Assembly (NCBI GenBank): GCA_019637635.1
Contig: JAHBVI010000009.1
Span: 1 to 64,000 of the forward strand
Direction of reading: 5' to 3'
DNA length: 64,000 nucleotides
Origin: Anaerolineae bacterium
GTDB taxonomy: Bacteria; Chloroflexota; Anaerolineae; Promineifilales; Promineifilaceae
The position numbers and the translations under genes were made by a program. Shown here in pieces: positions 1 through 64,000 of the stretch. The notes below the pieces were generated by a model. That model was not told the DNA's origin. It searched no databases and saw only the letters and a program-made list of their open reading frames with translations. Position 1 is the first letter of the stretch. Every line of letters begins with the position of its first letter.

Positions 1-2
1 GA

Positions 3-46
3 CTCTCCCGAAAAATCAGGAGGATCCTCCCGGCAAATCGGGAGAG
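3..46. repeat. Nested inverted repeat at the left edge
   Basis: Outer arms CTCTCCCG (3-10) and CGGGAGAG (39-46) enclose a perfect 12-base palindrome GGAGGATCCTCC. It could be the terminator of a gene lying left of the window or another member of the intergenic palindrome class. There is no clear T-run. Confidence 0.4.
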
Positions 47-120
47 GTTTCCCTTCCCACCATATCACTTGTTCATTACACTTTCTTAAATTATTAATTT
101 CTAGTTCAAGGGAGAAAAAC

Positions 121-456
121 ATGAGAACGAATATAAAACGAAAAATCGTGATGTTTATACTGTTGATTATGCTGATGATGTTGACCGTGATTACAGCATC
201 AGCAGGGAGTGATTTCCATGTATTTAACCCAAGTTGTATAGGGCCAGGAGGTGCTACTACAGCAGGGTCAGTATCTCCAGGTGTGTTTGCAGTAGCGTAC
301 GTCGGATCGAGTACGTGGACTGATGCTAAGTTTTGCAATGATTATTTAGGATGTGTCTATTTTGTGCGACAACCACTACCGGCAGGTCATTACATCACAA
401 CCGGAGCGTGGTCTAATGCGGGTTTGCTTGATATTTGGACTGGTTGGTGTGGTTGA
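121..456 (+). CDS. Small secreted protein with four cysteines, unknown function
   Basis: A 111-residue protein. The N-terminus is a basic stretch (MRTNIKRK) followed by a strongly hydrophobic run and an AxA-type cleavage site near residue 28 (TASAG), so it is probably exported. The mature part of about 83 residues is rich in Gly, Ser and Thr. It has four cysteines, one of them in the terminal WCG, which suggests two disulfides. AGGGAGAA lies 5-12 bases before the ATG. It is the first gene of a tight three-gene set, with the next start 15 bases downstream. Base composition is more AT-rich than the rest of the window and there is no ACGGCCGT octamer here. I do not recognise a family. Confidence 0.6.
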   Translation: MRTNIKRKIVMFILLIMLMMLTVITASAGSDFHVFNPSCIGPGGATTAGSVSPGVFAVAYVGSSTWTDAKFCNDYLGCVYFVRQPLPAGHYITTGAWSNAGLLDIWTGWCG

Positions 457-470
457 AAAGGAAAATTAAA

Positions 471-923
471 ATGCAAACTTACAAGGGATTTAAGAGTATC
501 TTAAATGGGGTGTTGTTATTGGTGGTTTTGTTAACCATAGTAGCTGTGAGAGGAGGTACTACTGTTTTGGCAAACAATAAAGATTTACAGGAAGACCCAA
601 GAAATGTCAGTGCGTCAGCATTGTGGGCAAACAATGAAGAAATAGATGCTTACGTAAATGGCTTAAAAGCAGAAGTTCTCTCTCAAATAGGAGAAGACCA
701 ACAAACGTTACTGAGCCTTGAGGAGTATCGCGAAATGTTGAAGCGTAGTTTGATTACCGGAGAACCTATTGCAAATAGTAAAATGGAATGGACGGCGGTT
801 ACGAATGCAGAAACATTTCGAGATGAATTGGAAGCCCAAGGTATCAACCCAGATACTTTAGGCATTGATATTGAAGGGGCATTTGAAAGTTTATCCAAAA
901 ACCCTACCGACAACAGCAAATGA
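471..923 (+). CDS. Secreted or membrane-anchored protein, unknown function
   Basis: About 150 residues from the ATG at 471. I prefer this start to the upstream in-frame ATG at 435 because AAAAGGA sits just before it and because 435 would overlap the previous gene. Residues 8-34 form a hydrophobic signal or anchor segment ending near VLANN. The rest is soluble and mostly helical, with many Glu and Leu residues (LSLEEYREMLKRSL). It probably belongs to one transcript with the genes on either side: its stop codon overlaps the next start as ATGA. No family recognised. Confidence 0.6.
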   Translation: MQTYKGFKSILNGVLLLVVLLTIVAVRGGTTVLANNKDLQEDPRNVSASALWANNEEIDAYVNGLKAEVLSQIGEDQQTLLSLEEYREMLKRSLITGEPIANSKMEWTAVTNAETFRDELEAQGINPDTLGIDIEGAFESLSKNPTDNSK

Positions 924-1024
924 GCGAACCATCAATAATAGTCATTCCCATTGGAAAGCTCATTTTGTTATTAGTACTTGCGTTTGGTTGTCTGTATATG
1001 GTTTTTCGGCTCATTCATAAATAA
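920..1024 (+). CDS. 34-residue membrane microprotein
   Basis: The ATG overlaps the stop of the preceding gene (ATGA at 920-923), the usual sign of translational coupling. The peptide starts MSEPSIIVIPIGKL and continues with a hydrophobic segment of about 17 residues (LILLLVLAFGCLYMVF), ending RLIHK. That is a short acidic start, one membrane span and a basic tail. It is the third member of the 121-1024 set and is followed by a strong terminator. Function unknown. Confidence 0.5.
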   Translation: MSEPSIIVIPIGKLILLLVLAFGCLYMVFRLIHK

Positions 1025-1326
1025 ACTTTGTTGACCCCGGTTTAGACTTGCGTACTCGCTCTTTGGGCAAACCCCGCCTTCACCATCATACATTCATTAT
1101 CTAAAAGCGAACACAATTGTCGTATGTCCAAAAAGCATACGGCAATTGTGTTTGTTGTTGTTTAAGGCAAATGAAAGGTGGATGGATGATAGCACAATGC
1201 GGATTGGTTGACGCGACTACGCCAAATATTGGCGCGAGTCAGAACATAGTTTTCAAAGTATGAAAAGCAAAGTTTATTATCTTACTTATTGGCTTTATAG
1301 CCATATGTTAAAGGAGAGGAGTTTTG
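1025..1326 (+). other. Non-coding gap with a terminator and a small palindrome
   Basis: No convincing gene is seen. The gap holds the terminator at 1111-1157 and a short hairpin (GCCAA-ATA-TTGGC, about 1222-1234) inside partly complementary flanks GACGCG and CGAGTC. The last 60 bases are AT-rich and probably carry the promoter of the next gene, but I cannot pick a clear -35/-10 pair. Confidence 0.4.
1111..1157 (+). terminator. Rho-independent terminator after the small-protein set
   Basis: Arms ACACAATTGTCGTATG (1111-1126) and CATACGGCAATTGTGT (1135-1150) pair with one mismatch around an 8-base loop and are followed by TTGTTGTTGTTT. It closes the 121-1024 transcript. Confidence 0.75.
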
Positions 1327-2355
1327 ATGGTACAAAGGAAATTTCAGTACATTTTAATGGGCGCCGGGCTAACGCTTGTTGTCGTCTTGGGAACTTTAGC
1401 TATTTTATTACTACCAGCGCAGGCCAGTAATACGATAGGTGTACGCACCAATGAACAAAGTGCAGCTACCCGTTTAGTGGTAGAGCAGCCAACGGCAGAT
1501 GTGGTCTCTGGCAATGAACATGTAGAGGTGATATACACAGCCACAGATGTGGAAGTGGCACAACCGGTGGTGGTTAATGTCGAGGAGCAACCTGTTAGTA
1601 CCGATTTAGGCACAGTTGAAAATCCGGTGACGGATGTGACCAAAATAATTGCCCAGGTGCAAGCCCTGGGCGAGATTTATCAGGCGAATGTTTTGGGCAA
1701 GTCGGGCTGGTTTTACCATCGCTATGAAGATTATATACCTGTCGAATTCCTCAGCAATACAGGTGAGATTGATGGGATACCCATCGCTGAATTGCATCCA
1801 GACGACACGATGATTCGTCAGCAGTGGCTTTTGATTGATGCCAGCGGTCAGTCTAGCCAAAAAGTTGGCTATGCCACAGATCAAGAAGGCATCATTCGTG
1901 GGCGTTGGGCTGTAACCTCAGGTATGTGGGTGAATTTACATATGATCGGTGCATCTCCTGACGCTATACGTGAAGCCCCACCCAGGCTAGATAGAGTTAC
2001 CTATGTAGAAGATTTGATTGGGATATTAGAAGCAGTGCAAAAAGATCCGCTTCTTTCGGCAACAGCCTGGCAGGAAGACAATGTTTATATCCTTGTCCTC
2101 AAGGCCAGATATGAACCGCCGATGACATTCGTAAATATAAATCACGCCATTTTTGAAGGCGCACAAAGCATCTATACGTTTGACCTAAATTCAGGGGCCA
2201 TTCAGCAGACAGAACACCTGCTTCAAAACGTTGACGGTAATTTCATCATTGGTGAGCGATTAACCTATCTTGAACAAGGCTATGTAAATGAACTGCCGCC
2301 GACGGCCGCACAGATTATGAATGAGGCCACTACCCTGGCAGGAGACGCAGAGTAA
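1327..2355 (+). CDS. Exported protein of unknown function with N-terminal membrane anchor
   Basis: 342 residues from the ATG at 1327. AAAGGAGAGG at 1311-1320 places the start here rather than at the TTG one codon upstream. Residues 8-33 form a signal or anchor segment with a possible AQA cleavage site. About 75 low-complexity residues rich in Val, Thr and Glu follow, probably a spacer. A folded domain of about 230 residues then begins near GWFYHRYEDYIPV. Paired beta-strand patterns in it (WLLIDASGQ..KVGY, YILVLKARYE) loosely recall LolA/RseB-type lipid-binding folds, but this is a guess. It has its own terminator and no ACGGCCGT octamer. Confidence 0.6.
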   Translation: MVQRKFQYILMGAGLTLVVVLGTLAILLLPAQASNTIGVRTNEQSAATRLVVEQPTADVVSGNEHVEVIYTATDVEVAQPVVVNVEEQPVSTDLGTVENPVTDVTKIIAQVQALGEIYQANVLGKSGWFYHRYEDYIPVEFLSNTGEIDGIPIAELHPDDTMIRQQWLLIDASGQSSQKVGYATDQEGIIRGRWAVTSGMWVNLHMIGASPDAIREAPPRLDRVTYVEDLIGILEAVQKDPLLSATAWQEDNVYILVLKARYEPPMTFVNINHAIFEGAQSIYTFDLNSGAIQQTEHLLQNVDGNFIIGERLTYLEQGYVNELPPTAAQIMNEATTLAGDAE

Positions 2356-2359
2356 AGAA

Positions 2360-2395
2360 ACCGCCGGCAATGGACTGGCGGCTTTTTGGTTTCTC
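2360..2395 (+). terminator. Terminator after the 1327 gene
   Basis: AAACCGCC and GGCGGCTTTTTGGTTT form a GC-rich hairpin with a T-rich 3' side, starting within 10 bases of the stop codon. It also lies just past the 3' end of the convergent ABC gene. Confidence 0.6.
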
Positions 2396-2398
2396 TGT

Positions 2399-3184
2399 CT
2401 ACGGGTTCCCCAGCCAGGAGAGCCGCCCTTCGGTAGAAGTCTCATCGGCCGCGCCGACGGCACGCAGGAAAACATCTTCCAGGGTGGCGTCGGCCCCGTG
2501 TTGGGCCTGGGTGCGGAGTTCATCCATGGATCCTTCGGCGACCAGACGGCCGTCGGCAATCACCCCCACTCGCGAACAGAGCCGTTCCACCACTTCCAGG
2601 ATGTGCGAGGTGAAAAAGATGGTCGCGCCCCGTTCGCGCAGCCGCCGCAGCACATCCCGAATGACGCGCCCGGAAATGGCGTCAATGCCCTCAAACGGCT
2701 CATCCAGAAAGAGGACACGTGGGTTATGCACAATGGCCGCCGCCAGCGCCGTCTTTTTGCGCATCCCGTGGGAATAATCCACAATCAGCTTGTCGGCGTC
2801 ATCGGTCAGGTCAAGCAAGTCCAGCAATTCTTCAGTACGCTGTTCGGCGTCTTGTTTGGGCAGGCCATACATGACGCCGGAAAAGCGGATAAATTCGCGG
2901 GCGCTGAGCCGCTGATAAAGATTGTTACCATCGGGCAAGACGCCCAACCGCTGTTTGGCTGCCAGCGGGTTGGCCCACATATCTATGCCGGTGATCAGAC
3001 ATTGGCCGGCCGACGGCCGTAGCAGCCCCACCAGCATGTTAATCGTCGTAGACTTGCCCGCTCCATTTGGCCCCAGAAAGCCATAAAACTCCCCTTCGGC
3101 CACCTGGAGATTGAGATTGTCTACGGCCGTTTTTTTGTCAAAATAACGCGTCAACCCCCGCGCTTCTACTGCCCATTCAGTCAT
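2399..3184 (-). CDS. ABC transporter ATP-binding protein (ABC-2 / drug-export type)
   Basis: 261 residues from the ATG at 3184, preceded by GAGGGATTTAAA. The longer open frame upstream runs into a palindromic repeat and is not used as the start. Walker A is GPNGAGKST (about residues 38-46), the signature region is YSHGMRKKTALAAAI, Walker B is VLFLDEPFEGID, and the H-loop is FFTSH. The layout and length fit ATPases that pair with ABC-2 export permeases. No permease gene is adjacent on either side, so its partner must be elsewhere or the gene is an orphan. It lies downstream of the HAS-barrel-like gene, separated by a palindromic repeat, and may be independently transcribed. Confidence 0.85.
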   Translation of the reverse strand: MTEWAVEARGLTRYFDKKTAVDNLNLQVAEGEFYGFLGPNGAGKSTTINMLVGLLRPSAGQCLITGIDMWANPLAAKQRLGVLPDGNNLYQRLSAREFIRFSGVMYGLPKQDAEQRTEELLDLLDLTDDADKLIVDYSHGMRKKTALAAAIVHNPRVLFLDEPFEGIDAISGRVIRDVLRRLRERGATIFFTSHILEVVERLCSRVGVIADGRLVAEGSMDELRTQAQHGADATLEDVFLRAVGAADETSTEGRLSWLGNP

Positions 3185-3203
3185 TTTAAATCCCTCGTTA
3201 CTG

Positions 3204-3277
3204 AAGTGAGCAGTGAGCAGTAAGCGGTGAGCAGTAAGACCACCCACTGCTTACTGCTCACCGCTTACCGCTTACTA
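3204..3277. repeat. Family A palindrome (iterated GAGCAGTAAGC word)
   Basis: The left arm is built of repeated GTGAGCAGTAAGCGG-like words and the right arm is its complement, giving a long imperfect hairpin. The right arm runs into the 3' end of the HAS-barrel-like gene and supplies its last residues and stop. Other copies are at 9624-9698, 12272-12360 and 58637-58709. Confidence 0.8.
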
Positions 3278-3905
3278 TCAATTCCGGCATAGCCCCACTT
3301 AATGCCTCCAGCGTGGGGATGAGCACATCGTAGTTGCTGCGCAGCAACTCGATCAATTCGTGGATGACGCGCAAGGCCCAGGCGTCATCGTTCCCGCGTA
3401 TCTGGTACACATTGACGATGTGGGCCACCAGCAGTTGGTCAACGGGCACGGGTGTGCCCACCGCCCGCAAAATCAGGCGCAGGTAGCCCAAATCATCCGT
3501 GAAAGCGCGCACATCGTCAGGGTTATCCACCAGTTCCACCGGGTCGAGGTTGAGCGGGGGACGGGGGGGCAGGGTGTGGTGGACACGGCCCGAAGCCGCT
3601 TCGGGTTCGCCGTACATCTCATACCCCACCGCCATCACACTCATCTCCACGGGCAGGATGCGGTTTTCGCGCTGGTCTTGAATGGCCGATTCGCGGGGCG
3701 ATTCGGCCAGCACCAGCCGCCGCACCAACGGGTCATCATCAATGAGCATATCGTAAATGAGGCCATAGATCGCTTCACGCTCGTCTAACGGCCGTGCGCG
3801 CACCAGCCCGCCAAACGCCGGCGCCCGCAACTGCCCCACCCGACAGCCCACGGCAAACCCGGCCGTACTCGCCCGCAAAATCCGCCCAATTTCTGTATTA
3901 CTCAT
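3258..3905 (-). CDS. HAS-barrel-like protein, probable HerA/NurA-associated factor
   Basis: 215 residues from the ATG at 3905 (preceded by TAAGGGAAATAAG). The N-terminus (IGRILRASTAGFAVGCRV) and the following beta-rich section resemble the HAS-barrel that caps HerA-type hexameric DNA translocases. The ATPase domain itself is absent. Lying in one minus-strand operon with nurA supports a role in DNA end processing with NurA/HerA, but this is inference. Residues about 97-107 (EPEAASGR) come from a 30-base element also present in the regulator at 49424-51019. The C-terminal VSGKR and stop are encoded by a family A palindrome. Confidence 0.6.
   Translation of the reverse strand: MSNTEIGRILRASTAGFAVGCRVGQLRAPAFGGLVRARPLDEREAIYGLIYDMLIDDDPLVRRLVLAESPRESAIQDQRENRILPVEMSVMAVGYEMYGEPEAASGRVHHTLPPRPPLNLDPVELVDNPDDVRAFTDDLGYLRLILRAVGTPVPVDQLLVAHIVNVYQIRGNDDAWALRVIHELIELLRSNYDVLIPTLEALSGAMPELIVSGKR
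3584..3613. repeat. Family J element inside a coding gene
   Basis: A 30-base sequence containing the near-palindrome CCGAAGCCGCTTCGG. It matches positions 50089-50118 with one mismatch. Both copies are read in the same frame on the minus strand and encode GE(P/S)EAASGR in unrelated proteins. Confidence 0.75.
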
Positions 3906-3915
3906 CTTATTTCCC

Positions 3916-4074
3916 TTACGGCGCAATTCCTAAAATCAAAACGGGAATATCAATGTCGGCTACACCGCGATGCTCTAAATCCCACACAATTTGCTCAAAG
4001 TAGGAAACGCCTGTGAATCTTTCCTGAATGGCTTCAAGCCCACCATTGAATGAGTACAAACCACCCACTTTCAT
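3916..4074 (-). pseudogene. Gutted BglII/BstYI-type restriction endonuclease
   Basis: A 52-residue open frame whose ATG overlaps the methyltransferase stop as ATGA. The first 20 residues (MKVGGLYSFNGGLEAIQERF) resemble the N-terminus of BstYI/BglII-family enzymes (pattern YSHxNGLEY). The last 30 (SYFEQIVWDLEHRG, then IPVLILGIAP) resemble their C-terminus (pattern VPLVLIGIAP). The roughly 150 central residues, including the PD-(D/E)XK catalytic core, are missing, so it cannot cut DNA. The comparison is from memory of the family. The deletion is in frame and keeps the coupling to the gene upstream. It could instead be an unrelated small protein. Confidence 0.6.
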
Positions 4075-5060
4075 TCGTAATCCCCTCTTTGTTCCAACAA
4101 TCGGGCCTGCTGTGGTTGTTCCTGCCATTCCTGGGGAATTTGGGCCACTTTTTCCTTCCCGGTTGGCTTATGAACGGGTTTGCCCATTGGCCTCAATTTT
4201 AATGTGCCATTGAAGTATGCCTGTAAACGCTCATGGGCGATGTTGACATAATCAGCTTCCTGTTCACTGCCCATGGCGCGACGGTTATGCTTCACGGCGG
4301 CAACCAGCGCCGACCCGACGCCTGCATAGGGATCAAGTACCCAATCCCCTTCATTGGTCAAAGCCAACACACAGCGTTCTACCAATTCCACCGGAAATTG
4401 ACAGGGGTGTTCTGTCTTTTCAGGGTGGTTGGATTTGACGTTAGGAATTTCCCAGAAAGTTGATTCCCACTCGTCTGCCAGCCCTTCCCAGACATCTGAG
4501 GGGTTTTTTCCGTTCGGGTTGCCGGATGGTTTGCCGATGTTAGGGCCTTTGTAGTGACGTTTGCCGGGATATTTGGAAGGGACGCGCACAGAGTCCAGAT
4601 TAAAGGTGTAATTGTCGCTCTTAGTAAACCACAAAATGGTTTCGTAACGGCCGGAAAACCGCTTTTGCGTGTGCAAACCATGTCCAAAATGCCAGATGAT
4701 GCGGTTTCGCAAGAACAAGCCCAACTCTTTGAACATGGGATAGTAATAAATATCCAGCGGGAATACTTCCCCTTTCTCCACAAAGTTACCCACCTGCCAG
4801 CAGAGGCTACCTTGTGGATGCAGAACCCGATGCAATCTGGCAATGGTGTGCTGCTGTAAGGCCAGATACTTTTCAATGGAAACCTTATCTTCATACGCCT
4901 TACCAAGATTGTAAGGCGGTGAACTGATGATCAATTTCACCGAGCTATTGGGCAGCGTATCTAAAAAATCGTTGGTATCACCATGAAACAACACAATTTC
5001 AGCATCCCTCGAAAATGCCGGATATATTTCTTTTGGCGCACTGAAAAGAGACAAACTCAT
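4071..5060 (-). CDS. Type II DNA methyltransferase (beta class, probably N4-cytosine)
   Basis: 329 residues. The catalytic motif SSPPYNLG (about residues 46-53) precedes the AdoMet-binding motif DPYAGVGSA (about 242-250), the beta-class order. SPPY, rather than DPPY, is most often seen in N4-cytosine enzymes such as M.BglII, though N6-adenine remains possible. The target-recognition region lies between the two motifs. Its cognate nuclease survives only as the 52-residue remnant immediately downstream, so it now acts as an orphan methylase. It sits between nurA and the HAS-barrel-like gene, which suggests that a restriction-modification module inserted into a repair operon. No ACGGCCGT octamer occurs in its 990 bases. 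Confidence 0.85.
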   Translation of the reverse strand: MSLSLFSAPKEIYPAFSRDAEIVLFHGDTNDFLDTLPNSSVKLIISSPPYNLGKAYEDKVSIEKYLALQQHTIARLHRVLHPQGSLCWQVGNFVEKGEVFPLDIYYYPMFKELGLFLRNRIIWHFGHGLHTQKRFSGRYETILWFTKSDNYTFNLDSVRVPSKYPGKRHYKGPNIGKPSGNPNGKNPSDVWEGLADEWESTFWEIPNVKSNHPEKTEHPCQFPVELVERCVLALTNEGDWVLDPYAGVGSALVAAVKHNRRAMGSEQEADYVNIAHERLQAYFNGTLKLRPMGKPVHKPTGKEKVAQIPQEWQEQPQQARLLEQRGDYE

Positions 5061-5078
5061 TTAACCAATCTCCCAATC

Positions 5079-6293
5079 TCAAAGCCCTTTATGGCGAGTT
5101 TTGCCACCGCGGGCGATGTTTTTGCTGGCCTGTTTGGCGGTGATGGTGTGGCTGAGGCCGTACCGTTCCATGATCACGTCTATCATAAAGTTGAGTTGTT
5201 CCTGGTCGCGGTAGGTGACCACGGCCGTCTCGTCCGCCCGCGCCAACACATAGGGATAGTCGCCCAAAATCTGGCATTGGTCATAAACGAGGGCGTGTAC
5301 GGCCGTGACCATCCCCTCATCTTGCGCCACCCACATCGGAATATCCACACGGGCCACCTGACGGCCGTGTGACCCTGGATTGAGATAGAAAAAGCAGACC
5401 TCATTGGCCTGATCCTGGGCAGCAAACTTGTGGTTGGGGTCAGAGACAGTTACAAAAACCTTGCTGCGCTGACCCGGCCCTAAAAGCTGGCTGAAGAGAT
5501 GCACGTCCGTCAACCCCCAACTGGCCTCGCGCTGGCCTAACGATTTCCAATCAAAATCGGGTTCGTCAAGCGCCTGGAGGGAGCGTAGCAGCGTGGTGAC
5601 GTAGCCGGTGGCCGGGCGGTCAATGTAACCGGCCAGCAGCGCCCCGGCCCGGTGGATTTTGCTCATGCTTGCGCCCCATTCGGTCACGGCCGCATTTTCG
5701 GCCACCCCCGCCGGGCCAATCGGCCAATACAACAATCGCTGGTCAAGGATGGCTAAGATGGGGGGCACGGCCGTTCGATACTCCACCGCCTTCTCTGCCA
5801 ACATGCCAATTTCGGCCAGGTCTCGTTCAATGCTCACTGTGCCGCCGGTATCGTCAAATTTGTCTTCTTTGCCGTCCGCCTGGGGATAATGCAGTGTGGG
5901 GATAGAAAACTGGTCGGGCGCCTGCCCGCTACCGTGATGGTAGACAACACCACCAATGTTGATCAGGTAGTACAGGTACGCGGCGTGGCGGTCTGGCCGA
6001 ATTTGGGAGCCATCGGCGGCGATGATGGTGGCGCGAGACGGCGGGGGCGGGGCAGGGATGGCGGCATTGAGTGGTTCGATCTCGTCTAACGGCCGTGCCG
6101 ACCGATAAAACTTGGGGTCTGCCTTCTCATTCGCCTCGGCCAATGCCTGGCGCACGGCCGTCCAATCTTCTGCATACCGGTCTAACAATGCCTGCGACAC
6201 ATCTCTGGCGGCTTCGCGCTGCCCCAGCCGCGTGGCCGCAGCCTCCGCCATCCGGGTCAGTTCAGGGGTCAGTCGTTCAAATTCTAGCGTCAT
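5079..6293 (-). CDS. nurA: NurA-domain 5'-3' nuclease
   Basis: 404 residues, in the usual range for NurA. The NurA domain begins near residue 89 with IIAADGSQIRPDRHAAYLYY, which carries the conserved metal-binding Asp. Later conserved blocks include LAILDQRLLYWP (second acidic site) and VSDPNHKF. Known NurA proteins resect DNA ends together with the HerA translocase. No full HerA is in the window, but the HAS-barrel-like gene two positions downstream may be related to it. The gene opens the minus-strand operon and ends 18 bases before the methyltransferase. No strong ribosome-binding site is seen at the ATG at 6293. The gene contains six ACGGCCGT octamers. Confidence 0.8.
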   Translation of the reverse strand: MTLEFERLTPELTRMAEAAATRLGQREAARDVSQALLDRYAEDWTAVRQALAEANEKADPKFYRSARPLDEIEPLNAAIPAPPPPSRATIIAADGSQIRPDRHAAYLYYLINIGGVVYHHGSGQAPDQFSIPTLHYPQADGKEDKFDDTGGTVSIERDLAEIGMLAEKAVEYRTAVPPILAILDQRLLYWPIGPAGVAENAAVTEWGASMSKIHRAGALLAGYIDRPATGYVTTLLRSLQALDEPDFDWKSLGQREASWGLTDVHLFSQLLGPGQRSKVFVTVSDPNHKFAAQDQANEVCFFYLNPGSHGRQVARVDIPMWVAQDEGMVTAVHALVYDQCQILGDYPYVLARADETAVVTYRDQEQLNFMIDVIMERYGLSHTITAKQASKNIARGGKTRHKGL

Positions 6294-6330
6294 GGTGTGG
6301 GCAGTTTAGCACAGAGAGGCGGGAATCGGT

Positions 6331-6389
6331 AATCGGTGAATGGTGAACGGTAATCGAGAGATTGGAAATTGGAGATTAGAGATTGGGAG
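6331..6389. repeat. Hybrid of family G and family B repeat words
   Basis: ATCGGTAATCGGTGAATGG-type words (family G) run directly into GAGATTGGAAATTGGAGATT words (family B). Only one arm of each palindrome is present. It lies upstream of nurA. Confidence 0.6.
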
Positions 6390-6445
6390 CGTGTTGCAAA
6401 AATAGAGAATTCTCGACTCTGAACCATTGTCAGGGGAAGGAGTAA

Positions 6446-6487
6446 AAGCGAAAAAGCGCCTGGCTGTTGATACGCCAGGCGCTTTCT
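6446..6487 (-). terminator. Terminator of the usp-fdhF-focA transcript
   Basis: AAAGCGCCTGGC and GCCAGGCGCTTT form a perfect 12-base-pair hairpin with a 9-base loop. Read on the minus strand it is followed by TTTTTCGCTTTT. It lies 64 bases past the focA stop. Confidence 0.85.
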
Positions 6488-6550
6488 CTAAGGAGGAGGC
6501 AGTTCAAAGAGTAAAGAATTTGGCAAAGCTTTACTCTTATTACCAACAAG

Positions 6551-7471
6551 TTAAGCCTGTTTCACCTGATGATCTTTATCCGCATGGGGACGCCGCGGCA
6601 GCAGGTGCCCGGCCGGCCGCAGATAGATGAACCAGTAGACCAGGCCCACCATCACCGCCCCACCCACAATGTTACCCAACGTTACCGGCAGCAGGTTGGC
6701 GAAGAAGAAGTTGCCCCAGGTCAGGTTGGCGTAGTCAGCCGCCGACACACCCGCCGCGCTCCAAAAAGAGGCCGGCGCAAACTGCTTGATGAACAAGCCC
6801 ATGGGGATAAAGTACATATTGGCGATGCTGTGTTCAAAGCCGGCGGCCACAAAAGCGGTAATGGGGAAGATGATGGCCAGAATTTTGTCGGTGGTGGTGC
6901 GGGCGCTCATGCACAGCCACACTGCCAGGCAAACCAGGGCATTACACAACACGCCCAACACAAAAGCGGGGAAAAATTCCAACCCCGTTTTATTATTGGC
7001 AATGGTCAGGGCATTCACGCCCAACGCGCCGTTGGCGCTCATGTATTGGTGGCTAAGGAAAACGAACACGGCCGTAACTATCGCCCCAATAAAGTTCCCC
7101 ACATACACAACGCCCCAGTTGTACAGCAATTTTCTCGTACTCACTTTGTGGCTGGCCCAGGCCATGACAATCAGGTTATTGCCGGTAAACAACTCCGCCC
7201 CGGCAATAACCACCAGAATAAGCCCCAGGCTAAAGACCAGCCCCCCCACCAGCCGCGTCAGGCCAAACGGCACGTTACCGGCGGCGCCGGTCGTGGCCGT
7301 GGTGGCAAACATGGCCCCCAACGCAATAAACGCCCCGGCCAAGATCGACAGCGCCAACATGCGCCATTTACCCAGGTTGGCTTTAGCCACACCGGCATTT
7401 TCCGCCTTTTGCGCCATTTCCGGCGGCAGCAAGGCATCAAATGCAAAGTTGATGTTTTGTGTATCTGACAT
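6551..7471 (-). CDS. focA: Formate/nitrite transporter FocA
   Basis: 306 residues from the ATG at 7471 (ACGGAGATACAA upstream). The longer frame to 7516 runs into the fdhF 3' end. Six hydrophobic spans typical of the pentameric FNT channels are visible, with the hallmark segments AELFTGNNLIV (extracellular loop and selectivity region) and AAGFEHSIANMYFIP, which carries the conserved pore His. FNT channels move formate across the membrane by a proton-linked mechanism. The gene starts 13 bases after the formate dehydrogenase and is probably co-transcribed with it, which points to formate rather than nitrite as the substrate. The C-terminal tail is basic and rich in His. Confidence 0.92.
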   Translation of the reverse strand: MSDTQNINFAFDALLPPEMAQKAENAGVAKANLGKWRMLALSILAGAFIALGAMFATTATTGAAGNVPFGLTRLVGGLVFSLGLILVVIAGAELFTGNNLIVMAWASHKVSTRKLLYNWGVVYVGNFIGAIVTAVFVFLSHQYMSANGALGVNALTIANNKTGLEFFPAFVLGVLCNALVCLAVWLCMSARTTTDKILAIIFPITAFVAAGFEHSIANMYFIPMGLFIKQFAPASFWSAAGVSAADYANLTWGNFFFANLLPVTLGNIVGGAVMVGLVYWFIYLRPAGHLLPRRPHADKDHQVKQA

Positions 7472-7484
7472 TTGTATCTCCGTG

Positions 7485-9614
7485 TTAATGGTTTGTAGTT
7501 GGCGATTTATCGCCATGTAACGCCGCTGAAGCGGCTGCTACAAACGGTGTCTTGTTAATTTTGACGGCGCAGACCTTGTACTCAGGAATTTTGGCGGTGG
7601 GGTCTACGGCGTCAATCGTGAGTAAATTCACGGCCGTTTCCGCATAATGAAAGGTCATAAACACCGTACCTTTGGGGGAACGGCGGGTCACTTTTGCCGC
7701 TGCCAGCACCTCGCCCCGGCGTGAAGCCACAGACACGCAGTCACCGGTAATAATGCCCAGGCAAGCCGCGTCGGCGGGGTTAATCTCCACCTCGGCTTCT
7801 GGGGCGATGGCCTCCAGCCCCGGCGAACGACGCGACATGGTGCCGCCATGCCAATGGAACAGGATGCGCCCGGTAGAAAGGATAAAGGGGTATTCCTCAT
7901 CCGTTTCTTCGGCGGGTGGGCGGTAGGCGACGGGGCAGAAGAGTCCCAAACCGCGCGTGAACTGGCTGGTGTGCAGAATGGGCGTGCCCGGATGCTCCGA
8001 TGTGGGGCAAGGCCATTGCAGTCCACCGGTTTCCAGCCGGGCATGATTCATACCGGCATATTGCGGCGTCAGGGCCGCCATCTCTGTAAAAATTTCTGCC
8101 GGGCCGTCATAATGCCAGTTGTGCCCCAGGCGGTTCGCCAGTTCGGTAATGATTTGCCAATCCTGGCGGGCTGCGCCAGGCGGGTCGAAGGCCGGCCGTA
8201 CCATTTGCACGCGCCGTTCGGTGCTGGTGAAGGCGCCGCCCTTTTCGGCAAAGCTGGCTGCTGGCAGGATCACGTCGGCAAGTTCGGCCGTTTCATTGGG
8301 GAAAATATCTTGCACCACCAGAAAATCTACGGCCCGCAGCGCCTCTTCCACGTGGCTGAGATTGGGATCGGAGAGCATGGGGTTTTCGCCCATGATGTAG
8401 ATGGCGTGGACACGGCCGTCTAGCACCCCTTGCATAATCTCCGTCACCGTCAAGCCGACAGTCGGGCTGAGCGATTCATAGGGCACATCCCAGCCGGCGG
8501 CAAATTTGCGGCGCACCTCTTCGCTGGTGACAGGCTGGTAGCCGGGGTAAACGTTTACCAGGCCACCCATATCACACGCGCCTTGCACGTTGTTTTGGCC
8601 GCGCAGTGGGTTCAACCCCGTGCCGGGTCGGCCAATGTGCCCGGTGAGCAGCGCCAGGTTAGACAGTGCCTTCACGTTATCTGTGCCGCTGGTGTGCTGG
8701 GTAATGCCCATTGCCCAGAAGATGGCGCCATTAGCGGCCTGGGCATACAGTTGGGCGGCAGCCACAATGTCCCGCGCCCGCACGCCGGTGATGACGGCGG
8801 CCCGTTCCGGCGGCCAATCGGCCAGCGCTTCTTTAAGCGCGGCAAACCCTTCGGTGCGTTCAGCAATAAACCGCTCATTGGTCCACCCATGCGCGATGAT
8901 GGCGTGGGCCATGGCGTTGAACAAGGCCACATCGGTGCCCGGCTTGTGGCGCAGGTGCAGATAGGCAAAATCGGCCAGTTCAATGCGGCGCGGGTCAATC
9001 AGGAGCAGCTTAGCCCCGTGTTGGCGCACCGCTTTTTTCATTTGCAGCGCCAGTACTGGATGCGCTTCGGTGGTGTTGGAACCCGTCACCAGCAGCACAT
9101 CTGCCTGCGGAATATCATGGATGGAGTTGGTCATTGCGCCCGAACCCAGTGTGGTGGCCAGACCGGCCACGCTGCTGCTGTGTCAGAGCCGGGCGCAGTG
9201 ATCCACGTTGTTCGTGCCGATCACCGCGCGGGCGAATTTTTGCAGCAGGTAGTTTTCTTCGTTGGTGCATTTGGCCGAGGTCAAAATGGCGATGCTGTCC
9301 GGTCCATATTTTTCGCGGGTCTCCCGCAGCCGGGTGGCAACGGTGTCCAGCGCGTTCTCCCAGGAAGTGGGGTGATGGGTTGACCTGACACCTGACACTT
9401 GATCACCTTTAAGCAACGGCCGTGTCAACCGGTCTGGTGCATGGATGTAGTCGTAGCCAAAGCGGCCCTTAACGCACAGTTTGCCGTTGTTGACGTTGTT
9501 GTCAAAACGGCCGTCAACACGATACACCATCTCGTTTTTGATGTGCAGGTCAATCTGACAACCCACCCCGCAGTAGGGGCAGGTGGTGGGGACGATGCGG
9601 TCGGGTGTGAGCAT
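7485..9614 (-). CDS. fdhF: Selenocysteine formate dehydrogenase (FdhF/FDH-H type)
   Basis: 709 residues when the in-frame TGA at 9183-9185 is read as selenocysteine 144. The start is ATG 9614 after TTGGAGGA. The N-terminus has the [4Fe-4S] motif CPYCGVGC. The active-site context is NNVDHCARL-U-HSSSVAGL, matching E. coli FdhF (Sec140, 715 residues). A SECIS hairpin lies at the expected distance. Molybdopterin-domain blocks follow (MGITQHTSGTDNVKALSNLA, ENPMLSDPNLSHVEEAL). It oxidises formate or reduces CO2 at a Mo/W-bis-MGD site. Residues about 69-78 (DQVSGVRSTH) derive from a family I repeat, and the last 20 or so residues from a family C palindrome. It sits between usp and focA. Needs SelA-D supplied elsewhere. 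Confidence 0.9.
7491..7546. repeat. Family C palindrome forming the fdhF C-terminus
   Basis: Outer arms GTTTGTAG(T/C) and CTACAAAC enclose two small hairpins, GGCGATTTATCGCC and CCGCTGAAGCGG. This is the same architecture as the intergenic copy at 16164-16216. Here it is translated as the last residues of the formate dehydrogenase and supplies its stop region. Confidence 0.7.
9154..9185 (-). promoter_or_regulatory. Bacterial SECIS element with UGA codon
   Basis: Read on the minus strand, the TGA is followed by 12 bases and then a perfect hairpin GTGGCC-GGTCT-GGCCAC. The GGTCT loop starts 18 bases after the UGA, the same loop and spacing as I recall for E. coli fdhF, where SelB binds. This shows the stop is recoded. 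Confidence 0.88.
9381..9402. repeat. Family I repeat unit inside fdhF
   Basis: The minus strand reads AAGTGTCAGGTGTCAGGTCA, the same iterated word as the intergenic copy at 38345-38410. It is in frame and adds about 10 residues between KG and the conserved SWENALD block. Confidence 0.65.
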
Positions 9615-9623
9615 GGTTCCTCC

Positions 9624-9698
9624 AAGTGAACAGTGAGCAGTGAGCAGTGAGCAGTGGTGGCTTATACTACTCACTGCTTACCGCTTACTGCTCACTGA
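9624..9698. repeat. Family A palindrome between usp and fdhF
   Basis: Left arm of iterated GTGAGCAGTGAGCAG words and right arm CTCACTGCTTACCGCTTACT. The right arm overlaps the usp 3' end and encodes its last residues (SEQ) and stop. Confidence 0.8.
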
Positions 9699-10611
9699 AA
9701 TCAGGGCGGCTAATCAACATGGCACAATTGGCGCTGCGCAGCACTTTTTCGGTGATGCTGCCATAACGCCAGCGGGCCAGACCGGTACGGCCGTGTGTGG
9801 ACATGACAATCAAATCTACGTTGTGAGCTTCGGCATAGTTGAGGATGGTGGGGGCGGGTTTGCCAAAACGCACGGCCGTGTCTACCACCAGATCATCACG
9901 CCGATAACGCCGCTGAATGTGTGCCAGATACTCTTCCGCGTTCTGGTAAAGTGACTCCCGGTATCGTTCGCCTAGCCCTGGTTCATTCCGGTTCAGCTCG
10001 ATTACTTCTTGGGGATCAATCTCGTCAGAGGAATCATCCACCCGCAGCAAGGTCACTTCAGCGCCGAGCGCTTGCGCGATGGACAAACCCCCGGGCAGGC
10101 TGGCTTCGGCCAGTGGCGAACCATCCAGCGTAATGAGGACCTGGCGAATGGGCGTCTGGCTGCGGATAACCAGCACAGGGCAGGGGGCATGACGCATCAC
10201 CTTTTCGGCCACACTGCCCAACACCCAGCGGGTGACGCCGGAGTAACCGTGTGTGGACATGACAATGAGATCGGCTTTTTCTTCAACGGCCGTGTCCAAA
10301 ATCCGGCTGGCCGGGTCACCATCTTCCAGGCGGGTATAGCAATTAAAACTGGGTTGTGCCGCCCCAATTTTGTGGTTAAGGCCCACCAGATATTCGCGCG
10401 CGGCAATCTCTTCCTGGCTATAAGCTGTTTGGGGCACGTTGATATTGTGGCCCATCAGGTCTGGCCCTTCGGGAATGAAGACCGTATGGTGTTCCAGCAC
10501 GTGCAGCAGCACCAGTTCACTTTCAAACCGTTCGGCCAGTTGGATGGCCGGAGACAGGGCGTATTCGGCCAGATCAGAACTATCCAGGGGAACTAAAATT
10601 TTCTTGAACAT
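9685..10611 (-). CDS. Universal stress protein with two UspA domains
   Basis: 308 residues from the ATG at 10611 (GAGGAGG five bases upstream). There are two tandem UspA folds. Each begins with a beta-strand (KKILVPLDSSD, RQVLITLDGSP) and ends with the nucleotide-binding loop (STHGYSGVTRWVLGS, then PCPVLVIR; STHGRTGLARWRYGS, then NCAMLISR). Such proteins bind ATP and are commonly induced under anoxia or starvation. It is the first gene of the usp-fdhF-focA run and has the shared dyad promoter, which suggests anaerobic or energy-stress control. The last three codons and stop come from a family A palindrome. Confidence 0.9.
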   Translation of the reverse strand: MFKKILVPLDSSDLAEYALSPAIQLAERFESELVLLHVLEHHTVFIPEGPDLMGHNINVPQTAYSQEEIAAREYLVGLNHKIGAAQPSFNCYTRLEDGDPASRILDTAVEEKADLIVMSTHGYSGVTRWVLGSVAEKVMRHAPCPVLVIRSQTPIRQVLITLDGSPLAEASLPGGLSIAQALGAEVTLLRVDDSSDEIDPQEVIELNRNEPGLGERYRESLYQNAEEYLAHIQRRYRRDDLVVDTAVRFGKPAPTILNYAEAHNVDLIVMSTHGRTGLARWRYGSITEKVLRSANCAMLISRPDFSEQ

Positions 10612-10652
10612 GACTACCTCCTCGGACAAGAAAAAACCTGTCCTCTTAAAGT

Positions 10653-10693
10653 AGTATGCCGAATGGCGCACGCTCCCTGTAGTGACAAAAGGC
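10653..10693 (-). promoter_or_regulatory. Dyad-activated promoter of usp-fdhF-focA
   Basis: On the plus strand CCTGTAGTGACAAAAGG (about 10676-10692) is an imperfect 17-base dyad. On the minus strand its TTGTCA is separated by exactly 24 bases from a -10 like CATACT (10653-10658). The predicted leader is about 35 bases. nifJ and ppdK have the same arrangement. Confidence 0.55.
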
Positions 10694-10700
10694 ACTTGAT

Positions 10701-10718
10701 TCGTGAAAAACATCACGA
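10701..10718. promoter_or_regulatory. CRP/FNR-like inverted repeat upstream of usp
   Basis: TCGTGA-AAAACA-TCACGA is a perfect 6-6-6 inverted repeat with the spacing of CRP-family operators (TGTGA-N6-TCACA). It lies about 20 bases upstream of the usp dyad promoter. Confidence 0.45.
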
Positions 10719-11141
10719 TAGCCGGAAGACTGGCTGAACTCCAACTTCAGTACGATGCGACAATGCCTGCCCGGCTGCAAAATTACGCGGCGATGGCCCG
10801 GCAGAAGTTCGACCTGCCGATTGTGCCCATTGTGATTTACCTTACGCCACCACCTGCCGGGATAGAACTGGCCAGCGCCTACCACAGCGAGTTTATGGGG
10901 CTGGTGACGCATCAGGATTTCAAGGCGATCAAGTTGTGGGAAATCAACGCGGTTGAGGCGCTGGCTATGGATTTACCGGTGGGCATTTTACCCTACGTTC
11001 CCTCGTATTCTGCAACGGCGTTTTGGGCAAACTCCGCCAGAACTACCTGATCATCTGGCAGAATTACCAGCGGCTGTGTTGGAAGAGTTGCCAGACGATG
11101 CGTTGATCGTTGCTGCTTATGGGCGTTTGCCGACCGATTAA
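10703..11141 (+). pseudogene. Remnant of an Rpn/YhgA-type nuclease (PD-(D/E)XK transposase-like)
   Basis: The first frame reads into LPIVPIVIYLTPPP and KAIKLWEINAVEAL, the conserved central blocks of Rpn-family proteins. The reading frame then shifts near 11000 and continues as PPELPDHLAELPAAVLEELP to a stop at 11141. The N-terminal half with the catalytic residues is missing, so the gene is truncated and frameshifted. The apparent GTG start at 10703 falls inside the usp operator palindrome, so it is probably not a real start. Confidence 0.65.
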
Positions 11142-11164
11142 CGGCCGTTGAAAACCGATCTATG

Positions 11165-11219
11165 TAATTGAGTAATTGGGTAATTGATTTGATGCAGCCA
11201 ATTACCCAATTACTCAATC
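11165..11219. repeat. Family F palindrome (iterated AATTGGGTAATTG word)
   Basis: TAATTGAGTAATTGGGTAAT and its complement flank a short loop, between the Rpn remnant and the DHODH-like gene (both converge here). It may serve as a two-way terminator. Related copies are at 25105-25142 and 26090-26119. Confidence 0.75.
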
Positions 11220-11220
11220 A

Positions 11221-12252
11221 TTATCCTGCCAGGCCATAAGCCGTAGCATAACGCAAGAAGGGGGGCGTGAAGGAGCTAAGGACACGCATGTAGTTGGCGC
11301 GTTCAAAGGCAGCCGGTTCAGCGCAGTTGATCTGGCTCATACTGCCCTGCAATTGGGACAGCGATTCATATTCGTGGTCAATCAGCCACGATTCGATGCC
11401 GGAGCGCAGCACCATCAGCCGGGGGATACCGTTAGCCAGCAGTTCGGAGGCCAGCATGGTAATCGCCGCCCCTGCCGCAACCCCTTTGAGTACATCCATA
11501 ACCGTGTGTACGCCGGTGGTCAGGGCCAGGTCGAGGGGGACACGGCCGTATAAAATGGCAATCCAGCGCAAGGGCAGCCGCAGTTCAACGGATGAACTCA
11601 ATTTCAAATTCGGCACCACTTCCAACTCTTCCAGGTCGAGGTCGGGCTGGTAAAAGCGGTTGAACAGCACCAGCCCATTCGCACCCCCATCCGCCAATTG
11701 CTTCGCCATGTGGCTCATGGCGCTGAAATAGGGGCTAAGTTTCATGGTGATGGGGATAGAAACGGCCGACTTCACCACCGACAACGCATCCAGATAAAGC
11801 TGTTCCACGTCCTGGCTGCTCATCTCAACGTCGGTGGGCACGTAATAAATGTTGAGTTCCAATGCATCTGCGCCGGCCTGCTCAATGTCGCGGGCAAACT
11901 GCATCCACCAGCCAGAGGAAACGCCGTTCAAACTGGCGATCACCGGAATATCCAACGCCTCTTTGGCGCGGCGAATATGTTCCAGATACTCTTCCGGCCC
12001 GGTCTGGTATTCGGGGGCATCGGGGAAATAACTGAGCGCCTCGGCATAACTTTCCGTGCCATGCGTCAGGTACTCGTTGAGGGTGTGGCTCTCCAGCCGC
12101 ACCTGCTCTTCAAAGAGCGAATGCAGCACCACCGCCGCCGCGCCCGCATCCTCCATCTGCCGCAAGTTGCCCAGACTGCGCATCAACGGCGACGAAGACG
12201 GCACCAGTGGGTTTTTCAATTTCAATCCCAGGTAGGTTGTTGATAAGTCCAT
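11221..12252 (-). CDS. Dihydroorotate dehydrogenase-like FMN protein next to nifJ
   Basis: 343 residues from the ATG at 12252 (AGGAGAG upstream). A TIM-barrel of the DHODH/PreA type begins with [20 protein letters not shown]. Later come [38 protein letters not shown] and GLVLFNRF, which would form the FMN and substrate pocket. It lacks the Fe-S clusters of PreA. This family often follows pyruvate:ferredoxin oxidoreductase, as here (stop of nifJ about 100 bases upstream, separated by a family A palindrome). The natural substrate is not established, and a pyrimidine biosynthesis role should not be assumed. Confidence 0.8.
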
Positions 12253-12271
12253 TTTTTCTCTCCTGACTTTG

Positions 12272-12353
12272 GTCAGTGAGCAATGTGCAGTGAACAGCAA
12301 GCAGTAAAAGCCTACTGCTCACTGCCACCTGCTTACTGCTTACTGCTCACTTC

Positions 12354-12360
<7 letters not shown>
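12272..12360. repeat. Family A palindrome between nifJ and the DHODH-like gene
   Basis: Arms of iterated CAGTGAGCA and TGCTTACTGCTCAC words form a long imperfect hairpin. The distal arm overlaps the nifJ stop region. Confidence 0.75.
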
Positions 12361-15908
<3,548 letters not shown>

Positions 15909-15938
15909 GATTCCGTTCTCCTTCAAAAGGTGGCTGGT

Positions 15939-16009
15939 GTAGGGGCGAGGCAGTTGGGTAAAAATTTGTCTTGCCAGACCAACTTGCACCCAACTGCCTC
16001 GCCCCTACG
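15939..16009. repeat. Family E palindrome in the nifJ leader
   Basis: GTAGGGGCGAGGCAGTTGGG and its complement enclose a 30-base middle. It fills almost all of the predicted nifJ 5' leader. Copies are at 58152-58221 and 62462-62527. Confidence 0.8.
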
Positions 16010-16011
16010 AA

Positions 16012-16050
16012 AGTATCGGGCAATCCCCCCTTCACCTGTAGTGACAAATC
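16012..16050 (-). promoter_or_regulatory. Dyad-activated promoter of nifJ
   Basis: CCTGTAGTGACAAA (plus strand, about 16035-16048) is identical to the usp site over 14 bases. On the minus strand TTGTCA is followed after 24 bases by a -10 like GATACT (16012-16017). Confidence 0.55.
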
Positions 16051-16079
16051 GCCAGGATGCAGGGGAAGAATGTCACGAA

Positions 16080-16097
16080 CTATGACGCCTGTCATAG
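16080..16097. promoter_or_regulatory. Inverted repeat CTATGAC-N4-GTCATAG
   Basis: A perfect 7-4-7 inverted repeat 30 bases upstream of the nifJ dyad and about 150 bases upstream of the divergent 16234 gene. It may be an operator for either. Confidence 0.4.
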
Positions 16098-16163
16098 AGA
16101 ATGAATGACGTTACGCGCTGACGGTGTTTGGAGGAGTGGCTTATACTGGCGTTATTGAAGGTG

Positions 16164-16216
16164 TTCGTAGTAGGCACTTTAGTGCCGCTTAATGGCGATA
16201 AATCGCCTACTACGAA
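16164..16216. repeat. Family C palindrome with two internal hairpins
   Basis: Outer arms TTCGTAGTAGGC and GCCTACTACGAA enclose GGCACTTTAGTGCC and GGCGATAAATCGCC. It ends 17 bases before the start of the 16234 gene. Confidence 0.8.
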
Positions 16217-16233
16217 CCAAAGAGAGGCGCGCT

Positions 16234-16563
16234 ATGAAAGTGGTCATTGATCGTGGTTTATGTGACACCAATTTGAGTTACTGCCAGCGTTGTTCGGCAG
16301 CGTTGATCCGGCACCCAGAGGGGTATGATCGGCCATGTATTCTGGATGTGGTGGATGATGGCAGCGAGTTGTTGACGATTGAGATGTATACCGACGGCCG
16401 TAAGTTAGAAGTGCAGCTTTCCGAGGAAGACCAGGAACTGGCGGCCGTGGAAGGTTGGGAGGCACTGGCCGACTTTGACCCCGCCCTCTTCCGCACCGGG
16501 GCCATGGAACGCTGGCACCACATCAGCCGCCTGCCGGCGACGCATGAAGTAAGTGGTGATTAG
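16234..16563 (+). CDS. Cysteine-containing small protein, unknown
   Basis: 109 residues from the ATG at 16234 (AGAGAGGCGCG upstream). The N-terminal MKVVIDRGLCDTNLSYCQRC carries three cysteines in a C-x6-C-x2-C spacing, with a fourth (RPCIL) about 15 residues later. That is enough for a metal or Fe-S site, though it is not a standard ferredoxin motif. The C-terminal half is acidic and has no Cys. It is divergent from nifJ with about 325 bases between, so a link to ferredoxin-dependent metabolism is possible but unproven. Its last residues and stop fall at the start of a family B palindrome. Confidence 0.6.
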   Translation: MKVVIDRGLCDTNLSYCQRCSAALIRHPEGYDRPCILDVVDDGSELLTIEMYTDGRKLEVQLSEEDQELAAVEGWEALADFDPALFRTGAMERWHHISRLPATHEVSGD

Positions 16564-16603
16564 AGATTGGAGATTGGGAGATTGTGACAATCTCTCAATC
16601 TCT
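16559..16603. repeat. Family B palindrome after the 16234 gene
   Basis: GATTAGAGATTGGAGATTGG and the partial complement CAATCTCTCAATCTCTT. The first TAG is the stop codon of the gene. Confidence 0.75.
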
Positions 16604-16670
16604 TGGTGTCTGAAACGGCCGTCACTGTCGCTGGGTGTTGTGTGACGGCCGTCAGGCGAAACTTATACAA

Positions 16671-16709
16671 CAAAAGCCCTCCGGTAATGGAGGGCTTTTG
16701 TTTGTTTTA
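16671..16709. terminator. Two-way rho-independent terminator
   Basis: CAAAAGCCCTCC and GGAGGGCTTTTG form a perfect hairpin with loop GGTAAT, followed by TTTGTTTT on the plus strand and preceded by AACAA on the other. It separates the convergent 16234 gene and ppdK. Confidence 0.85.
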
Positions 16710-16740
16710 GAGGGTCATTCCGATTCCCAATCTCTTAGTC

Positions 16741-19518
16741 TCACTTCTTATCGGCTAACGCCGCGTGCGCGGCGGCCAGCCGGGCAATCGGTACCCGGAA
16801 CGGAGAGCAGGAGACGTAATTGAGACCCAGTTTGTGGCAGATGGCAATGCTGGAGGGGTCGCCGCCATGTTCGCCGCAGATGCCTACTTCCAGATCGGGG
16901 CGGGTGGCACGGCCGTCCGTCACCGCAATCTCCATCAACCGGCCCACACCCTGCGGGTCAATGCTGGCAAACGGATTCTCTTTCAAGATGCCCTTCTGCA
17001 TATACTCCATCAGGAAACCGGCTTCGGCGTCATCACGGGAAATACCAAACGTCGTCTGCGTCAGGTCATTGGTGCCAAAGGAGAAGAACTGGGCAATTTC
17101 GGCAATCTCGCCGGCCGTTAGCGCCGCGCGCGGAATCTCGATCATCGTACCAAACTTGTAGTGAATGGTGATTTCTTGCTCTTCCATCACCTCTTTAGCC
17201 ACCGCTTCCAACGCCGTTTGCTGCACTTGCAGTTCATTCACGTGCGAAGTCAACGGAATCATTACCTCCGGGTGTACATCCACGCCCTCTTTGGCGCATT
17301 TGCAGGCGGCTTCAAAAATAGCCCGCACCTGCATCTTGGTCAGGTCAGGGATGAGGATGCCCAGGCGCACGCCGCGTGTGCCTAACATCGGGTTTTGCTC
17401 TTTCAAAGCCACCACCCGCTCCAGATAATCCTGTTTCACGCGCACTTCGGCCAGCGCCGCGTCAATCTCGCTGAGGGTATGGTAATGCTGCAAGCGCACC
17501 TTCAAGTCAGCCAGGTCTTGCACCAACTCGTCATACGCGGGCAGGAACTCGTGCAAGGGCGGGTCAATCAGGCGGATGATGACCGGCAGGCCGTCCATCG
17601 CCCGGAACAGACCCTCAAAATCGCCGCGCTGCAAGGGCAGCAGTTGTTCCAGGGCGTCTTTGCGATCAACGGCATGTTTGGCCATGATCATCTTTTGCAC
17701 GATGGGCAGCCGTTCGGTTTCAAAGAACATATGCTCCGTGCGGCAGAGGCCAATGCCCTGTGCGCCATATTCGCGGGCGCGTTCGGCGTCACGTGGGTAG
17801 TCGGCGTTGGCCCACACACCCAATTTGCGAATCTCATCAGCCCAACCGAGGACTTTCAGCAGATACGGATTGTTGATGTCCGGCACGACGGTGGGCAACT
17901 GCCCCTGGAAAACCTGACCGGTCGCGCCGTCCAACGAAATCCAATCCCCTTCTTCAACCAGCACATCTTCGTTAATAGTCATGCGCCGGCCGACGAGATC
18001 AATTTCCAGTTCGCTGACGCCGACGACGGCCGGTTTGCCGAACTGGCGGGCCACGAGAGCGGCGTGGCTGGTGCGCCCACCCCGGCTGGTGAGAATGCCC
18101 TGAGCGGCCAACATGCCGTGTACGTCATCCGGTTTCGTTTCTGGGCGGACCATGATCACTTTTTTGCCCTCTTCTTTAGCCCAACGTTCGGCGGTGTCGG
18201 CGTCAAAAGCAACGATACCCACAGCCGCACCGGGGGAAACGTTCAGGCCGGTAGCGATGGGTTTGTGTTCGCGCACGGCCGTAGCATCCAACTGTGGATG
18301 CAAGAAAAAGTCCACCTGCTCCGGCTTCACGCGCTTCACCGCTTCTGGTTTGGTGATAAGGCCTTCGTCCACCATGTCGCTGGCGATGCGGACTTCGGCC
18401 TGCGCCGTGCGTTTGCCATCGCGGGTTTGCAGCAGCCATAACTTGCCCTCTTCAATGGTGAACTCCATGTCTTGCATGTTGCGGTAATGCTTTTCCAATT
18501 TGTGGGCGATCTCGGCAAATTCGGCGTAGAGAGCGGGCATCTCTGCTTTCAAATCGGACAGAGGTTGGGTAATGCGAATACCGGCGACCACGTCTTCGCC
18601 CTGGGCGTTGATGAGGAAGTCGCCTTCCAGTTCCGGTTCGCCGGTGGAGGCGTTGCGGGACATGGCCACGCCGGTGGCGGAGTTGTTGCCCATGTTGCCA
18701 AAGACCATCGTTTGAATGTTCACGGCCGTGCCCAGATTATGGGCGATCTTGGCCGCGTTGCGATAATCAACGGCGCGTTTGCCATTCCAGCTTTTGAACA
18801 CCGCTTCCGTAGCCAGTTTCAACTGTTCGTAAGGGTCGGCGGGGAAATCTTTGTTGGTGAAGGTGCGGTAAATCTCTTTGAATTTGCGTGTCACCACCTG
18901 CCAGTCGGCAGCCGTCAGGTCAGAATCATTATCCACACCCGCGTTTTTGCGCCGCCGGGTGATGACGGCTTCAAATACCTCGTCCGGTACGCCCATAACC
19001 ACGCTGCCGAACATCTGCACCAGACGGCGGTAGAGGTCATAAACAAAACGGGCATCGTTGGTCAGTTTCACCATGCCTTCCACCACTTCATCGTTCAGGC
19101 CGATGTTGAGGATGGTGTCCATCATGCCAGGCATGGAGAATTTGGCTCCGGAGCGGCAGGAGACGAGCAGTGGATTCTTGGGATCGCCAAAGCGTTTGCC
19201 CGTTTCCTCTTCAATGGCGCGCACGGCATCCAGTTCTTGTTCCCACATCCCTTCGGGGAATCGTTCACCGGCTTCCAGATAAGCGTTACACGCTTCGGTG
19301 GTGACGGTGAAGCCGGGAGGCACGGGAATGCCCAGGCGGGTCATGTCGGCCAGGTTGGCCCCCTTGCCGCCGAGCAAGGCGCGCACGCCGTCCCATGTGC
19401 CGCCGACGTAGCTTTCGGCCTCTTTCACTTCATTAAACAGATAGACGAATTTCACATCTTTTGGCCTATGGCCATTGTGTTGTCTGGTCATTTCTGGGGT
19501 TGGTACTAAAACGGTCAT
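16741..19518 (-). CDS. ppdK: Pyruvate, phosphate dikinase
   Basis: 925 residues. The N-terminal ATP-grasp domain includes GGKGANLADM and VPPGFTVTTEACNAYL, with the nucleotide-site block SCRSGAKFSMPGMMDTILN. The swivelling phosphohistidine domain has GGRTSHAALVARQFGKPAVV, with the catalytic His after TS. The C-terminal PEP/pyruvate barrel has GICGEHGGDP and the catalytic Cys in NYVSCSPFRVP. It interconverts pyruvate, ATP and Pi with PEP, AMP and PPi, giving a reversible gate next to the pyruvate oxidoreductase. It carries a dyad promoter like usp and nifJ. The start at 19518 (AGGGAG upstream) gives an N-terminus about 10 residues longer than a start at MTRQHNG. Confidence 0.95.
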   Translation of the reverse strand: MTVLVPTPEMTRQHNGHRPKDVKFVYLFNEVKEAESYVGGTWDGVRALLGGKGANLADMTRLGIPVPPGFTVTTEACNAYLEAGERFPEGMWEQELDAVRAIEEETGKRFGDPKNPLLVSCRSGAKFSMPGMMDTILNIGLNDEVVEGMVKLTNDARFVYDLYRRLVQMFGSVVMGVPDEVFEAVITRRRKNAGVDNDSDLTAADWQVVTRKFKEIYRTFTNKDFPADPYEQLKLATEAVFKSWNGKRAVDYRNAAKIAHNLGTAVNIQTMVFGNMGNNSATGVAMSRNASTGEPELEGDFLINAQGEDVVAGIRITQPLSDLKAEMPALYAEFAEIAHKLEKHYRNMQDMEFTIEEGKLWLLQTRDGKRTAQAEVRIASDMVDEGLITKPEAVKRVKPEQVDFFLHPQLDATAVREHKPIATGLNVSPGAAVGIVAFDADTAERWAKEEGKKVIMVRPETKPDDVHGMLAAQGILTSRGGRTSHAALVARQFGKPAVVGVSELEIDLVGRRMTINEDVLVEEGDWISLDGATGQVFQGQLPTVVPDINNPYLLKVLGWADEIRKLGVWANADYPRDAERAREYGAQGIGLCRTEHMFFETERLPIVQKMIMAKHAVDRKDALEQLLPLQRGDFEGLFRAMDGLPVIIRLIDPPLHEFLPAYDELVQDLADLKVRLQHYHTLSEIDAALAEVRVKQDYLERVVALKEQNPMLGTRGVRLGILIPDLTKMQVRAIFEAACKCAKEGVDVHPEVMIPLTSHVNELQVQQTALEAVAKEVMEEQEITIHYKFGTMIEIPRAALTAGEIAEIAQFFSFGTNDLTQTTFGISRDDAEAGFLMEYMQKGILKENPFASIDPQGVGRLMEIAVTDGRATRPDLEVGICGEHGGDPSSIAICHKLGLNYVSCSPFRVPIARLAAAHAALADKK

Positions 19519-19556
19519 TATTCAAATTCTCCCTAAATTAATCTCCAGGTAGGCAC

Positions 19557-19619
19557 AGTGCCAGACACAGGGTGGTCGTTGACTGCCGGAACGAGGCATG
19601 GTTCCTGTGCCTGGCACTG
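19557..19619. repeat. Family D palindrome in the ppdK leader
   Basis: GTGCCAGACACAGG and CCTGTGCCTGGCAC enclose a 33-base middle. Other copies are at 21581-21643 and 61661-61722. Confidence 0.8.
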
Positions 19620-19657
19620 CTTATCTGGATGCTTTTAAACTCTGTTTTACCGTGTAG

Positions 19658-19697
19658 ATCGTAAGGGGGAGGGGGCGCAGCCCACAGTGACAGAAGG
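19658..19697 (-). promoter_or_regulatory. Dyad-activated promoter of ppdK
   Basis: The plus strand CAGTGACAGAAGGCA matches the usp site over GTGACA(A/G)AAGGCA. On the minus strand CTGTCA is followed after 24 bases by TACGAT (19658-19663), the same geometry as usp and nifJ. The match is weaker than for the other two. Confidence 0.45.
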
Positions 19698-19818
19698 CAT
19701 ATAGATGAAAGATGAAGGTCATAGATGGAGTGGCGCGTGGGGAAATGGTGGGGTGAAGGGGTCACGGCCGTAGAGCAAAGTCACCCATCATTTACTTACA
19801 ATAGCTGAAATTTTGGTT

Positions 19819-21414
19819 ATGATCCCCGTAAGACATATGAAAAAACGACAGATGATGAACGAACAACCCACACTTTGTTTTCCGGCAGACGGCCCGGCAA
19901 CCGATTTGCGATATCCGGCGGCGGTCGCGCCGCGCCGCGCCGGTCGCCGGCTGTTACTGCTGCTGGCGCTGTTTTGGCTGATGGTGATCACGGCCGTGAC
20001 CGGCCTCGCCGCCCTCTTTTATGCCAGCCCGCTGCTGCTGCCGGGCACCCAGGTGATGGGGGTAGACGTGGGTGGTTTGTCGGTAAATGAAACGGCCGTT
20101 CAGTTAGGCATTCAATGGCAGCAGCGTGGGCTGGTGCTGGAAAGTGATACCCAAACCTGGCAGGCGCCGCCGATGGCTCTGGGCATTGAACTGGATGCGC
20201 TGGCAACGGCCGAAAAAGCACATGCCGCCGCCCGTTCTGTGGATGGGCTGTTCCGGTGGGTGACAACCGGGCGCTTGACGATAACGCCGGTTTATACGCT
20301 GGACACGGCCGTGACCATCGCTTATCTGGAAAACATGGCGCCCCAATTGGAGCGCGCCCCGGTGAATGCCACGGTGCAGGTGGTAGACGGCCGTGCCGTC
20401 GCCACTCAGGCCGTGTCTGGCCAATCGCTGGCAGTGGCGGAGACGGTGGCTTATTTGCAACTGTACCAGGAGGCGGTGCTGGCGCACGGCCGTTTGCCCC
20501 TCAGTTACTCCCTCATTCCGGCGGCGATTACGGATGTCACGGCCGTCATCCATCAGCTAAACCAACTGCTCGGCCGTACCATCCTGTTGCAAATCTATGA
20601 CCCGGTTAACGACGAAACCTTCACCTGGAATTTGCCGCCGGCTGTGTGGGGCAACTGGGTAGCGGTGGCTATTGAACCTGATAATGGTGGCCAACTGCGC
20701 TGGAACTTTGATTCACCCCTGGCGCAAACCTACCTGAGTGAGCAGGCCGCCAAATTGGGTGACAGCCGCTTTATTCAGATCGAAGAAACGCTGCGCAATC
20801 TGGCGGAAGCCATTCGCAATGGGGAAACAGTGGCATACGGCCGTGTCTACCACCACCCCACCAGCTACACCGTGCAGGCCGGGGATACCCTGGCCGCTAT
20901 TGGCCGCAAAGTGGGCATCCCTTATCCCTGGATTCAGCAGGTCAATCCAGGGTTGGCCGGCCTATCGCCGGGGCAAACCATCACCATTCCCTCGCCGGAT
21001 GAGATGCTGCCGCTGCCGGTTGTGCCCCACAAACGCATCATCGTCAGCATCAGCCAACAGCGGGTGCAGACATTTGAAAACGGTCAATTGAAGTGGGATT
21101 GGCCCGCCAGCACGGGCATTGCGTCCAGCCCCACCGCCCCCGGCATTTTCCAGGTGCAATCACACGAACCGAATGCGTATGCCGCCAACTGGAATCTGTG
21201 GATGCCCAACTTCCTGGGGATTTACCGGCCCGTACCCGCCTCTGATTTTATGAACGGCTTCCATGGCTTTCCTACCCGCGACGGGTACAATCTGCTGTGG
21301 ACGAATAATCTGGGTGCGCCGGTAACGTATGGTTGTATCCTGATCAGCAATGAAAATGCCCAGGCGTTGTATGAGTGGGCAGAAGAAGGAACGGTAGTGG
21401 AGATCAGAGATTAG
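19819..21414 (+). CDS. Membrane-anchored L,D-transpeptidase with LysM domain
   Basis: 531 residues from the ATG at 19819. The start is uncertain because none of the nearby ATGs has a good ribosome-binding site. An Arg-rich cytoplasmic tail precedes one membrane span (LLLLLALFWLMVITAVTGLA). Two PG-binding-like regions of the VanW/YoaR type follow (GTQVMGVDVGGLSVNETAVQ). Then comes a LysM motif (YTVQAGDTLAAIGRK, ending SPGQTITIPS) and a YkuD catalytic domain (IIVSISQQRVQTF, FHGFPTR). The catalytic Cys lies in VTYGCILIS, so the usual SHGC motif has Tyr in place of His. It probably crosslinks peptidoglycan. The C-terminal RD and stop fall in a family B palindrome. Confidence 0.85.
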   Translation: MIPVRHMKKRQMMNEQPTLCFPADGPATDLRYPAAVAPRRAGRRLLLLLALFWLMVITAVTGLAALFYASPLLLPGTQVMGVDVGGLSVNETAVQLGIQWQQRGLVLESDTQTWQAPPMALGIELDALATAEKAHAAARSVDGLFRWVTTGRLTITPVYTLDTAVTIAYLENMAPQLERAPVNATVQVVDGRAVATQAVSGQSLAVAETVAYLQLYQEAVLAHGRLPLSYSLIPAAITDVTAVIHQLNQLLGRTILLQIYDPVNDETFTWNLPPAVWGNWVAVAIEPDNGGQLRWNFDSPLAQTYLSEQAAKLGDSRFIQIEETLRNLAEAIRNGETVAYGRVYHHPTSYTVQAGDTLAAIGRKVGIPYPWIQQVNPGLAGLSPGQTITIPSPDEMLPLPVVPHKRIIVSISQQRVQTFENGQLKWDWPASTGIASSPTAPGIFQVQSHEPNAYAANWNLWMPNFLGIYRPVPASDFMNGFHGFPTRDGYNLLWTNNLGAPVTYGCILISNENAQALYEWAEEGTVVEIRD

Positions 21415-21450
21415 AGATTGGAGATTACTCAAACTCTAATCTCTAATCCC
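21402..21450. repeat. Family B palindrome after the L,D-transpeptidase
   Basis: GATTAGAGATTGGAGATTAC and ACTCTAATCTCTAATCCCTG. The TAG in the left arm is the stop codon of the transpeptidase. Confidence 0.75.
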
Positions 21451-21452
21451 TG

Positions 21453-21572
21453 ATGACGATGATGAGTATAACCGGTATGTTGTTGATTATTTTGCTGCTT
21501 TGTGGCGGTGGGATCATGGTGGCGGCCATTGTAGCCGCCATCTACTATTACCTGAAGGAACGCGACTCTTAG
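21453..21572 (+). CDS. 39-residue single-span membrane microprotein
   Basis: The open frame begins MTMMSITGMLLIILLL, continues with a Gly/Ala-rich span and ends IYYYLKERDS, giving one membrane helix and a charged tail. It starts right after the family B palindrome and stops just before a family D palindrome. No good ribosome-binding site is visible. Its composition is that of a real membrane peptide, but expression is unproven. Confidence 0.4.
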   Translation: MTMMSITGMLLIILLLCGGGIMVAAIVAAIYYYLKERDS

Positions 21573-21580
21573 GCATGAGC

Positions 21581-21643
21581 CGTGCCAGGCACAGGGCTTA
21601 AAGCTCTCCCTTGGAGGGACCGTTCTGCCCTGTGCCTGGCACG
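21581..21643. repeat. Family D palindrome
   Basis: CGTGCCAGGCACAGGG and CCCTGTGCCTGGCACG are perfect 16-base arms. It lies between convergent genes and may act as a two-way terminator. Confidence 0.85.
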
Positions 21644-21651
21644 ATCCGTAA

Positions 21652-22149
21652 TCAACTGCTGATGACCTGCCAGGTAAAGAGGACGATGATGATGAACCCC
21701 ACCACAAACTGGATGAGGGTGGCGATGCCATAGCCTTTGAGGCCACCCCAGCTAACTTGCACGGCCGTGTTTGCATTCTGATGCTTCCAATACTCCCCCA
21801 GGAACAAGCCCAACACAAAACCGATAATGGTGCCAATGACCGGCAGCAGAAATGAGCCGATGATAGCGCCCACCGTGCTGAGCAGATAAGAGCGTTTGGC
21901 TGCGCCGCTCTTTTTAGCGCCAAAATAAGGCAGCCAGATGTCGCTGGTGCCGGCAACCAAAACCAGCAGGCTGATGAGTACAAAGTGAGGTACGCTAATC
22001 ACCTCAAAGCCGGTGCGCCAGACGTAAACAGCCACACCAGCCCAGATCAAAAAGATGCCGGGCAGCAGCGGCACAATAATGCCGACCAGCCCGACAAGCA
22101 TGAGAAAATAAACAGCAAAGAGCAATAATCCTTCCGAAAGCAACGCCAT
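21652..22149 (-). CDS. DUF456 membrane protein
   Basis: 165 residues with about five hydrophobic spans (LLLFAVYFLMLVGLVGIIVP, FLIWAGVAVYVW, FVLISLLVLVAGTSD, a Gly-rich helical pair with GTIIGFVLGLFLGEYW, and IATLIQFVVGFIIIVLF). Gly-rich helix motifs and a GEYW-like segment are typical of DUF456. No function is established for the family. It converges with the upstream plus-strand genes across a family D palindrome. Confidence 0.75.
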   Translation of the reverse strand: MALLSEGLLLFAVYFLMLVGLVGIIVPLLPGIFLIWAGVAVYVWRTGFEVISVPHFVLISLLVLVAGTSDIWLPYFGAKKSGAAKRSYLLSTVGAIIGSFLLPVIGTIIGFVLGLFLGEYWKHQNANTAVQVSWGGLKGYGIATLIQFVVGFIIIVLFTWQVISS

Positions 22150-22165
22150 TTGTTCAGTTCCTCAA

Positions 22166-22229
22166 GAGACCTGACAGGTTTTTGACCTGCAAAGTTTCAA
22201 GTTAAACTGTTAAAAAACCTGTCAGGTCT
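22166..22229. repeat. Palindrome AGACCTGACAGGTTTTT
   Basis: AGACCTGACAGGTTTTT (22167-22183) and AAAAAACCTGTCAGGTCT (22212-22229) form a 17-base hairpin upstream of the DUF456 gene. It is seen only once in this window. Confidence 0.7.
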
Positions 22230-22341
22230 GAACGGTAACGGCCGTGAAAATAATGCCCCTATCATAGCCGGTTGTGGCTCTGGTGGCGTTAATGTTGCAT
22301 AAACATCATGCGCCGATAGGGGGTTGGTACTTCACGCACCG

Positions 22342-22393
22342 GAAGGCGATGAATCGCCTACTACAAACGGCAGATTGCCTACTACAAACGGGT
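22342..22393. repeat. Partial family C element
   Basis: GGCGATGAATCGCCTACTAC and a second GATTGCCTACTACAAACGG, i.e. two right arms in tandem without the full left arm. It lies just upstream of the 22416 gene. Confidence 0.65.
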
Positions 22394-22415
22394 TTGTTCA
22401 GGTAACATCCCCGCA

Positions 22416-25109
22416 ATGCGCAGACAAAACAAAGTTGCCATTTTTGCGCCCTGGCTGGCGGTGTTGGGCATTCTCCTGGTAGTCATCCTGCCCCTGTGGG
22501 GCGCGCCGCCGTATGGGGATGACATTCGGCTGCACATTTACCGCATCCCGGTGGTGCAGGCGTTGTGGGCAGCAGGTGTTCCTTTTGCCCGTTGGGCGCC
22601 CACGCTCAATCTGGGGTATGGCTCACCCCTGTTCAATTTTTACCCGCCGTTGAGCGCCTATCTGCTGAGCTTGCTCTACCTGCTGGCTGATCAGCAGGCG
22701 GCGGTGGCCTGGAATGTGCTGTTGGCGTTGGCGTTGTTGGCCGGGGGCGTGGGCATGTTTTTATTGGGGCGCTGGCTGTATGGCCCGGCTGGAGGTGTGT
22801 TGGCGGTGGCGTTGTATACCTGGTCGCCGCATCTGGTGTACCAGAGCTTTGCACGGGGCAGCAGTTCCAACGCGCTGGCGATGGCCTTGTTTCCCTGGGC
22901 GACCTGGGGGCTGCTGGCGCTGGCGGCACGGCCGTCGGCCTGGCGCATTTGTCTGGCCGGGGTGGCTATTGCCCTGCTGATGTTGTCACACACGGCAGCC
23001 AGCCTGTTGTTTTTGGGGCCATTGCTGGTATTGGCGGTGACGGCCGTGTGGGTGTCCCCGGCACCGCGTTGGCCGCGTTTGGGCGTGGTGCTGCTGGCGA
23101 TGGGGTTGGGGCTGGCGCTGTCTGCCTTTGCCTGGCTGCCCGCCCTGGCGGAAATCGGCAATACTCGCTATGCGCAAGAAGCGGGTAACGTGGCCTATCA
23201 GGATTATTTTGCCGATGCGTTCCGCTGGCCGGAGCCAACAATTGCCGGGGCACACAATCCCGGTTTGCCCAAGACGCCGGGATTGGCCCAAATTGTGCTG
23301 GGCGCGCTGGGAACCGCGTTGGCCGTAATCGCCTGGTGGCGTGGCCGAGGCGCTGCCGGTGGCTGGCCGGCGGCGGTAACGGCCGTGTCCGGTTTGATGG
23401 GGCTGGCGGCGTTGGGCCTGTCGCTGGCATGGTCGGCCCCGGTGTGGGCGGCGCTGCCCCCCCTGCAAGGGTTACAGTTTCCCTGGCGTCTGCTGGATAT
23501 TCCCGCGTTTTACCTGGCCTTGACCGGCGGTTTTATTTTGTACCGGCCGTTTCTGCGACGCCGTTCGCGGTGGGCCGCTGCCGCCTGGCTGGCGGCGGTA
23601 GTGGCGCTGGTGGCGGCGTTTGCCAATATGCTGCCTTACCTGTATCCACCGCGCCTGCATTCATTACCGGTGCAGCCTACATTGGCCGAGGCGACGGCCG
23701 TGCAGCAGCAGTTTGGCATTTACGGGCTGACGGCCTGGGGGGAGTACAGCGCGGCAACCGTTACTGCCTGGCCCGCGGCGCTGCCATTTCCAGGTGCGGA
23801 TGAGATGGTCCCACTTGATGCAAAAGTTGTAGGCGCGCCCGCAGGACTGACGGCCGTTGCCGGTGATCCCTGGCGCGCCGTCTGGCAGGCAAATCTGGCG
23901 CAGGCAGAAACCATCACCCTGGCGGTGCATCATTTCCCCGGCTGGCAGGCGTGGCTGGATGGCGAGAAGACAGCGGTGGGGGTGGATGCGGACGGCCGTA
24001 TCCAGATCACCATTCCTCCCGGCAGCCATCAGTTGGAACTGGCGTTTGGGCGCACACCGGTGCGTTGGCTGGCGGATGGCTTCACGCTGGCGGGATTGCT
24101 CATCGTGGGTGTGCTGTTGGTTTGGGGACGGGCCGTTGTGCGCCCCAAGAAGGCGATGGCTGCCGACGATGTGGCCGATAACAGGGGGATTGTCTGGCTT
24201 ACCCTCATCTTATGTCTACTTTTGGGGAGCAAGATCATCTGGTTTGATCGCGTTTCCACATCGCTGGTGGTGCATCCGGTGGACGGCCGTATCCCCGGCA
24301 AAACCACACCTGATTATGGCCGCTTCCACGCAGAAATCCGCCTGGCGGGTTATGAGACGCAAGCGCCGCATCGTGTTATGTTAATCTGGCAGGCATTGGC
24401 TGCACCTACAAACCGTTATGCCGTCGTGTTGACGCTGGCGGACGCGCAGGGCAGGCCACTACATGAGGTGGTGAATGATGCCCCAGGTTATATGAGTACC
24501 AGCCATTGGCAACCGGGCCAGCTAACACGGGATGTGTACGATTTGCCATTGCCGGAACAACCCGCACCGGCGGGTTACACGGTGTGGGTAGGTTTGCGGG
24601 ATGTGGTGACGGGGGAAACCATTGCCCTGTCTGATGCCGGGGGGGGTACGGCCGTGCCGGTGGGCCGCTTCAAAACACCACCACCGCCATTAAATGTGCC
24701 AGACACACAGGGCGCCATTTTCGGCCAGGCGATCCGGCTGCGGCAGGCGGATATATCTGAACAGGTAACGGCGGGTGAGTGGTTGGAACTGCGGCTGGTG
24801 TGGGAATCGCTGGCAACGGTGGCGGCCGATTACACGGTGTTTGTGCATTTGCTGAACCCGGATGGCACACTGGCTGCCGGGCAAGATGGGCAACCGCTGG
24901 ACGGCCGTTATCCCACTTCTTATTGGTCGCCTGGTGAGCAAATTTTAGACGTGCGTCGGTGGCAGGCTGACCTGCCGCCGGGTGTGTACCAATTGGAAGT
25001 TGGCCTGTACCGGTTGGAGACGGGCGAGCGGCTGCCCCTCTCCGGCGCACAATCGGCGTTGGGAGATCGGGTGATTGTGGGGGATGTGGTGGTGGGGGGA
25101 GGTGATTGA
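22416..25109 (+). CDS. Large polytopic membrane protein, GT-C glycosyltransferase-like
   Basis: 897 residues. The first 400 residues hold about ten membrane spans. The first outer loop carries acidic residues typical of GT-C enzymes (GDDIRLHIYRIPVVQAL), and the segment GYGSPLFNFYPPLSAYL is characteristic of the Chloroflexota 6-pyruvoyl-tetrahydropterin-synthase-related membrane family. One later span (near GFTLAGLLIVGVLLVW) and two beta-sandwich-like soluble sections of about 130 residues each follow (WLELRLVWESL, PPGVYQLEVGLYRLETG). It probably transfers or flips a lipid-linked sugar to the outer surface; substrate unknown. It contains nine ACGGCCGT octamers, the densest of any gene here. 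Confidence 0.7.
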   Translation: MRRQNKVAIFAPWLAVLGILLVVILPLWGAPPYGDDIRLHIYRIPVVQALWAAGVPFARWAPTLNLGYGSPLFNFYPPLSAYLLSLLYLLADQQAAVAWNVLLALALLAGGVGMFLLGRWLYGPAGGVLAVALYTWSPHLVYQSFARGSSSNALAMALFPWATWGLLALAARPSAWRICLAGVAIALLMLSHTAASLLFLGPLLVLAVTAVWVSPAPRWPRLGVVLLAMGLGLALSAFAWLPALAEIGNTRYAQEAGNVAYQDYFADAFRWPEPTIAGAHNPGLPKTPGLAQIVLGALGTALAVIAWWRGRGAAGGWPAAVTAVSGLMGLAALGLSLAWSAPVWAALPPLQGLQFPWRLLDIPAFYLALTGGFILYRPFLRRRSRWAAAAWLAAVVALVAAFANMLPYLYPPRLHSLPVQPTLAEATAVQQQFGIYGLTAWGEYSAATVTAWPAALPFPGADEMVPLDAKVVGAPAGLTAVAGDPWRAVWQANLAQAETITLAVHHFPGWQAWLDGEKTAVGVDADGRIQITIPPGSHQLELAFGRTPVRWLADGFTLAGLLIVGVLLVWGRAVVRPKKAMAADDVADNRGIVWLTLILCLLLGSKIIWFDRVSTSLVVHPVDGRIPGKTTPDYGRFHAEIRLAGYETQAPHRVMLIWQALAAPTNRYAVVLTLADAQGRPLHEVVNDAPGYMSTSHWQPGQLTRDVYDLPLPEQPAPAGYTVWVGLRDVVTGETIALSDAGGGTAVPVGRFKTPPPPLNVPDTQGAIFGQAIRLRQADISEQVTAGEWLELRLVWESLATVAADYTVFVHLLNPDGTLAAGQDGQPLDGRYPTSYWSPGEQILDVRRWQADLPPGVYQLEVGLYRLETGERLPLSGAQSALGDRVIVGDVVVGGGD

Positions 25110-25142
25110 GTAATTGGGCAATTGCCCAGTTACCCAATTACA
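25105..25142. repeat. Family F palindrome
   Basis: TGAGTAATTGGGCAATTG and CAGTTACCCAATTACA. The first TGA is the stop codon of the 22416 gene. Confidence 0.7.
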
Positions 25143-25145
25143 TCT

Positions 25146-26012
25146 TCACCTGCGGAAGAGTCGCCAGGGCAAGCCGGGGCGGCGGAGATAGACAATTTGC
25201 CCGTTGAATTGGGCGGGGCGAAACCCAAAATGGCGCAGCACGGTACCGGGTTCGGCGATAGCAGGCACAAAGAAGCGATCAATGGCATAGGGGGTCAGGG
25301 GCGGCCAATACCACCAGAAAAAAAGGAAGCGGGCCGACGGCCGTACCAGCACCATAGGCAGCGGCAACATCAGGCGTTTACGGCCGTTGACGGCTAACAG
25401 ACGCTGCATCATCTCGCGGTGGGTCATCCGCTCTTCGCCGGCAACGGCGATAGTCTGGTTGACATAACGCTCTGGCTGCTGCAAGATGATGTGCAGGCAG
25501 CGGGCATAATCTTCCACCCACAGCGGCTGAACGGAGACATGCCCACCGCCGGGCAGCCAGACAAAAGGCCAACTCCAGATGGCCAGGGCCAGGAAAATTT
25601 CGGTAAAGCGGTCGTTACGGCCGTAAAGCTGGCTCGTTTGCAGGATGGTATAAGGGATACCACTGCGGCGGACCAGTTGCTCCATTTCGCCTTTGGCGCG
25701 CAGCAGGGGGTGCATGGCGGCCACGTTAGCGCCTGAACGGCTGGCAACGATTAGCCGCTGCACCCCGGCGCGGCGGCATTCGTCAATGAGTTGGGCGGTA
25801 CCTTCCACGTCTACGTGCTGTAGGAGCCGGTTACGGCCGCGATTTTCGGCCCCGGCCAGATGGACCACGGTGTGGATGCCTTGTAGTTGTTCACGCAGTT
25901 TGAGATGGGTGATGAGACGGCCGTCATACGGCCGTGCCGCCACTCCTTCCCGCGTGAGCCTGGCCAGCAACGAACGACCGATAAAACCCGTAGCGCCTGT
26001 CACTAAAATCAT
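25146..26012 (-). CDS. NAD(P)-binding atypical SDR (NDUFA9/NmrA-like)
   Basis: 288 residues. The Rossmann start MILVTGATGFIGRSLLARL binds NAD(P), followed by VVHLAGAENRGRN. LIVASRSGANVA replaces the usual catalytic Ser/Tyr/Lys region: the YxxxK motif is not obvious (LRAKGEME lies where it would be), as in atypical SDRs that bind cofactor without being reductases. The C-terminal part contains a hydrophobic section (RFLFFWWYWPPL) that may associate with the membrane. It converges on the GT-C-like gene; role unknown. Confidence 0.75.
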   Translation of the reverse strand: MILVTGATGFIGRSLLARLTREGVAARPYDGRLITHLKLREQLQGIHTVVHLAGAENRGRNRLLQHVDVEGTAQLIDECRRAGVQRLIVASRSGANVAAMHPLLRAKGEMEQLVRRSGIPYTILQTSQLYGRNDRFTEIFLALAIWSWPFVWLPGGGHVSVQPLWVEDYARCLHIILQQPERYVNQTIAVAGEERMTHREMMQRLLAVNGRKRLMLPLPMVLVRPSARFLFFWWYWPPLTPYAIDRFFVPAIAEPGTVLRHFGFRPAQFNGQIVYLRRPGLPWRLFRR

Positions 26013-26089
26013 GCCGATATTTTACGCTGTTGTTTCTGGTGTGTCAGATGGGGTGTTGAGGATGAGGAGGTGATTACCAACCTCCCCAC

Positions 26090-26119
26090 CTCCCAATTAC
26101 CCAATTACCCAATTACCTC
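26090..26119. repeat. Half of a family F palindrome
   Basis: CCCAATTACCCAATTACCCA words in one orientation only, immediately upstream of the 26134 gene. Confidence 0.6.
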
Positions 26120-26133
26120 TATAATCCTCACCC

Positions 26134-27309
26134 ATGACCCGTTTTGCCCTTTTGGGGCCAACATATCCCTACCGGGGCGGCATTGCCCATTACAACACGC
26201 TATTGGCGCGGCACTTGCGCGCGGAGCATGAGGTGCTGCTGCTATCTTTTTCGCGGCAATATCCGGGTTGGCTATTTCCGGGGAAGAGTGATAAGGATCC
26301 AAGCGAACGGCCGTTGCAGACCGAAGCGGAATACATCCTCGACCCGCTCAACCCCTCTAGCTGGCGGCAAACATTGAAGCGGCTGCGCCAGTGGCCGCCG
26401 GATGTGGTGATCATCCCCTGGTGGCACCCCTATTTTGTGCCAGTCTGGGCGGCTTTGAGCCGGGGCGTGAAGCGGCTGCCTGGCCCACCCCGATTGGTCT
26501 TTATTTGCCATAATGTTTTGCCACATGAGCAGGGGAAGATGAGCCGTCATTTGCTGCCGGCGTTGTTCCGGCTGGCGTGCGGCCGAGGCGATGGGTTTAT
26601 TGTGCATTCGCAGGCCGACGGGCGCATTTTGCAGGAGATTTTGCCCCAGGCACGGGTGCAGGTGACGCCGCTGCCGACGTATGGGGAATTAGGGATTGCC
26701 GATACCAGCCATATTGAACTGCCGGTGACGCTGCCGGATGATCGGCCGATATTGCTATTTTGTGGGTTTGTACGGCCGTACAAAGGGCTAGACATCTTGT
26801 TGGATGCACTGGTAGTTGCGGTACGGGAACGGCCGTTGCACTTGCTGGTAGCGGGCGAATTCTGGCAGGGTGGCGAAGGGCAATATCGCGCCCAAATTGA
26901 CCGGCTCGGTTTGAACGACTGCGTGACCATCTGGAATGAATACATACCCGACGAACAACTGGCGGCCTGCATTGATCGGTGTGATGTGGTGGTATTGCCT
27001 TACCGTTCGGCCACGCAGAGCGCGGTCATCCAACTGGCCTTTGGCCGGGGCAAGCCGGTGATTACGACGGATGTGGGGGGATTGGGGGAGGTGGTGCAGG
27101 ACGGCCGTAATGGTCTGGTTGTGCCTGCTGCGAATCCAAAATCACTAGCAGAAGCCATTCGCTGCTACTTTGCACAAAACTTGAATGAAACTTACATCCA
27201 GAATATCAAGCAAGAAGAGCGTTTTTCCTGGCAAAGACTTCAAGAAAACCTGATGGCTTTCACCTCCCCGTCTAGCGCCCACTTACCGGCGGATAATGTG
27301 CAGACGTGA
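26134..27309 (+). CDS. Glycosyltransferase, GT4 family
   Basis: 391 residues with a GT-B fold. The N-terminal domain has FALLGPTYPYRGGIAHYNT (glycine loop). The C-terminal domain has LLFCGFVRPYKGLDILLDAL and the donor-binding region SATQSAVIQLAFGRGKPVIT, followed by DVGGLGEVV. The first Glu of the EX7E motif is replaced by Gln, which is common in this subgroup. It would add a sugar from a nucleotide-sugar donor to a growing surface glycan. The 3' end overlaps the convergent methyltransferase gene by 27 bases. Confidence 0.88.
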   Translation: MTRFALLGPTYPYRGGIAHYNTLLARHLRAEHEVLLLSFSRQYPGWLFPGKSDKDPSERPLQTEAEYILDPLNPSSWRQTLKRLRQWPPDVVIIPWWHPYFVPVWAALSRGVKRLPGPPRLVFICHNVLPHEQGKMSRHLLPALFRLACGRGDGFIVHSQADGRILQEILPQARVQVTPLPTYGELGIADTSHIELPVTLPDDRPILLFCGFVRPYKGLDILLDALVVAVRERPLHLLVAGEFWQGGEGQYRAQIDRLGLNDCVTIWNEYIPDEQLAACIDRCDVVVLPYRSATQSAVIQLAFGRGKPVITTDVGGLGEVVQDGRNGLVVPAANPKSLAEAIRCYFAQNLNETYIQNIKQEERFSWQRLQENLMAFTSPSSAHLPADNVQT

Positions 27310-28011
27310 TTTCATCTCAAATATAAATTCTGCTTGCCGAGAGGCAAAATAAGTATCAACAGCCCGGCGGCAGCCTGACCAATCGGCGTAATCGTCAATA
27401 ATTAAGACTCCACCCGGAACCAGGTTTGGCGTAATCTGCTGCAAGCACGTCATCACCGAGTCATACCAGTCACAATCAATATGAGCCAATGCCACGGGCT
27501 GGCTGACCACCAGGGTTTCTTCATAAAGACCCTTTATAAAGTGAAGGTGATGTTGTTCTAACGGAAAACCGTAATGGACAAAGGTTTGGGTTACCTGGGT
27601 CAGTAAATTTTCTTGATAACCATAATAGCTCTTACCTTTCAGACCACCGGCTTGTCCTGAAACAATCACATTGTATCGCTGGTGTGCATCCTCCCCATCC
27701 TGGGTTGATGGTGGGGGGATCATTTCAAAGGTGTCGTAAAGAAAAAAGGGGCGATTGCTTTGTTTGGCAGCCGTCATCACAATGGCAGATCCACCAAGGG
27801 CGCAACCAGCTTCAATCATAATGCCCGCTAGCTCCTGGTCTTCAACCATTTTTACCCGGGTATATAAATCCACCAGAGCCGCTGGCTCCAGATAGGTAAG
27901 CCCTTCTCGGCGTACTTGCTGAATTAAAGAAACAGCAGCTCTATCTTTGAGCCAGAGGGTAGCCTGCTTCCGCAGGTTGTGTAGATGAAAAACCAGGTTG
28001 GGGGAACTCAT
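27283..28011 (-). CDS. TylF/MycF-type O-methyltransferase
   Basis: 242 residues. The AdoMet site is IMIEAGCALGGSAIVMTAA, followed by FFLYDTFEMIPPP. Metal-binding acidic residues lie in AHIDCDWYDSVM and GGVLIIDDYADW, as in TylF/MycF sugar O-methyltransferases. Given the glycan genes around it, it probably methylates a sugar hydroxyl. The 3' ends of this gene and the 26134 GT overlap, so the two transcripts are antisense over 27 bases. Confidence 0.85.
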   Translation of the reverse strand: MSSPNLVFHLHNLRKQATLWLKDRAAVSLIQQVRREGLTYLEPAALVDLYTRVKMVEDQELAGIMIEAGCALGGSAIVMTAAKQSNRPFFLYDTFEMIPPPSTQDGEDAHQRYNVIVSGQAGGLKGKSYYGYQENLLTQVTQTFVHYGFPLEQHHLHFIKGLYEETLVVSQPVALAHIDCDWYDSVMTCLQQITPNLVPGGVLIIDDYADWSGCRRAVDTYFASRQAEFIFEMKSRLHIIRR

Positions 28012-28032
28012 ATGTCATTTTAGCCTATGTAA

Positions 28033-28070
28033 CATAAAAAAGGAGGCGTAAATTCATACGCCTCCTTTTG
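28033..28070 (-). terminator. Terminator of the secreted repeat protein gene
   Basis: AAAAGGAGGCGTA and TACGCCTCCTTTT pair perfectly around AATTCA. On the minus strand a T-run follows (CTCCTTTTTTATG). Confidence 0.85.
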
Positions 28071-28103
28071 AGTCTCACTACTTATGGGAATAAAATTCCC
28101 AAA

Positions 28104-29528
28104 TTAGTCAACCGGAATACCGGTTGCGTCTTCACCGACCACATTGCCGCCACCCACAAAGGATTGGATACGGACAAGGGCGATAAGTTGGCTACCAGCC
28201 GGCCCTTCGACTACAACAGAACCACCAAAACCACCGATGTAACCAAATTCGGACAGGTCTGCGGCATTACCCACCACGTCTGGGTGGCGAGCATTGGAAT
28301 TGGCTTTGGCGCCGGTGGCCAGCGCGCCCAACGTGTGGGTGCCAACTTCATTACCGTTCAGGTCCAGGTAATGGAGAACAACATCACCGGCGTTCAGGTT
28401 ACCACCAACGTTCTGGATGGCGATATAACCACGCTGGCGAGCGCCATTGGTCCACTGAGTTTCCGTGAAGCGGACATACGGGAGAGCCACTTTCTCTGCA
28501 CCAGAGCTAGCGCCTACCCAGGCAGTGGAGTTGCCAGAACCGAAGACTTTACCGATGACCACAATGCTACCGGGGTCGCTGCCTTCAACGGCCGTAATCG
28601 TAGCAGAGGTGCTGGTATTTGCCGGGAGCGCATCACAAGCAATAAAGCTGTTCTTGGCGCCAGGTTGAATAGTGGCATTGGCTGTTTGACCACTGGCATA
28701 GCTGACGGTGACGGCGGCGGCGGCAGAGCCGACGTTTTGCACAGCGTAGGAGCTGGAAGCGCCAAAGGCATTGCACAAACCGGTAGCCATGTAAACCGTA
28801 GCGGAACCACCACTCACACCCTCAAAGGCGGAATTGGCGGGGCCATTGGTTGCCAGTTCCATCACGGAACCGACGATGACTGCATCACCACTACCATCGC
28901 TGGGTACGGCCGTTACGGTAGCCGAACCATTGAAGGAAGCGGGGGTAACGGCGGCCAGGGTGCCCATATCGAAATATTTAGCGGCGCCAGCCGGCAGGTT
29001 GTTGTGTGTCACCACAATGGGTGGATCGCTGGGAGCAGAAGCATTGTAGATGTTAACGGTCAGGTTAACGTTTTCGGAACCCACATTCTGGATGGAGAAA
29101 CGAGAGGTGGTGGCAAATTGATTCTTCAGCACAGTGGGCAGCAAAACGCTGGAGGAACCGGCACTGAAGCCATTAGACAGACCACGATTCTTTACCGCGC
29201 TGTTTGAAGAAATCTGCACCAGTGTAGCCACGATGGGTTGGTCAGAGGACATCACAGCGGAGCCGCTAAATCCGGGGGAAATCTCGTTCAGGCTACCAAC
29301 AAACAGTGAAGAACCGGCATTGGCAGGCAAATTACGGCTTACTTCAATCGGGGTGCCGCTATTTTCTGCATAAAATTGGAACAATACGCTGGCATCTGAA
29401 TTGCTAACATTCTGGTAGGTAATGGAAGTGGTGAAGCTGGCAGTATAAGCAACCTGAGCATACGCCACACCGCTAACCACTAACAGAGCAAAAATAGATG
29501 ACAATAAAATGAGTCTCAAACGTTTCAT
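28104..29528 (-). CDS. Secreted repeat protein, beta-sandwich surface or adhesion type
   Basis: 474 residues. The signal peptide is MKRLRLILLSSIFALLVVSG with cleavage near AYA-Q. The mature protein consists of about three or four repeats of 100-120 residues, each with a QNVGS-type strand followed by alternating hydrophobic strands (FSIQNVGSENVNLTVNIYN; YAVQNVGSAAAAVTVSYAS; YIAIQNVGGNLNAGDVVLHY). It is rich in Ser, Ala, Gly and Val and has a single pair of Cys. It has no sorting signal or membrane anchor at the C-terminus. It may be a surface-layer or sheath component. GGAGAGG precedes the ATG and a strong terminator follows, suggesting high expression. Confidence 0.7.
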   Translation of the reverse strand: MKRLRLILLSSIFALLVVSGVAYAQVAYTASFTTSITYQNVSNSDASVLFQFYAENSGTPIEVSRNLPANAGSSLFVGSLNEISPGFSGSAVMSSDQPIVATLVQISSNSAVKNRGLSNGFSAGSSSVLLPTVLKNQFATTSRFSIQNVGSENVNLTVNIYNASAPSDPPIVVTHNNLPAGAAKYFDMGTLAAVTPASFNGSATVTAVPSDGSGDAVIVGSVMELATNGPANSAFEGVSGGSATVYMATGLCNAFGASSSYAVQNVGSAAAAVTVSYASGQTANATIQPGAKNSFIACDALPANTSTSATITAVEGSDPGSIVVIGKVFGSGNSTAWVGASSGAEKVALPYVRFTETQWTNGARQRGYIAIQNVGGNLNAGDVVLHYLDLNGNEVGTHTLGALATGAKANSNARHPDVVGNAADLSEFGYIGGFGGSVVVEGPAGSQLIALVRIQSFVGGGNVVGEDATGIPVD

Positions 29529-29764
29529 GAAAACCTCTCCTTTTTTATTTTTATAGTGAGACTAACTTTCGACATGGGGATTCTACGCGTGCCCCGACGA
29601 TAACTCAATAACCCATACGGAGTATTTTTTGGATTATTCCCAGTTAAGAGAAGGTGTGGTGAGGGTAAATAACATTGCCGGGAACTATTTGTTTCATTAC
29701 TATTGTGACCAATCTCAATTCAGTGGGGATGTACGCAAAACAAATAGATGGAGAATTTAACTTA

Positions 29765-30400
29765 ATGAATAAGAATTTAGCCGGAATCTTCTTGACGATC
29801 TTACTTTTGACAGTGGCCTGCCAGAATACGCCTACGCCAACGGCCGTGCCCGTTGTGCCCGACGCCCCATTATCATCCGCGTCTTCCGTTACTGATACAA
29901 GTGCTACTCCCTGTGGGGATGGTGCGTATCCGGCGGAAGGGTATCCTGCGGGATGTGCGCCAAACTCAGGCGCTCAGACCGGTTATCCAGTTCCCCAACC
30001 GCTAGAGCCGATGACAATACCAGAAGGTGAAGAATGGTTTGCGGAAGTGTTGCCACCAGGAGCGGGACTGGCCACGGTGACCGGTATTGTGATGTCGGCG
30101 AGTAGCGGAAAACCTGTGGTTAATGTTCCAGTAGCGTTGGCGGAAGTGTATTATCAAGGGGACAGTGGTGCTTTTGTGTTGGATGGGGCATTTAGCCCGC
30201 ACACCGTTTCAGATAGCGAAGGGCGATTTGCTTTTGTGGATGTGCCCGCGATGGATTATGTGTTGGTAGTGGGTAACCCGGAAGTGAATGATTACAAGAT
30301 TATTGAAGAGCCATCCGGCAAGGCACGGGTATGGACTGCTGCCGCCGACCAAATCCTGGACATGTCCGTTATTACTGTGGACTTACGTATCTGGAAGTAA
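29765..30400 (+). CDS. Lipoprotein with carboxypeptidase-regulatory-like domain
   Basis: 211 residues from the ATG at 29765 (GGAGA upstream). The lipobox LLTVAC gives a lipid-modified Cys near residue 20. A Thr/Pro-rich spacer follows (CQNTPTPTAVPVVP), then a low-complexity Gly/Tyr/Pro part. A beta-sandwich of the CarboxypepD_reg type comes last (ASSGKPVVNVPVALAEVYY, SEGRFAFVDVPAMDYVLVV). It is anchored on the outer face of the membrane; binding partner unknown. The 3' end overlaps the convergent GT4 gene by 18 bases. Confidence 0.7.
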   Translation: MNKNLAGIFLTILLLTVACQNTPTPTAVPVVPDAPLSSASSVTDTSATPCGDGAYPAEGYPAGCAPNSGAQTGYPVPQPLEPMTIPEGEEWFAEVLPPGAGLATVTGIVMSASSGKPVVNVPVALAEVYYQGDSGAFVLDGAFSPHTVSDSEGRFAFVDVPAMDYVLVVGNPEVNDYKIIEEPSGKARVWTAAADQILDMSVITVDLRIWK

Positions 30401-31576
30401 GTAACTTTGGGTTACAAGCTGCCGGTAAAGGTGGTCATGTTGGTGGGCTACGGCCGTGATCGAGAAATGTTCGGCTACAAAATGCCGCGCCTGTTTTATC
30501 ATCTCCGCCTTTGCCAGTTCAGGCATCCTTAGCAGCCGGATGACAGCTTCGGCCAGGGCTGATGGCTGATGGGGGGGGACCAATAAGCCAGTTTTTTCAG
30601 GTTGAATGAGTTCTAAATTGCCTGCCACCTGGGTAGCAACGACAGGCACGCCAGCGGCCATACTTTCCATAATGACAGTTGGCAGCCCTTCCCAGAGCGA
30701 TGAGTTGACGAATACATCCATCGTTGCCAGTAGTTCTTCCACATCTGAGCGCGCGCCAGTGAATAGAATGCGGTCGCTCACGCCGGATTGCTGCGCCTGC
30801 TGATGTAAAGTACCTTCCAAGTCGCCGGCGCCGACGATCAAAAAATAAGCATCAGGGATACTCTGCAAAATCTGGGGCACGGCCGTTAACAGCACACCAT
30901 ACCCCTTTTGCTCGGTCAGACGGCCGATGGAACCGATGATCGGAGCGGTGGGTGGAATGCCCAGGCTGCGCCGTTTGGCCGGAATGTCCACCAGCAATTG
31001 GGCGAAGCGGTTCAGATTCAGCGCGTTGTATCCGCGAATGGCTTGCCGCTTCAAAAGGCGGGCGACCGGCCGTTGATCCAGATTATCCACCACTTTCTGG
31101 GCAACCCCCAGTTCCCGGTCAAATCGCCAGGGGTAAAGCCCATTGGTCAGCAACAGGCGGCGCAACGGCCGTTTGCCCCATTCCCGCTCATTGTGTACGG
31201 TGCGCACTAAGGCCCTGGCCTGTAACGGCCGTTTGAGCAGCAGCGCCAGCACATCTCCAAACTGGCAGTGACTATGAATAATATCTACCGGCGGCAAATT
31301 TTGCTGCCGTACCCCCTGGTAAGCGTGCCAAAAACTGACCGTGGGGCGGCTTTCCTGCCAGGGGGCGGCAATAAAGGCGCCAATTCCCCGTTCCTGCAAA
31401 AAGGTGACCCAATCCTGCTCATATGGCGTGTGGTATGACCACATGCCACATACAATTGGCTCAATCTGGGACCGATCTAAGGCCTGGGCCAGTTCAATGC
31501 CAAACCGTTCAATGCCTCCCAGTGGGCCTTCGATGGCAAAACCAGAAATGATTTCTAAAACACGAATGATACTCAT
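30383..31576 (-). CDS. Glycosyltransferase, GT4 family
   Basis: 397 residues. N-terminal ISGFAIEGPLGGIERFGIEL, with the acceptor-side HSHCQFGDVLALL. C-terminal IIGSIGRLTEQKGYGVLLTA and the complete donor motif EGLPTVIMESMAAGVPVVAT, followed by QVAGNLELI. Last gene of a five-gene minus-strand set running from 35735 to 30383. Its ATG overlaps the upstream pyruvyl transferase stop as ATGA (31573-31576), so the two are translationally coupled. Confidence 0.9.
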   Translation of the reverse strand: MSIIRVLEIISGFAIEGPLGGIERFGIELAQALDRSQIEPIVCGMWSYHTPYEQDWVTFLQERGIGAFIAAPWQESRPTVSFWHAYQGVRQQNLPPVDIIHSHCQFGDVLALLLKRPLQARALVRTVHNEREWGKRPLRRLLLTNGLYPWRFDRELGVAQKVVDNLDQRPVARLLKRQAIRGYNALNLNRFAQLLVDIPAKRRSLGIPPTAPIIGSIGRLTEQKGYGVLLTAVPQILQSIPDAYFLIVGAGDLEGTLHQQAQQSGVSDRILFTGARSDVEELLATMDVFVNSSLWEGLPTVIMESMAAGVPVVATQVAGNLELIQPEKTGLLVPPHQPSALAEAVIRLLRMPELAKAEMIKQARHFVAEHFSITAVAHQHDHLYRQLVTQSYLLPDT

Positions 31577-32859
31577 GGCAAATTTTTAAAAAAATCGGCG
31601 GCAATACGCTGCCCAATCGTAGAAGCGGAGGCAATGATGGCGGGCAAACGCGACTGTATGTGTTGTCTGACGGCCGTCTGTTCATCCCATAATCGCTGAA
31701 ACAAGGCAGTTAGATTGGTCGTCTCTACCTCTTGAATATCAATCACCCATCGTTCCAATTCAAGCATTTGCATCACGCCGCGTGTTTTGTAACGGTACTC
31801 AATCATCACCGCCGGTACCCCTTCGCTAACGGCGAAGATATTGGAGTGCAGCCGGGTGCCAATGAATACATCCATGAGACCATAAGCCGCTTTTAATTCT
31901 TCGGTGCTGGCTTCTTCGGCAATGAAGATAACGGCCGTGCCCAGGTCAGCCAGTTGCTCCTGCACGCGCCGGGCCGGAATACGATCATCTTCAATTACGG
32001 TGGGGCCGCATACCTGTGAAAACAAAACAGCCTGACCTCCTTGTGTAGTAACAAAGGCACGAATGACGTGAGCAACGGCCGTTTCGTACCTCTCCTGGTT
32101 GCCAAACGCCGGGTTTTGCACCCCCCAATTCATCAAGGTAACACCTAACAATGGGCGTGTAACGGGGAAAGTAACACCATATCTTTCTAGCAGGCTTTTC
32201 CCCATTTCCAGGGGACAGTGGGGAAAAGCGAAGGCGAGATCGGGCACGGCCGTGAACCGGTCATGCGCCAACTGCAAACGCTCTAATTCCGCCAGCGAAA
32301 AGCTGTCTCGCACAAACAGCCACCGCGCCCGATTGGCTGCCAGCCGCACCAACCAGCGTTCCCAACCACGCTCCAGCGGGCCAATGGTTTGGGGCATGGT
32401 GTAGAATGGTTTGCCCACCAGCCAGGCAAACAACATCGTGTAGATGGCGACCACAAATGTTAACCCACCACGCCCGCTGGTATACAAAAAGTTACCCGCA
32501 CTGCTGACCACCAGATCGGCGGTGAAGTAACTGGTCAGTAAGGAGCGGTGGCGATGTGGCGCCAGGCGCAATGCCGATTGCCCCATCAGCCGGTAGGCGA
32601 TTGCCAACAGGGCGGTCTCTACCAGGAGGAATAAAAAAAGGAAGTAGTGACGAAGTGAAATGGGGTCATGCTGGCGGCGGAACCAGGTAAAAAAGGAGCC
32701 AATGGCCGTACCCGGCCCCTCATAACTCGCCGGATCATTCATAGACAACACCAGCTCGGCTCCGGCAAAACTGCCAAGCAGTTGCTGTACCGTCACCCGC
32801 GTGAGCAAATCGTCCCCCGCATTACGCGAGGAGTGCAGATTGATAATCAAGATTTTCAT
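31573..32859 (-). CDS. Polysaccharide pyruvyl transferase family protein (CsaB-like)
   Basis: 428 residues. The start MKILIINLHSSRNAGDDLL is the usual N-terminal signature (N-x-GD). Later MPQTIGPLERGWERWL, RWLFVRDSFSLAELERL and VFIGTRLHSNIFAVSEGVPA, which carries the conserved RLH, are typical of the GT-B-like pyruvyl transferases that put ketal-linked pyruvate on glycans from PEP. About 50 extra hydrophobic residues near 65-115 may bind the membrane. Coupled by 4-base overlaps to both neighbours. Confidence 0.85.
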   Translation of the reverse strand: MKILIINLHSSRNAGDDLLTRVTVQQLLGSFAGAELVLSMNDPASYEGPGTAIGSFFTWFRRQHDPISLRHYFLFLFLLVETALLAIAYRLMGQSALRLAPHRHRSLLTSYFTADLVVSSAGNFLYTSGRGGLTFVVAIYTMLFAWLVGKPFYTMPQTIGPLERGWERWLVRLAANRARWLFVRDSFSLAELERLQLAHDRFTAVPDLAFAFPHCPLEMGKSLLERYGVTFPVTRPLLGVTLMNWGVQNPAFGNQERYETAVAHVIRAFVTTQGGQAVLFSQVCGPTVIEDDRIPARRVQEQLADLGTAVIFIAEEASTEELKAAYGLMDVFIGTRLHSNIFAVSEGVPAVMIEYRYKTRGVMQMLELERWVIDIQEVETTNLTALFQRLWDEQTAVRQHIQSRLPAIIASASTIGQRIAADFFKNLP

Positions 32860-34127
32860 GCCTGGGCCACACCTTGGACGGGATACCTATGCTGCCAACG
32901 CAGATAAAACAGCAAATATCCTACCATGAGAACCGCTTCGGTCAGCACATACACATAAGCCACACCCGCAAGCCCCACCGTTTGGATCAGAGCCACATTG
33001 AGGCCAATATTCAAAGCAGCGGCTATGGCCTGCACTATAACGCGCCGACTCTGCCAGCCAACGGCCGTTAACACCGCCGCCACCCCAAAACTGACGCTTT
33101 TCAACACCAGGATGGCGCTGAGAATGGTTAATAACTCGCCCGATACGGCATATTCACGGCCGTATACCAGCCACACCAAGGGCCGGGCAATGATCACCAT
33201 ACCTATCCCCATACCAATACCCAGCGCCGAACTCAGCAGGATAATGCGGAAAGCCTGCCGCCGAATGAGCAAGGGGCTGCGGGCATACGTTTCACTGGTA
33301 ACGGGCAGCATAACCTCATAAATGGCCTGAGGAATCAGGAACAGCGTGGTCATCAGCGAAACGGCGGGCGCATATAACCCGGCGGCCGTTTTGCCCAACC
33401 AGTGGCCGATGATGGTCACATCGGCACGCTCATAAATCACGGCCAACCCCTCGGACAGCCCAAAAGCGGCGGTGCTGCGCAATACGGGCCGCATCAGGGG
33501 CCGCTGCCACTGCCAGCCTATCCGCCGCGCCGCCAGCCACAAAGAAGCGGCGGCGCTGAGAAGAGAGGTCAACACCCGTGCCGCCATGTATGGTTGCGCC
33601 AACTTAACTTCATCTGTTGCCAGAAGGAGAACTGTTGCCAGGAATAGCCCCTGCGAGCCGATCATCAACCAGACTGTAATTGTATTCCGTAAAGCCGTCT
33701 TGAAGACGCTCCAGCCGGTACTGGCTAACTCATCAAACCAGATGGAGATGGCGGCCAGAATGAGCAGGGAGCGCGGAAAAATATCCTGGTTTAGCCAGGG
33801 CGATAGCAATAGCACGGCCGTCAGCCAGACCAACCCCAGGCTCATTTTTAGACTCAGGCAAAGCCCGGCGGCCAGGGGCAACGGCCATTTGGGGGTACGG
33901 CCGTGACGCAGCAGCCACGTGTCCAACCCCAATGAAAAACAAACAGACGTCAACTTGCCTAAAGACAATGCCGCAATATACAGGCCAAACTCATCTGGCC
34001 CCAACCGCCGCGCCAGCATAAACAGCGCCAACGCCGACAGTACACGGGCAACGGCCGTGCCTGAAAACAATGCGCCGATATTCTTAAGCAGCCGGTGACT
34101 GAGAAATTGACGCGCAAAAGAAACCAT
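32856..34127 (-). CDS. Oligosaccharide flippase (Wzx/MATE-like)
   Basis: 423 residues from the ATG at 34127, two bases after the stop of the upstream GT (TAAGATG). The open frame extends much further upstream but that part is a shadow of the GT. The protein has about 12-14 membrane helices. Family blocks are NIGALFSGTAVARVLSALAL and ARRLGPDEFGLYIAALSL, and the inner repeat begins AAFGLSEGLAVIYERADVTI. It would move the lipid-linked repeat unit across the membrane. Its stop overlaps the pyruvyl transferase start. Confidence 0.88.
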   Translation of the reverse strand: MVSFARQFLSHRLLKNIGALFSGTAVARVLSALALFMLARRLGPDEFGLYIAALSLGKLTSVCFSLGLDTWLLRHGRTPKWPLPLAAGLCLSLKMSLGLVWLTAVLLLSPWLNQDIFPRSLLILAAISIWFDELASTGWSVFKTALRNTITVWLMIGSQGLFLATVLLLATDEVKLAQPYMAARVLTSLLSAAASLWLAARRIGWQWQRPLMRPVLRSTAAFGLSEGLAVIYERADVTIIGHWLGKTAAGLYAPAVSLMTTLFLIPQAIYEVMLPVTSETYARSPLLIRRQAFRIILLSSALGIGMGIGMVIIARPLVWLVYGREYAVSGELLTILSAILVLKSVSFGVAAVLTAVGWQSRRVIVQAIAAALNIGLNVALIQTVGLAGVAYVYVLTEAVLMVGYLLFYLRWQHRYPVQGVAQA

Positions 34128-34128
34128 C

Positions 34129-35364
34129 TTAGCCAGCGTCCAACCCTGCTTCGTGATTTGTGGGGTACAAACTGGTAAAAGCCCGCGCCCGCACATCCCA
34201 CCACAATGATGCGCGCATTTGGCGGGCCGCCGCCCGCATCCTGGCAGCGGCAGCGGGATCATCCAGAACAGCCCGGATGGCAGCGGCCAACGCCGGGGCG
34301 TCGTTAGGCGGCACGGCCGTGCCTGCTGCCCCCACCGCCATTTTCCGGTCGCCCACATCGGTGGTCACACAGGGCACACCGCAGGCCAGACTCTCGGTTA
34401 ACTTCAACGAAAAGCTGGATACAGCCGCCACCGTATCGCGCAAGGGATCAACCGACACATCCCCCAGGGCATAATAAAAAGGCACATCGGCAGCGGTCAC
34501 ACGGTCGGTAAAACGCACGGCCGTTGCCAATCCTAATTGCTCTGCCAGTTGGTGCAGCCCATCTTTGTCTTCGCCGGCGCCCACCAGCACCAGACAGGTC
34601 TGGGGCCGCTGCATCCAGATCAGAGCAAATGCTTCCAGCAGCAGGTCAATGGCGTGGCTCACCAGGCTCATGCTGCCCACATACACCACCACCTGATGGT
34701 CAGGCGGGATCGCCAATGACTGCCGCAGGGCGACCACACGTTCAGGCGCGTTCGGCGCATCGAGTACCCCAAATTGGGCGCGGTCGGCGCTGTTGGGCAC
34801 CAGGACGATGCGGTCACGCGGGTAGCCCAGTGCGGTATACCGGTCGGCAATGTAACTATTGTTGACGGTGATGCCGGAGGCAAATGAGGGGATCCAATCC
34901 TCAAACCAGGCAACCAGACGTTGCTGCCAACGACCGGAGAAACGATTGTTGAGCTGCTTCATAATCGTCGCTGTCAGGTAAACAGGGAGACGTTTCACTT
35001 GATGAACGACCCAGGCTGCCAGCCCATTCATGGGTTGTGCTTTGCATATGTGAATGAGATCGGCCGGGGTGCGCCAGGCGGCCCAGGTCAGGCCCAGGGT
35101 GGCTACGGCCGTCACCCACAACAGTTTCAGCGGGTTGAAATAGGTTTTACGGCCGTCTGCCTTCAGCACGTGCATTTGCCCCACATACCAGATGTGTACC
35201 CCGTCTTGCACAAACCGCTTTTCTTGCACCCTGGCAAAATCGTGGTGCAGCGTAATCATGGTCACGTCATAACCAGATTGCGTCAGTGCTTTTGCCAGAG
35301 GGAAAAAACGGCCGCCGCCGCCGGGGCTTTCCAGGCTGTGCGTGGCCAAAAACGTGACCTTCAA
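34129..35364 (-). CDS. Glycosyltransferase, GT4 family
   Basis: 411 residues. N-terminal ATHSLESPGGGGRFFPLAKA, C-terminal VVVYVGSMSLVSHAIDLLLE and the donor region SFSLKLTESLACGVPCVTT, followed by DVGDRKMAV. The ATG overlaps the stop of the truncated methyltransferase as ATGA, and the stop is two bases before the flippase start, so it belongs to one tightly coupled glycan operon. Confidence 0.88.
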   Translation of the reverse strand: MKVTFLATHSLESPGGGGRFFPLAKALTQSGYDVTMITLHHDFARVQEKRFVQDGVHIWYVGQMHVLKADGRKTYFNPLKLLWVTAVATLGLTWAAWRTPADLIHICKAQPMNGLAAWVVHQVKRLPVYLTATIMKQLNNRFSGRWQQRLVAWFEDWIPSFASGITVNNSYIADRYTALGYPRDRIVLVPNSADRAQFGVLDAPNAPERVVALRQSLAIPPDHQVVVYVGSMSLVSHAIDLLLEAFALIWMQRPQTCLVLVGAGEDKDGLHQLAEQLGLATAVRFTDRVTAADVPFYYALGDVSVDPLRDTVAAVSSFSLKLTESLACGVPCVTTDVGDRKMAVGAAGTAVPPNDAPALAAAIRAVLDDPAAAARMRAAARQMRASLWWDVRARAFTSLYPTNHEAGLDAG

Positions 35365-35735
35365 TCAGCAATCCTCGCCGTTTTTTTCAGGATTAAAATG
35401 TTGCCGAAAGCTGGCTGCGGCCATTGAATGGTTTCAAACCAAAACTGGTTAAAGCGGTGAATGATCTTTTGCCAGAACGCATTGCGGCTACGGCCGTAAA
35501 GGGTGGTGAACTGCCCGGTATGGGCGCCAATGCCACAACCCGCATCCAAAACCAGGGCATCAGGCGGCAATGCTATGGACGAGACCAAAAAGTCAAACAC
35601 CTGCTCGTAATAAGCTTCGTTGGCCGCTGTGCGGAAAACTTGCTCCCATTGATGATGAATGTCTGGTTTAGTTAACGTTTGTTCCAGTTGTGATGATGCC
35701 GAATTTTCTTCCATCAAGCCGTTCATCCTTTCCAC
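35361..35735 (-). pseudogene. Internally deleted class I SAM methyltransferase
   Basis: A 124-residue frame (start at 35735, 35726 or 35714). The N-terminal 75 residues end in the AdoMet motif VLDAGCGIGAHTGQF. This is followed directly by a C-terminal type segment (FWQKIIHRFNQFWFETIQWP, then FGNILILKKTA). In normal enzymes about 120 residues lie between these parts, so motifs II-IV are missing and it is unlikely to be active. The frame and the ATGA coupling to the next GT are kept. An intact small binding protein cannot be excluded. A -10 like TATAAT (complement of 35768-35773) lies upstream. Confidence 0.6.
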
Positions 35736-35838
35736 TCAAGTCACTTCCTGCCAGGCGGAGTGCCTGTATTATACGAGCAAACAAATGCACAGGCAGCATA
35801 GCGCCTTGATTACTGTCGCCCCACTACCTTCAAAACGG

Positions 35839-35844
35839 TATAAT
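35839..35844 (+). promoter_or_regulatory. -10 box upstream of icd
   Basis: TATAAT 69 bases before the icd start. No clear -35 at the usual distance. Confidence 0.4.
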
Positions 35845-35912
35845 CAGCGCATATCCGGCCAGACATGGCCGTACCTGAAAACTAAACACTTCCCATTTAC
35901 AGGAGACAAACA

Positions 35913-37151
35913 ATGGCTTTTGCAAAAATACAAGTGCCGGAAGGCGAAAAGATTACTTTTGAAAATGGCAAACTGCACGTGCCTGACAACCCGATTGTGG
36001 CCTTCATCGAAGGCGATGGTATTGGCGTGGATATTACCCCGGCATCGCTGCATGTGTGGAACACGGCCGTTGCCAAAGCCTATGGCGGCCAACGCAAAAT
36101 TGCCTGGATGGAAATCTACACCGGCGAAAAAGCGGCGGCGCTGTACGATGGCAACTTTATGCCCGAAGAAACCTTTGACGCTATGCGCGAATATCTAGTA
36201 GGCATTAAAGGGCCGCTGACCACCCCCATCGGCGGTGGTTTCCGCAGTTTGAATGTGACCCTGCGCCAGGTGTTGGATTTATACGCCTGTGTGCGCCCGG
36301 TGCGTTACATCCCCGGCACACCCAGCCCCATGCGCCAGCCGGAATTGATGGACATCGTCATCTTCCGCGAAAACACGGAGGATGTGTATTCCGGCGTGGA
36401 ATGGCCGGCCGAATCAGAGGAAGCCAAGGCGATTATTGCCTTTATGAACGAAAAGTTGGGCAAAAACGTGCGCGTGGATTCGGCCATCGGTATCAAGCCG
36501 GTCAGCGCCTTTGGCACTAAACGGTTGGTGCGCCAGGCCATCCAATACGCCATTGACCACAACCGCCCCAGTGTTACCCTGGTGCATAAGGGCAACATTA
36601 TGAAATTTACCGAAGGCGCTTTCCGCGATTGGGGTTATGAACTGGCGCGGGATGAGTTTGGCGCGCAGCCGCTGGACGGCGGCCCCTGGCACACGCTACG
36701 CAATCCTAACACAGGCATGGATATCATCATTAAGGATGTGATTGCCGACAACATGTTGCAACAACTGCTGACGCGCACGGTGGATTATGACGTGATTGCC
36801 ACCCTGAACCTGAACGGCGACTATATGAGTGATGCCGCCGCCGCGCAGGTGGGCGGTCTGGGTATGGCTCCCGGCGGCAACATCGGTGACGGTGTGGCTC
36901 TGTTTGAAGCCACGCACGGCACCGCGCCCAAGTATGCGGGCAAAGATATGGTCAACCCTGGCAGCCTCATCCTCAGTGGGGTGATGATGTTGGAGTATAT
37001 GGGCTGGCAGGAAGCGGCCGATCTGGTGGTGGCGGCGATGACCAAAACCATCGAAAACAAGACGGTGACCTACGATTTGCACCGGCAAATTGAGGGGGCT
37101 ACCAAACTAAGCTGCTCGGAGTTTGGGCAGGCGATTGTGGATAATATGTAG
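35913..37151 (+). CDS. icd: NADP-dependent isocitrate dehydrogenase
   Basis: 412 residues, co-linear with E. coli Icd. The substrate loop [13 protein letters not shown] has Ser112 at the position of the regulatory Ser113. Metal and substrate residues are in [15 protein letters not shown]. The coenzyme pocket [19 protein letters not shown] together with [10 protein letters not shown] keeps the Lys, Tyr, Val, Tyr and Arg that give NADP preference. It converts isocitrate to 2-oxoglutarate and CO2, supplying NADPH. AGGAGACAAACA precedes the ATG. A single-gene transcript with its own terminator. Confidence 0.95.
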
Positions 37152-37158
37152 TTATCCC

Positions 37159-37197
37159 AGAAGCCCAGCTTTTCGCAAAAGCTGGGCTTCTTTTTTT
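37159..37197 (+). terminator. Terminator of icd
   Basis: AGAAGCCCAGCTTTT and AAAAGCTGGGCTTCT form a perfect 15-base-pair hairpin with a 3-base loop, followed by TTTTTT. It also fits as the end of the convergent pfk gene. Confidence 0.9.
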
Positions 37198-37200
37198 GCT

Positions 37201-38322
37201 TTATTGATCCCCCAGACAGGTGCCTAAATTGCGGGCGCTTTGCACCCAGGGATGCTCCAGGGGCACCACTTTTCGTTTGCCTACCACCTGGTCAATGGGC
37301 ACGGCCGTTGTCCCCTGACCGCGCACAGCCACCATCACCCCATATTGCCCCTCCTTGATGTAATGAACACAGGCACAGCCTAACTGGGTGGTCAACAGCC
37401 GGTCTACGGTGGAAGGCGTGCCCCCCCGCTGCACATGCCCCAAAATGGTCACGCGCGATTCCAGGGCGGTGAGTTTTTCTAATTGCTCCGACATGTACAT
37501 GGTGCTGTGAGCACGGCGCGCTTCAATTTCGGCAATGCGTGTTTTGGCCTTCTGGCGCGCTTCCTTGTTTTTCGCTTTTTCCAGTTCAGCTTGCGCCATT
37601 TGTAGTTCGGCCGCAATGTGCTGGGGCATAGCGCCTTCGGAGACGGCGACGATGCTAAAACCACGGCCGTGACGGTATCGCCGTTTGATTGCCTCAGCCA
37701 CAATTTCTACGTTGTATGGTATCTCCGGGATCAGGATCACGTCCGCCCCACCGGCTAACCCCGCCCCCAGCGCCAGCCAGCCGGTATTGTGCCCCATCGT
37801 TTCCACGACGATGATGCGGTGGTGGCTGTGCGCTGTGCTGTGCAGCCGGTCTATGGCTTCGGTGGCAATGCCCAGGGCAGTATCAAAACCAAAAGTCACA
37901 TCGGTCATAGCCACGTCGTTGTCAATGGTTTTGGGCAGGTTGATGATGTTCATCCCTTTTTGCATCAGGCGATAAGAATTCTTCAGCGTGCCACCGCCGC
38001 CCAGGCAGACCAATACGTCCAGGTTGTGTTTGCGGTAGGTCTCCATCATGGTGTCGGTCATGTCTAATTTTTGGCCGCCCATCAGCATTTTGTGGGGTTT
38101 ATCCCGGCTGGTGCCCAGGATGGTGCCGCCGATGGTCAGGATGCCTGAAAGCGTTTCGCCGTCCAGCCGCATGGTACGGTCGCCCACCAATCCATGAAAG
38201 CCATCGCGGAAGCCAATCACGTTCATGCCCATGCCCAGGGCGGTTTTACCAATGGCGCGAATGGCGGAATTGAGACCCGGCGTGTCGCCGCCGGCCGTGA
38301 GGATACCTACATACTTTGTCAT
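37201..38322 (-). CDS. pfkA: 6-phosphofructokinase
   Basis: 373 residues. Nucleotide loop [20 protein letters not shown]. The phosphoryl-donor signature is [11 protein letters not shown] and the fructose-6-phosphate site is LPKTIDNDV, followed by GFDTALGIA and [12 protein letters not shown]. The combination of Gly at the GGDGT position and Lys in PKTIDND is found in ATP-using group-III enzymes as well as near PPi enzymes, so the donor should be tested. A basic, coiled-coil-like insert (residues about 238-272, [19 protein letters not shown]) is unusual for the short form. Single gene, convergent with icd. Confidence 0.88.
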
Positions 38323-38344
38323 CTATCACTCTCCATGGGTGTTT

Positions 38345-38410
38345 TGGTGTCAGGTGTCAGGTGTCAGGTTTAATCGTCTCCTAACACTTGACACCGGGCA
38401 CATGACACGT
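38345..38410. repeat. Family I palindrome (iterated GTGTCAGGT word)
   Basis: GTGTCAGGTGTCAGGTGTCA on the left and ACACTTGACACCGGGCACAT on the right form an imperfect hairpin in the spacer between the divergent pfk and thiD genes. The same word is inside fdhF. Confidence 0.7.
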
Positions 38411-38451
38411 ATTCTTTTTAGATTCTAAAGGTTTTTGGGAGATTTGTCGCT

Positions 38452-39279
38452 ATGGTTACGAAACAAGGTTTCGCCGATATGCCCCCGAAAGTGCTGACAA
38501 TTGCCGGGTCGGACAGTGGCGGGGCGGCGGGATTACAGGCGGATTTGCGTGCGTGGGCAATGTTGGGGGCATATGGCATGAGTGTCGTCACGGCCGTGAC
38601 CGCCCAAAACAGCGTCTCCGTCGAGCGTGTCCAGTACATGTCACCTGAATTTGTGGCCGACCAACTGGATGCGGTGCTGTCCGATTATGGCGCGGTGGCT
38701 ATCAAAACCGGCTTCATCGGCCAGACCGATCTCATCATCACCATTTCCGCCAAATTGCAGCAGTATGGCTGCCAGAACATCGTCATTGACCCGGTGTTGG
38801 TCACCCATCGTGGCCAACCGATATTTGCCGAGGCGGTGCGTATCCATTACTTGCGCTACTTGCTGCCGCTGGCTGATTTGCTGACACCGAATGTGATGGA
38901 AACGGCCGTGCTCCTGAACAGCGCCATTCCCGACCCCAGCGATCTGCACCGGCTGGCGCATCTGGCGGCCGAACTGCACCGGCTGGGCGCCAAGAATGTG
39001 CTGCTCAAAGGAGGCCGGGATGGGGAGGATGTGGTAGATATTTTCTACGACGGCCGTACCACCCATGAATTGCGCTCTCCCTACATTGAGACGGACAACA
39101 CACATGGGGCCGGTGACACGCTGTCGGCGGCCGTCTGTGTGGCGCTGGCGCGGGGAGAACGGTTGAACACGGCCGTGTACCTGGCCCACCAATTTACCCA
39201 TCAAGCCATCCTAAACGGCGCAAACTGGCAGCTAGGCGCCGGGCATGGGCCGGTTTTTCCCGTGATACGCGATGCGTGA
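38452..39279 (+). CDS. thiD: Hydroxymethylpyrimidine/phosphomethylpyrimidine kinase
   Basis: 275 residues. N-terminal VLTIAGSDSGGAAGLQADLR binds substrate. The PfkB/ribokinase-type end has TDNTHGAGDTLSAAVCVALA with the anion hole and catalytic Asp. It phosphorylates HMP and HMP-P for thiamine synthesis. No other thi gene and no TPP riboswitch is nearby, so it may serve salvage. GGGAG lies about 11 bases before the ATG. MPPKVLTIAG at 38479 is a possible alternative start. Confidence 0.92.
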   Translation: MVTKQGFADMPPKVLTIAGSDSGGAAGLQADLRAWAMLGAYGMSVVTAVTAQNSVSVERVQYMSPEFVADQLDAVLSDYGAVAIKTGFIGQTDLIITISAKLQQYGCQNIVIDPVLVTHRGQPIFAEAVRIHYLRYLLPLADLLTPNVMETAVLLNSAIPDPSDLHRLAHLAAELHRLGAKNVLLKGGRDGEDVVDIFYDGRTTHELRSPYIETDNTHGAGDTLSAAVCVALARGERLNTAVYLAHQFTHQAILNGANWQLGAGHGPVFPVIRDA

Positions 39280-39352
39280 CCGGAACGACATCACGCATCA
39301 CGTATCACGCCAATTTGCACCTTATCACTTACCACATATAATCCCCCTAACA

Positions 39353-39368
39353 TTCAAAACGTTTTGAA
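39353..39368. promoter_or_regulatory. Perfect 16-base palindrome TTCAAAACGTTTTGAA
   Basis: It lies 13 bases upstream of the start of a GbsR/MarR-type regulator, just before the ribosome-binding site, so it is a good candidate for an autoregulatory operator. No second copy was noticed. Confidence 0.6.
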
Positions 39369-39381
39369 CGTAGGGGAAATT

Positions 39382-39918
39382 ATGCACGAAACATTAATTG
39401 GCGTTAACGAGAGTACCGTAGCCGGAATCGGCCGGTTGGCCCGCTTTTTTGGCTTTAATGATGTCATGGGGCGGCTCTATGGCACTTTGCTGCTGAACCC
39501 GGAACCATTGTCGTTGGATGACCTGGCCGACCAGCTACAAATCAGCAAGGGTTCGGTGAGCATGAACATGCGTGACCTGGAGCGCTGGGGGATGGCCAAG
39601 GAAGTCTGGATGCGCGGTGAGCGCAAGAAGTATTACCAGGCCGAATCGGACATGTGGCAGGTCATTCGCAGCGTTATCAACAGCCGCGAACGGCGCGAGG
39701 TGCAAATGGCACTGCAAGTCCTCGGCGAAAGCATTACCAAACTACAATCCGCCCAGGCGGAGTTGACCCCCGAAGAGCGTGAACTGGCCGAATACTACCT
39801 GGAACGCATTGCGGATTTGCAGGGCTTTTTCCAGTTTGCCCAGATGGCGTTGGAAACGGTGATGGGCAAAGCGGACTCGATTGATTTCGAGGCCGTGACG
39901 AAGATTGAAATTGGGTGA
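39382..39918 (+). CDS. GbsR/MarR-type transcriptional regulator
   Basis: 178 residues from the ATG at 39382 (AGGGGAAATT upstream). The winged-helix core is DLADQLQISKGSVSMNMRDL, followed by ERWGMAKEVWMRGERKKYY (recognition helix and wing). The C-terminal half is a long helix for dimer contacts (MALQVLGESITKLQSAQAEL). GbsR proteins often repress osmoprotectant uptake, but no such genes are adjacent, so the target is open. The perfect palindrome upstream suggests self-repression. The stop falls in a family B palindrome. Confidence 0.82.
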   Translation: MHETLIGVNESTVAGIGRLARFFGFNDVMGRLYGTLLLNPEPLSLDDLADQLQISKGSVSMNMRDLERWGMAKEVWMRGERKKYYQAESDMWQVIRSVINSRERREVQMALQVLGESITKLQSAQAELTPEERELAEYYLERIADLQGFFQFAQMALETVMGKADSIDFEAVTKIEIG

Positions 39919-39974
39919 TTGGAGATTAGAGATTGGAGATTGGTCAATCTCCGATCTCTAATCTCCAATCTCTT
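39917..39974. repeat. Family B palindrome
   Basis: TGGAGATTAGAGATTGGAGA and CTCCGATCTCTAATCTCCAA. It ends 10 bases before the next gene start. Confidence 0.8.
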
Positions 39975-39983
39975 CCCTTTCCT

Positions 39984-40517
39984 ATGATCATCGCCATCGG
40001 ATCCACCAACCCCGTTAAAGTCACGGCCGTAACCACCCACATTTCGCGCCTCTGGCCGGAAGCACAGGTTGTCCCCGTGGCTGTGCCCAGCGGCGTCAGC
40101 GCCATGCCCCTGAGCGACGCGGAAACAATTACCGGGGCGCAAAACCGGGCACGGGCGGCGCGGGCCGCCTTAAACGCCGACCTGGGCATTGGCCTGGAAG
40201 GCGGTGTACACCAGGAGCCATTCGGACTGGTGCTGCAAGGCTGGGTGGCGATTGCAGCCAGCGACGGCCGTACCAGCCTGGGTGGTTGTGCCCGATTACC
40301 CCTGCCAGAACACATCGCCCGGCGGGTACAAGACGGCGAAGAATTGGGCCACGTAATGGATGACGTCATGGGTGACCACAACACCAAACAAAAAGGGGGT
40401 GCGGTCGGCGCATTAACCAATCATCTGGTGGTGCGCGGTGAGGCATTTGCCACAGCCGTCGCCTACGCCCTGGCCCCTTTTGTTTCACCGCACTTATATG
40501 ATGCGGTGAACTTCTAA
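39984..40517 (+). CDS. Non-canonical purine NTP phosphatase (YjjX-like)
   Basis: 177 residues from the ATG at 39984. The longer frame upstream is repeat sequence. N-terminal MIIAIGSTNPVKVTAV is the family start. Conserved blocks are VPSGVSAMPLSDAETITGAQ, GIGLEGGV and LPLPEHIARRVQDG, followed by GDHNTKQKGGAVGALT. It removes phosphate from ITP/XTP to keep the nucleotide pool clean. No strong ribosome-binding site is seen because the palindrome directly precedes it. Confidence 0.88.
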   Translation: MIIAIGSTNPVKVTAVTTHISRLWPEAQVVPVAVPSGVSAMPLSDAETITGAQNRARAARAALNADLGIGLEGGVHQEPFGLVLQGWVAIAASDGRTSLGGCARLPLPEHIARRVQDGEELGHVMDDVMGDHNTKQKGGAVGALTNHLVVRGEAFATAVAYALAPFVSPHLYDAVNF

Positions 40518-40532
40518 AAAACAAGGTTGACA

Positions 40533-41546
40533 ATGACCCAGGAACTCGAACTGATTACTCCCGTTGATCTTTGCCTGCCCAACGGCCGTCTCAACCCGGC
40601 GGCTGTGGGCTGGTCACGCCAACCGCTGCATCGCTGTAATCTAAACGGCCGTTGGCCGCGCAAGAAACGCTGGAACTATTGGGCCATCACCACCGAGAGC
40701 CACCTCTTTTCCGCCACCATCAGCCACCTGGATTACGCCGGGCTGGTCTTCATCTACTACGCCGACTTCCACAGCGGTCAACTCACCGAAGCCACGAAGC
40801 TCTTGCCCCTGGGCCAGGGCTGCCATCTGGCCGATGTCGTCGCTGCCGATGCCGTTTACGACGGCAAGGGGCTGCGGGTGGCCATGCGCCAACAGCCCGC
40901 AGAGGTGGATTTGCAGGTGGAGATGGCAGATTTCGAGGGACGGCCGTTAGCCGCCCAATTCACCATCACCATTCCGCCACAACACGAGACGCTCAACGTC
41001 GTCGTGCCCTGGAATGACCACACTTTCCAATTCACCAGCAAACAGAACTGCCTGCCCGCCAGCGGCACAGTTATCATTGGCGGGCAAGAAACGCTTTTCC
41101 AGGGCGAACAGAGCTTTGCCTGCCTGGACTTTGGCCGGGGCATCTGGCCGCGCCATTGTCGTTGGAATTGGGGCAGCGCTTCAGGCCGGCAAAACGGCCG
41201 TCTCATTGGCCTGAACCTGGGCGGGCAGTGGACGGATGGTACCGGCAGTACAGAGAATGGGATATGCGTGGACGGCCGTTTACACAAACTCCCCACCGAC
41301 CTGACCTGGCAGTATGACAAAATGGCGTTCATGCACCCCTGGCAAATCAGCGACCCGACCGGGCGACTGGAATTGACCTTCACCCCGTTCCTGGAGCGGA
41401 TAGCCGCCAGCAACGTCTGGCTGGTGCGCTCAGAGGTACACCAGATGTTCGGCCATTACGATGGGTTTATCACCACGGACGAGGGGGAAATTGTACCCGT
41501 GAACCATCTCGTAGGTTGGGCCGAAGTCCATGTAGCACTATGGTAG
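40533..41546 (+). CDS. DUF2804 protein
   Basis: 337 residues from the ATG at 40533 (AAGG seven bases upstream). Start block ITPVDLCLPNGRLNPAAVGW. Many Trp and Gly residues fall in paired strands (RWNYWAITTESHLFSATISH; WNWGSASGRQNGRLIGLNLG). The length and the GRLNPAAVGWSR / KRWNYW signature fit DUF2804, a beta-rich family with no assigned function. Starts 15 bases after the phosphatase stop, so probably co-transcribed with it. Confidence 0.82.
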   Translation: MTQELELITPVDLCLPNGRLNPAAVGWSRQPLHRCNLNGRWPRKKRWNYWAITTESHLFSATISHLDYAGLVFIYYADFHSGQLTEATKLLPLGQGCHLADVVAADAVYDGKGLRVAMRQQPAEVDLQVEMADFEGRPLAAQFTITIPPQHETLNVVVPWNDHTFQFTSKQNCLPASGTVIIGGQETLFQGEQSFACLDFGRGIWPRHCRWNWGSASGRQNGRLIGLNLGGQWTDGTGSTENGICVDGRLHKLPTDLTWQYDKMAFMHPWQISDPTGRLELTFTPFLERIAASNVWLVRSEVHQMFGHYDGFITTDEGEIVPVNHLVGWAEVHVALW

Positions 41547-41616
41547 GTGGCGCCACAGCAGCATAAACCCCAACCATGCGCCAACTCAATAAAAAAACAC
41601 CATCCGCTTCAACAAT

Positions 41617-41650
41617 TCTCAATTTGGCTGGCGGCAGATAAATCTGCACC
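41617..41650. repeat. Partial family K element
   Basis: TTCTCAATTTGGCTGGCGGC, then AGATAAATCTGC. It matches one strand of the palindrome at 56489-56530 with a small internal deletion. Confidence 0.6.
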
Positions 41651-41682
41651 AACAGAAGGCAAAGTCGGCAGCATCGCTTCGC

Positions 41683-42729
41683 TCACAAACCTACATCCAC
41701 AGGTGTCGCGGTCTGGTTTGCCTGCTCCCTGCCGCGTGATTTGGCAACCGTCTGGCGGCGGCGCTCCCTGGTAAACAGGCTTTGTACGCCAATGAAAATC
41801 AGCGTCAGCGCGCCCACGGCAATGCGCGTCCACCAGGAACTCAGATTGCCATTAAACTGGATGAGCATCTGAATTAAGCCGGTGACCAATACGCCGAACA
41901 AGGTACCAAAGACGTAACCCTGCCCCCCGGTTAACAGCGTACCGCCGATCACCACGGAGGCGATGGCGTCCAATTCCACGTTGGTGGCATACAGCCCATG
42001 CCCGGAGAGCAGCGAGATGCTAAACACGATGCCTGCCAGAGCCGAACAAAAACCGTTCAGAGCGTAGACGGAGACTTTAATACGGCCGACCGGCAGACCC
42101 ATTAACAGCGCCGACTGTTCACTGCCGCCAATCGCGTAGATGGAACGGCCGTAGCGCGTAAAATGCGCCACATAGATACCCACCACCAGCACAACCAGGG
42201 CGATAATGGCCCCCAGGTTAAGAAACCCCCGCTCCAGGCCCGGAATCGGCAGCCGGTACAGCGCCATCGCCCGGTAAAGCGGGTGCCGGATGGGAATGGC
42301 GTCCAGGCTGATGAAAAAACACATACCCCTGGCAAAAAACATACCCGCCAGCGTGACGATAAACGGCTGCACCTTGAACACGTGGATAATGGCGCCCATC
42401 GTCGCCCCCAACAGTGTGCCCATGAGCAGCATGAGCGGGATAACCACAAACGGACTCAGACCCGCCTTCTCTAGCAATGCGGCCGAAGCCACTGAAGTCA
42501 GGGCAATAACCGCGCCCACCGAGAGATCGATCCCTTTTGACAGAATCACAAACGTCATGCCAATGGAGGTGATCAGCAAAAAGGCGTTATTGATAAACAG
42601 ATTAAAAAACGCCTGCGGCTGCCGCATCCCTTTGTATTGCAGATAGCCATACAAATATAAGACCGCAAAGACGCCAATCGTCGCCAACAAAGGCATAAAT
42701 TTCCGATCAATCTTCAGTCGCTCCATCAT
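41683..42729 (-). CDS. Sugar ABC transporter permease (YjfF-like)
   Basis: 348 residues, about nine or ten membrane spans of the BPD_transp_2 (RbsC/AraH) family. Signature segments are GMTFVILSKGIDLSVGAVIA and IASVVIGGTLLTGGQGYVFG. Last gene of the importer operon; its start overlaps the previous permease stop (ATGA, 42726-42729). With YtfT-like and YtfR-like partners it forms a heterodimeric furanose-type importer. The arabinose genes nearby make L-arabinose (perhaps arabinofuranose) the likely cargo. The C-terminal 25 residues are polar and basic. Confidence 0.88.
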   Translation of the reverse strand: MMERLKIDRKFMPLLATIGVFAVLYLYGYLQYKGMRQPQAFFNLFINNAFLLITSIGMTFVILSKGIDLSVGAVIALTSVASAALLEKAGLSPFVVIPLMLLMGTLLGATMGAIIHVFKVQPFIVTLAGMFFARGMCFFISLDAIPIRHPLYRAMALYRLPIPGLERGFLNLGAIIALVVLVVGIYVAHFTRYGRSIYAIGGSEQSALLMGLPVGRIKVSVYALNGFCSALAGIVFSISLLSGHGLYATNVELDAIASVVIGGTLLTGGQGYVFGTLFGVLVTGLIQMLIQFNGNLSSWWTRIAVGALTLIFIGVQSLFTRERRRQTVAKSRGREQANQTATPVDVGL

Positions 42730-43793
42730 GGCTGCACCTCTTTTCGCTCGAATACCCGGCCCAGCACTAGCTTTGTCTGGTCAGAATAGAGCAAGATGAC
42801 GATGAGAACCACCAGGGCTTTGATGGCCGAGGCGGCCATGGCGGGCACCCCCAGGGCATACATGGTGGTGGTGGTGCTTTGAATGATCAGCGCACCAATG
42901 ATGCTGGCAAAGAGCGAAAAACGGCCGCCGGTCATCAATGTGCCGCCAATCACCACTGCCAAAATCGCGTCCAGTTCCAGGTTTAAGCCGGCGTTATTGG
43001 CGTCGGCGCTTTTGACGTTGGAGCTATAAATAAGCCCGGCCACACCGGCGCAAAAACCACAAATGGTGTACACAATCAGCTTGATATTTTTCTCGCTGAT
43101 GCCGCTGAGATAGCTGGAACGGCCGTTAATGCCCACCGACTCCACAAACAAGCCAAATGCCGTGCGCCGCGCCAGCAGCCAGGTGAGCAAAAAGACAAAG
43201 GCCACAATAAAGAGCGCAAAGGGCAGCCCCAGCACATAGCCGTTGCCAATGAAAAAGTAGCGGCTGTAATAAACGGTGATAATCTGGCCGTTGGTGATCA
43301 ATTGGGCGATGCCCCGGCCGGCCACCATCAGCACCAGAGTGGCCACCATCGGCTGAATTTTGCCTCTGGAAATGAGCAGGCCATTCCAAAAACCGCAGGC
43401 CGTAGAAACCAGCAGCGCTGCCAAAATACACAACCACAACGGCGTATAGGTGACATCCTTGATCAACTCCTCGGAGCTAATCAACTGCCGCGCCAGCGCC
43501 GGATTGATGAGCACGGTGGCCGTTGCCGCCGAAATGGCCACCACCGCGCCCACCGACAAATCTACACCGCCGGTGGCAATGACCATCGTCATGCCAATGG
43601 ATAGCAGCATCAAAATCGAGCCACGATTGAGAATATCAATGAGAAAGCCGGAGAGACGGCCGTCTTTAATTTCAATGTTGTAAAAGCCCGGCGTGAAGAA
43701 CAGATTGAAAAGCATGATCAAGCCCAGGGCTAACAAAGGCCAGAATAATTGGCTGTCACGCAGCCGGTGCCAGGAAAATCGTGAATGGTTCAT
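42726..43793 (-). CDS. Sugar ABC transporter permease (YtfT-like)
   Basis: 355 residues, same family as the neighbouring permease, with SIGMTMVIATGGVDLSVGAV and AVVIGGTLMTGGRFSLFASI. An extra loop of about 15 residues (ARQLISSEELIKDVTYTPL) separates spans two and three. Coupled by 4-base overlaps to the ATPase upstream and the second permease downstream. Confidence 0.88.
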   Translation of the reverse strand: MNHSRFSWHRLRDSQLFWPLLALGLIMLFNLFFTPGFYNIEIKDGRLSGFLIDILNRGSILMLLSIGMTMVIATGGVDLSVGAVVAISAATATVLINPALARQLISSEELIKDVTYTPLWLCILAALLVSTACGFWNGLLISRGKIQPMVATLVLMVAGRGIAQLITNGQIITVYYSRYFFIGNGYVLGLPFALFIVAFVFLLTWLLARRTAFGLFVESVGINGRSSYLSGISEKNIKLIVYTICGFCAGVAGLIYSSNVKSADANNAGLNLELDAILAVVIGGTLMTGGRFSLFASIIGALIIQSTTTTMYALGVPAMAASAIKALVVLIVILLYSDQTKLVLGRVFERKEVQP

Positions 43794-45340
43794 GTTGTCC
43801 CGCTCTCGGCGCTACTCGCGGCGCCACTTCCCGCCATGACGCGCATAATGGTGTGTTCGTCAACTTCGCCGGAAAACTCGGTCACTTTTTGCTGGTCACG
43901 CAAAACGGCGATGCGGTGGCTGGTGCGCAGCACTTCTTCCAGTTCGGAGGAGATGAAGATACACGCCTTGCCTTCTTCGGCCAGTTCCAGCACCAGTTTT
44001 TGGATTTCTGCCTTGGCGCCAATGTCAATGCCGCGTGTGGGTTCGTCTAGAATGAGTACCTGGGGATTGGTAGCCAGCCAACGCGCCAGAATGACCTTTT
44101 GCTGGTTGCCGCCGCTCAGGTTTTTCACGTGCTGCTCGGCGGTGGGGGTGCTGATGTTCAGCATCTTGATGAATTTGTCGGCCAATTCTTGCTGCTGCTG
44201 CCGGCTGAGGCGCTTGAACCAGCCGCGATTGGCTTGCAAGGCCAGGACAATGTTTTCACGGACGGTCAAATCCTCGACGACGCCATCAGCCTTGCGGTCT
44301 TCGGGGCAAAAGGCGATGCCTCTGGTGATGGATTCGGCCGGGGAGAATTTGTGAACCTCTTGCCCGGCAAACGTGAGGGAGCCGCTGTCCGGTTTGTCCA
44401 CGCCAAAGAGCAGGTGGGCGGTTTCGGTGCGCCCGGAACCCAACAGCCCGGCAAAACCCAGCACCTCCCCGGCGTGCAGCTCTAAATCGAAGGGTTGCAT
44501 GGAACCTTTACGGCCGTAGTCCCTGACCTGTAATAGCGGCTCTTTTTGCTGATGTTGGCCGCTCATCAATTTAATCTGGGCCATATCATTAAAGTCGCCT
44601 ATCGTGCGGCCGAGCATCAAGGCAATCAGTTCCAGGCGGGGCAGGCTGGCGGTCTCATAGGTACCCACCAGTTTGCCATTGCGCAAAATTGTCACCCGGT
44701 CGGTCACGTCATAAATCTGATTGATGAAATGGGTGATGAAAATAATGCCCAGCCCGTCCTCTTTCAATTTGCGCAAGACCTGGAAGAGATTTTCCGTCTC
44801 GTGGGTGTCCAGGCTGGAGGTAGGTTCATCCAGAATGAGGATTTTGGCGGAAGAGATTTCCAGGGCGCGGGCGATGGCCGCCATCTGTTTAATGGCGATG
44901 GAGTATTCGCCTAAATCTCTGGTGACATCAATAGCTACGTCCAGGCGGGCCAGAATTTCCCGCGCCCGGTTTTGCATCCCCCGCCGGTCAATGCGGCCAA
45001 ACTTGCGTGGCTCACGGCCGATCAGGATATTCTCGGCCACCGACAGGTTGTCACACAAATTGATCTCCTGGTAAACGGTGCTGATGCCCAGCGCCTGGGC
45101 GTGCTGCGGCGATCGGGCTTGCACGGGTTGGCCTAGCAGGGTGACACGGCCGTGATCCGGCCGTTCTACCCCGGTGATAATCTTGATCAGCGTAGATTTC
45201 CCGGCCCCGTTTTCGCCCACCAACGCATGAATTTCGCCCGCATTCAGGACGAAATCCACATTCTCCAACGCCTGCACGCCGGGAAAACTCTTGGAAATAC
45301 CTTGCATTGTCAGGAGGGTGGCGGCTGGTTCTGTGGGCAT
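43790..45340 (-). CDS. Sugar ABC transporter ATP-binding protein (YtfR-like), two ATPase domains
   Basis: 516 residues from the ATG at 45340 (TTAGGTGA upstream; a GTG three codons earlier is possible). Domain 1: GENGAGKSTLIKIITG, signature-like YSIAIKQMAAIARALE, Walker B ILILDEPTSSLD. Domain 2: degenerate Walker A GLLGSGRTETAHLLFG, intact signature LSGGNQQKVILARWL, and Walker B VLILDEPTRGID. This asymmetry is normal for sugar importers of the RbsA/AraG class. It energises the two permeases encoded directly downstream. Confidence 0.93.
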   Translation of the reverse strand: MPTEPAATLLTMQGISKSFPGVQALENVDFVLNAGEIHALVGENGAGKSTLIKIITGVERPDHGRVTLLGQPVQARSPQHAQALGISTVYQEINLCDNLSVAENILIGREPRKFGRIDRRGMQNRAREILARLDVAIDVTRDLGEYSIAIKQMAAIARALEISSAKILILDEPTSSLDTHETENLFQVLRKLKEDGLGIIFITHFINQIYDVTDRVTILRNGKLVGTYETASLPRLELIALMLGRTIGDFNDMAQIKLMSGQHQQKEPLLQVRDYGRKGSMQPFDLELHAGEVLGFAGLLGSGRTETAHLLFGVDKPDSGSLTFAGQEVHKFSPAESITRGIAFCPEDRKADGVVEDLTVRENIVLALQANRGWFKRLSRQQQQELADKFIKMLNISTPTAEQHVKNLSGGNQQKVILARWLATNPQVLILDEPTRGIDIGAKAEIQKLVLELAEEGKACIFISSELEEVLRTSHRIAVLRDQQKVTEFSGEVDEHTIMRVMAGSGAASSAESGTT

Positions 45341-45356
45341 GAAGTTCACCTAAAAC

Positions 45357-45443
45357 TGTCATTCCGACGAGTCTTCGCGGAGGAATCTTTGTCACTCAAT
45401 TGCTCTAAAGATTCCTCGCTCCGAAGACTCCGCTCGGAATGAC
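45357..45443. repeat. Family H palindrome
   Basis: TGTCATTCCGACGAGTCTTC and GAAGACTCCGCTCGGAATGA, with inner arms GAGGAATCTTT and AAAGATTCCTC. It lies between the binding-protein gene and the ATPase gene. A longer relative is at 51761-51841. Confidence 0.8.
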
Positions 45444-45462
45444 AACTGGAAACGATTACACT

Positions 45463-46452
45463 CTAATACTTCCGCTCCGGCAGCAGTTCGGCGGCGTTGT
45501 CGGGATAATAGACGCTTTCTTCGGAGGGTACCCAATCCGGCAGTTGTTCGCCGTTCACGGCCCGCAGCGCCAGGTCATAGAATTGGGGGCCGAGCAGTGG
45601 ATTACATTCCACCGTCACATTCAGCTTACCGGCGATCATCGCCTCAAACGCGCCGCGTACCGCGTCAATGGAGACGATCTTGATGTCTTCGCCCGGTTTC
45701 AGGCCGTATTCTTCAATCGCCTGAATGGCGCCAATGGCCATGTCGTCGTTGTGCGCATAAAGGCCCACAATGTCGCTGCCATAGTTCTTCAAAAACGCTT
45801 CCATCACTTCTTTACCTTTGGCGCGGGTGAAGTCGCCAGACTGCGAAGCAACGATCTCGATGTTGTCATTGAGCGTTTCCCGGAAGCCGGAATAGCGATC
45901 ATTGGCGGGGGCGGAACCAACCGTGCCCACCAGTTCCACGATTTTGCCGCCTTCGGGCAATAAAGTGTTCATTTCGTTGCCCGCTTTGCGCCCTTCTTCT
46001 ACAAAGTCAGACCCCAAATAGGTGGCGTATAGTTCGCGGGGCACGTCGGCGCGGCGGTCTACCATGATGACGGGGATACCGGCATCTTTGGCTTCTTGCA
46101 AAACGGTTTCCCAACCGGTTTCCACAACGGGCGAGAAGCCGATCACGTCCACGCCTTCAGCGATGTAGGAGCGAATGGCGGCGATCTGGTTTTCTTGTTT
46201 CTGTTGGGCGTCAGAGAAACGCAGGTCAACGCCTAATTGTTCGGCCGTTTCCTTGATGGAGGCGGTATTGGCCGTGCGCCATTCACTTTCCGCGCCAATT
46301 TGGGCATACCCCACCACCAGGTCATCCATGGTTTTGGCTGTTTGCGCGTCGTTGCTTTCGGTGTTGGCCGGTTCATTGCCGCCGGTGGCATTACAGCCAA
46401 TCAGCACAAATGCCAACAGTAAGGCCAAAATGAGTAAACTGAGCTTTTTCAT
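45463..46452 (-). CDS. Sugar-binding lipoprotein (YtfQ-like), copy 1
   Basis: 329 residues. The lipobox LIGC puts the lipid-modified Cys at residue 20. A short polar spacer is followed by a periplasmic-binding-protein type I fold (VVGYAQIGAESEWRTANTAS; IIGF-like GVDVIGFSPVVETGWETVL; VDRRADVPRELYATYLGSDF; GLYAHNDDMAIGAIQAIEEY). It delivers sugar to the permease pair. It is upstream of the ATPase with a family H palindrome between them. It shares about two thirds of its residues with the protein at 46854-47846. Confidence 0.92.
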   Translation of the reverse strand: MKKLSLLILALLLAFVLIGCNATGGNEPANTESNDAQTAKTMDDLVVGYAQIGAESEWRTANTASIKETAEQLGVDLRFSDAQQKQENQIAAIRSYIAEGVDVIGFSPVVETGWETVLQEAKDAGIPVIMVDRRADVPRELYATYLGSDFVEEGRKAGNEMNTLLPEGGKIVELVGTVGSAPANDRYSGFRETLNDNIEIVASQSGDFTRAKGKEVMEAFLKNYGSDIVGLYAHNDDMAIGAIQAIEEYGLKPGEDIKIVSIDAVRGAFEAMIAGKLNVTVECNPLLGPQFYDLALRAVNGEQLPDWVPSEESVYYPDNAAELLPERKY

Positions 46453-46771
46453 TTGTTCGTTCTCCTTTCCTTTTACAGGTCTCCGCAGATCAAAGCGGAG
46501 TTCGCATCCTCAGAACTTGTCCTGAGCTTGCCGAAGGATGCGAACCGGTGGGCATCTGAGGATGCCCACTCCTCCCATTTCGATCTACTGGGTGTCAATA
46601 AAACGGGGCTTTGGGAATTCCGAGGGTGGTAAAACATAAGGTTTACCACCCCCATGAAATCCCAGAAAACCCACGAAACGATTATTGAACAAAATGATAA
46701 GGCTTAACCGGCGCGCCGCTCAATCCACTTTTTCAGGAGGTTCTTGGAGAAAAATTTGGCGTTTTGGCCCA
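46453..46771. other. Non-coding spacer with several hairpins
   Basis: No gene is seen. The spacer holds a chain of small hairpins: CTCCGC/GCGGAG near 46482, TTCGCATCC/GGATGCGAA around a CAGAACTTGTCCTGAGCTTG core, GTGGGCATC/GATGCCCAC near 46550, and GGTGGTAAA/TTTACCACC near 46625. The promoter of binding-protein copy 1 must lie here, because a terminator separates it from copy 2. Confidence 0.55.
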
Positions 46772-46795
46772 TAAAAAAAACCGCCATGCGGCGGG
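46772..46795 (-). terminator. Terminator after binding-protein copy 2
   Basis: On the minus strand CCGCC-GCAT-GGCGG is followed by eight T residues. It lies about 60 bases past the stop of the 46854 gene. Confidence 0.7.
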
Positions 46796-46853
46796 TGTAA
46801 TTTTTTTAGATGAAGGTTGAAAATTTTTAGGAGGCGAGGCTTTTGCCGAACTC

Positions 46854-47846
46854 CTAATACCGGCGGGTAGGCAAAATCTCGGCGGCGTCTTCGGGGAAAA
46901 AGATGCCTTCTTCAGAGGGTATCCACTTGGGTACCGGCTCGCCATTGACCACTTTCAATGCCAGATCAAAAAATTGTGGCCCCAGCAGCGGATTACACTC
47001 AATGGTGGCATTCAGTTTGCCGTCAATCATCGCCTGAAAAGCGTCGCGGATGGCGTCAATGGAGACGATTTTGATCTGCTGCCCCGGCTGTAAGCCATAT
47101 GCCTCTATCGCTTTGATCGCCCCAATGGCCATGTCATCATTGTGGGCGTACACGGCGTCAATCTCGTCGCCGTAGAGTTGCAGCAGGTCGCCCATCACTT
47201 CCTCCCCTTTAGCCCTGGTAAAATCGCCGGAGGCGGAGGCGATGATGTGCATGTCCGGGTAATCCTGGATGATCTCCCGGAAACCGGCGGCGCGGTCTAT
47301 GGCAGGCGCGGAACCCACAGTACCCACCAGTTCTACGATTTTGCCTTCACCCGCCAACAAATCCACCATCACCCGCGCCGCATTACGTCCTTCCTCCATA
47401 AAATCTGACCCCAAATAGGTGGCATAAAGGTCTTCAGGAACATTGGCGCGACGGTCAACCAGGATGATGGGGATACCGGCGTCTTTGGCCTCCTGAAAGA
47501 CAGATTCCCAGCCATCTTCGACAACGGGGGAGACGCCGATGACGTCTACTTGCTGGGCGATGAAGGTGCGAATGGCTTTGATCTGGTTTTCTTGCCGCTG
47601 TTGGCCGTCATCAAAAATCAATTCCACGCCCAGGTCAACGGCCGTTTCCTTGATAGAGGCGGTATTGCCGGTGCGCCAGTTGCTCTCCGCGCCAATTTGG
47701 GAGTAGCCAACGACCATTTCTTCGTAGGTGATACGGCCGTCATCCATTTCCGGCGTACTCGTGGCTTCGGGCAACGCGGGATTGGCCGTGCAGCCCATCA
47801 ACAGAAGGGTGAACAGGAACGCCGCTACTTTAAGGCCTGTTGACAT
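46854..47846 (-). CDS. Sugar-binding lipoprotein (YtfQ-like), copy 2
   Basis: 330 residues, lipobox LLMGC. Same fold and blocks as copy 1 (VVGYSQIGAESNWRTGNTAS; VDRRANVPEDLYATYLGSDF; YAHNDDMAIGAIKAIEAYGL; IECNPLLGPQFFDLALKVVN). The sugar-contact regions are nearly identical, so both probably bind the same or similar pentoses. It starts just after the kinase stop and ends with its own terminator. It may work as the sensing partner of the two-component system, as binding proteins beside YesM/YesN kinases often do. Confidence 0.9.
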   Translation of the reverse strand: MSTGLKVAAFLFTLLLMGCTANPALPEATSTPEMDDGRITYEEMVVGYSQIGAESNWRTGNTASIKETAVDLGVELIFDDGQQRQENQIKAIRTFIAQQVDVIGVSPVVEDGWESVFQEAKDAGIPIILVDRRANVPEDLYATYLGSDFMEEGRNAARVMVDLLAGEGKIVELVGTVGSAPAIDRAAGFREIIQDYPDMHIIASASGDFTRAKGEEVMGDLLQLYGDEIDAVYAHNDDMAIGAIKAIEAYGLQPGQQIKIVSIDAIRDAFQAMIDGKLNATIECNPLLGPQFFDLALKVVNGEPVPKWIPSEEGIFFPEDAAEILPTRRY

Positions 47847-47849
47847 TTG

Positions 47850-49373
47850 TCAATCTCCCAATCTCCCTTCCTCACCCTGGCAAGGGATCATCACCGACAC
47901 CTGCGTCCCGCCGCGATACTGGCTCTGGATGGAAAGACCGTATTGACGGCCGTAATACAACTTGATGCGTTTATTTACATTCTCCAGGCCAAAACCACTC
48001 TCCTTCATGGAAACTTCCTCCCCTTCATCGGCCAGCGCCGCCTGAATCTGCGCCAGCTTGTACGGCGTGAAGCCGACGCCATCATCCTCCACCTGCAATA
48101 AGACCATATCCTCATCGGTTCGCCGGACGCGCACCACAATCAGGCCGCCATTACGCTTGGTTTTAATGCCGTGATAGAGCGCGTTTTCCACGAGCGGCTG
48201 CAAGGTCAGCTTCAAGATAGTGTTGTGCAGCAGCGCCTCATCCACCTCAATCCGGTAATCGAGAATATCGCGGTAACGCATCTTTTGAATGGTCAGGTAG
48301 CTGCGCACGTGCTCAATCTCTTGCTGCAGCGGAATCCACTCCTTGCCCTTGCTCAGGGCAATGCGGAAAAAGCTGGACAGGGCGCAGACGATCTCAATCA
48401 CCTGGTCGCTTTTGTTGGCTTCGGCCATCCAGACGATGGTGTCCAGGGTGTTGTAGAGAAAATGGGGGTTGATCTGCGCCTGCAACGCTTTCAGTTCCGC
48501 TTTTTTCAGGTTCTCATGTTCCTCAATTTTGGCGTGCAGCAGTTCGCGGATTTTGCCGATCATGATGTTGAAACTGATGCCCAGTTCGGTGATTTCGTCT
48601 ACGTTGTTGGTGGTGACAAGCGCCTGCAAATCGGCGCCGGTGATGGTGGTGGTCACGTCGTGCAGCTTTTTGATGGGCAGGTAGATGCTGGCGGAGATGA
48701 TCCAGGCCGCCAGGACGGAGAAGGCGATAACGCCAGGCAGCAAAATCATGTAAAGCAGGGAGAGGCGGGTGAAGCGGGCCTGATTGGCCTTATGCTGTTT
48801 TTCGGCCTCGTTCACCTCAAACAGCATATAATCCTGCACACTTGTTTCCACAACGGCCGTGATCCCCCGAATATTGTCCAACACCGCTTCATTTTCCGCT
48901 ACCCGGCTGCCTTGTGCAATTTGCTGGCCCATCACATCCACATAATGGGTCAATGTGCCCATCGTGCGCCGAATCACTTCCAGCTTGATGCGCGACCGGT
49001 CGGAACGGGCATTGGCCGTCAGAAAATCAAGTTGGGCGTTCACCTGGGCGATCATCTCGTATTGCTGCCCGGCGCTGAATTCTGTCTTGCCGGAGACGAT
49101 GTTCCACATTTCGGCGTCAATGGCCGGTTTTACGTAGCCATTGAGACTGTTGGCGGTAGTGATGTTGGTCATCAGGGCGTCATACTGGCGGTTAAAACGC
49201 AGCACTTCCCAGATGAGCATGATGTTCACGGCCGTGAGCAGCAAGATGACGGTGAAAAATGCCAACAATATTTTGGTCCGCAGCGACAGCCGGGCACTGG
49301 CAAACAACGTCACAAACTTGCCCATATACCGGGGGGCGAAAAGCGGTTCACTGGCGATCAGTTGGGCGTTCAT
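47850..49373 (-). CDS. Sensor histidine kinase, YesM/LytS type
   Basis: 507 residues from the ATG at 49373 (a TTG at 49385 is possible). Two membrane spans (near ILLAFFTVILLLTAVNIMLI and SLLYMILLPGVIAFSVLAAW) bracket an outer sensor region of about 140 residues. A HAMP domain follows, then the His_kinase block ALQAQINPHFLYNTLDTIVW with the phosphorylated His near residue 301, and an ATPase domain (LQPLVENALYHGIK, DDGVGF, GFGLENVNKR). It pairs with the AraC-type regulator directly upstream and probably senses extracellular sugar through a binding protein. Confidence 0.92.
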   Translation of the reverse strand: MNAQLIASEPLFAPRYMGKFVTLFASARLSLRTKILLAFFTVILLLTAVNIMLIWEVLRFNRQYDALMTNITTANSLNGYVKPAIDAEMWNIVSGKTEFSAGQQYEMIAQVNAQLDFLTANARSDRSRIKLEVIRRTMGTLTHYVDVMGQQIAQGSRVAENEAVLDNIRGITAVVETSVQDYMLFEVNEAEKQHKANQARFTRLSLLYMILLPGVIAFSVLAAWIISASIYLPIKKLHDVTTTITGADLQALVTTNNVDEITELGISFNIMIGKIRELLHAKIEEHENLKKAELKALQAQINPHFLYNTLDTIVWMAEANKSDQVIEIVCALSSFFRIALSKGKEWIPLQQEIEHVRSYLTIQKMRYRDILDYRIEVDEALLHNTILKLTLQPLVENALYHGIKTKRNGGLIVVRVRRTDEDMVLLQVEDDGVGFTPYKLAQIQAALADEGEEVSMKESGFGLENVNKRIKLYYGRQYGLSIQSQYRGGTQVSVMIPCQGEEGRLGD

Positions 49374-49387
49374 AGCGGTTTCCAAAA

Positions 49388-49421
49388 GACCCTAAGGGTT
49401 TTCAGAAACCCTTAGGGTCTT
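49388..49421. repeat. Hairpin AGACCCTAAGGGTTT between regulator and kinase
   Basis: AGACCCTAAGGGTTT and AAACCCTTAGGGTCT form a perfect 15-base-pair stem with loop TCAG. It fills the whole gap between the two genes and may lower or stabilise the kinase part of the transcript. Confidence 0.75.
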
Positions 49422-49423
49422 AA

Positions 49424-51019
49424 CTAATACGATTGCTGCCGAAACTGCTGGGGGGGGAGACCAATGTGCTTGTGGAAAACGTGGCTGAAATAATGGGGGT
49501 CGTTGTACCCGCTCTGATAGGCGATTTCCGCGCATTTCAAATTGGTGGTACGCAGCAATTCTTTGGCCCGCTCCATACGGATGCGGGTGAGGTAATCTTT
49601 GAACGATTCGCCCATTTCCTGGCTAAACATGACGCTGAAATGGCTGGCGCTCAAATTCACGCGGGCGGCGACTTCGTTCAGCAGCAAATCCGGGTTGGCA
49701 TAGTGGGCGTCCAGAAACGCTTTCACCTGATGCACAATGCGGGTGCTTTCGCGCGCGGCCTGGCCGGTTCTAAAGGTCATAGCCTGGGCAAAGATACGGC
49801 CGAGCGCCGCCCGCATCTGTTCCACCGTGTGCAAACCGGCCAACAGTTGTTCCAACTCTTGCGCCTCTGGGATGACCTGCACGGCCTCGCCGCCTAAATC
49901 GGTGATAAACTGCACGGCCGTGACCACCACATCCACAAACAAATAATGCTTCACCAGGTCAGACTGCACGGCTGCCTGGCTAAGCGGCAGCAGGTGGGTG
50001 GTAAAAAAGGCATCAAACTCACCGAACAGGCCGCATTTGAGGAAATGTTCCACGGCCGTCTGATCCAGCTTTAACTTTTCAATGGGCGCACGGCCCGAAG
50101 CCGCTTCGGATTCGCCGTTGCCCGCGTTCTTATCACCGGTATCATCGCGCACCTGGGCCAGCGCCTCGGCAAAGGATTGCGAAATCTCCGTCAGCCGCTG
50201 CTGTGGCGAGCCAATCCCGGCGACGGCCGTGCAGGGCAGCGCCTCGGCCACATCCTGGGCAATCAACTGCGCCAGAAACGCGCCGTCGTGTTGCAACTGT
50301 TCCGGGTTATCGCCGGTCATAATCAGCAGCAGCTCCTCCGCGCTCTTTTGGGTCAGGAACGTACCGTCAAACGCGGCGGTGAGATCGGCGACCAGGGCGC
50401 GAATGTGCTGGTAGTCGCCATAGGTTAGAGGGGGCACGGCCGTGTCCCCCTTCACCTGGAGCAATACCACCAGATAATACGGGGCGATAATATTCAGCCC
50501 CAACTGCTGGCATTGTTCAATCGCTTCGGTAGAGGAAACGCCACCCACCACCAGTTGGAACAGCAGCCGTTCCCGCTGCAAAGTCACGTTATCTTGAAGC
50601 TGGCTTTGCAACTGCTTCAATTTCTCGCGCTCTGCCTGTTCCTGATCCAGCAGGGTGGCGATGCGCTGTAGAACCTGGTGGATTTCTACGGCCGTGATCG
50701 GCTTCAACAGATACTCCGACACCCCCAACTTCACCGCCGACTGCGCGTAATTAAACTCATCGTGCCCGCTGAGAATAACAATTTTCACCCAGGGCATCCG
50801 CTCCCGCACAATCCGGCTCAACTGCAAACCATCCATAAACGGCATCTTAATATCGGTGATGAGCAGGTCTGGTTGCAAATTTTCAATCAGCGGCAGCGCC
50901 ACCTCCCCGTCCGGCGCTTCCCCGACAAATTCAAAACCCGCCGCTCCCCAGTTCACCTTATCCCGAATCCCCTCCCTGGCTACAATCTCGTCTTCAACGA
51001 GGAATACCTTGTACGCCAC
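49424..51019 (-). CDS. Response regulator with AraC output domain, YesN type
   Basis: 531 residues. Receiver domain with VFLVEDEIVAREGI and the phosphorylated Asp56 in LLITDIKMPFMDG. A central region of about 270 residues follows. The AraC-type double helix-turn-helix is at the C-terminus (LLLNEVAARVNLSASHFSVM; CAEIAYQSGYNDPHYFSHVF, then HKHIGLPPQQFR). It likely activates the sugar importer genes downstream. Residues about 300-310 (GESEAASGR) come from the same 30-base element found in the 3258 gene and fall in a flexible linker. Confidence 0.92.
   Translation of the reverse strand: MAYKVFLVEDEIVAREGIRDKVNWGAAGFEFVGEAPDGEVALPLIENLQPDLLITDIKMPFMDGLQLSRIVRERMPWVKIVILSGHDEFNYAQSAVKLGVSEYLLKPITAVEIHQVLQRIATLLDQEQAEREKLKQLQSQLQDNVTLQRERLLFQLVVGGVSSTEAIEQCQQLGLNIIAPYYLVVLLQVKGDTAVPPLTYGDYQHIRALVADLTAAFDGTFLTQKSAEELLLIMTGDNPEQLQHDGAFLAQLIAQDVAEALPCTAVAGIGSPQQRLTEISQSFAEALAQVRDDTGDKNAGNGESEAASGRAPIEKLKLDQTAVEHFLKCGLFGEFDAFFTTHLLPLSQAAVQSDLVKHYLFVDVVVTAVQFITDLGGEAVQVIPEAQELEQLLAGLHTVEQMRAALGRIFAQAMTFRTGQAARESTRIVHQVKAFLDAHYANPDLLLNEVAARVNLSASHFSVMFSQEMGESFKDYLTRIRMERAKELLRTTNLKCAEIAYQSGYNDPHYFSHVFHKHIGLPPQQFRQQSY
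50089..50118. repeat. Family J element inside the AraC-type regulator
   Basis: A second copy of the 30-base element at 3584-3613 with one difference, in the same reading frame, and translated as GESEAASGR. Confidence 0.75.
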
Positions 51020-51037
51020 GTTGCACCTCCCTTCTTT

Positions 51038-51098
51038 GGAGATTAGAGATTAGAGATTGGAGATTGGGTAATCTCTAATCTCCAATCTCTAATCTCCT
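51038..51098. repeat. Family B palindrome
   Basis: GGAGATTAGAGATTAGAGAT and CTCTAATCTCCAATCTCTAA with a very short loop. It lies between araD and the response-regulator gene. Confidence 0.8.
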
Positions 51099-51099
51099 C

Positions 51100-51741
51100 C
51101 TACTGCCCATACACATTGCTATACCGCTGATGCAAACTGGCCACATCGGCCGGGTCAATCTCCTGCACTGTGCCAATTTGCATCGCCAGCCAGACGGTGC
51201 GGGCAACATCTTCCACCATCACGGCCGCTTTCACGGCCGTCGTCGCATCCCTGCCCACCGTAAACACCCCATGCTGTTGCAACAAAACGGCCGGGGAACG
51301 GCCGATATGTTCCACCACCTGCTGCCCAATCGCCTCGCTGCCAATGAGGGCAAAACCGGCCACCGGAATGGGGCCGCCAAATTCGTCGGCAATCGCCGTC
51401 AGGCAGCAGGGGATCGGTTTGCCCACGGCCGCAAACGCCGTTGCGTAAGGCGAATGGGTATGCACAATGCCGTTCACGTCTGGCCGGTGGCGGTAAATGT
51501 AACAATGGCTGGCGGTATCCGACGATGGTTTCAACTCCCCTTCCACAATCTCGCCGTCCAACGTGACGACCACATGATCTTGCGGCCGTAAATCTTCATA
51601 CGGCACCCCACTGGGCTTAATCACCACCAACCCCGTCTCCGGGTCCCGCGCACTCACATTTCCCCCCGTCCATTTCACCAGGTCATTCTTCGGCAGTTCC
51701 ATGTGCAAAGCAAAAAGTTGTCTTTTAAGTTCTTCTAACAT
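51100..51741 (-). CDS. araD: L-ribulose-5-phosphate 4-epimerase
   Basis: 213 residues from the ATG at 51741 (GGGGAAT upstream), class II aldolase fold. Substrate loop KWTGGNVSARDPETGLVVIK and KPSGVPYEDL. Zinc-binding His in GIVHTHSPYATAFA and in LLQQHGVFTVG. Catalytic acidic residue in the SSDTASH block. It converts L-ribulose 5-phosphate to D-xylulose 5-phosphate, the last arabinose-specific step. It is downstream of araB with a hairpin-rich gap of about 180 bases. Confidence 0.93.
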   Translation of the reverse strand: MLEELKRQLFALHMELPKNDLVKWTGGNVSARDPETGLVVIKPSGVPYEDLRPQDHVVVTLDGEIVEGELKPSSDTASHCYIYRHRPDVNGIVHTHSPYATAFAAVGKPIPCCLTAIADEFGGPIPVAGFALIGSEAIGQQVVEHIGRSPAVLLQQHGVFTVGRDATTAVKAAVMVEDVARTVWLAMQIGTVQEIDPADVASLHQRYSNVYGQ

Positions 51742-51760
51742 ACGTTTTTTATTCCCCAAC

Positions 51761-51912
51761 TGTCATTCCGACGAGTCTTCGAGGAGGAATCCCTGGTAAT
51801 TGTCATCATGTAGGGATTCCTCGGAAGACCTCGGAATGACATGCGCGGTGATCAGTGAGGAGAGCAGCACGCCCTCGTGCTGCTCGTTCGCACGTGGGTG
51901 TGCGAACTCCGC
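51761..51912. repeat. Family H palindrome plus two hairpins
   Basis: TGTCATTCCGACGAGTCTTC and GGAAGACCTCGGAATGACAT make the family H hairpin. GAGCAGCACG/CGTGCTGCTC and GTTCGCAC/GTGTGCGAAC follow. It fills the gap between araB and araD. Confidence 0.75.
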
Positions 51913-51922
51913 AAACCCTCAT

Positions 51923-53590
51923 TTAAGCCACTTCCGCCTTCAACGCCTTCAACCGCTTCATCACATCATTTGCGCCCCGGCCAAAATAGTCGTGCAACAA
52001 CTGATATTCGGCGAACAGCCGATCATAGACGGCCTGATGTTCCGGGATGGGCGTATAGACCACATCTTGCAGCCGGGCCATGTTGGCCGCCGCATCCACA
52101 ATCGAATCGTAACCACCAACGGCCGTGCCTGCTGCCACCGCCGCAAACATCGCCGAGCCAAACGCACCCGCCTGTTCCGTGCCCGTCACCTGGATCGTGC
52201 GACCGGTCACGTCCGCATAAATTTGCATCAACAATTTGTTCCGGCCCGGCAATCCACCTGCCGCTACCAGTTCCGTCACCGGCACACCGCTCTTCTCAAA
52301 CGACTCGATGATGACGCGCGTGCCATAGGCGGTGGCCTCAATCAGGGCGCGGTAAATGTCTTCCGGCTTCGTCGCCAACGTCATGCCGATGATCAGGCCG
52401 GTCAGGTCAACATCTACCAAAATGGAGCGGTTGCCGTTCCACCAATCCAGGGCGACCAGGCCATGCGCGCCCGGTTTTTGGGCGGCCGCTTTTTCTTCCA
52501 GCAGTTGGTGAACGGTCAGGCCACGTGTTTGCGCCTCTTCGTAGTAAGCCAGGGGCACGCCATTGTCCACAAACCAGGCAAAATGGTCGCCCACGCAAGA
52601 CTGCCCCGCCTCATACCCAAACAGGCCGGGCACCACGCCATCTTCCACCACGCCGCACATCCCTTCCACCACCCGCTCCTGGTCGCCAATCAGGATATGG
52701 CAGGTGCTGGTGCCCATGATCATCACCATCTGCCCCGGTTGGGTCACGGCCGAAGCCGGAGCGGAAACATGCGCGTCTACATTGCCAATGGGCACGGCCG
52801 TGCCCACATTCAACCCCGTCAACCGCGCCATCTCCGCCGTCAATCCACCCGCCTTTTGCCCCAACGGGTAAATCTCCCGCGACAACTTCGTCTCCACCAC
52901 ATCCGCCAGCGCCGGATGCAGCGCCGCAAAAAATTCGTTTTGGGGATACCCCTTCTGTTTATTCCAGATCGCCTTGTACCCGGCCGTACAGGCATTGCGT
53001 TTCTCCTCCCCCGTCATCTGCCACACAATCCAGTCGGCTGCTTCCACAAACTTATCGGCCGCCGCGTACACTTCCGGCGCTTTTTCGGCCGTTTCCCAGA
53101 TTTTGGGGATAAGCCATTCCGAGGAAATTTTGCCACCATACCATTTCAGCCACTCCTCGCCCATTTGCCGCGCTGTTTCGTTCAACTGATTGGCCTGCGG
53201 CTGGGCGGCGTGATGTTTCCACAACTTCACCCAGGCATACGGGTTAGCCCGCCACTCTGGCAGGAAGCAGAGCGGCGTGCCGTCCGCCTTCACCGGCAGC
53301 ATGGTGCAGGCCGTAAAATCGGTGCCAATGCCGATCACGTCGTCCGCGCTGACGCCGCTTTGCCGCAAAACCTGGGGCACCGTCACTTTCAGGACCTCAA
53401 TGTAATCTTGCGGATTTTGCAGGGCAAAATCGTGGGGTAGGGAGCGGTTACTACCCGGTAACTGTTCATCAATCACGCCGTCGGCATAGGGGTGTACGGC
53501 CGTGGCCACCTCTTCCCCCGTCTGCACATTCACCAGCACCGCCCGCCCCGACTCTGTGCCATAATCCACGCCAATTGCATATTTCGCCAT
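51923..53590 (-). CDS. araB: Ribulokinase
   Basis: 555 residues from the ATG at 53590 (GGGAG inside an upstream in-frame ATG region), FGGY fold. N-terminal ATP loop [17 protein letters not shown]. Substrate block [20 protein letters not shown]. Second domain [10 protein letters not shown] and the C-terminal adenosine region [20 protein letters not shown]. It phosphorylates L-ribulose. Length and motifs match AraB rather than xylulokinase. It is read divergently from araA, after the lacI-type gene on the same strand. Confidence 0.93.
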
Positions 53591-53606
53591 CGTTTTTACT
53601 CCCATT

Positions 53607-53683
53607 TTGAGATTAGAGATTAGAGATTAGAGATTGGGGATTGAGGTATCTCCAATCTCTAGTCTCCAATCTCCAATCTCCTC
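53607..53683. repeat. Family B palindrome
   Basis: Iterated GAGATTAGAGATTAGAGATT on the left and ATCTCCAATCTCTAGTCTCC on the right, between the LacI-type regulator stop and araB. Confidence 0.8.
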
Positions 53684-53684
53684 T

Positions 53685-54710
53685 TCACAATGTGCTCTCC
53701 CGCACCACCAACGTCGGCGGCAGCCGCAGCGGTTCCGCGCCATTGGGTTCCAGATTTTCAATCATGGTGATCAACTGCTGCGCCCCGACCCGTCCTAATT
53801 CGGTCATATCCTGGCGCATAGTCGTCAGCGCCGGGTAGAAGTAAGCGGCTTCGGGAATATCGTCGAAGCCAATCACCGCCAGGTCTTCCGGCACCCGCCG
53901 CCCTAACTGCCGCGCCGTCTTCAACGCGCCTAGCGCCATCTGATCATTGCTCACAAATACGGCGTCTATCTCTGGCCGCCACTCCAGCAACATGCGTAAA
54001 CAGCGTTCACCGCTGCCCGCGCTCCAGTCGCCATAGGCGATGAAACTTTCGTCCACGTCACGGCCGTGCGCCGCCAACTCCTCCCGCCAGCCTAACTCCC
54101 GCTGCCGCGCCTCCCACCAGCTCATCGGCCCGGTAATCAGCCCAATGTGCTGCCGCCCCTGTTCAATCAGATGCCGGGTAGCCAGCCGCCCACCCAGCCG
54201 GTTATCAATCACGGCCGTCATCTGGTGCGGTCGTGGTTGGGCGCTCAAAAAAGCGATAGGCACAGAGAGGTTGGCTAACTCTTGCTGAATTCCATCCCGG
54301 TTCTGCCCAATTTCCGGCGCGGCCCACAAAATGCCGTCCACGTGATAAGCCAACATCTCCCGCATGAGCTGTCTGGCGTCATAAATCTCCGCGTCCGGCA
54401 AAATGTTGAGCATGAGAGAATAGCCCTGGGCTACGGCCGTTTCCTGAATCCCTTGTAGCACTTGCGACGGGCCATAATAGCCAATGCCAAAGGTGACAAT
54501 GCCCAGGGAATGGCTCTGCCCCCGGATCAGGCTGCGGGCGATTTTACTCGGCTGGTAGCCGAGCGACTCAATGATTTGCTGTACGTGCTGGCGGGTATGG
54601 GGGGCGACATCGGCACGGCCGTTGACCACCCGCGAAATGGTCTGCGTAGACACGCCTGCCTGGCTGGCTACCTCTTTAATTGTCACTCGTTTACGGCTGT
54701 TGTCCCTCAC
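53685..54710 (-). CDS. LacI-family regulator of the arabinose genes
   Basis: 341 residues if started at the GTG at 54710 (GGAGAG upstream). The frame is open to 54821 but contains the operator and promoter. HTH: VTIKEVASQAGVSTQTISRV with hinge YQPSKIARSLI. Effector domain of the sugar-binding type (IVTFGIGYYGPSQVLQGIQE; FVSNDQMALGALKTARQL; VIGFDDIPEAAYFYPALTTM). It lies between araB and araA, with one operator copy at each divergent promoter, so it most likely represses both and is released by arabinose. It is functionally like AraR but of LacI rather than GntR type. Confidence 0.88.
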   Translation of the reverse strand: MRDNSRKRVTIKEVASQAGVSTQTISRVVNGRADVAPHTRQHVQQIIESLGYQPSKIARSLIRGQSHSLGIVTFGIGYYGPSQVLQGIQETAVAQGYSLMLNILPDAEIYDARQLMREMLAYHVDGILWAAPEIGQNRDGIQQELANLSVPIAFLSAQPRPHQMTAVIDNRLGGRLATRHLIEQGRQHIGLITGPMSWWEARQRELGWREELAAHGRDVDESFIAYGDWSAGSGERCLRMLLEWRPEIDAVFVSNDQMALGALKTARQLGRRVPEDLAVIGFDDIPEAAYFYPALTTMRQDMTELGRVGAQQLITMIENLEPNGAEPLRLPPTLVVRESTL

Positions 54711-54734
54711 ACTTCTCTCCGTGCTACCGCTACT

Positions 54735-54781
54735 GTTAACGATAACAAAATTAGTGTAACATAGATAGAATCCGGCGTCAA
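54735..54781 (-). promoter_or_regulatory. Promoter and operator of the LacI-type gene
   Basis: On the minus strand TTGACG (54776-54781), 17 bases, then TACACT (54753-54758). The operator GTTAACGATAAC (54735-54746, the reverse complement of the araA copy) lies at about +1 to +12. Confidence 0.75.
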
Positions 54782-54872
54782 TTATCGGTAGATACGCCGA
54801 TTGACAGGCCGATTGACCCACTTCGGCGCCCTATAAACGGGGAAAATTGTACGCAAACAGACAATAATTACA

Positions 54873-54912
54873 TTGACATGCTTCACGCCAATGCTAAAAT
54901 GTTATCGTTAAC
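54873..54912 (+). promoter_or_regulatory. Promoter and operator of araA
   Basis: TTGACA (54873-54878), 16 bases, TAAAAT (54895-54900). The operator GTTATCGTTAAC (54901-54912) follows directly and would be covered by repressor at the transcription start. It has a central CG typical of LacI-family sites. Confidence 0.8.
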
Positions 54913-54917
54913 GAAAG

Positions 54918-54956
54918 AAAAATGTAAGGCGATTTGACAAATCGCCTTACATTTTT
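54918..54956 (+). promoter_or_regulatory. Perfect hairpin in the araA leader
   Basis: AAAAATGTAAGGCGATTT and AAATCGCCTTACATTTTT form an 18-base-pair stem with loop GAC, ending in five T residues three bases before GGAGAG of the ribosome-binding site. It could be a leader terminator, an mRNA stabiliser, or an element like family C. Confidence 0.7.
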
Positions 54957-54971
54957 GAAGGAGAGTGTGAT

Positions 54972-56477
54972 ATGGACATTTATCAAGATCAGGAAGTGTG
55001 GTTCATCACCGGCAGCCAGCATTTGTATGGGCCGGAAGCATTAGAGCAGGTGGCGGCCAACGCCCAGGTGGTGGTGGAAGGCATGAATGCCTCCGGTAAA
55101 CTCCCGGTGCGGCTTGTTTTTAAGCCGGTGTTGACCACCCCCGAAGCCATTTATAACCTCTGTCTGGAAGCCAACAGCGCCCGGTCGTGCATCGGCCTGG
55201 TCGCCTGGATGCACACCTTTTCCCCGGCTAAAATGTGGATCGCCGGGCTGAACGTGCTGCAAAAACCGCTGCTCGATTTCCACACCCAATTCAACCGGGA
55301 CATCCCCTGGGACACCATTGACATGGATTTTATGAACCTGAACCAGACGGCGCACGGTGGCCGCGAGTTCGGGTTTATCAATGCGCGGGGGCGACGGCCA
55401 GGCAAAATTGTCATCGGCCACTGGCAGGATGAAGAAGTGTTAACCCGCATCAACGTCTGGGCGCGGGCGGCGGCGGCCTGGGCGGACTGGCAAACGGCCA
55501 AAATCGCCCGTTTTGGCGACAACATGCGCCAGGTGGCCGTCACCGAAGGGGATAAAGTGGCCGCGCAGATGCAGTTTGGCTACAGCGTCAACGGCTACGG
55601 CGTGGGCGACCTGGTGCAGGTGGTGAACGCCGTCAGCGACACCGAAATTGACCATCTGATTGACCAGTACGAAACAGAATACACCGTCACGCCCGCGCTG
55701 CGGTGGGATGGGGCGCAGCGCCAATCGCTGCGCGAAGCAGCCTGCATTGAACTGGGGCTACGCCGGTTCTTAGAGGAAGGTGGCTTTAAGGGGTTCACGA
55801 CGACGTTTGAAGATTTGCACGGTCTGGCGCAGTTGCCTGGTCTGGCGGTGCAGCGGCTCATGGCCGATGGTTACGGTTTTGGTGCGGAAGGGGATTGGAA
55901 AACGGCCGCACTGCTGCGGGCGATGAAGGTGATGGCGAAAGGGCTGCCGGGCGGTACCTCCTTCATGGAAGATTACACCTACCATTTTGAGCCGGGCAAC
56001 ATGAAGGTGCTGGGGGCGCATATGCTGGAAATCTGCCCGACAATTGCGGCGGGCAAACCGTCGCTGGAAATTCACCCATTGGGCATTGGCGGCAAGGCCG
56101 ACCCCGTGCGGCTGGTGTTTGATACCCCACCCGGTCCCGGCCTGAATGCTACCCTGATTGACATGGGCAACCGCTTCCGCCTGGTGGTAAACACGGTAGA
56201 GGTTGTGCCGCCGGATGCACCGCTGCCCAAACTACCGGTAGCCCGTGCTGTCTGGATTCCCCAGCCCAACCTCAAGGTGGCGGTGGCGGCCTGGGCTTAT
56301 GCCGGCGGGGCGCACCACACCGGCTTCAGCCAGGCACTCACCGTGGAACATCTGGAAGATTTTGCGGCCATGGCCGGCCTGGAAATGCTGCTGATTGACG
56401 AAACCACCGCCCTGAGCGACTTCCAAAAGGAGCTGCGCTGGAACGAACTCTACTATCATCTGGCAAAAGGGATTTGA
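54972..56477 (+). CDS. araA: L-arabinose isomerase
   Basis: 501 residues (E. coli 500). N-terminal [20 protein letters not shown]. Metal-site residues: Glu in [14 protein letters not shown], Glu in [15 protein letters not shown], His in [11 protein letters not shown], and His in [13 protein letters not shown]. It converts L-arabinose to L-ribulose using Mn. GAAGGAGAG precedes the ATG. Transcribed alone and divergently from the regulator-araB-araD genes, under the operator described. Confidence 0.95.
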
Positions 56478-56488
56478 TAAAAAACAGC

Positions 56489-56530
56489 CATTCTCAATTT
56501 ATCTGCCACTGCCAGCCAAATTGAGAATGG
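56489..56530 (+). terminator. Palindrome after araA (family K), probable terminator
   Basis: CATTCTCAATTT and AAATTGAGAATG pair around 17 bases that include ATCTGCCACTGCCAGCC. It lies 12 bases past the araA stop. A rearranged copy is at 41617-41650. Confidence 0.6.
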
Positions 56531-56605
56531 CCGCCACGATTAGCACGAATAGATGGTTAACTGCATTTGGATGTCATGTAAAAGTGTTCCCCAAACCTTT
56601 GACAG

Positions 56606-56869
56606 TTGTTGACATTCCCATTCTTTCACGCCAATATGTCGTTATACGATAGCGGACAGCGGTTGAACTACCCAGCCCGACACGCCATCGCTCTGGGAGA
56701 TGTAAATGGTGATGGGGCTGTAGATGTCATTGCCGGTAAGTTGGGTGATGCCACTGTCTGGTTTAACGACGGCGCCGGCCAACTGCAACAATTCTACGCG
56801 GCGCAACCCTGGCTGCTGGTCAACACGGCGCTGACCTCCCACAAGCGCCGGGCCAGCGTTTCATCCTGA
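56606..56869 (+). pseudogene. Fragment of an FG-GAP/VCBS-repeat protein
   Basis: The frame contains one clear FG-GAP unit: ARHAIALGDVNGDGAVDVIA and GDATVWFNDGAGQLQ, with the Ca-binding DVNGDG loop. It has no signal peptide and no further repeats, and its 3' part overlaps the convergent SDR gene by 76 bases. It looks like a leftover of a larger secreted protein cut off by rearrangement. Confidence 0.6.
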
Positions 56870-57633
56870 GATGTGGTTGACGGCCGTGCCTCTCGCTCAT
56901 CCCGAAAATACCGTCCTGTCACATCCTCCGCCTCCGGCGCTGTGGCCAGATAAAGCGAAGTCCGCGCCCCTTCGGCCCAACTGAGGCCGCCGCGCGATAC
57001 GGAACGGGGCAGCCCGGAATAATCGCGCCCCAGGTTCGTGTCTACTACGCCCGGATGCAGGCAATTGGCGGTCACGGCCGTATCCGCCAACCGCCGCGCC
57101 AGTTCAAATGTAAACAGCACATTCATCAACTTAGTATTGGCATACACCTGCGTCGGCCGGTAGCTCCGTTCTGCCTGCAAATCGGCAAAATCCACCACAC
57201 CGCTGGCATGAACCTGTGAGGAAACGTTGATAATCCGTGCTGGCGCGCTGGTCTTCAACACGTCCAGCAGCAAATGGGTCAGCAGAAAATAGGCCAGATG
57301 GTTCACGGCAAACTGCCTTTCCAGCCCATCGGCCGTCACCTCCCGCTGACGGGGGATGACGCTGGCATTGTTGATGAGGATGTGCAGCACCTCATGCCGC
57401 GCCTGAAAATCGGCGGCGGCCTGCCGAATGGAAGCCAGCGAAGCCAGGTCACACAGCAGCAGTTCCACATGGGGGTTGCCGGTGGATTGTTGCACGTCAC
57501 GCACGGCCGTTGCCCCCCGCGTCTCGTCCCGGCACAACATCACCACCGTCGCGCCCCATTCCGCCAGGCCCACGGCTGTGGCATACCCAATCCCCGTATT
57601 CGCTCCCGTCACCAGGCAAATTTTTCCGTCCAC
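56794..57633 (-). CDS. Short-chain dehydrogenase/reductase (WW-oxidoreductase/retinol dehydrogenase-like)
   Basis: 279 residues. Cofactor loop LVTGANTGIGYATAVGLAEW with Arg in MLCRDETRG favouring NADP. LLICD-like LLLCDLASLASIRQAA and ILINNASVI follow. Catalytic Ser is in RIINVSSQVHASG and Tyr/Lys in VYANTKLMN, then LHPGVVDTNLGR. The pattern matches the retinol dehydrogenase-like subgroup; substrate unknown. The extreme C-terminus overlaps the FG-GAP fragment on the other strand, so the last 25 residues may be newly acquired. Confidence 0.88.
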   Translation of the reverse strand: MDGKICLVTGANTGIGYATAVGLAEWGATVVMLCRDETRGATAVRDVQQSTGNPHVELLLCDLASLASIRQAAADFQARHEVLHILINNASVIPRQREVTADGLERQFAVNHLAYFLLTHLLLDVLKTSAPARIINVSSQVHASGVVDFADLQAERSYRPTQVYANTKLMNVLFTFELARRLADTAVTANCLHPGVVDTNLGRDYSGLPRSVSRGGLSWAEGARTSLYLATAPEAEDVTGRYFRDEREARPSTTSQDETLARRLWEVSAVLTSSQGCAA

Positions 57634-57849
57634 GATGGTACCTGTACTGCCTTTTGGGAACTTAACCGCAAAGAACGCGAAGGACGCAAAGTTTTATCCT
57701 TATCTGTGTGTTCTCTGCATCCTTTGCGGTGAATCATTACCCTTTGTCTTTCATTGTTACATTTTTGCACTTTCCCCCCGCTCCGGTACAATGTATCTTA
57801 TCAATGTATACCATCCTGGCAATTTGAAAAGTGAATAATGCAAACGGCC

Positions 57850-58103
57850 GTGCGGGAGAGTATCTGAATCCGTAATCGGTAATCAGTAATCGGTAAACGG
57901 TGAACCGATTACCGATCACCGATTACCGATTACCGATCACCGAAGGGGCAACCGGCGAGCGATCTATCGCCCACCGCGAATCTCTCAGGTAAAAGGACCG
58001 GACGGCAGGGTGTATCTGAAAAATGCGTAACAGAACGCATACCGAAGGGGCAAACGGCAGGCAAAAGTTTACCTGCTGCCAATCTCTCAGGTTAATGACA
58101 GAG
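57850..58103 (+). promoter_or_regulatory. Tandem glycine riboswitch upstream of gcvH-gcvP
   Basis: Two aptamers in series. Aptamer 1: GGGAGAG (57854-57860), CCGAAGGGGCAA (57940-57951), AATCTCTCAGG (57979-57989), AAAAGGACCGG. Aptamer 2: P2 ATGCGT/ACGCAT (58023-58040), CCGAAGGGGCAA (58042-58053), AATCTCTCAGG (58081-58091). These are the hallmark conserved blocks of the gcvT-motif RNA. The P2 stem of aptamer 1 is greatly lengthened by a family G palindrome. A terminator follows directly, so glycine probably switches transcription on by antitermination. Confidence 0.93.
57864..57946. repeat. Family G palindrome inside aptamer 1 of the riboswitch
   Basis: GTAATCGGTAATCAGTAATC words and their complement ACCGATTACCGATCACCGAT. 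It sits exactly where the variable P2 hairpin belongs and forms a stem of some 30 base pairs. The word also occurs at 6331-6354. Confidence 0.8.
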
Positions 58104-58148
58104 GACGCTGGCAAAACGCCGTTTTGCCATGCGTCCTTTTTTATTTTC
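58103..58148 (+). terminator. Riboswitch-controlled terminator
   Basis: GGACGC..GCAAAAC and GTTTTGC..GCGTCC form a hairpin, followed by TTTTTTATTTT. It starts immediately after aptamer 2 and so can compete with its 3' strand. Confidence 0.85.
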
Positions 58149-58151
58149 TAC

Positions 58152-58221
58152 CGTAGGGGCGAGGCAGATGGGTATAAATTTGTCCGACAAGACAACGCAT
58201 CCCCCATCTGCCTCGCCCGTA
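58152..58221. repeat. Family E palindrome
   Basis: CGTAGGGGCGAGGCAGATGG and CCATCTGCCTCGCCCGTACC. It lies between the riboswitch terminator and the gcvH ribosome-binding site. Confidence 0.8.
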
Positions 58222-58239
58222 CCCACAAAGGAGTAGATC

Positions 58240-58629
58240 ATGTCCAAAATCCCTGCAAATTACCGTTTTTCCGATGATGATGAATGGGTGCGCGTGGAAG
58301 GCGACGAAGTGGTGATTGGCATCACCGACCACGCCCAGGATTCCCTGTCTGACATCGTGTACCTGCAACTGCCCGATGTTGGCGACAGCTTTGGCGCGGG
58401 CGACGCCTTCGGCGTGGTGGAATCGGTGAAAGCCGCCGCCGACCTGTTGATGCCCATTGCCGGGGAAGTCACGGCCGTAAACACCCCCCTCATTGACACC
58501 CCCGAACTCGTCAACAGCGACCCCTACGGCGACGCCTGGATGATCCGCGTCCGCCCGGACAACATGGCCGACGCGGATGCCCTGATGGACGCAGCGGCGT
58601 ATGAGAAGTTTTTGGCAGAAAGAGAGTAA
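58240..58629 (+). CDS. gcvH: Glycine cleavage system H protein
   Basis: 129 residues. Start KIPANYRFSDDDEWVRVEGD. The lipoyl-bearing Lys64 is in FGVVESVKAAADLLMPIAG. The C-terminal NSDPYGDAWMIRVRP is the usual end block. It shuttles the aminomethyl group between the P, T and L proteins. AAAGGAG precedes the ATG by seven bases. First gene under the glycine riboswitch; gcvP follows after a family A palindrome. No gcvT is present in this operon. Confidence 0.95.
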   Translation: MSKIPANYRFSDDDEWVRVEGDEVVIGITDHAQDSLSDIVYLQLPDVGDSFGAGDAFGVVESVKAAADLLMPIAGEVTAVNTPLIDTPELVNSDPYGDAWMIRVRPDNMADADALMDAAAYEKFLAERE

Positions 58630-58636
58630 GAAACAG

Positions 58637-58709
58637 GAAGTAAGCAGTGGGCAGTAAGCAGTGAGCAGTTTGCTTTTACTGCTCACTGCTCACCGCTTAC
58701 TGCTCACTT
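58637..58709. repeat. Family A palindrome between gcvH and gcvP
   Basis: TAAGCAGTGGGCAGTAAGCA and TGCTCACTGCTCACCGCTTA. It may slow or stabilise the mRNA between the two genes. Confidence 0.8.
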
Positions 58710-58728
58710 TCCCCTACTGGAGAAAACA

Positions 58729-61659
58729 ATGACAACCCACGAAATCATTGAAGCCGGTGAGAACGGACATACGGCCGTGCCCAATCACGACATGCTCCGT
58801 CCCGCTGACCGGTTTGTGAAACGGCATCTTGGCCCGCGCAGCAAAGAGGTAACGGAAATGCTGCACACGTTGGGCCTCAACTCGCTGGATGAACTGGTAG
58901 ACCAGGCCGTGCCCGCCAACATCCGCATGAAGGGAGAGTTGAAGCTGGAACGGCCGCGCAGTGAAACGGCCGTGCTGGACGAACTGCGCGCCCTGGCTAA
59001 CCAAAACCAGGTGTACCGCTCCTTCATCGGCATGGGCTACAGCGACACCATCACCCCGCCCGTCATCCAGCGCAACATCCTGGAAAACCCCGGCTGGTAT
59101 ACCCAATACACCCCCTACCAGCCCGAAATCGCCCAGGGCCGACTGGAAGCGTTGATCAACTTCCAGACCATGATCACCGACCTGACCGGCATGGAGATCG
59201 CCAACGCCTCCCTGCTAGACGAAGGCACCGCCGCCGCCGAAGCCATGACCCTCTGCCAGCGCGCCATGCCCCGCAGCAGCAAAGCCAACACCTTTTTCGT
59301 CTCTGAACTGTGCCACCCGCAAACCATTGCCGTCGTGCAGACCCGCGCCGAGCCACTGGGTTACCAGGTCATCGTTGGCGACCACACCAGCTACGACTTT
59401 AGCCAGCCCACCTTTGGCGTGCTGCTGCAATACCCCGCCACCACCGGGGACATCCTCGACTATGAACCGTTCATCCAGAAAGCGCACGCGCACGGTGCAT
59501 TAGCCGTCGTCGCTGCCGATTTGCTGGCGCTGGTACTGCTGCGGCCGCCCGGCGAAATGGGCGCGGATGTGGTGGTGGGCAATTCGCAGCGATTTGGTGT
59601 GCCCATGGGCTACGGCGGCCCCCACGCCGCCTACATGGCCACTAAAGACGAACACAAACGCATCATGCCCGGCCGGCTGATTGGTGTTTCCATTGACGCC
59701 CAGGGCAAACCCGGCTACCGGCTGGCGCTGCAAACCCGCGAACAACACATCCGCCGCGAAAAAGCGACCAGCAACATTTGCACAGCGCAGGTGTTATTGG
59801 CCGTCATGGCCTCCATGTACGCCGTCTATCACGGCCCGGAAGGGCTAAAGCGTATTGCCCGGCGGGTGCGGCTGATCACCCAGGTGGTCGCCGCCGGATT
59901 GCGCGAATTGGGCTATGAACTGAACGGCGAGCCGGTGTTCGACACGCTGAAAGTGAGCGGCGGCCCGCTGGCCCAGGCGCAAATTCAGGCGCGCGCTCTG
60001 GCGCGGCGGGTCAACCTGCGTACCTTTGCCGATGGCACGGTGGGCGTTTCGTTGGACGAAGCCACCCGCCGCCACGATTTGGAAACGGTGCTGGAGATTT
60101 TTGGCGGGCAGCCGGGGCAGTTTGACCTGGAAGCGATGGCCGACGCCGTCTCGCTGGACTACGATGCACTCCACCAGCGCACCAGCCCGTTTCTCACCCA
60201 CCCCACCTTCAACAGCTACTTCTCGGAAACGGAGATGCTGCGCTACATTCGCCGCCTGGAAAGCCGGGACCTCTCCCTGACCCACTCCATGATCCCGCTC
60301 GGCTCCTGCACCATGAAGCTGAATGCTACGGCCGAAATGCTGCCCATCACCTTGCCCGAATTCGGCCATCTGCACCCCTTTGCGCCGCTGGAACAAACCC
60401 AGGGCTACCAGGAATTATTCCGCCGCCTGGAAAACTGGCTGATGGAGATCACCGGCTTTGACGCTTTCTCCTTGCAGCCCAACTCCGGCGCGCAGGGGGA
60501 ATACACCGGGCTGCTGGTCATCCGCGCTTACCACCACGCCAAAGGGGATGCGCACCGCAACGTCTGCCTGATTCCCAGTTCGGCGCACGGCACCAACCCG
60601 GCCAGCGCCGCTCTGGCGGGCATGGACGTGGTGGTGGTGCAGTGTGACGATGCCGGCAACATTGACGTGGCTGACCTGCGCGCCAAAGCGGAAAAACACC
60701 AGGAAAGGCTGGCGGCGCTCATGGTCACATACCCATCCACACATGGCGTTTTTGAAGCGGCCATCGCCGAAATCTGCCAGATTGTGCATGAGTTTGGCGG
60801 GCAGGTATATCTGGATGGGGCGAACATGAATGCCCAGGTAGGGCTGACCCGTCCGGGCGACTTTGGCGCGGATGTGTGTCATTTGAATTTACATAAGACG
60901 TTTTGCATTCCACACGGCGGCGGCGGGCCGGGCATGGGGCCAATTGGCGTCAAGGCGCACATCGCCCCCTTCCTGCCGGGGCATCCGGTGGTTGCCGGGG
61001 TGGGCGGGGCGCAGGCCATTGGGCCGGTGTCGTCGGCGCCCTGGGGCAGCGCCAGCATCCTACCCATTTCGTATGCCTACATTGCCATGATGGGCAGCTG
61101 GGGGCTGACGGTGGCGACGAAGGTGGCGATTTTGAACGCCAATTACATCGCCGAACGGCTGGAGCCGCATTATCCAGTGTTGTATCGCGGGGCCAACGGC
61201 CGTGTCGCCCATGAATGTATTGTGGATTTGCGCCACTTTAAGGAGCTGGTGCCGGTGGATGATGTGGCCAAGCGGCTGATGGACTTTGGCTTCCACGCCC
61301 CCACCATGTCCTTCCCCGTGCCCGGCACGCTGATGATTGAGCCGACGGAGAGTGAATCCAAAGCGGAGCTAGACCGCTTTTGCGAGGCGATGATCCAGAT
61401 TCGTGCCGAAATTCGGGCGGTGGAAAATGGGGAGATCACCCACGAGGACAGCCCGCTGGCGCACGCGCCGCACACGGCCGAGGTGATTATGAGCGACAGT
61501 TGGAATCGGCCGTATTCCCGTGAACAGGCCGCATACCCGGCAACCTGGGTGCGCGAGCGCAAATTCTGGCCTTACGTAGGGCGTATTGACAACGTCTACG
61601 GCGACCGCAACCTGTTCTGTATCTGCCCGCCGGTAGAGGCCTACGCGGAAGTTTCGTAG
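58729..61659 (+). CDS. gcvP: Glycine dehydrogenase (decarboxylating), fused P protein
   Basis: 976 residues, the single-chain form. The N-terminal half starts [20 protein letters not shown] with [20 protein letters not shown]. The C-terminal half has [20 protein letters not shown], and the PLP-binding Lys is near residue 722 in [19 protein letters not shown]. It decarboxylates glycine and passes the aminomethyl group to GcvH. The ATG has no strong ribosome-binding site (CTGGAGAAAACA is 9 bases upstream and adequate). Only about three ACGGCCGT octamers occur in 2.9 kb, fewer than in most neighbours. Confidence 0.96.
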
Positions 61660-61660
61660 C

Positions 61661-61722
61661 AGTGCCAGGCACAGGGCAAAACATTTTGGCCAGCCTGATA
61701 CCTGATGCCCCGTGCCTGGCAC
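61661..61722. repeat. Family D palindrome after gcvP
   Basis: AGTGCCAGGCACAGGG and CCCCGTGCCTGGCACT. It starts directly after the gcvP stop (TAG) and probably helps end the transcript. Confidence 0.8.
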
Positions 61723-61762
61723 TCCCAGCGCGTGTTATAATCACGGCCGTGAGGTGATGACG

Positions 61763-62110
61763 ATGATTCTGGAAATTGAAACCAAACCTGTGCCGCTGCG
61801 AGTAAATGCGGATGGCGTTATTCTGGTGGGTAAAACCCGCGTCCCCATAGATACAGTGGTCTATTGCTTCTGGAATGGTGATACGGCCGAAGAGATTGTA
61901 GAGCAATTTGACGCCTTAAAGTTGTCCGAGGTGTATGCTGTTATTGCCTATTATCTAGATCACCAGGAAGAAATTGACGCTTATATCAAACAACGCAAAC
62001 AAGAAGCGGAGATCATACGCCAGGAAAATGAAAGACGGTTCCCCAGCCATGGATTGCGTGAAAAATTGTTAACCCACCTGAAAAATGTCGAAGCTGAAGT
62101 TTCTGGCTGA
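61763..62110 (+). CDS. DUF433 protein, probable antitoxin
   Basis: 115 residues from the ATG at 61763, chosen because GAGG lies eight bases upstream. The DUF433 core is VNADGVILVGKTRVPIDTVV with WNGDTAEEIVEQFDALKLSE and VYAVIAYYLDHQEEID, a winged-helix-like DNA-binding fold. The C-terminal 35 residues are basic and helical and probably neutralise the toxin. It overlaps the next gene by 26 bases, the usual layout of DUF433/DUF5615 pairs. Confidence 0.85.
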   Translation: MILEIETKPVPLRVNADGVILVGKTRVPIDTVVYCFWNGDTAEEIVEQFDALKLSEVYAVIAYYLDHQEEIDAYIKQRKQEAEIIRQENERRFPSHGLREKLLTHLKNVEAEVSG

Positions 62111-62429
62111 CGAGAATTTCAACGGCCGTATCCTGCGCGGTCTGCTACGGCGCAACCCTGATCTGGACGTTCTGCGTGTCCAGGATACGGAAGTGGCCGA
62201 GGCAGATGATCCGGTTATGCTGGAATGGGCGGCTCAAAGCGGGCGGATTCTATTAACCCATGACGTAAACACCGTGACGAAGTATGTGTATGAACGGATA
62301 GCCGAAGGGAAACCTATGCCCGGCGTTTTTGAAATCAAACGTTCCATGCCCATCGGTTTGGCGATTGAGCAATTGCTGATTGTGATAGTAGCCAGTTTTG
62401 AAGGGGAATGGGAGAACCAGATCCAATAA
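62085..62429 (+). CDS. DUF5615 PIN-like toxin
   Basis: 114 residues. PIN-like start KFLADENFNGRILRGLLRR with the metal-binding Asp-Glu, then VLRVQDTEVAEADDPVMLEW and a second acidic site in GRILLTHDVNTVTKYVYERI. This is the Mut7-C/DUF5615 fold, expected to be an RNase. Frame and overlap fit a type II toxin-antitoxin pair with the DUF433 gene. The active-site residues look intact. Confidence 0.85.
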   Translation: MSKLKFLADENFNGRILRGLLRRNPDLDVLRVQDTEVAEADDPVMLEWAAQSGRILLTHDVNTVTKYVYERIAEGKPMPGVFEIKRSMPIGLAIEQLLIVIVASFEGEWENQIQ

Positions 62430-62461
62430 TTGCCACTTTAGGCCGATGAGTCAAGGTTATT

Positions 62462-62527
62462 AATGGGGCGGTTGGTGTCCATGTTTTAGTGAACAGACAC
62501 GGCCGTACCCAACCGCCTCGCCCCTAC
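62462..62527. repeat. Family E-like palindrome
   Basis: GGGGCGGTTGGTGTCC on the left and GTACCCAACCGCCTCGCCCC on the right. It contains one ACGGCCGT. It ends the toxin-antitoxin transcript. Confidence 0.65.
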
Positions 62528-62549
62528 GAATTGGGTGGGTGAAGAATTG

Positions 62550-63970
62550 TTATTCTTCTGACGGGGAGGGGATGGACGGCCGCCATAGATCGTAATAAGG
62601 TAACTTGCCATCAAGAATAACCCGTAAATTGTCTCCCGATAGCTGAGCCACTGTCAGCGTAGCGAGTGTGAGGTCATCACTGCCTGGTAGCCAAGGATTT
62701 ATAGACAAAGCCACATATTGACCGTCTGGCGACCATTGATAATCTTCAACATATACATGTGGCTGGCTCGCCTTCCAACGCGAATCCTTCCATAAGTATT
62801 CTTCTTACCTTTGTAAATTATCCATTGTGACAGGGCAAGAAATTGTTTTCGTGGGTAATTCCATATAGCAGAAACCACTTTTCTCACTACTCCGTTCTCC
62901 CCAATAAACAAACCCGATTTTGCTGCCATCTAAGGTATTCAGTTAAAGATACCAATTTCTACTCCTCTTTCGTCCTGCCATTGGGTGACTGATTCCAGGC
63001 AATTGTACTCACCTGTTAATACGTCGAGCATACATGGTGGCCCTTCGTTAAGACTATAAGCCGGATAGAGGAGCCGATAAGGAAGTACTGGTGACCATTT
63101 CAAACCTCTATGCTCTAAATTATTGTATTGTGCCTGTAGCTTTCCCTCCTGTGAAAAGATAGCCAGTGCCGGTTCTGCTCTTACACCATAACTTGCCGTT
63201 GGGTCTTCAACCCAAATGGAATTGATTGCTACGCCTGGGCTCCATCAAAAGACCAGGTGACATCTATTCCATCAGCAAATTCGTTGTTGAACGGATCGGT
63301 TAATTCGATCTCTTCACCAGTTTCAACGTTTATCAATGTGGCCACGGTTGGGGCATTATTATCTTCCACAATACGAATCAGGTAACGGCCGTCTGGTGAT
63401 GATATACTCCTCACTCCAGGTGTAAAAACCCTGGGCATTTCAAGTCGTTTTAACTCCCCTGTTATTAAGTCTAGCTCCTCCACAGATCTGAATGGATCGT
63501 CATATGATGTGAGATACTCAATATGTATGTACAAACCATCTTCATGTTCTATCCATGTTGGATGAACATACTCGGCAACAGGTATATCAAACCTTTCTCC
63601 GGTTTGAGCAATAAAAACGGTTACTGCATTCTCACGACCACGTACATCTGATGTATGTAGCAATAAAACATTTACAGCGGGGTCTAACACCCAGGGCGGT
63701 ATGCTATAATAAACAGGTGTTGGTGTGGGTACGGGTGTAAGAGTGGGTTGTGGTGTATTTGTTGGTCGGGGATCTTGGAAGGTGTTTCGATAGGTGTTGG
63801 GGAAAAAGTCGGCACGGCCGTCACCAAAATTCTGCACGGTTGTACCTAATTCCGTCTTCATCGCTACCATCGTGTGCGGTGGAAGGGTGGCGGGCAAACG
63901 TAGCCTCCGGCGTACAGCCTCAACATCACGAAACCAACAACAACCCCAGGATATTTGCTTTTGCGGCCAT
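62550..63970 (-). pseudogene. Decayed PD40/WD40-type beta-propeller protein
   Basis: An ATG at 63970 follows AAGGAGG and opens a hydrophobic start (ANILGLLLV). The frame shifts near 63920 into RDVEAVRRRLRLPATLPPHT, runs through a Thr/Pro spacer (NTPQPTLTPVPTPTPV) and propeller strands (SISSPDGRYLIRIVEDNN), then stops near 63229. It continues one base out of frame (VAINSIWVEDPTASYGV), then again as LDGSKIGFVYWGERSSE and finally YVEDYQWSPDGQYVALSINP to a stop at 62550. At least three or four shifts are needed, so it is decayed unless the sequence has errors. AT-rich compared with neighbours. Confidence 0.7.
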
Positions 63971-64000
63971 CAGGTTTTGCCTCCTTTCCAGCTTGCCGAA

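Follow-up and report, generated by a model that had tools for sequence, protein, structure and literature searches.

How does a structured leader RNA come to hold a long palindrome of iterated repeat units, and what becomes of its fold? The question is raised by a tandem glycine riboswitch (Rfam RF00504) in the genome of an uncultured Chloroflexota bacterium (G000; metagenome-assembled, 7.5 Mb in 299 contigs), with gcvH and then gcvP on its 3' side, which places the riboswitch upstream of glycine metabolism genes. The window, that is, the whole stretch of DNA that was analysed, comprises 64,000 nt, and five further genomes (G001-G005) bring the number of compared genomes of the genus to six. 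Riboswitches are known to tolerate stable, non-interfering stem-loop insertions, even long ones (Barrick and Breaker 2007, PMC2258182), and the repeat-derived P2 stem described here is a variant of this tolerance. As a representative of the RF00504 class the riboswitch is unremarkable; together with the intrinsic terminator behind it, it probably controls gcvH-gcvP, with P2 of its first aptamer being a tolerated, self-folding insert that stems from a dispersed palindrome. What is unusual is that palindromes of different families are exchanged at fixed sites, the riboswitch P2 included.

Architecture of the riboswitch

The features of the locus are collected in Table 1. Aptamer 1 matches RF00504 at 57843-58010 with 48.2 bits (cut-off 32), the alignment placing a 70-nt insert within P2 and leaving the rest of the aptamer untouched, just as the first-pass annotation had located the palindrome in the variable P2 hairpin. 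The stem of some 30 base pairs proposed there is likewise borne out by the fold predicted for P2 in isolation, in which the 26 pairs of the main stem are joined by five outer pairs to give about 31. The arms of the inverted repeat (57868-57901 and 57904-57937) are 88% complementary, and the fold energy lies far below that of dinucleotide shuffles (z -7.5, with 0 of 300 shuffles as low), as it does across the palindromic P2s compared (z -3.1 to -7.5). The claim that the conserved blocks of both aptamers are intact was slightly too strong, holding in full for aptamer 1, because the 5' block of aptamer 2 (TCTGAAAAA) is degenerate and its score falls just under the cut-off of 32 (E 0.0002 in a 551-base search); the orthologues of aptamer 2 in G001, G002 and G004 pass the Rfam gathering score. 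P2 of aptamer 2 is ordinary and short (58024-58041). The terminator hairpin and its T run, conserved in G001-G004, were missed by a simple terminator scan and were seen in the RNA fold. With the tandem RF00504 riboswitch of the B. subtilis gcvT type the leader thus shares tandem aptamers, a terminator behind them, glycine-cleavage genes downstream and a first aptamer over the cut-off, but it differs in that P2 of aptamer 1 consists of 79 nt of genomic repeat and in the degenerate first block of aptamer 2.

Table 1. Features of the riboswitch locus in window coordinates
Feature	Position	Strand	Basis
Sigma-70-like promoter candidate, TTTGCA-17-TACAAT	57764..57792	+	conserved in G001-G004
P0 leader strand AUGCA; predicted pairing partner, linker UGUAU (58011-58015)	57838..57842	+	RNA fold
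Aptamer 1 P1, 5' strand	57848..57855	+	Rfam alignment
Aptamer 1 conserved block GGGAGAG, intact	57854..57860	+	sequence, Rfam alignment
Aptamer 1 P2, a 79-nt palindrome of iterated AATCGGT units; 26-pair main stem at 57872-57933	57861..57939	+	
Aptamer 1 conserved block CCGAAGGGGCAA, P3 5' side, intact	57940..57951	+	
Aptamer 1 conserved block CTCTCAGG, P3 3' side, intact	57982..57989	+	Rfam alignment
P0 linker strand UGUAU	58011..58015	+	RNA fold
Aptamer 2, RF00504, 31.3 bits (cut-off 32)	58015..58102	+	Rfam search
Expression platform: hairpin GGACGC...GCGTCC (58103-58136), then T run = intrinsic terminator	58103..58143	+	RNA fold
Second palindrome, GTAGGGGCGAGGC...GCCTCGCCCGTAC, family other than that of P2, between terminator and gcvH	58153..58222	+	inverted repeat, sister comparison
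gcvH, glycine cleavage H protein	58240..58629	+	NF002270, TIGR00527
Third palindrome, AGTAAGC family, gcvH-gcvP gap	58646..58708	+	hairpin sample, sister comparison
gcvP, glycine dehydrogenase	58729..61659	+	TIGR00461

In the mechanism proposed here, the variable P2 of aptamer 1 would now be provided by a dispersed palindrome of iterated 7-nt units, and the transcribed insert would form a hairpin of its own, on top of P2, that does not engage P1, P3 or the glycine pocket. Because the palindrome is self-complementary, the transcribed insert would fold on itself and could enter an RNA loop at little cost, and since P1, P3 and the pocket would stay free, it would be tolerated by selection. Such an insert is presumably near neutral, and the RNA has probably retained glycine binding. 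The computed median cost of forming P3 is 5.8 kcal/mol with long P2s versus 5.5 kcal/mol in short-P2 relatives, and genomic palindromes modelled in the P2 position perturb the aptamer fold less than their own shuffles do (5.1 versus 9.1 kcal/mol).

That the palindrome has instead disabled aptamer 1, so that the leader acts, if at all, via aptamer 2 alone, is quite improbable. The size of the insert relative to the Rfam model would fit such a loss, as would an alternative pairing (UAUCUGA-UCAGGUA) which nearest-neighbour folding of the native aptamer 1 prefers over the full consensus fold, the consensus costing 12.1 kcal/mol, no better than with shuffled inserts (11.8 kcal/mol). This objection weighs little, however, because the same energy model also disfavours the consensus in a short-P2 version of the aptamer (10.7 kcal/mol). 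Aptamer 1 moreover scores above aptamer 2, and its core blocks are conserved in six species, a conservation which is meaningful because the first aptamer of the B. subtilis glycine riboswitch is the one that matters most in vivo (PMC5666159); had it been lost here, its core should have relaxed.

The P2 palindrome as a dispersed repeat

The first-pass annotation had assigned the palindrome to a repeat family, and BLAST of the genome with the 75-base P2 core confirms this with at least 85 matches at at least about 40 scored loci, a lower bound, as the scoring covered 40 of 404 first-look candidates. P2 itself apart, these relatives are mostly 76-93% identical. Within the window, the 21-base pattern AATCGGTAATCRGTAATCGGT (up to three mismatches) has nine matches where 0.00 are expected, seven of them in the P2 element and the remaining two at 6317-6344. 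The census of palindromes in G000 rests on a 464 kb sample of the genome, which holds 77 hairpins with arms of at least 18; a mononucleotide-shuffled version of its first three stretches yields none. Most are built of iterated 7-nt units (GAGATTG, CGTAATC/GGTAATC, AGTGAGC, CGTGATG, GTGTCAG), to which an 8-nt type, GTAATTGG, is added. A riboswitch variable insertion is hereby given a traceable origin.

The dispersed relatives bear on the idea that P2 grew in place, by slippage or template switching, from the ACCGA motif of the aptamer, its likeness to dispersed repeats being secondary. The final palindrome units do merge into the conserved CACCGAAGG, and at another site the empty sequence of G001, CGTAATTG, is identical with the first unit of the palindrome in G003; yet the number and identity of the relatives, together with the wholesale replacement of families at many other sites that lack such a motif, render growth in place very improbable.

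Long direct arrays of AGTGACG/AGTGACA heptamers are found in G001 (C10:19072-19167, C11:20851-20953 and C12:26252-26333); they are possibly precursors or relics of palindromes.

P2 in related genomes

Comparison of the locus with sister genomes, which had been proposed as a check, reveals a long aptamer-1 P2 (63-100 nt) and conserved core blocks in all six genomes of the genus, with a repeat type that varies by genome. P2 is of the AATCGGT type in G000, G003 and G004, of the CCGTAAT type in G001 and G002, and of a decayed ACTGAAT type in G005, where partial copies occur elsewhere in the genome. The CCGTAAT family has dozens of copies in G000-G004 and none in G005, and for five of the six P2s the repeat family runs to dozens of copies. 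Neither a short P2 nor a clean empty site for the P2 element was found in any of the six, so that the original insertion is not seen directly. Across 37 readable relatives, the first-aptamer P2 measures 13-50 nt in 28 and 59-100 nt in nine, namely the six genomes of the genus, G007, G019 and G031. Beyond the genus, the presence of dispersed repeats was confirmed for the aptamer-1 P2 of G019 and for the aptamer-2 P2 of G018, G028 and G031, which means that repeats were captured in P2 on several independent occasions. For the P2s of G007 and G020 and the aptamer-2 P2 of G015, a search for repeat copies found none. Long P2s with no likeness to repeats, named at the outset as evidence that would speak against a repeat origin, are accordingly absent from the close relatives and present outside the genus, in G007 and G020.

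The retention of a long hairpin in all six genomes despite the change in sequence could mean that P2 is kept for a function, serving for cleavage by RNase III, as a rigid arm or for timing during transcription, with repeats as the supply of stems, and RNase III does cleave transcripts with other palindromic elements, Correia elements among them (review PMC10969869). A function of this kind is nonetheless unlikely, given that in most other genera of the family P2 measures 13-50 nt although the riboswitch otherwise matches, that palindromes are common at tolerant sites generally, and that no P2 sequence is conserved. An error in which repeats were collapsed into the riboswitch during assembly is hardly credible: the compared genomes were assembled from metagenomes and are estimated to contain some contamination, but the separate assemblies agree, the P2 of G004 differing from that of G000 at one of 79 bases and the P2 of G003 being related.

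P2 identity between G000, G003 and G004 on the one hand and G001 and G002 on the other is 55-57%, with gcvH about 91-92% identical. The P2 of G003 is 80-82% identical to those of G000 and G004 versus 55% to those of G001 and G002, and its P3 region, conversely, is 92-94% identical to G001 and G002 versus 66% to G000 and G004; P2 and the right flank therefore have different histories. The left flank of G003 is closest to that of G001 (93%), with G004 at 89%. The swaps at P2 were probably made by insertion or conversion and not by point mutation, and part of the change could be gradual, because a CCGTAAT unit is set apart from an AATCGGT unit by one main position. P2 by itself does not call for several events: one change in the lineage leading to G001 and G002 would be enough if these two are sisters, a point on which the gcvH tree is not decisive. 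When P2 and the gcvH-gcvP gap, some 700 bases apart, are taken together, all four combinations of families are present (in G000, G001, G002 and G003), so that one of the two sites must have undergone recurrent exchange or recombination.

The tip of P3 in aptamer 1 (P3b) also occurs as two unlike types with a 9-nt difference in length, one in G000 and G004 and the other in G001-G003.

Exchange of palindromes at orthologous sites

Where the flanks of an intergenic site are conserved between sister genomes, the orthologous positions hold palindromes of unrelated families, one in place of another, or none at all, and the P2 site would act in the same way, its families being replaced over time as the flanks stay. 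As called by eye, the palindrome 3' of RNase P RNA is of the AGTAAGC family in G000, G002 and G003, of the GAGATTG family in G001 and G004, and AATCGGT-like in G009; site 9624 holds AGTGAGC in G000 and GGTAATC in G002; and the gcvH-gcvP gap holds AGTAAGC in G000 and G001 and CGTAATC in G002, G003 and G004. Site 7897 of L094 (C230) is occupied by GAGATTG in G000 and G004, by GTAATTG in G003 and by a further palindrome in G002, G001 having an empty site, and the second palindrome of the riboswitch locus is swapped or absent in sister genomes. Among 44 mapped comparisons of orthologous sites, three sites were empty and 41 occupied. Of the latter, 33 fold with z <= -3, 22 have an identity of 0.55 or less (the yardstick being a median of 0.46 between palindromes of unrelated sites) and 16 combine both; in one of the 41, the P2 of G003, the mapped segment is overlong and the identity value not meaningful. 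Since 14 of 36 other intergenic segments, used as a control, also fold with z <= -3 in relatives, the 33 of 41 represent an enrichment and not an absolute contrast. The family swaps and empty sites lend indirect support to the description of the palindrome as mobile.

A tentative and somewhat doubtful generalisation is that these Chloroflexota possess a pool of interchangeable palindrome cassettes with 7-nt units which are exchanged at fixed chromosomal sites by a templated process, and which repeatedly re-supply the peripheral stems of structured RNAs such as the glycine riboswitch while the core is under selection. No paper describing the exchange of palindrome families at fixed sites was found in the open-access literature, to which the search extended; that one unrelated family takes the place of another at a given site hints at a process of exchange which has gone unrecognised. 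The natural replacement of one stem by different sequences across species also amounts to a natural test of swappable RNA parts, making it directly testable which riboswitch stems can vary freely and how a repeat can be taken up with function preserved.

The palindromes directly 3' of RNase P RNA possibly serve as its terminator or 3' end. RNase P RNA was considered as a second host RNA and rejected, as no palindrome lies inside it in the genus. In the gcvH-gcvP gap of G003 (L080), the CGTAATC palindrome is interrupted by an insert that bears a second palindrome, of the CGTGAAA family, and is bounded by similar TAACGG-like ends, a nested insertion.

Comparison with known repeat systems

Short tandemly repeated (STRR) sequences are heptanucleotide repeats in the RNase P RNA of cyanobacteria, arranged directly and not as palindromes; heptanucleotide units in a structured RNA are common to both systems, RNase P RNA itself being free of such elements here. 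The TAACTGA heptamers of Beggiatoaceae, abundant intergenic direct repeats with one inverted case, share abundance, intergenic position and 7-nt units, but consist of one direct heptamer, described in a text with no link to riboswitches (PMC4679880). Mitochondrial genomes harbour repetitive hairpin-forming elements of diverse structure, located between genes and inside rRNA genes, which have invaded repeatedly and are retained in the transcript (PMC2800124); families of diverse hairpins that also lie inside structured RNA genes are found in both cases, whereas here the genome is bacterial, the units are iterated 7-mers and the host RNA is a riboswitch. The variable insertions of riboswitches (PMC2258182) likewise are long, non-conserved stem-loops, located where they are tolerated and can leave the core undisturbed, but the present insert is traced to dispersed palindromes and differs between sister species.

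REP/REPIN elements with their RAYT transposases resemble the heptamer palindromes in being dispersed extragenic palindromes with an RNA hairpin. Four Y1 (RAYT-like) transposase genes (L186, L187, L188 and L189) adjoin REP-like hairpins, AGTGCCAGGCA, CTCCCGGAGCTT and GGCTAAAGCC, which are not of the heptamer kind, and with these they likely form REP/RAYT pairs separate from the heptamer palindromes. RAYT/Y1 transposases were rejected as the mover of the latter, because the hairpins beside Y1 genes are of other families than the P2 palindrome or are absent. Two palindromes of the window, at 58153-58222 and 15939-16008, start with GTAG (GTAGGGGCGAGGC) and resemble the class of GTAG-tagged REPs (PMC3733652).

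On the 3' side of gcvP, two small overlapping reading frames occupy 61712-62429 of the window. The second (62085-62429) presumably encodes a PIN-like protein, and we take the pair to resemble a toxin-antitoxin module.
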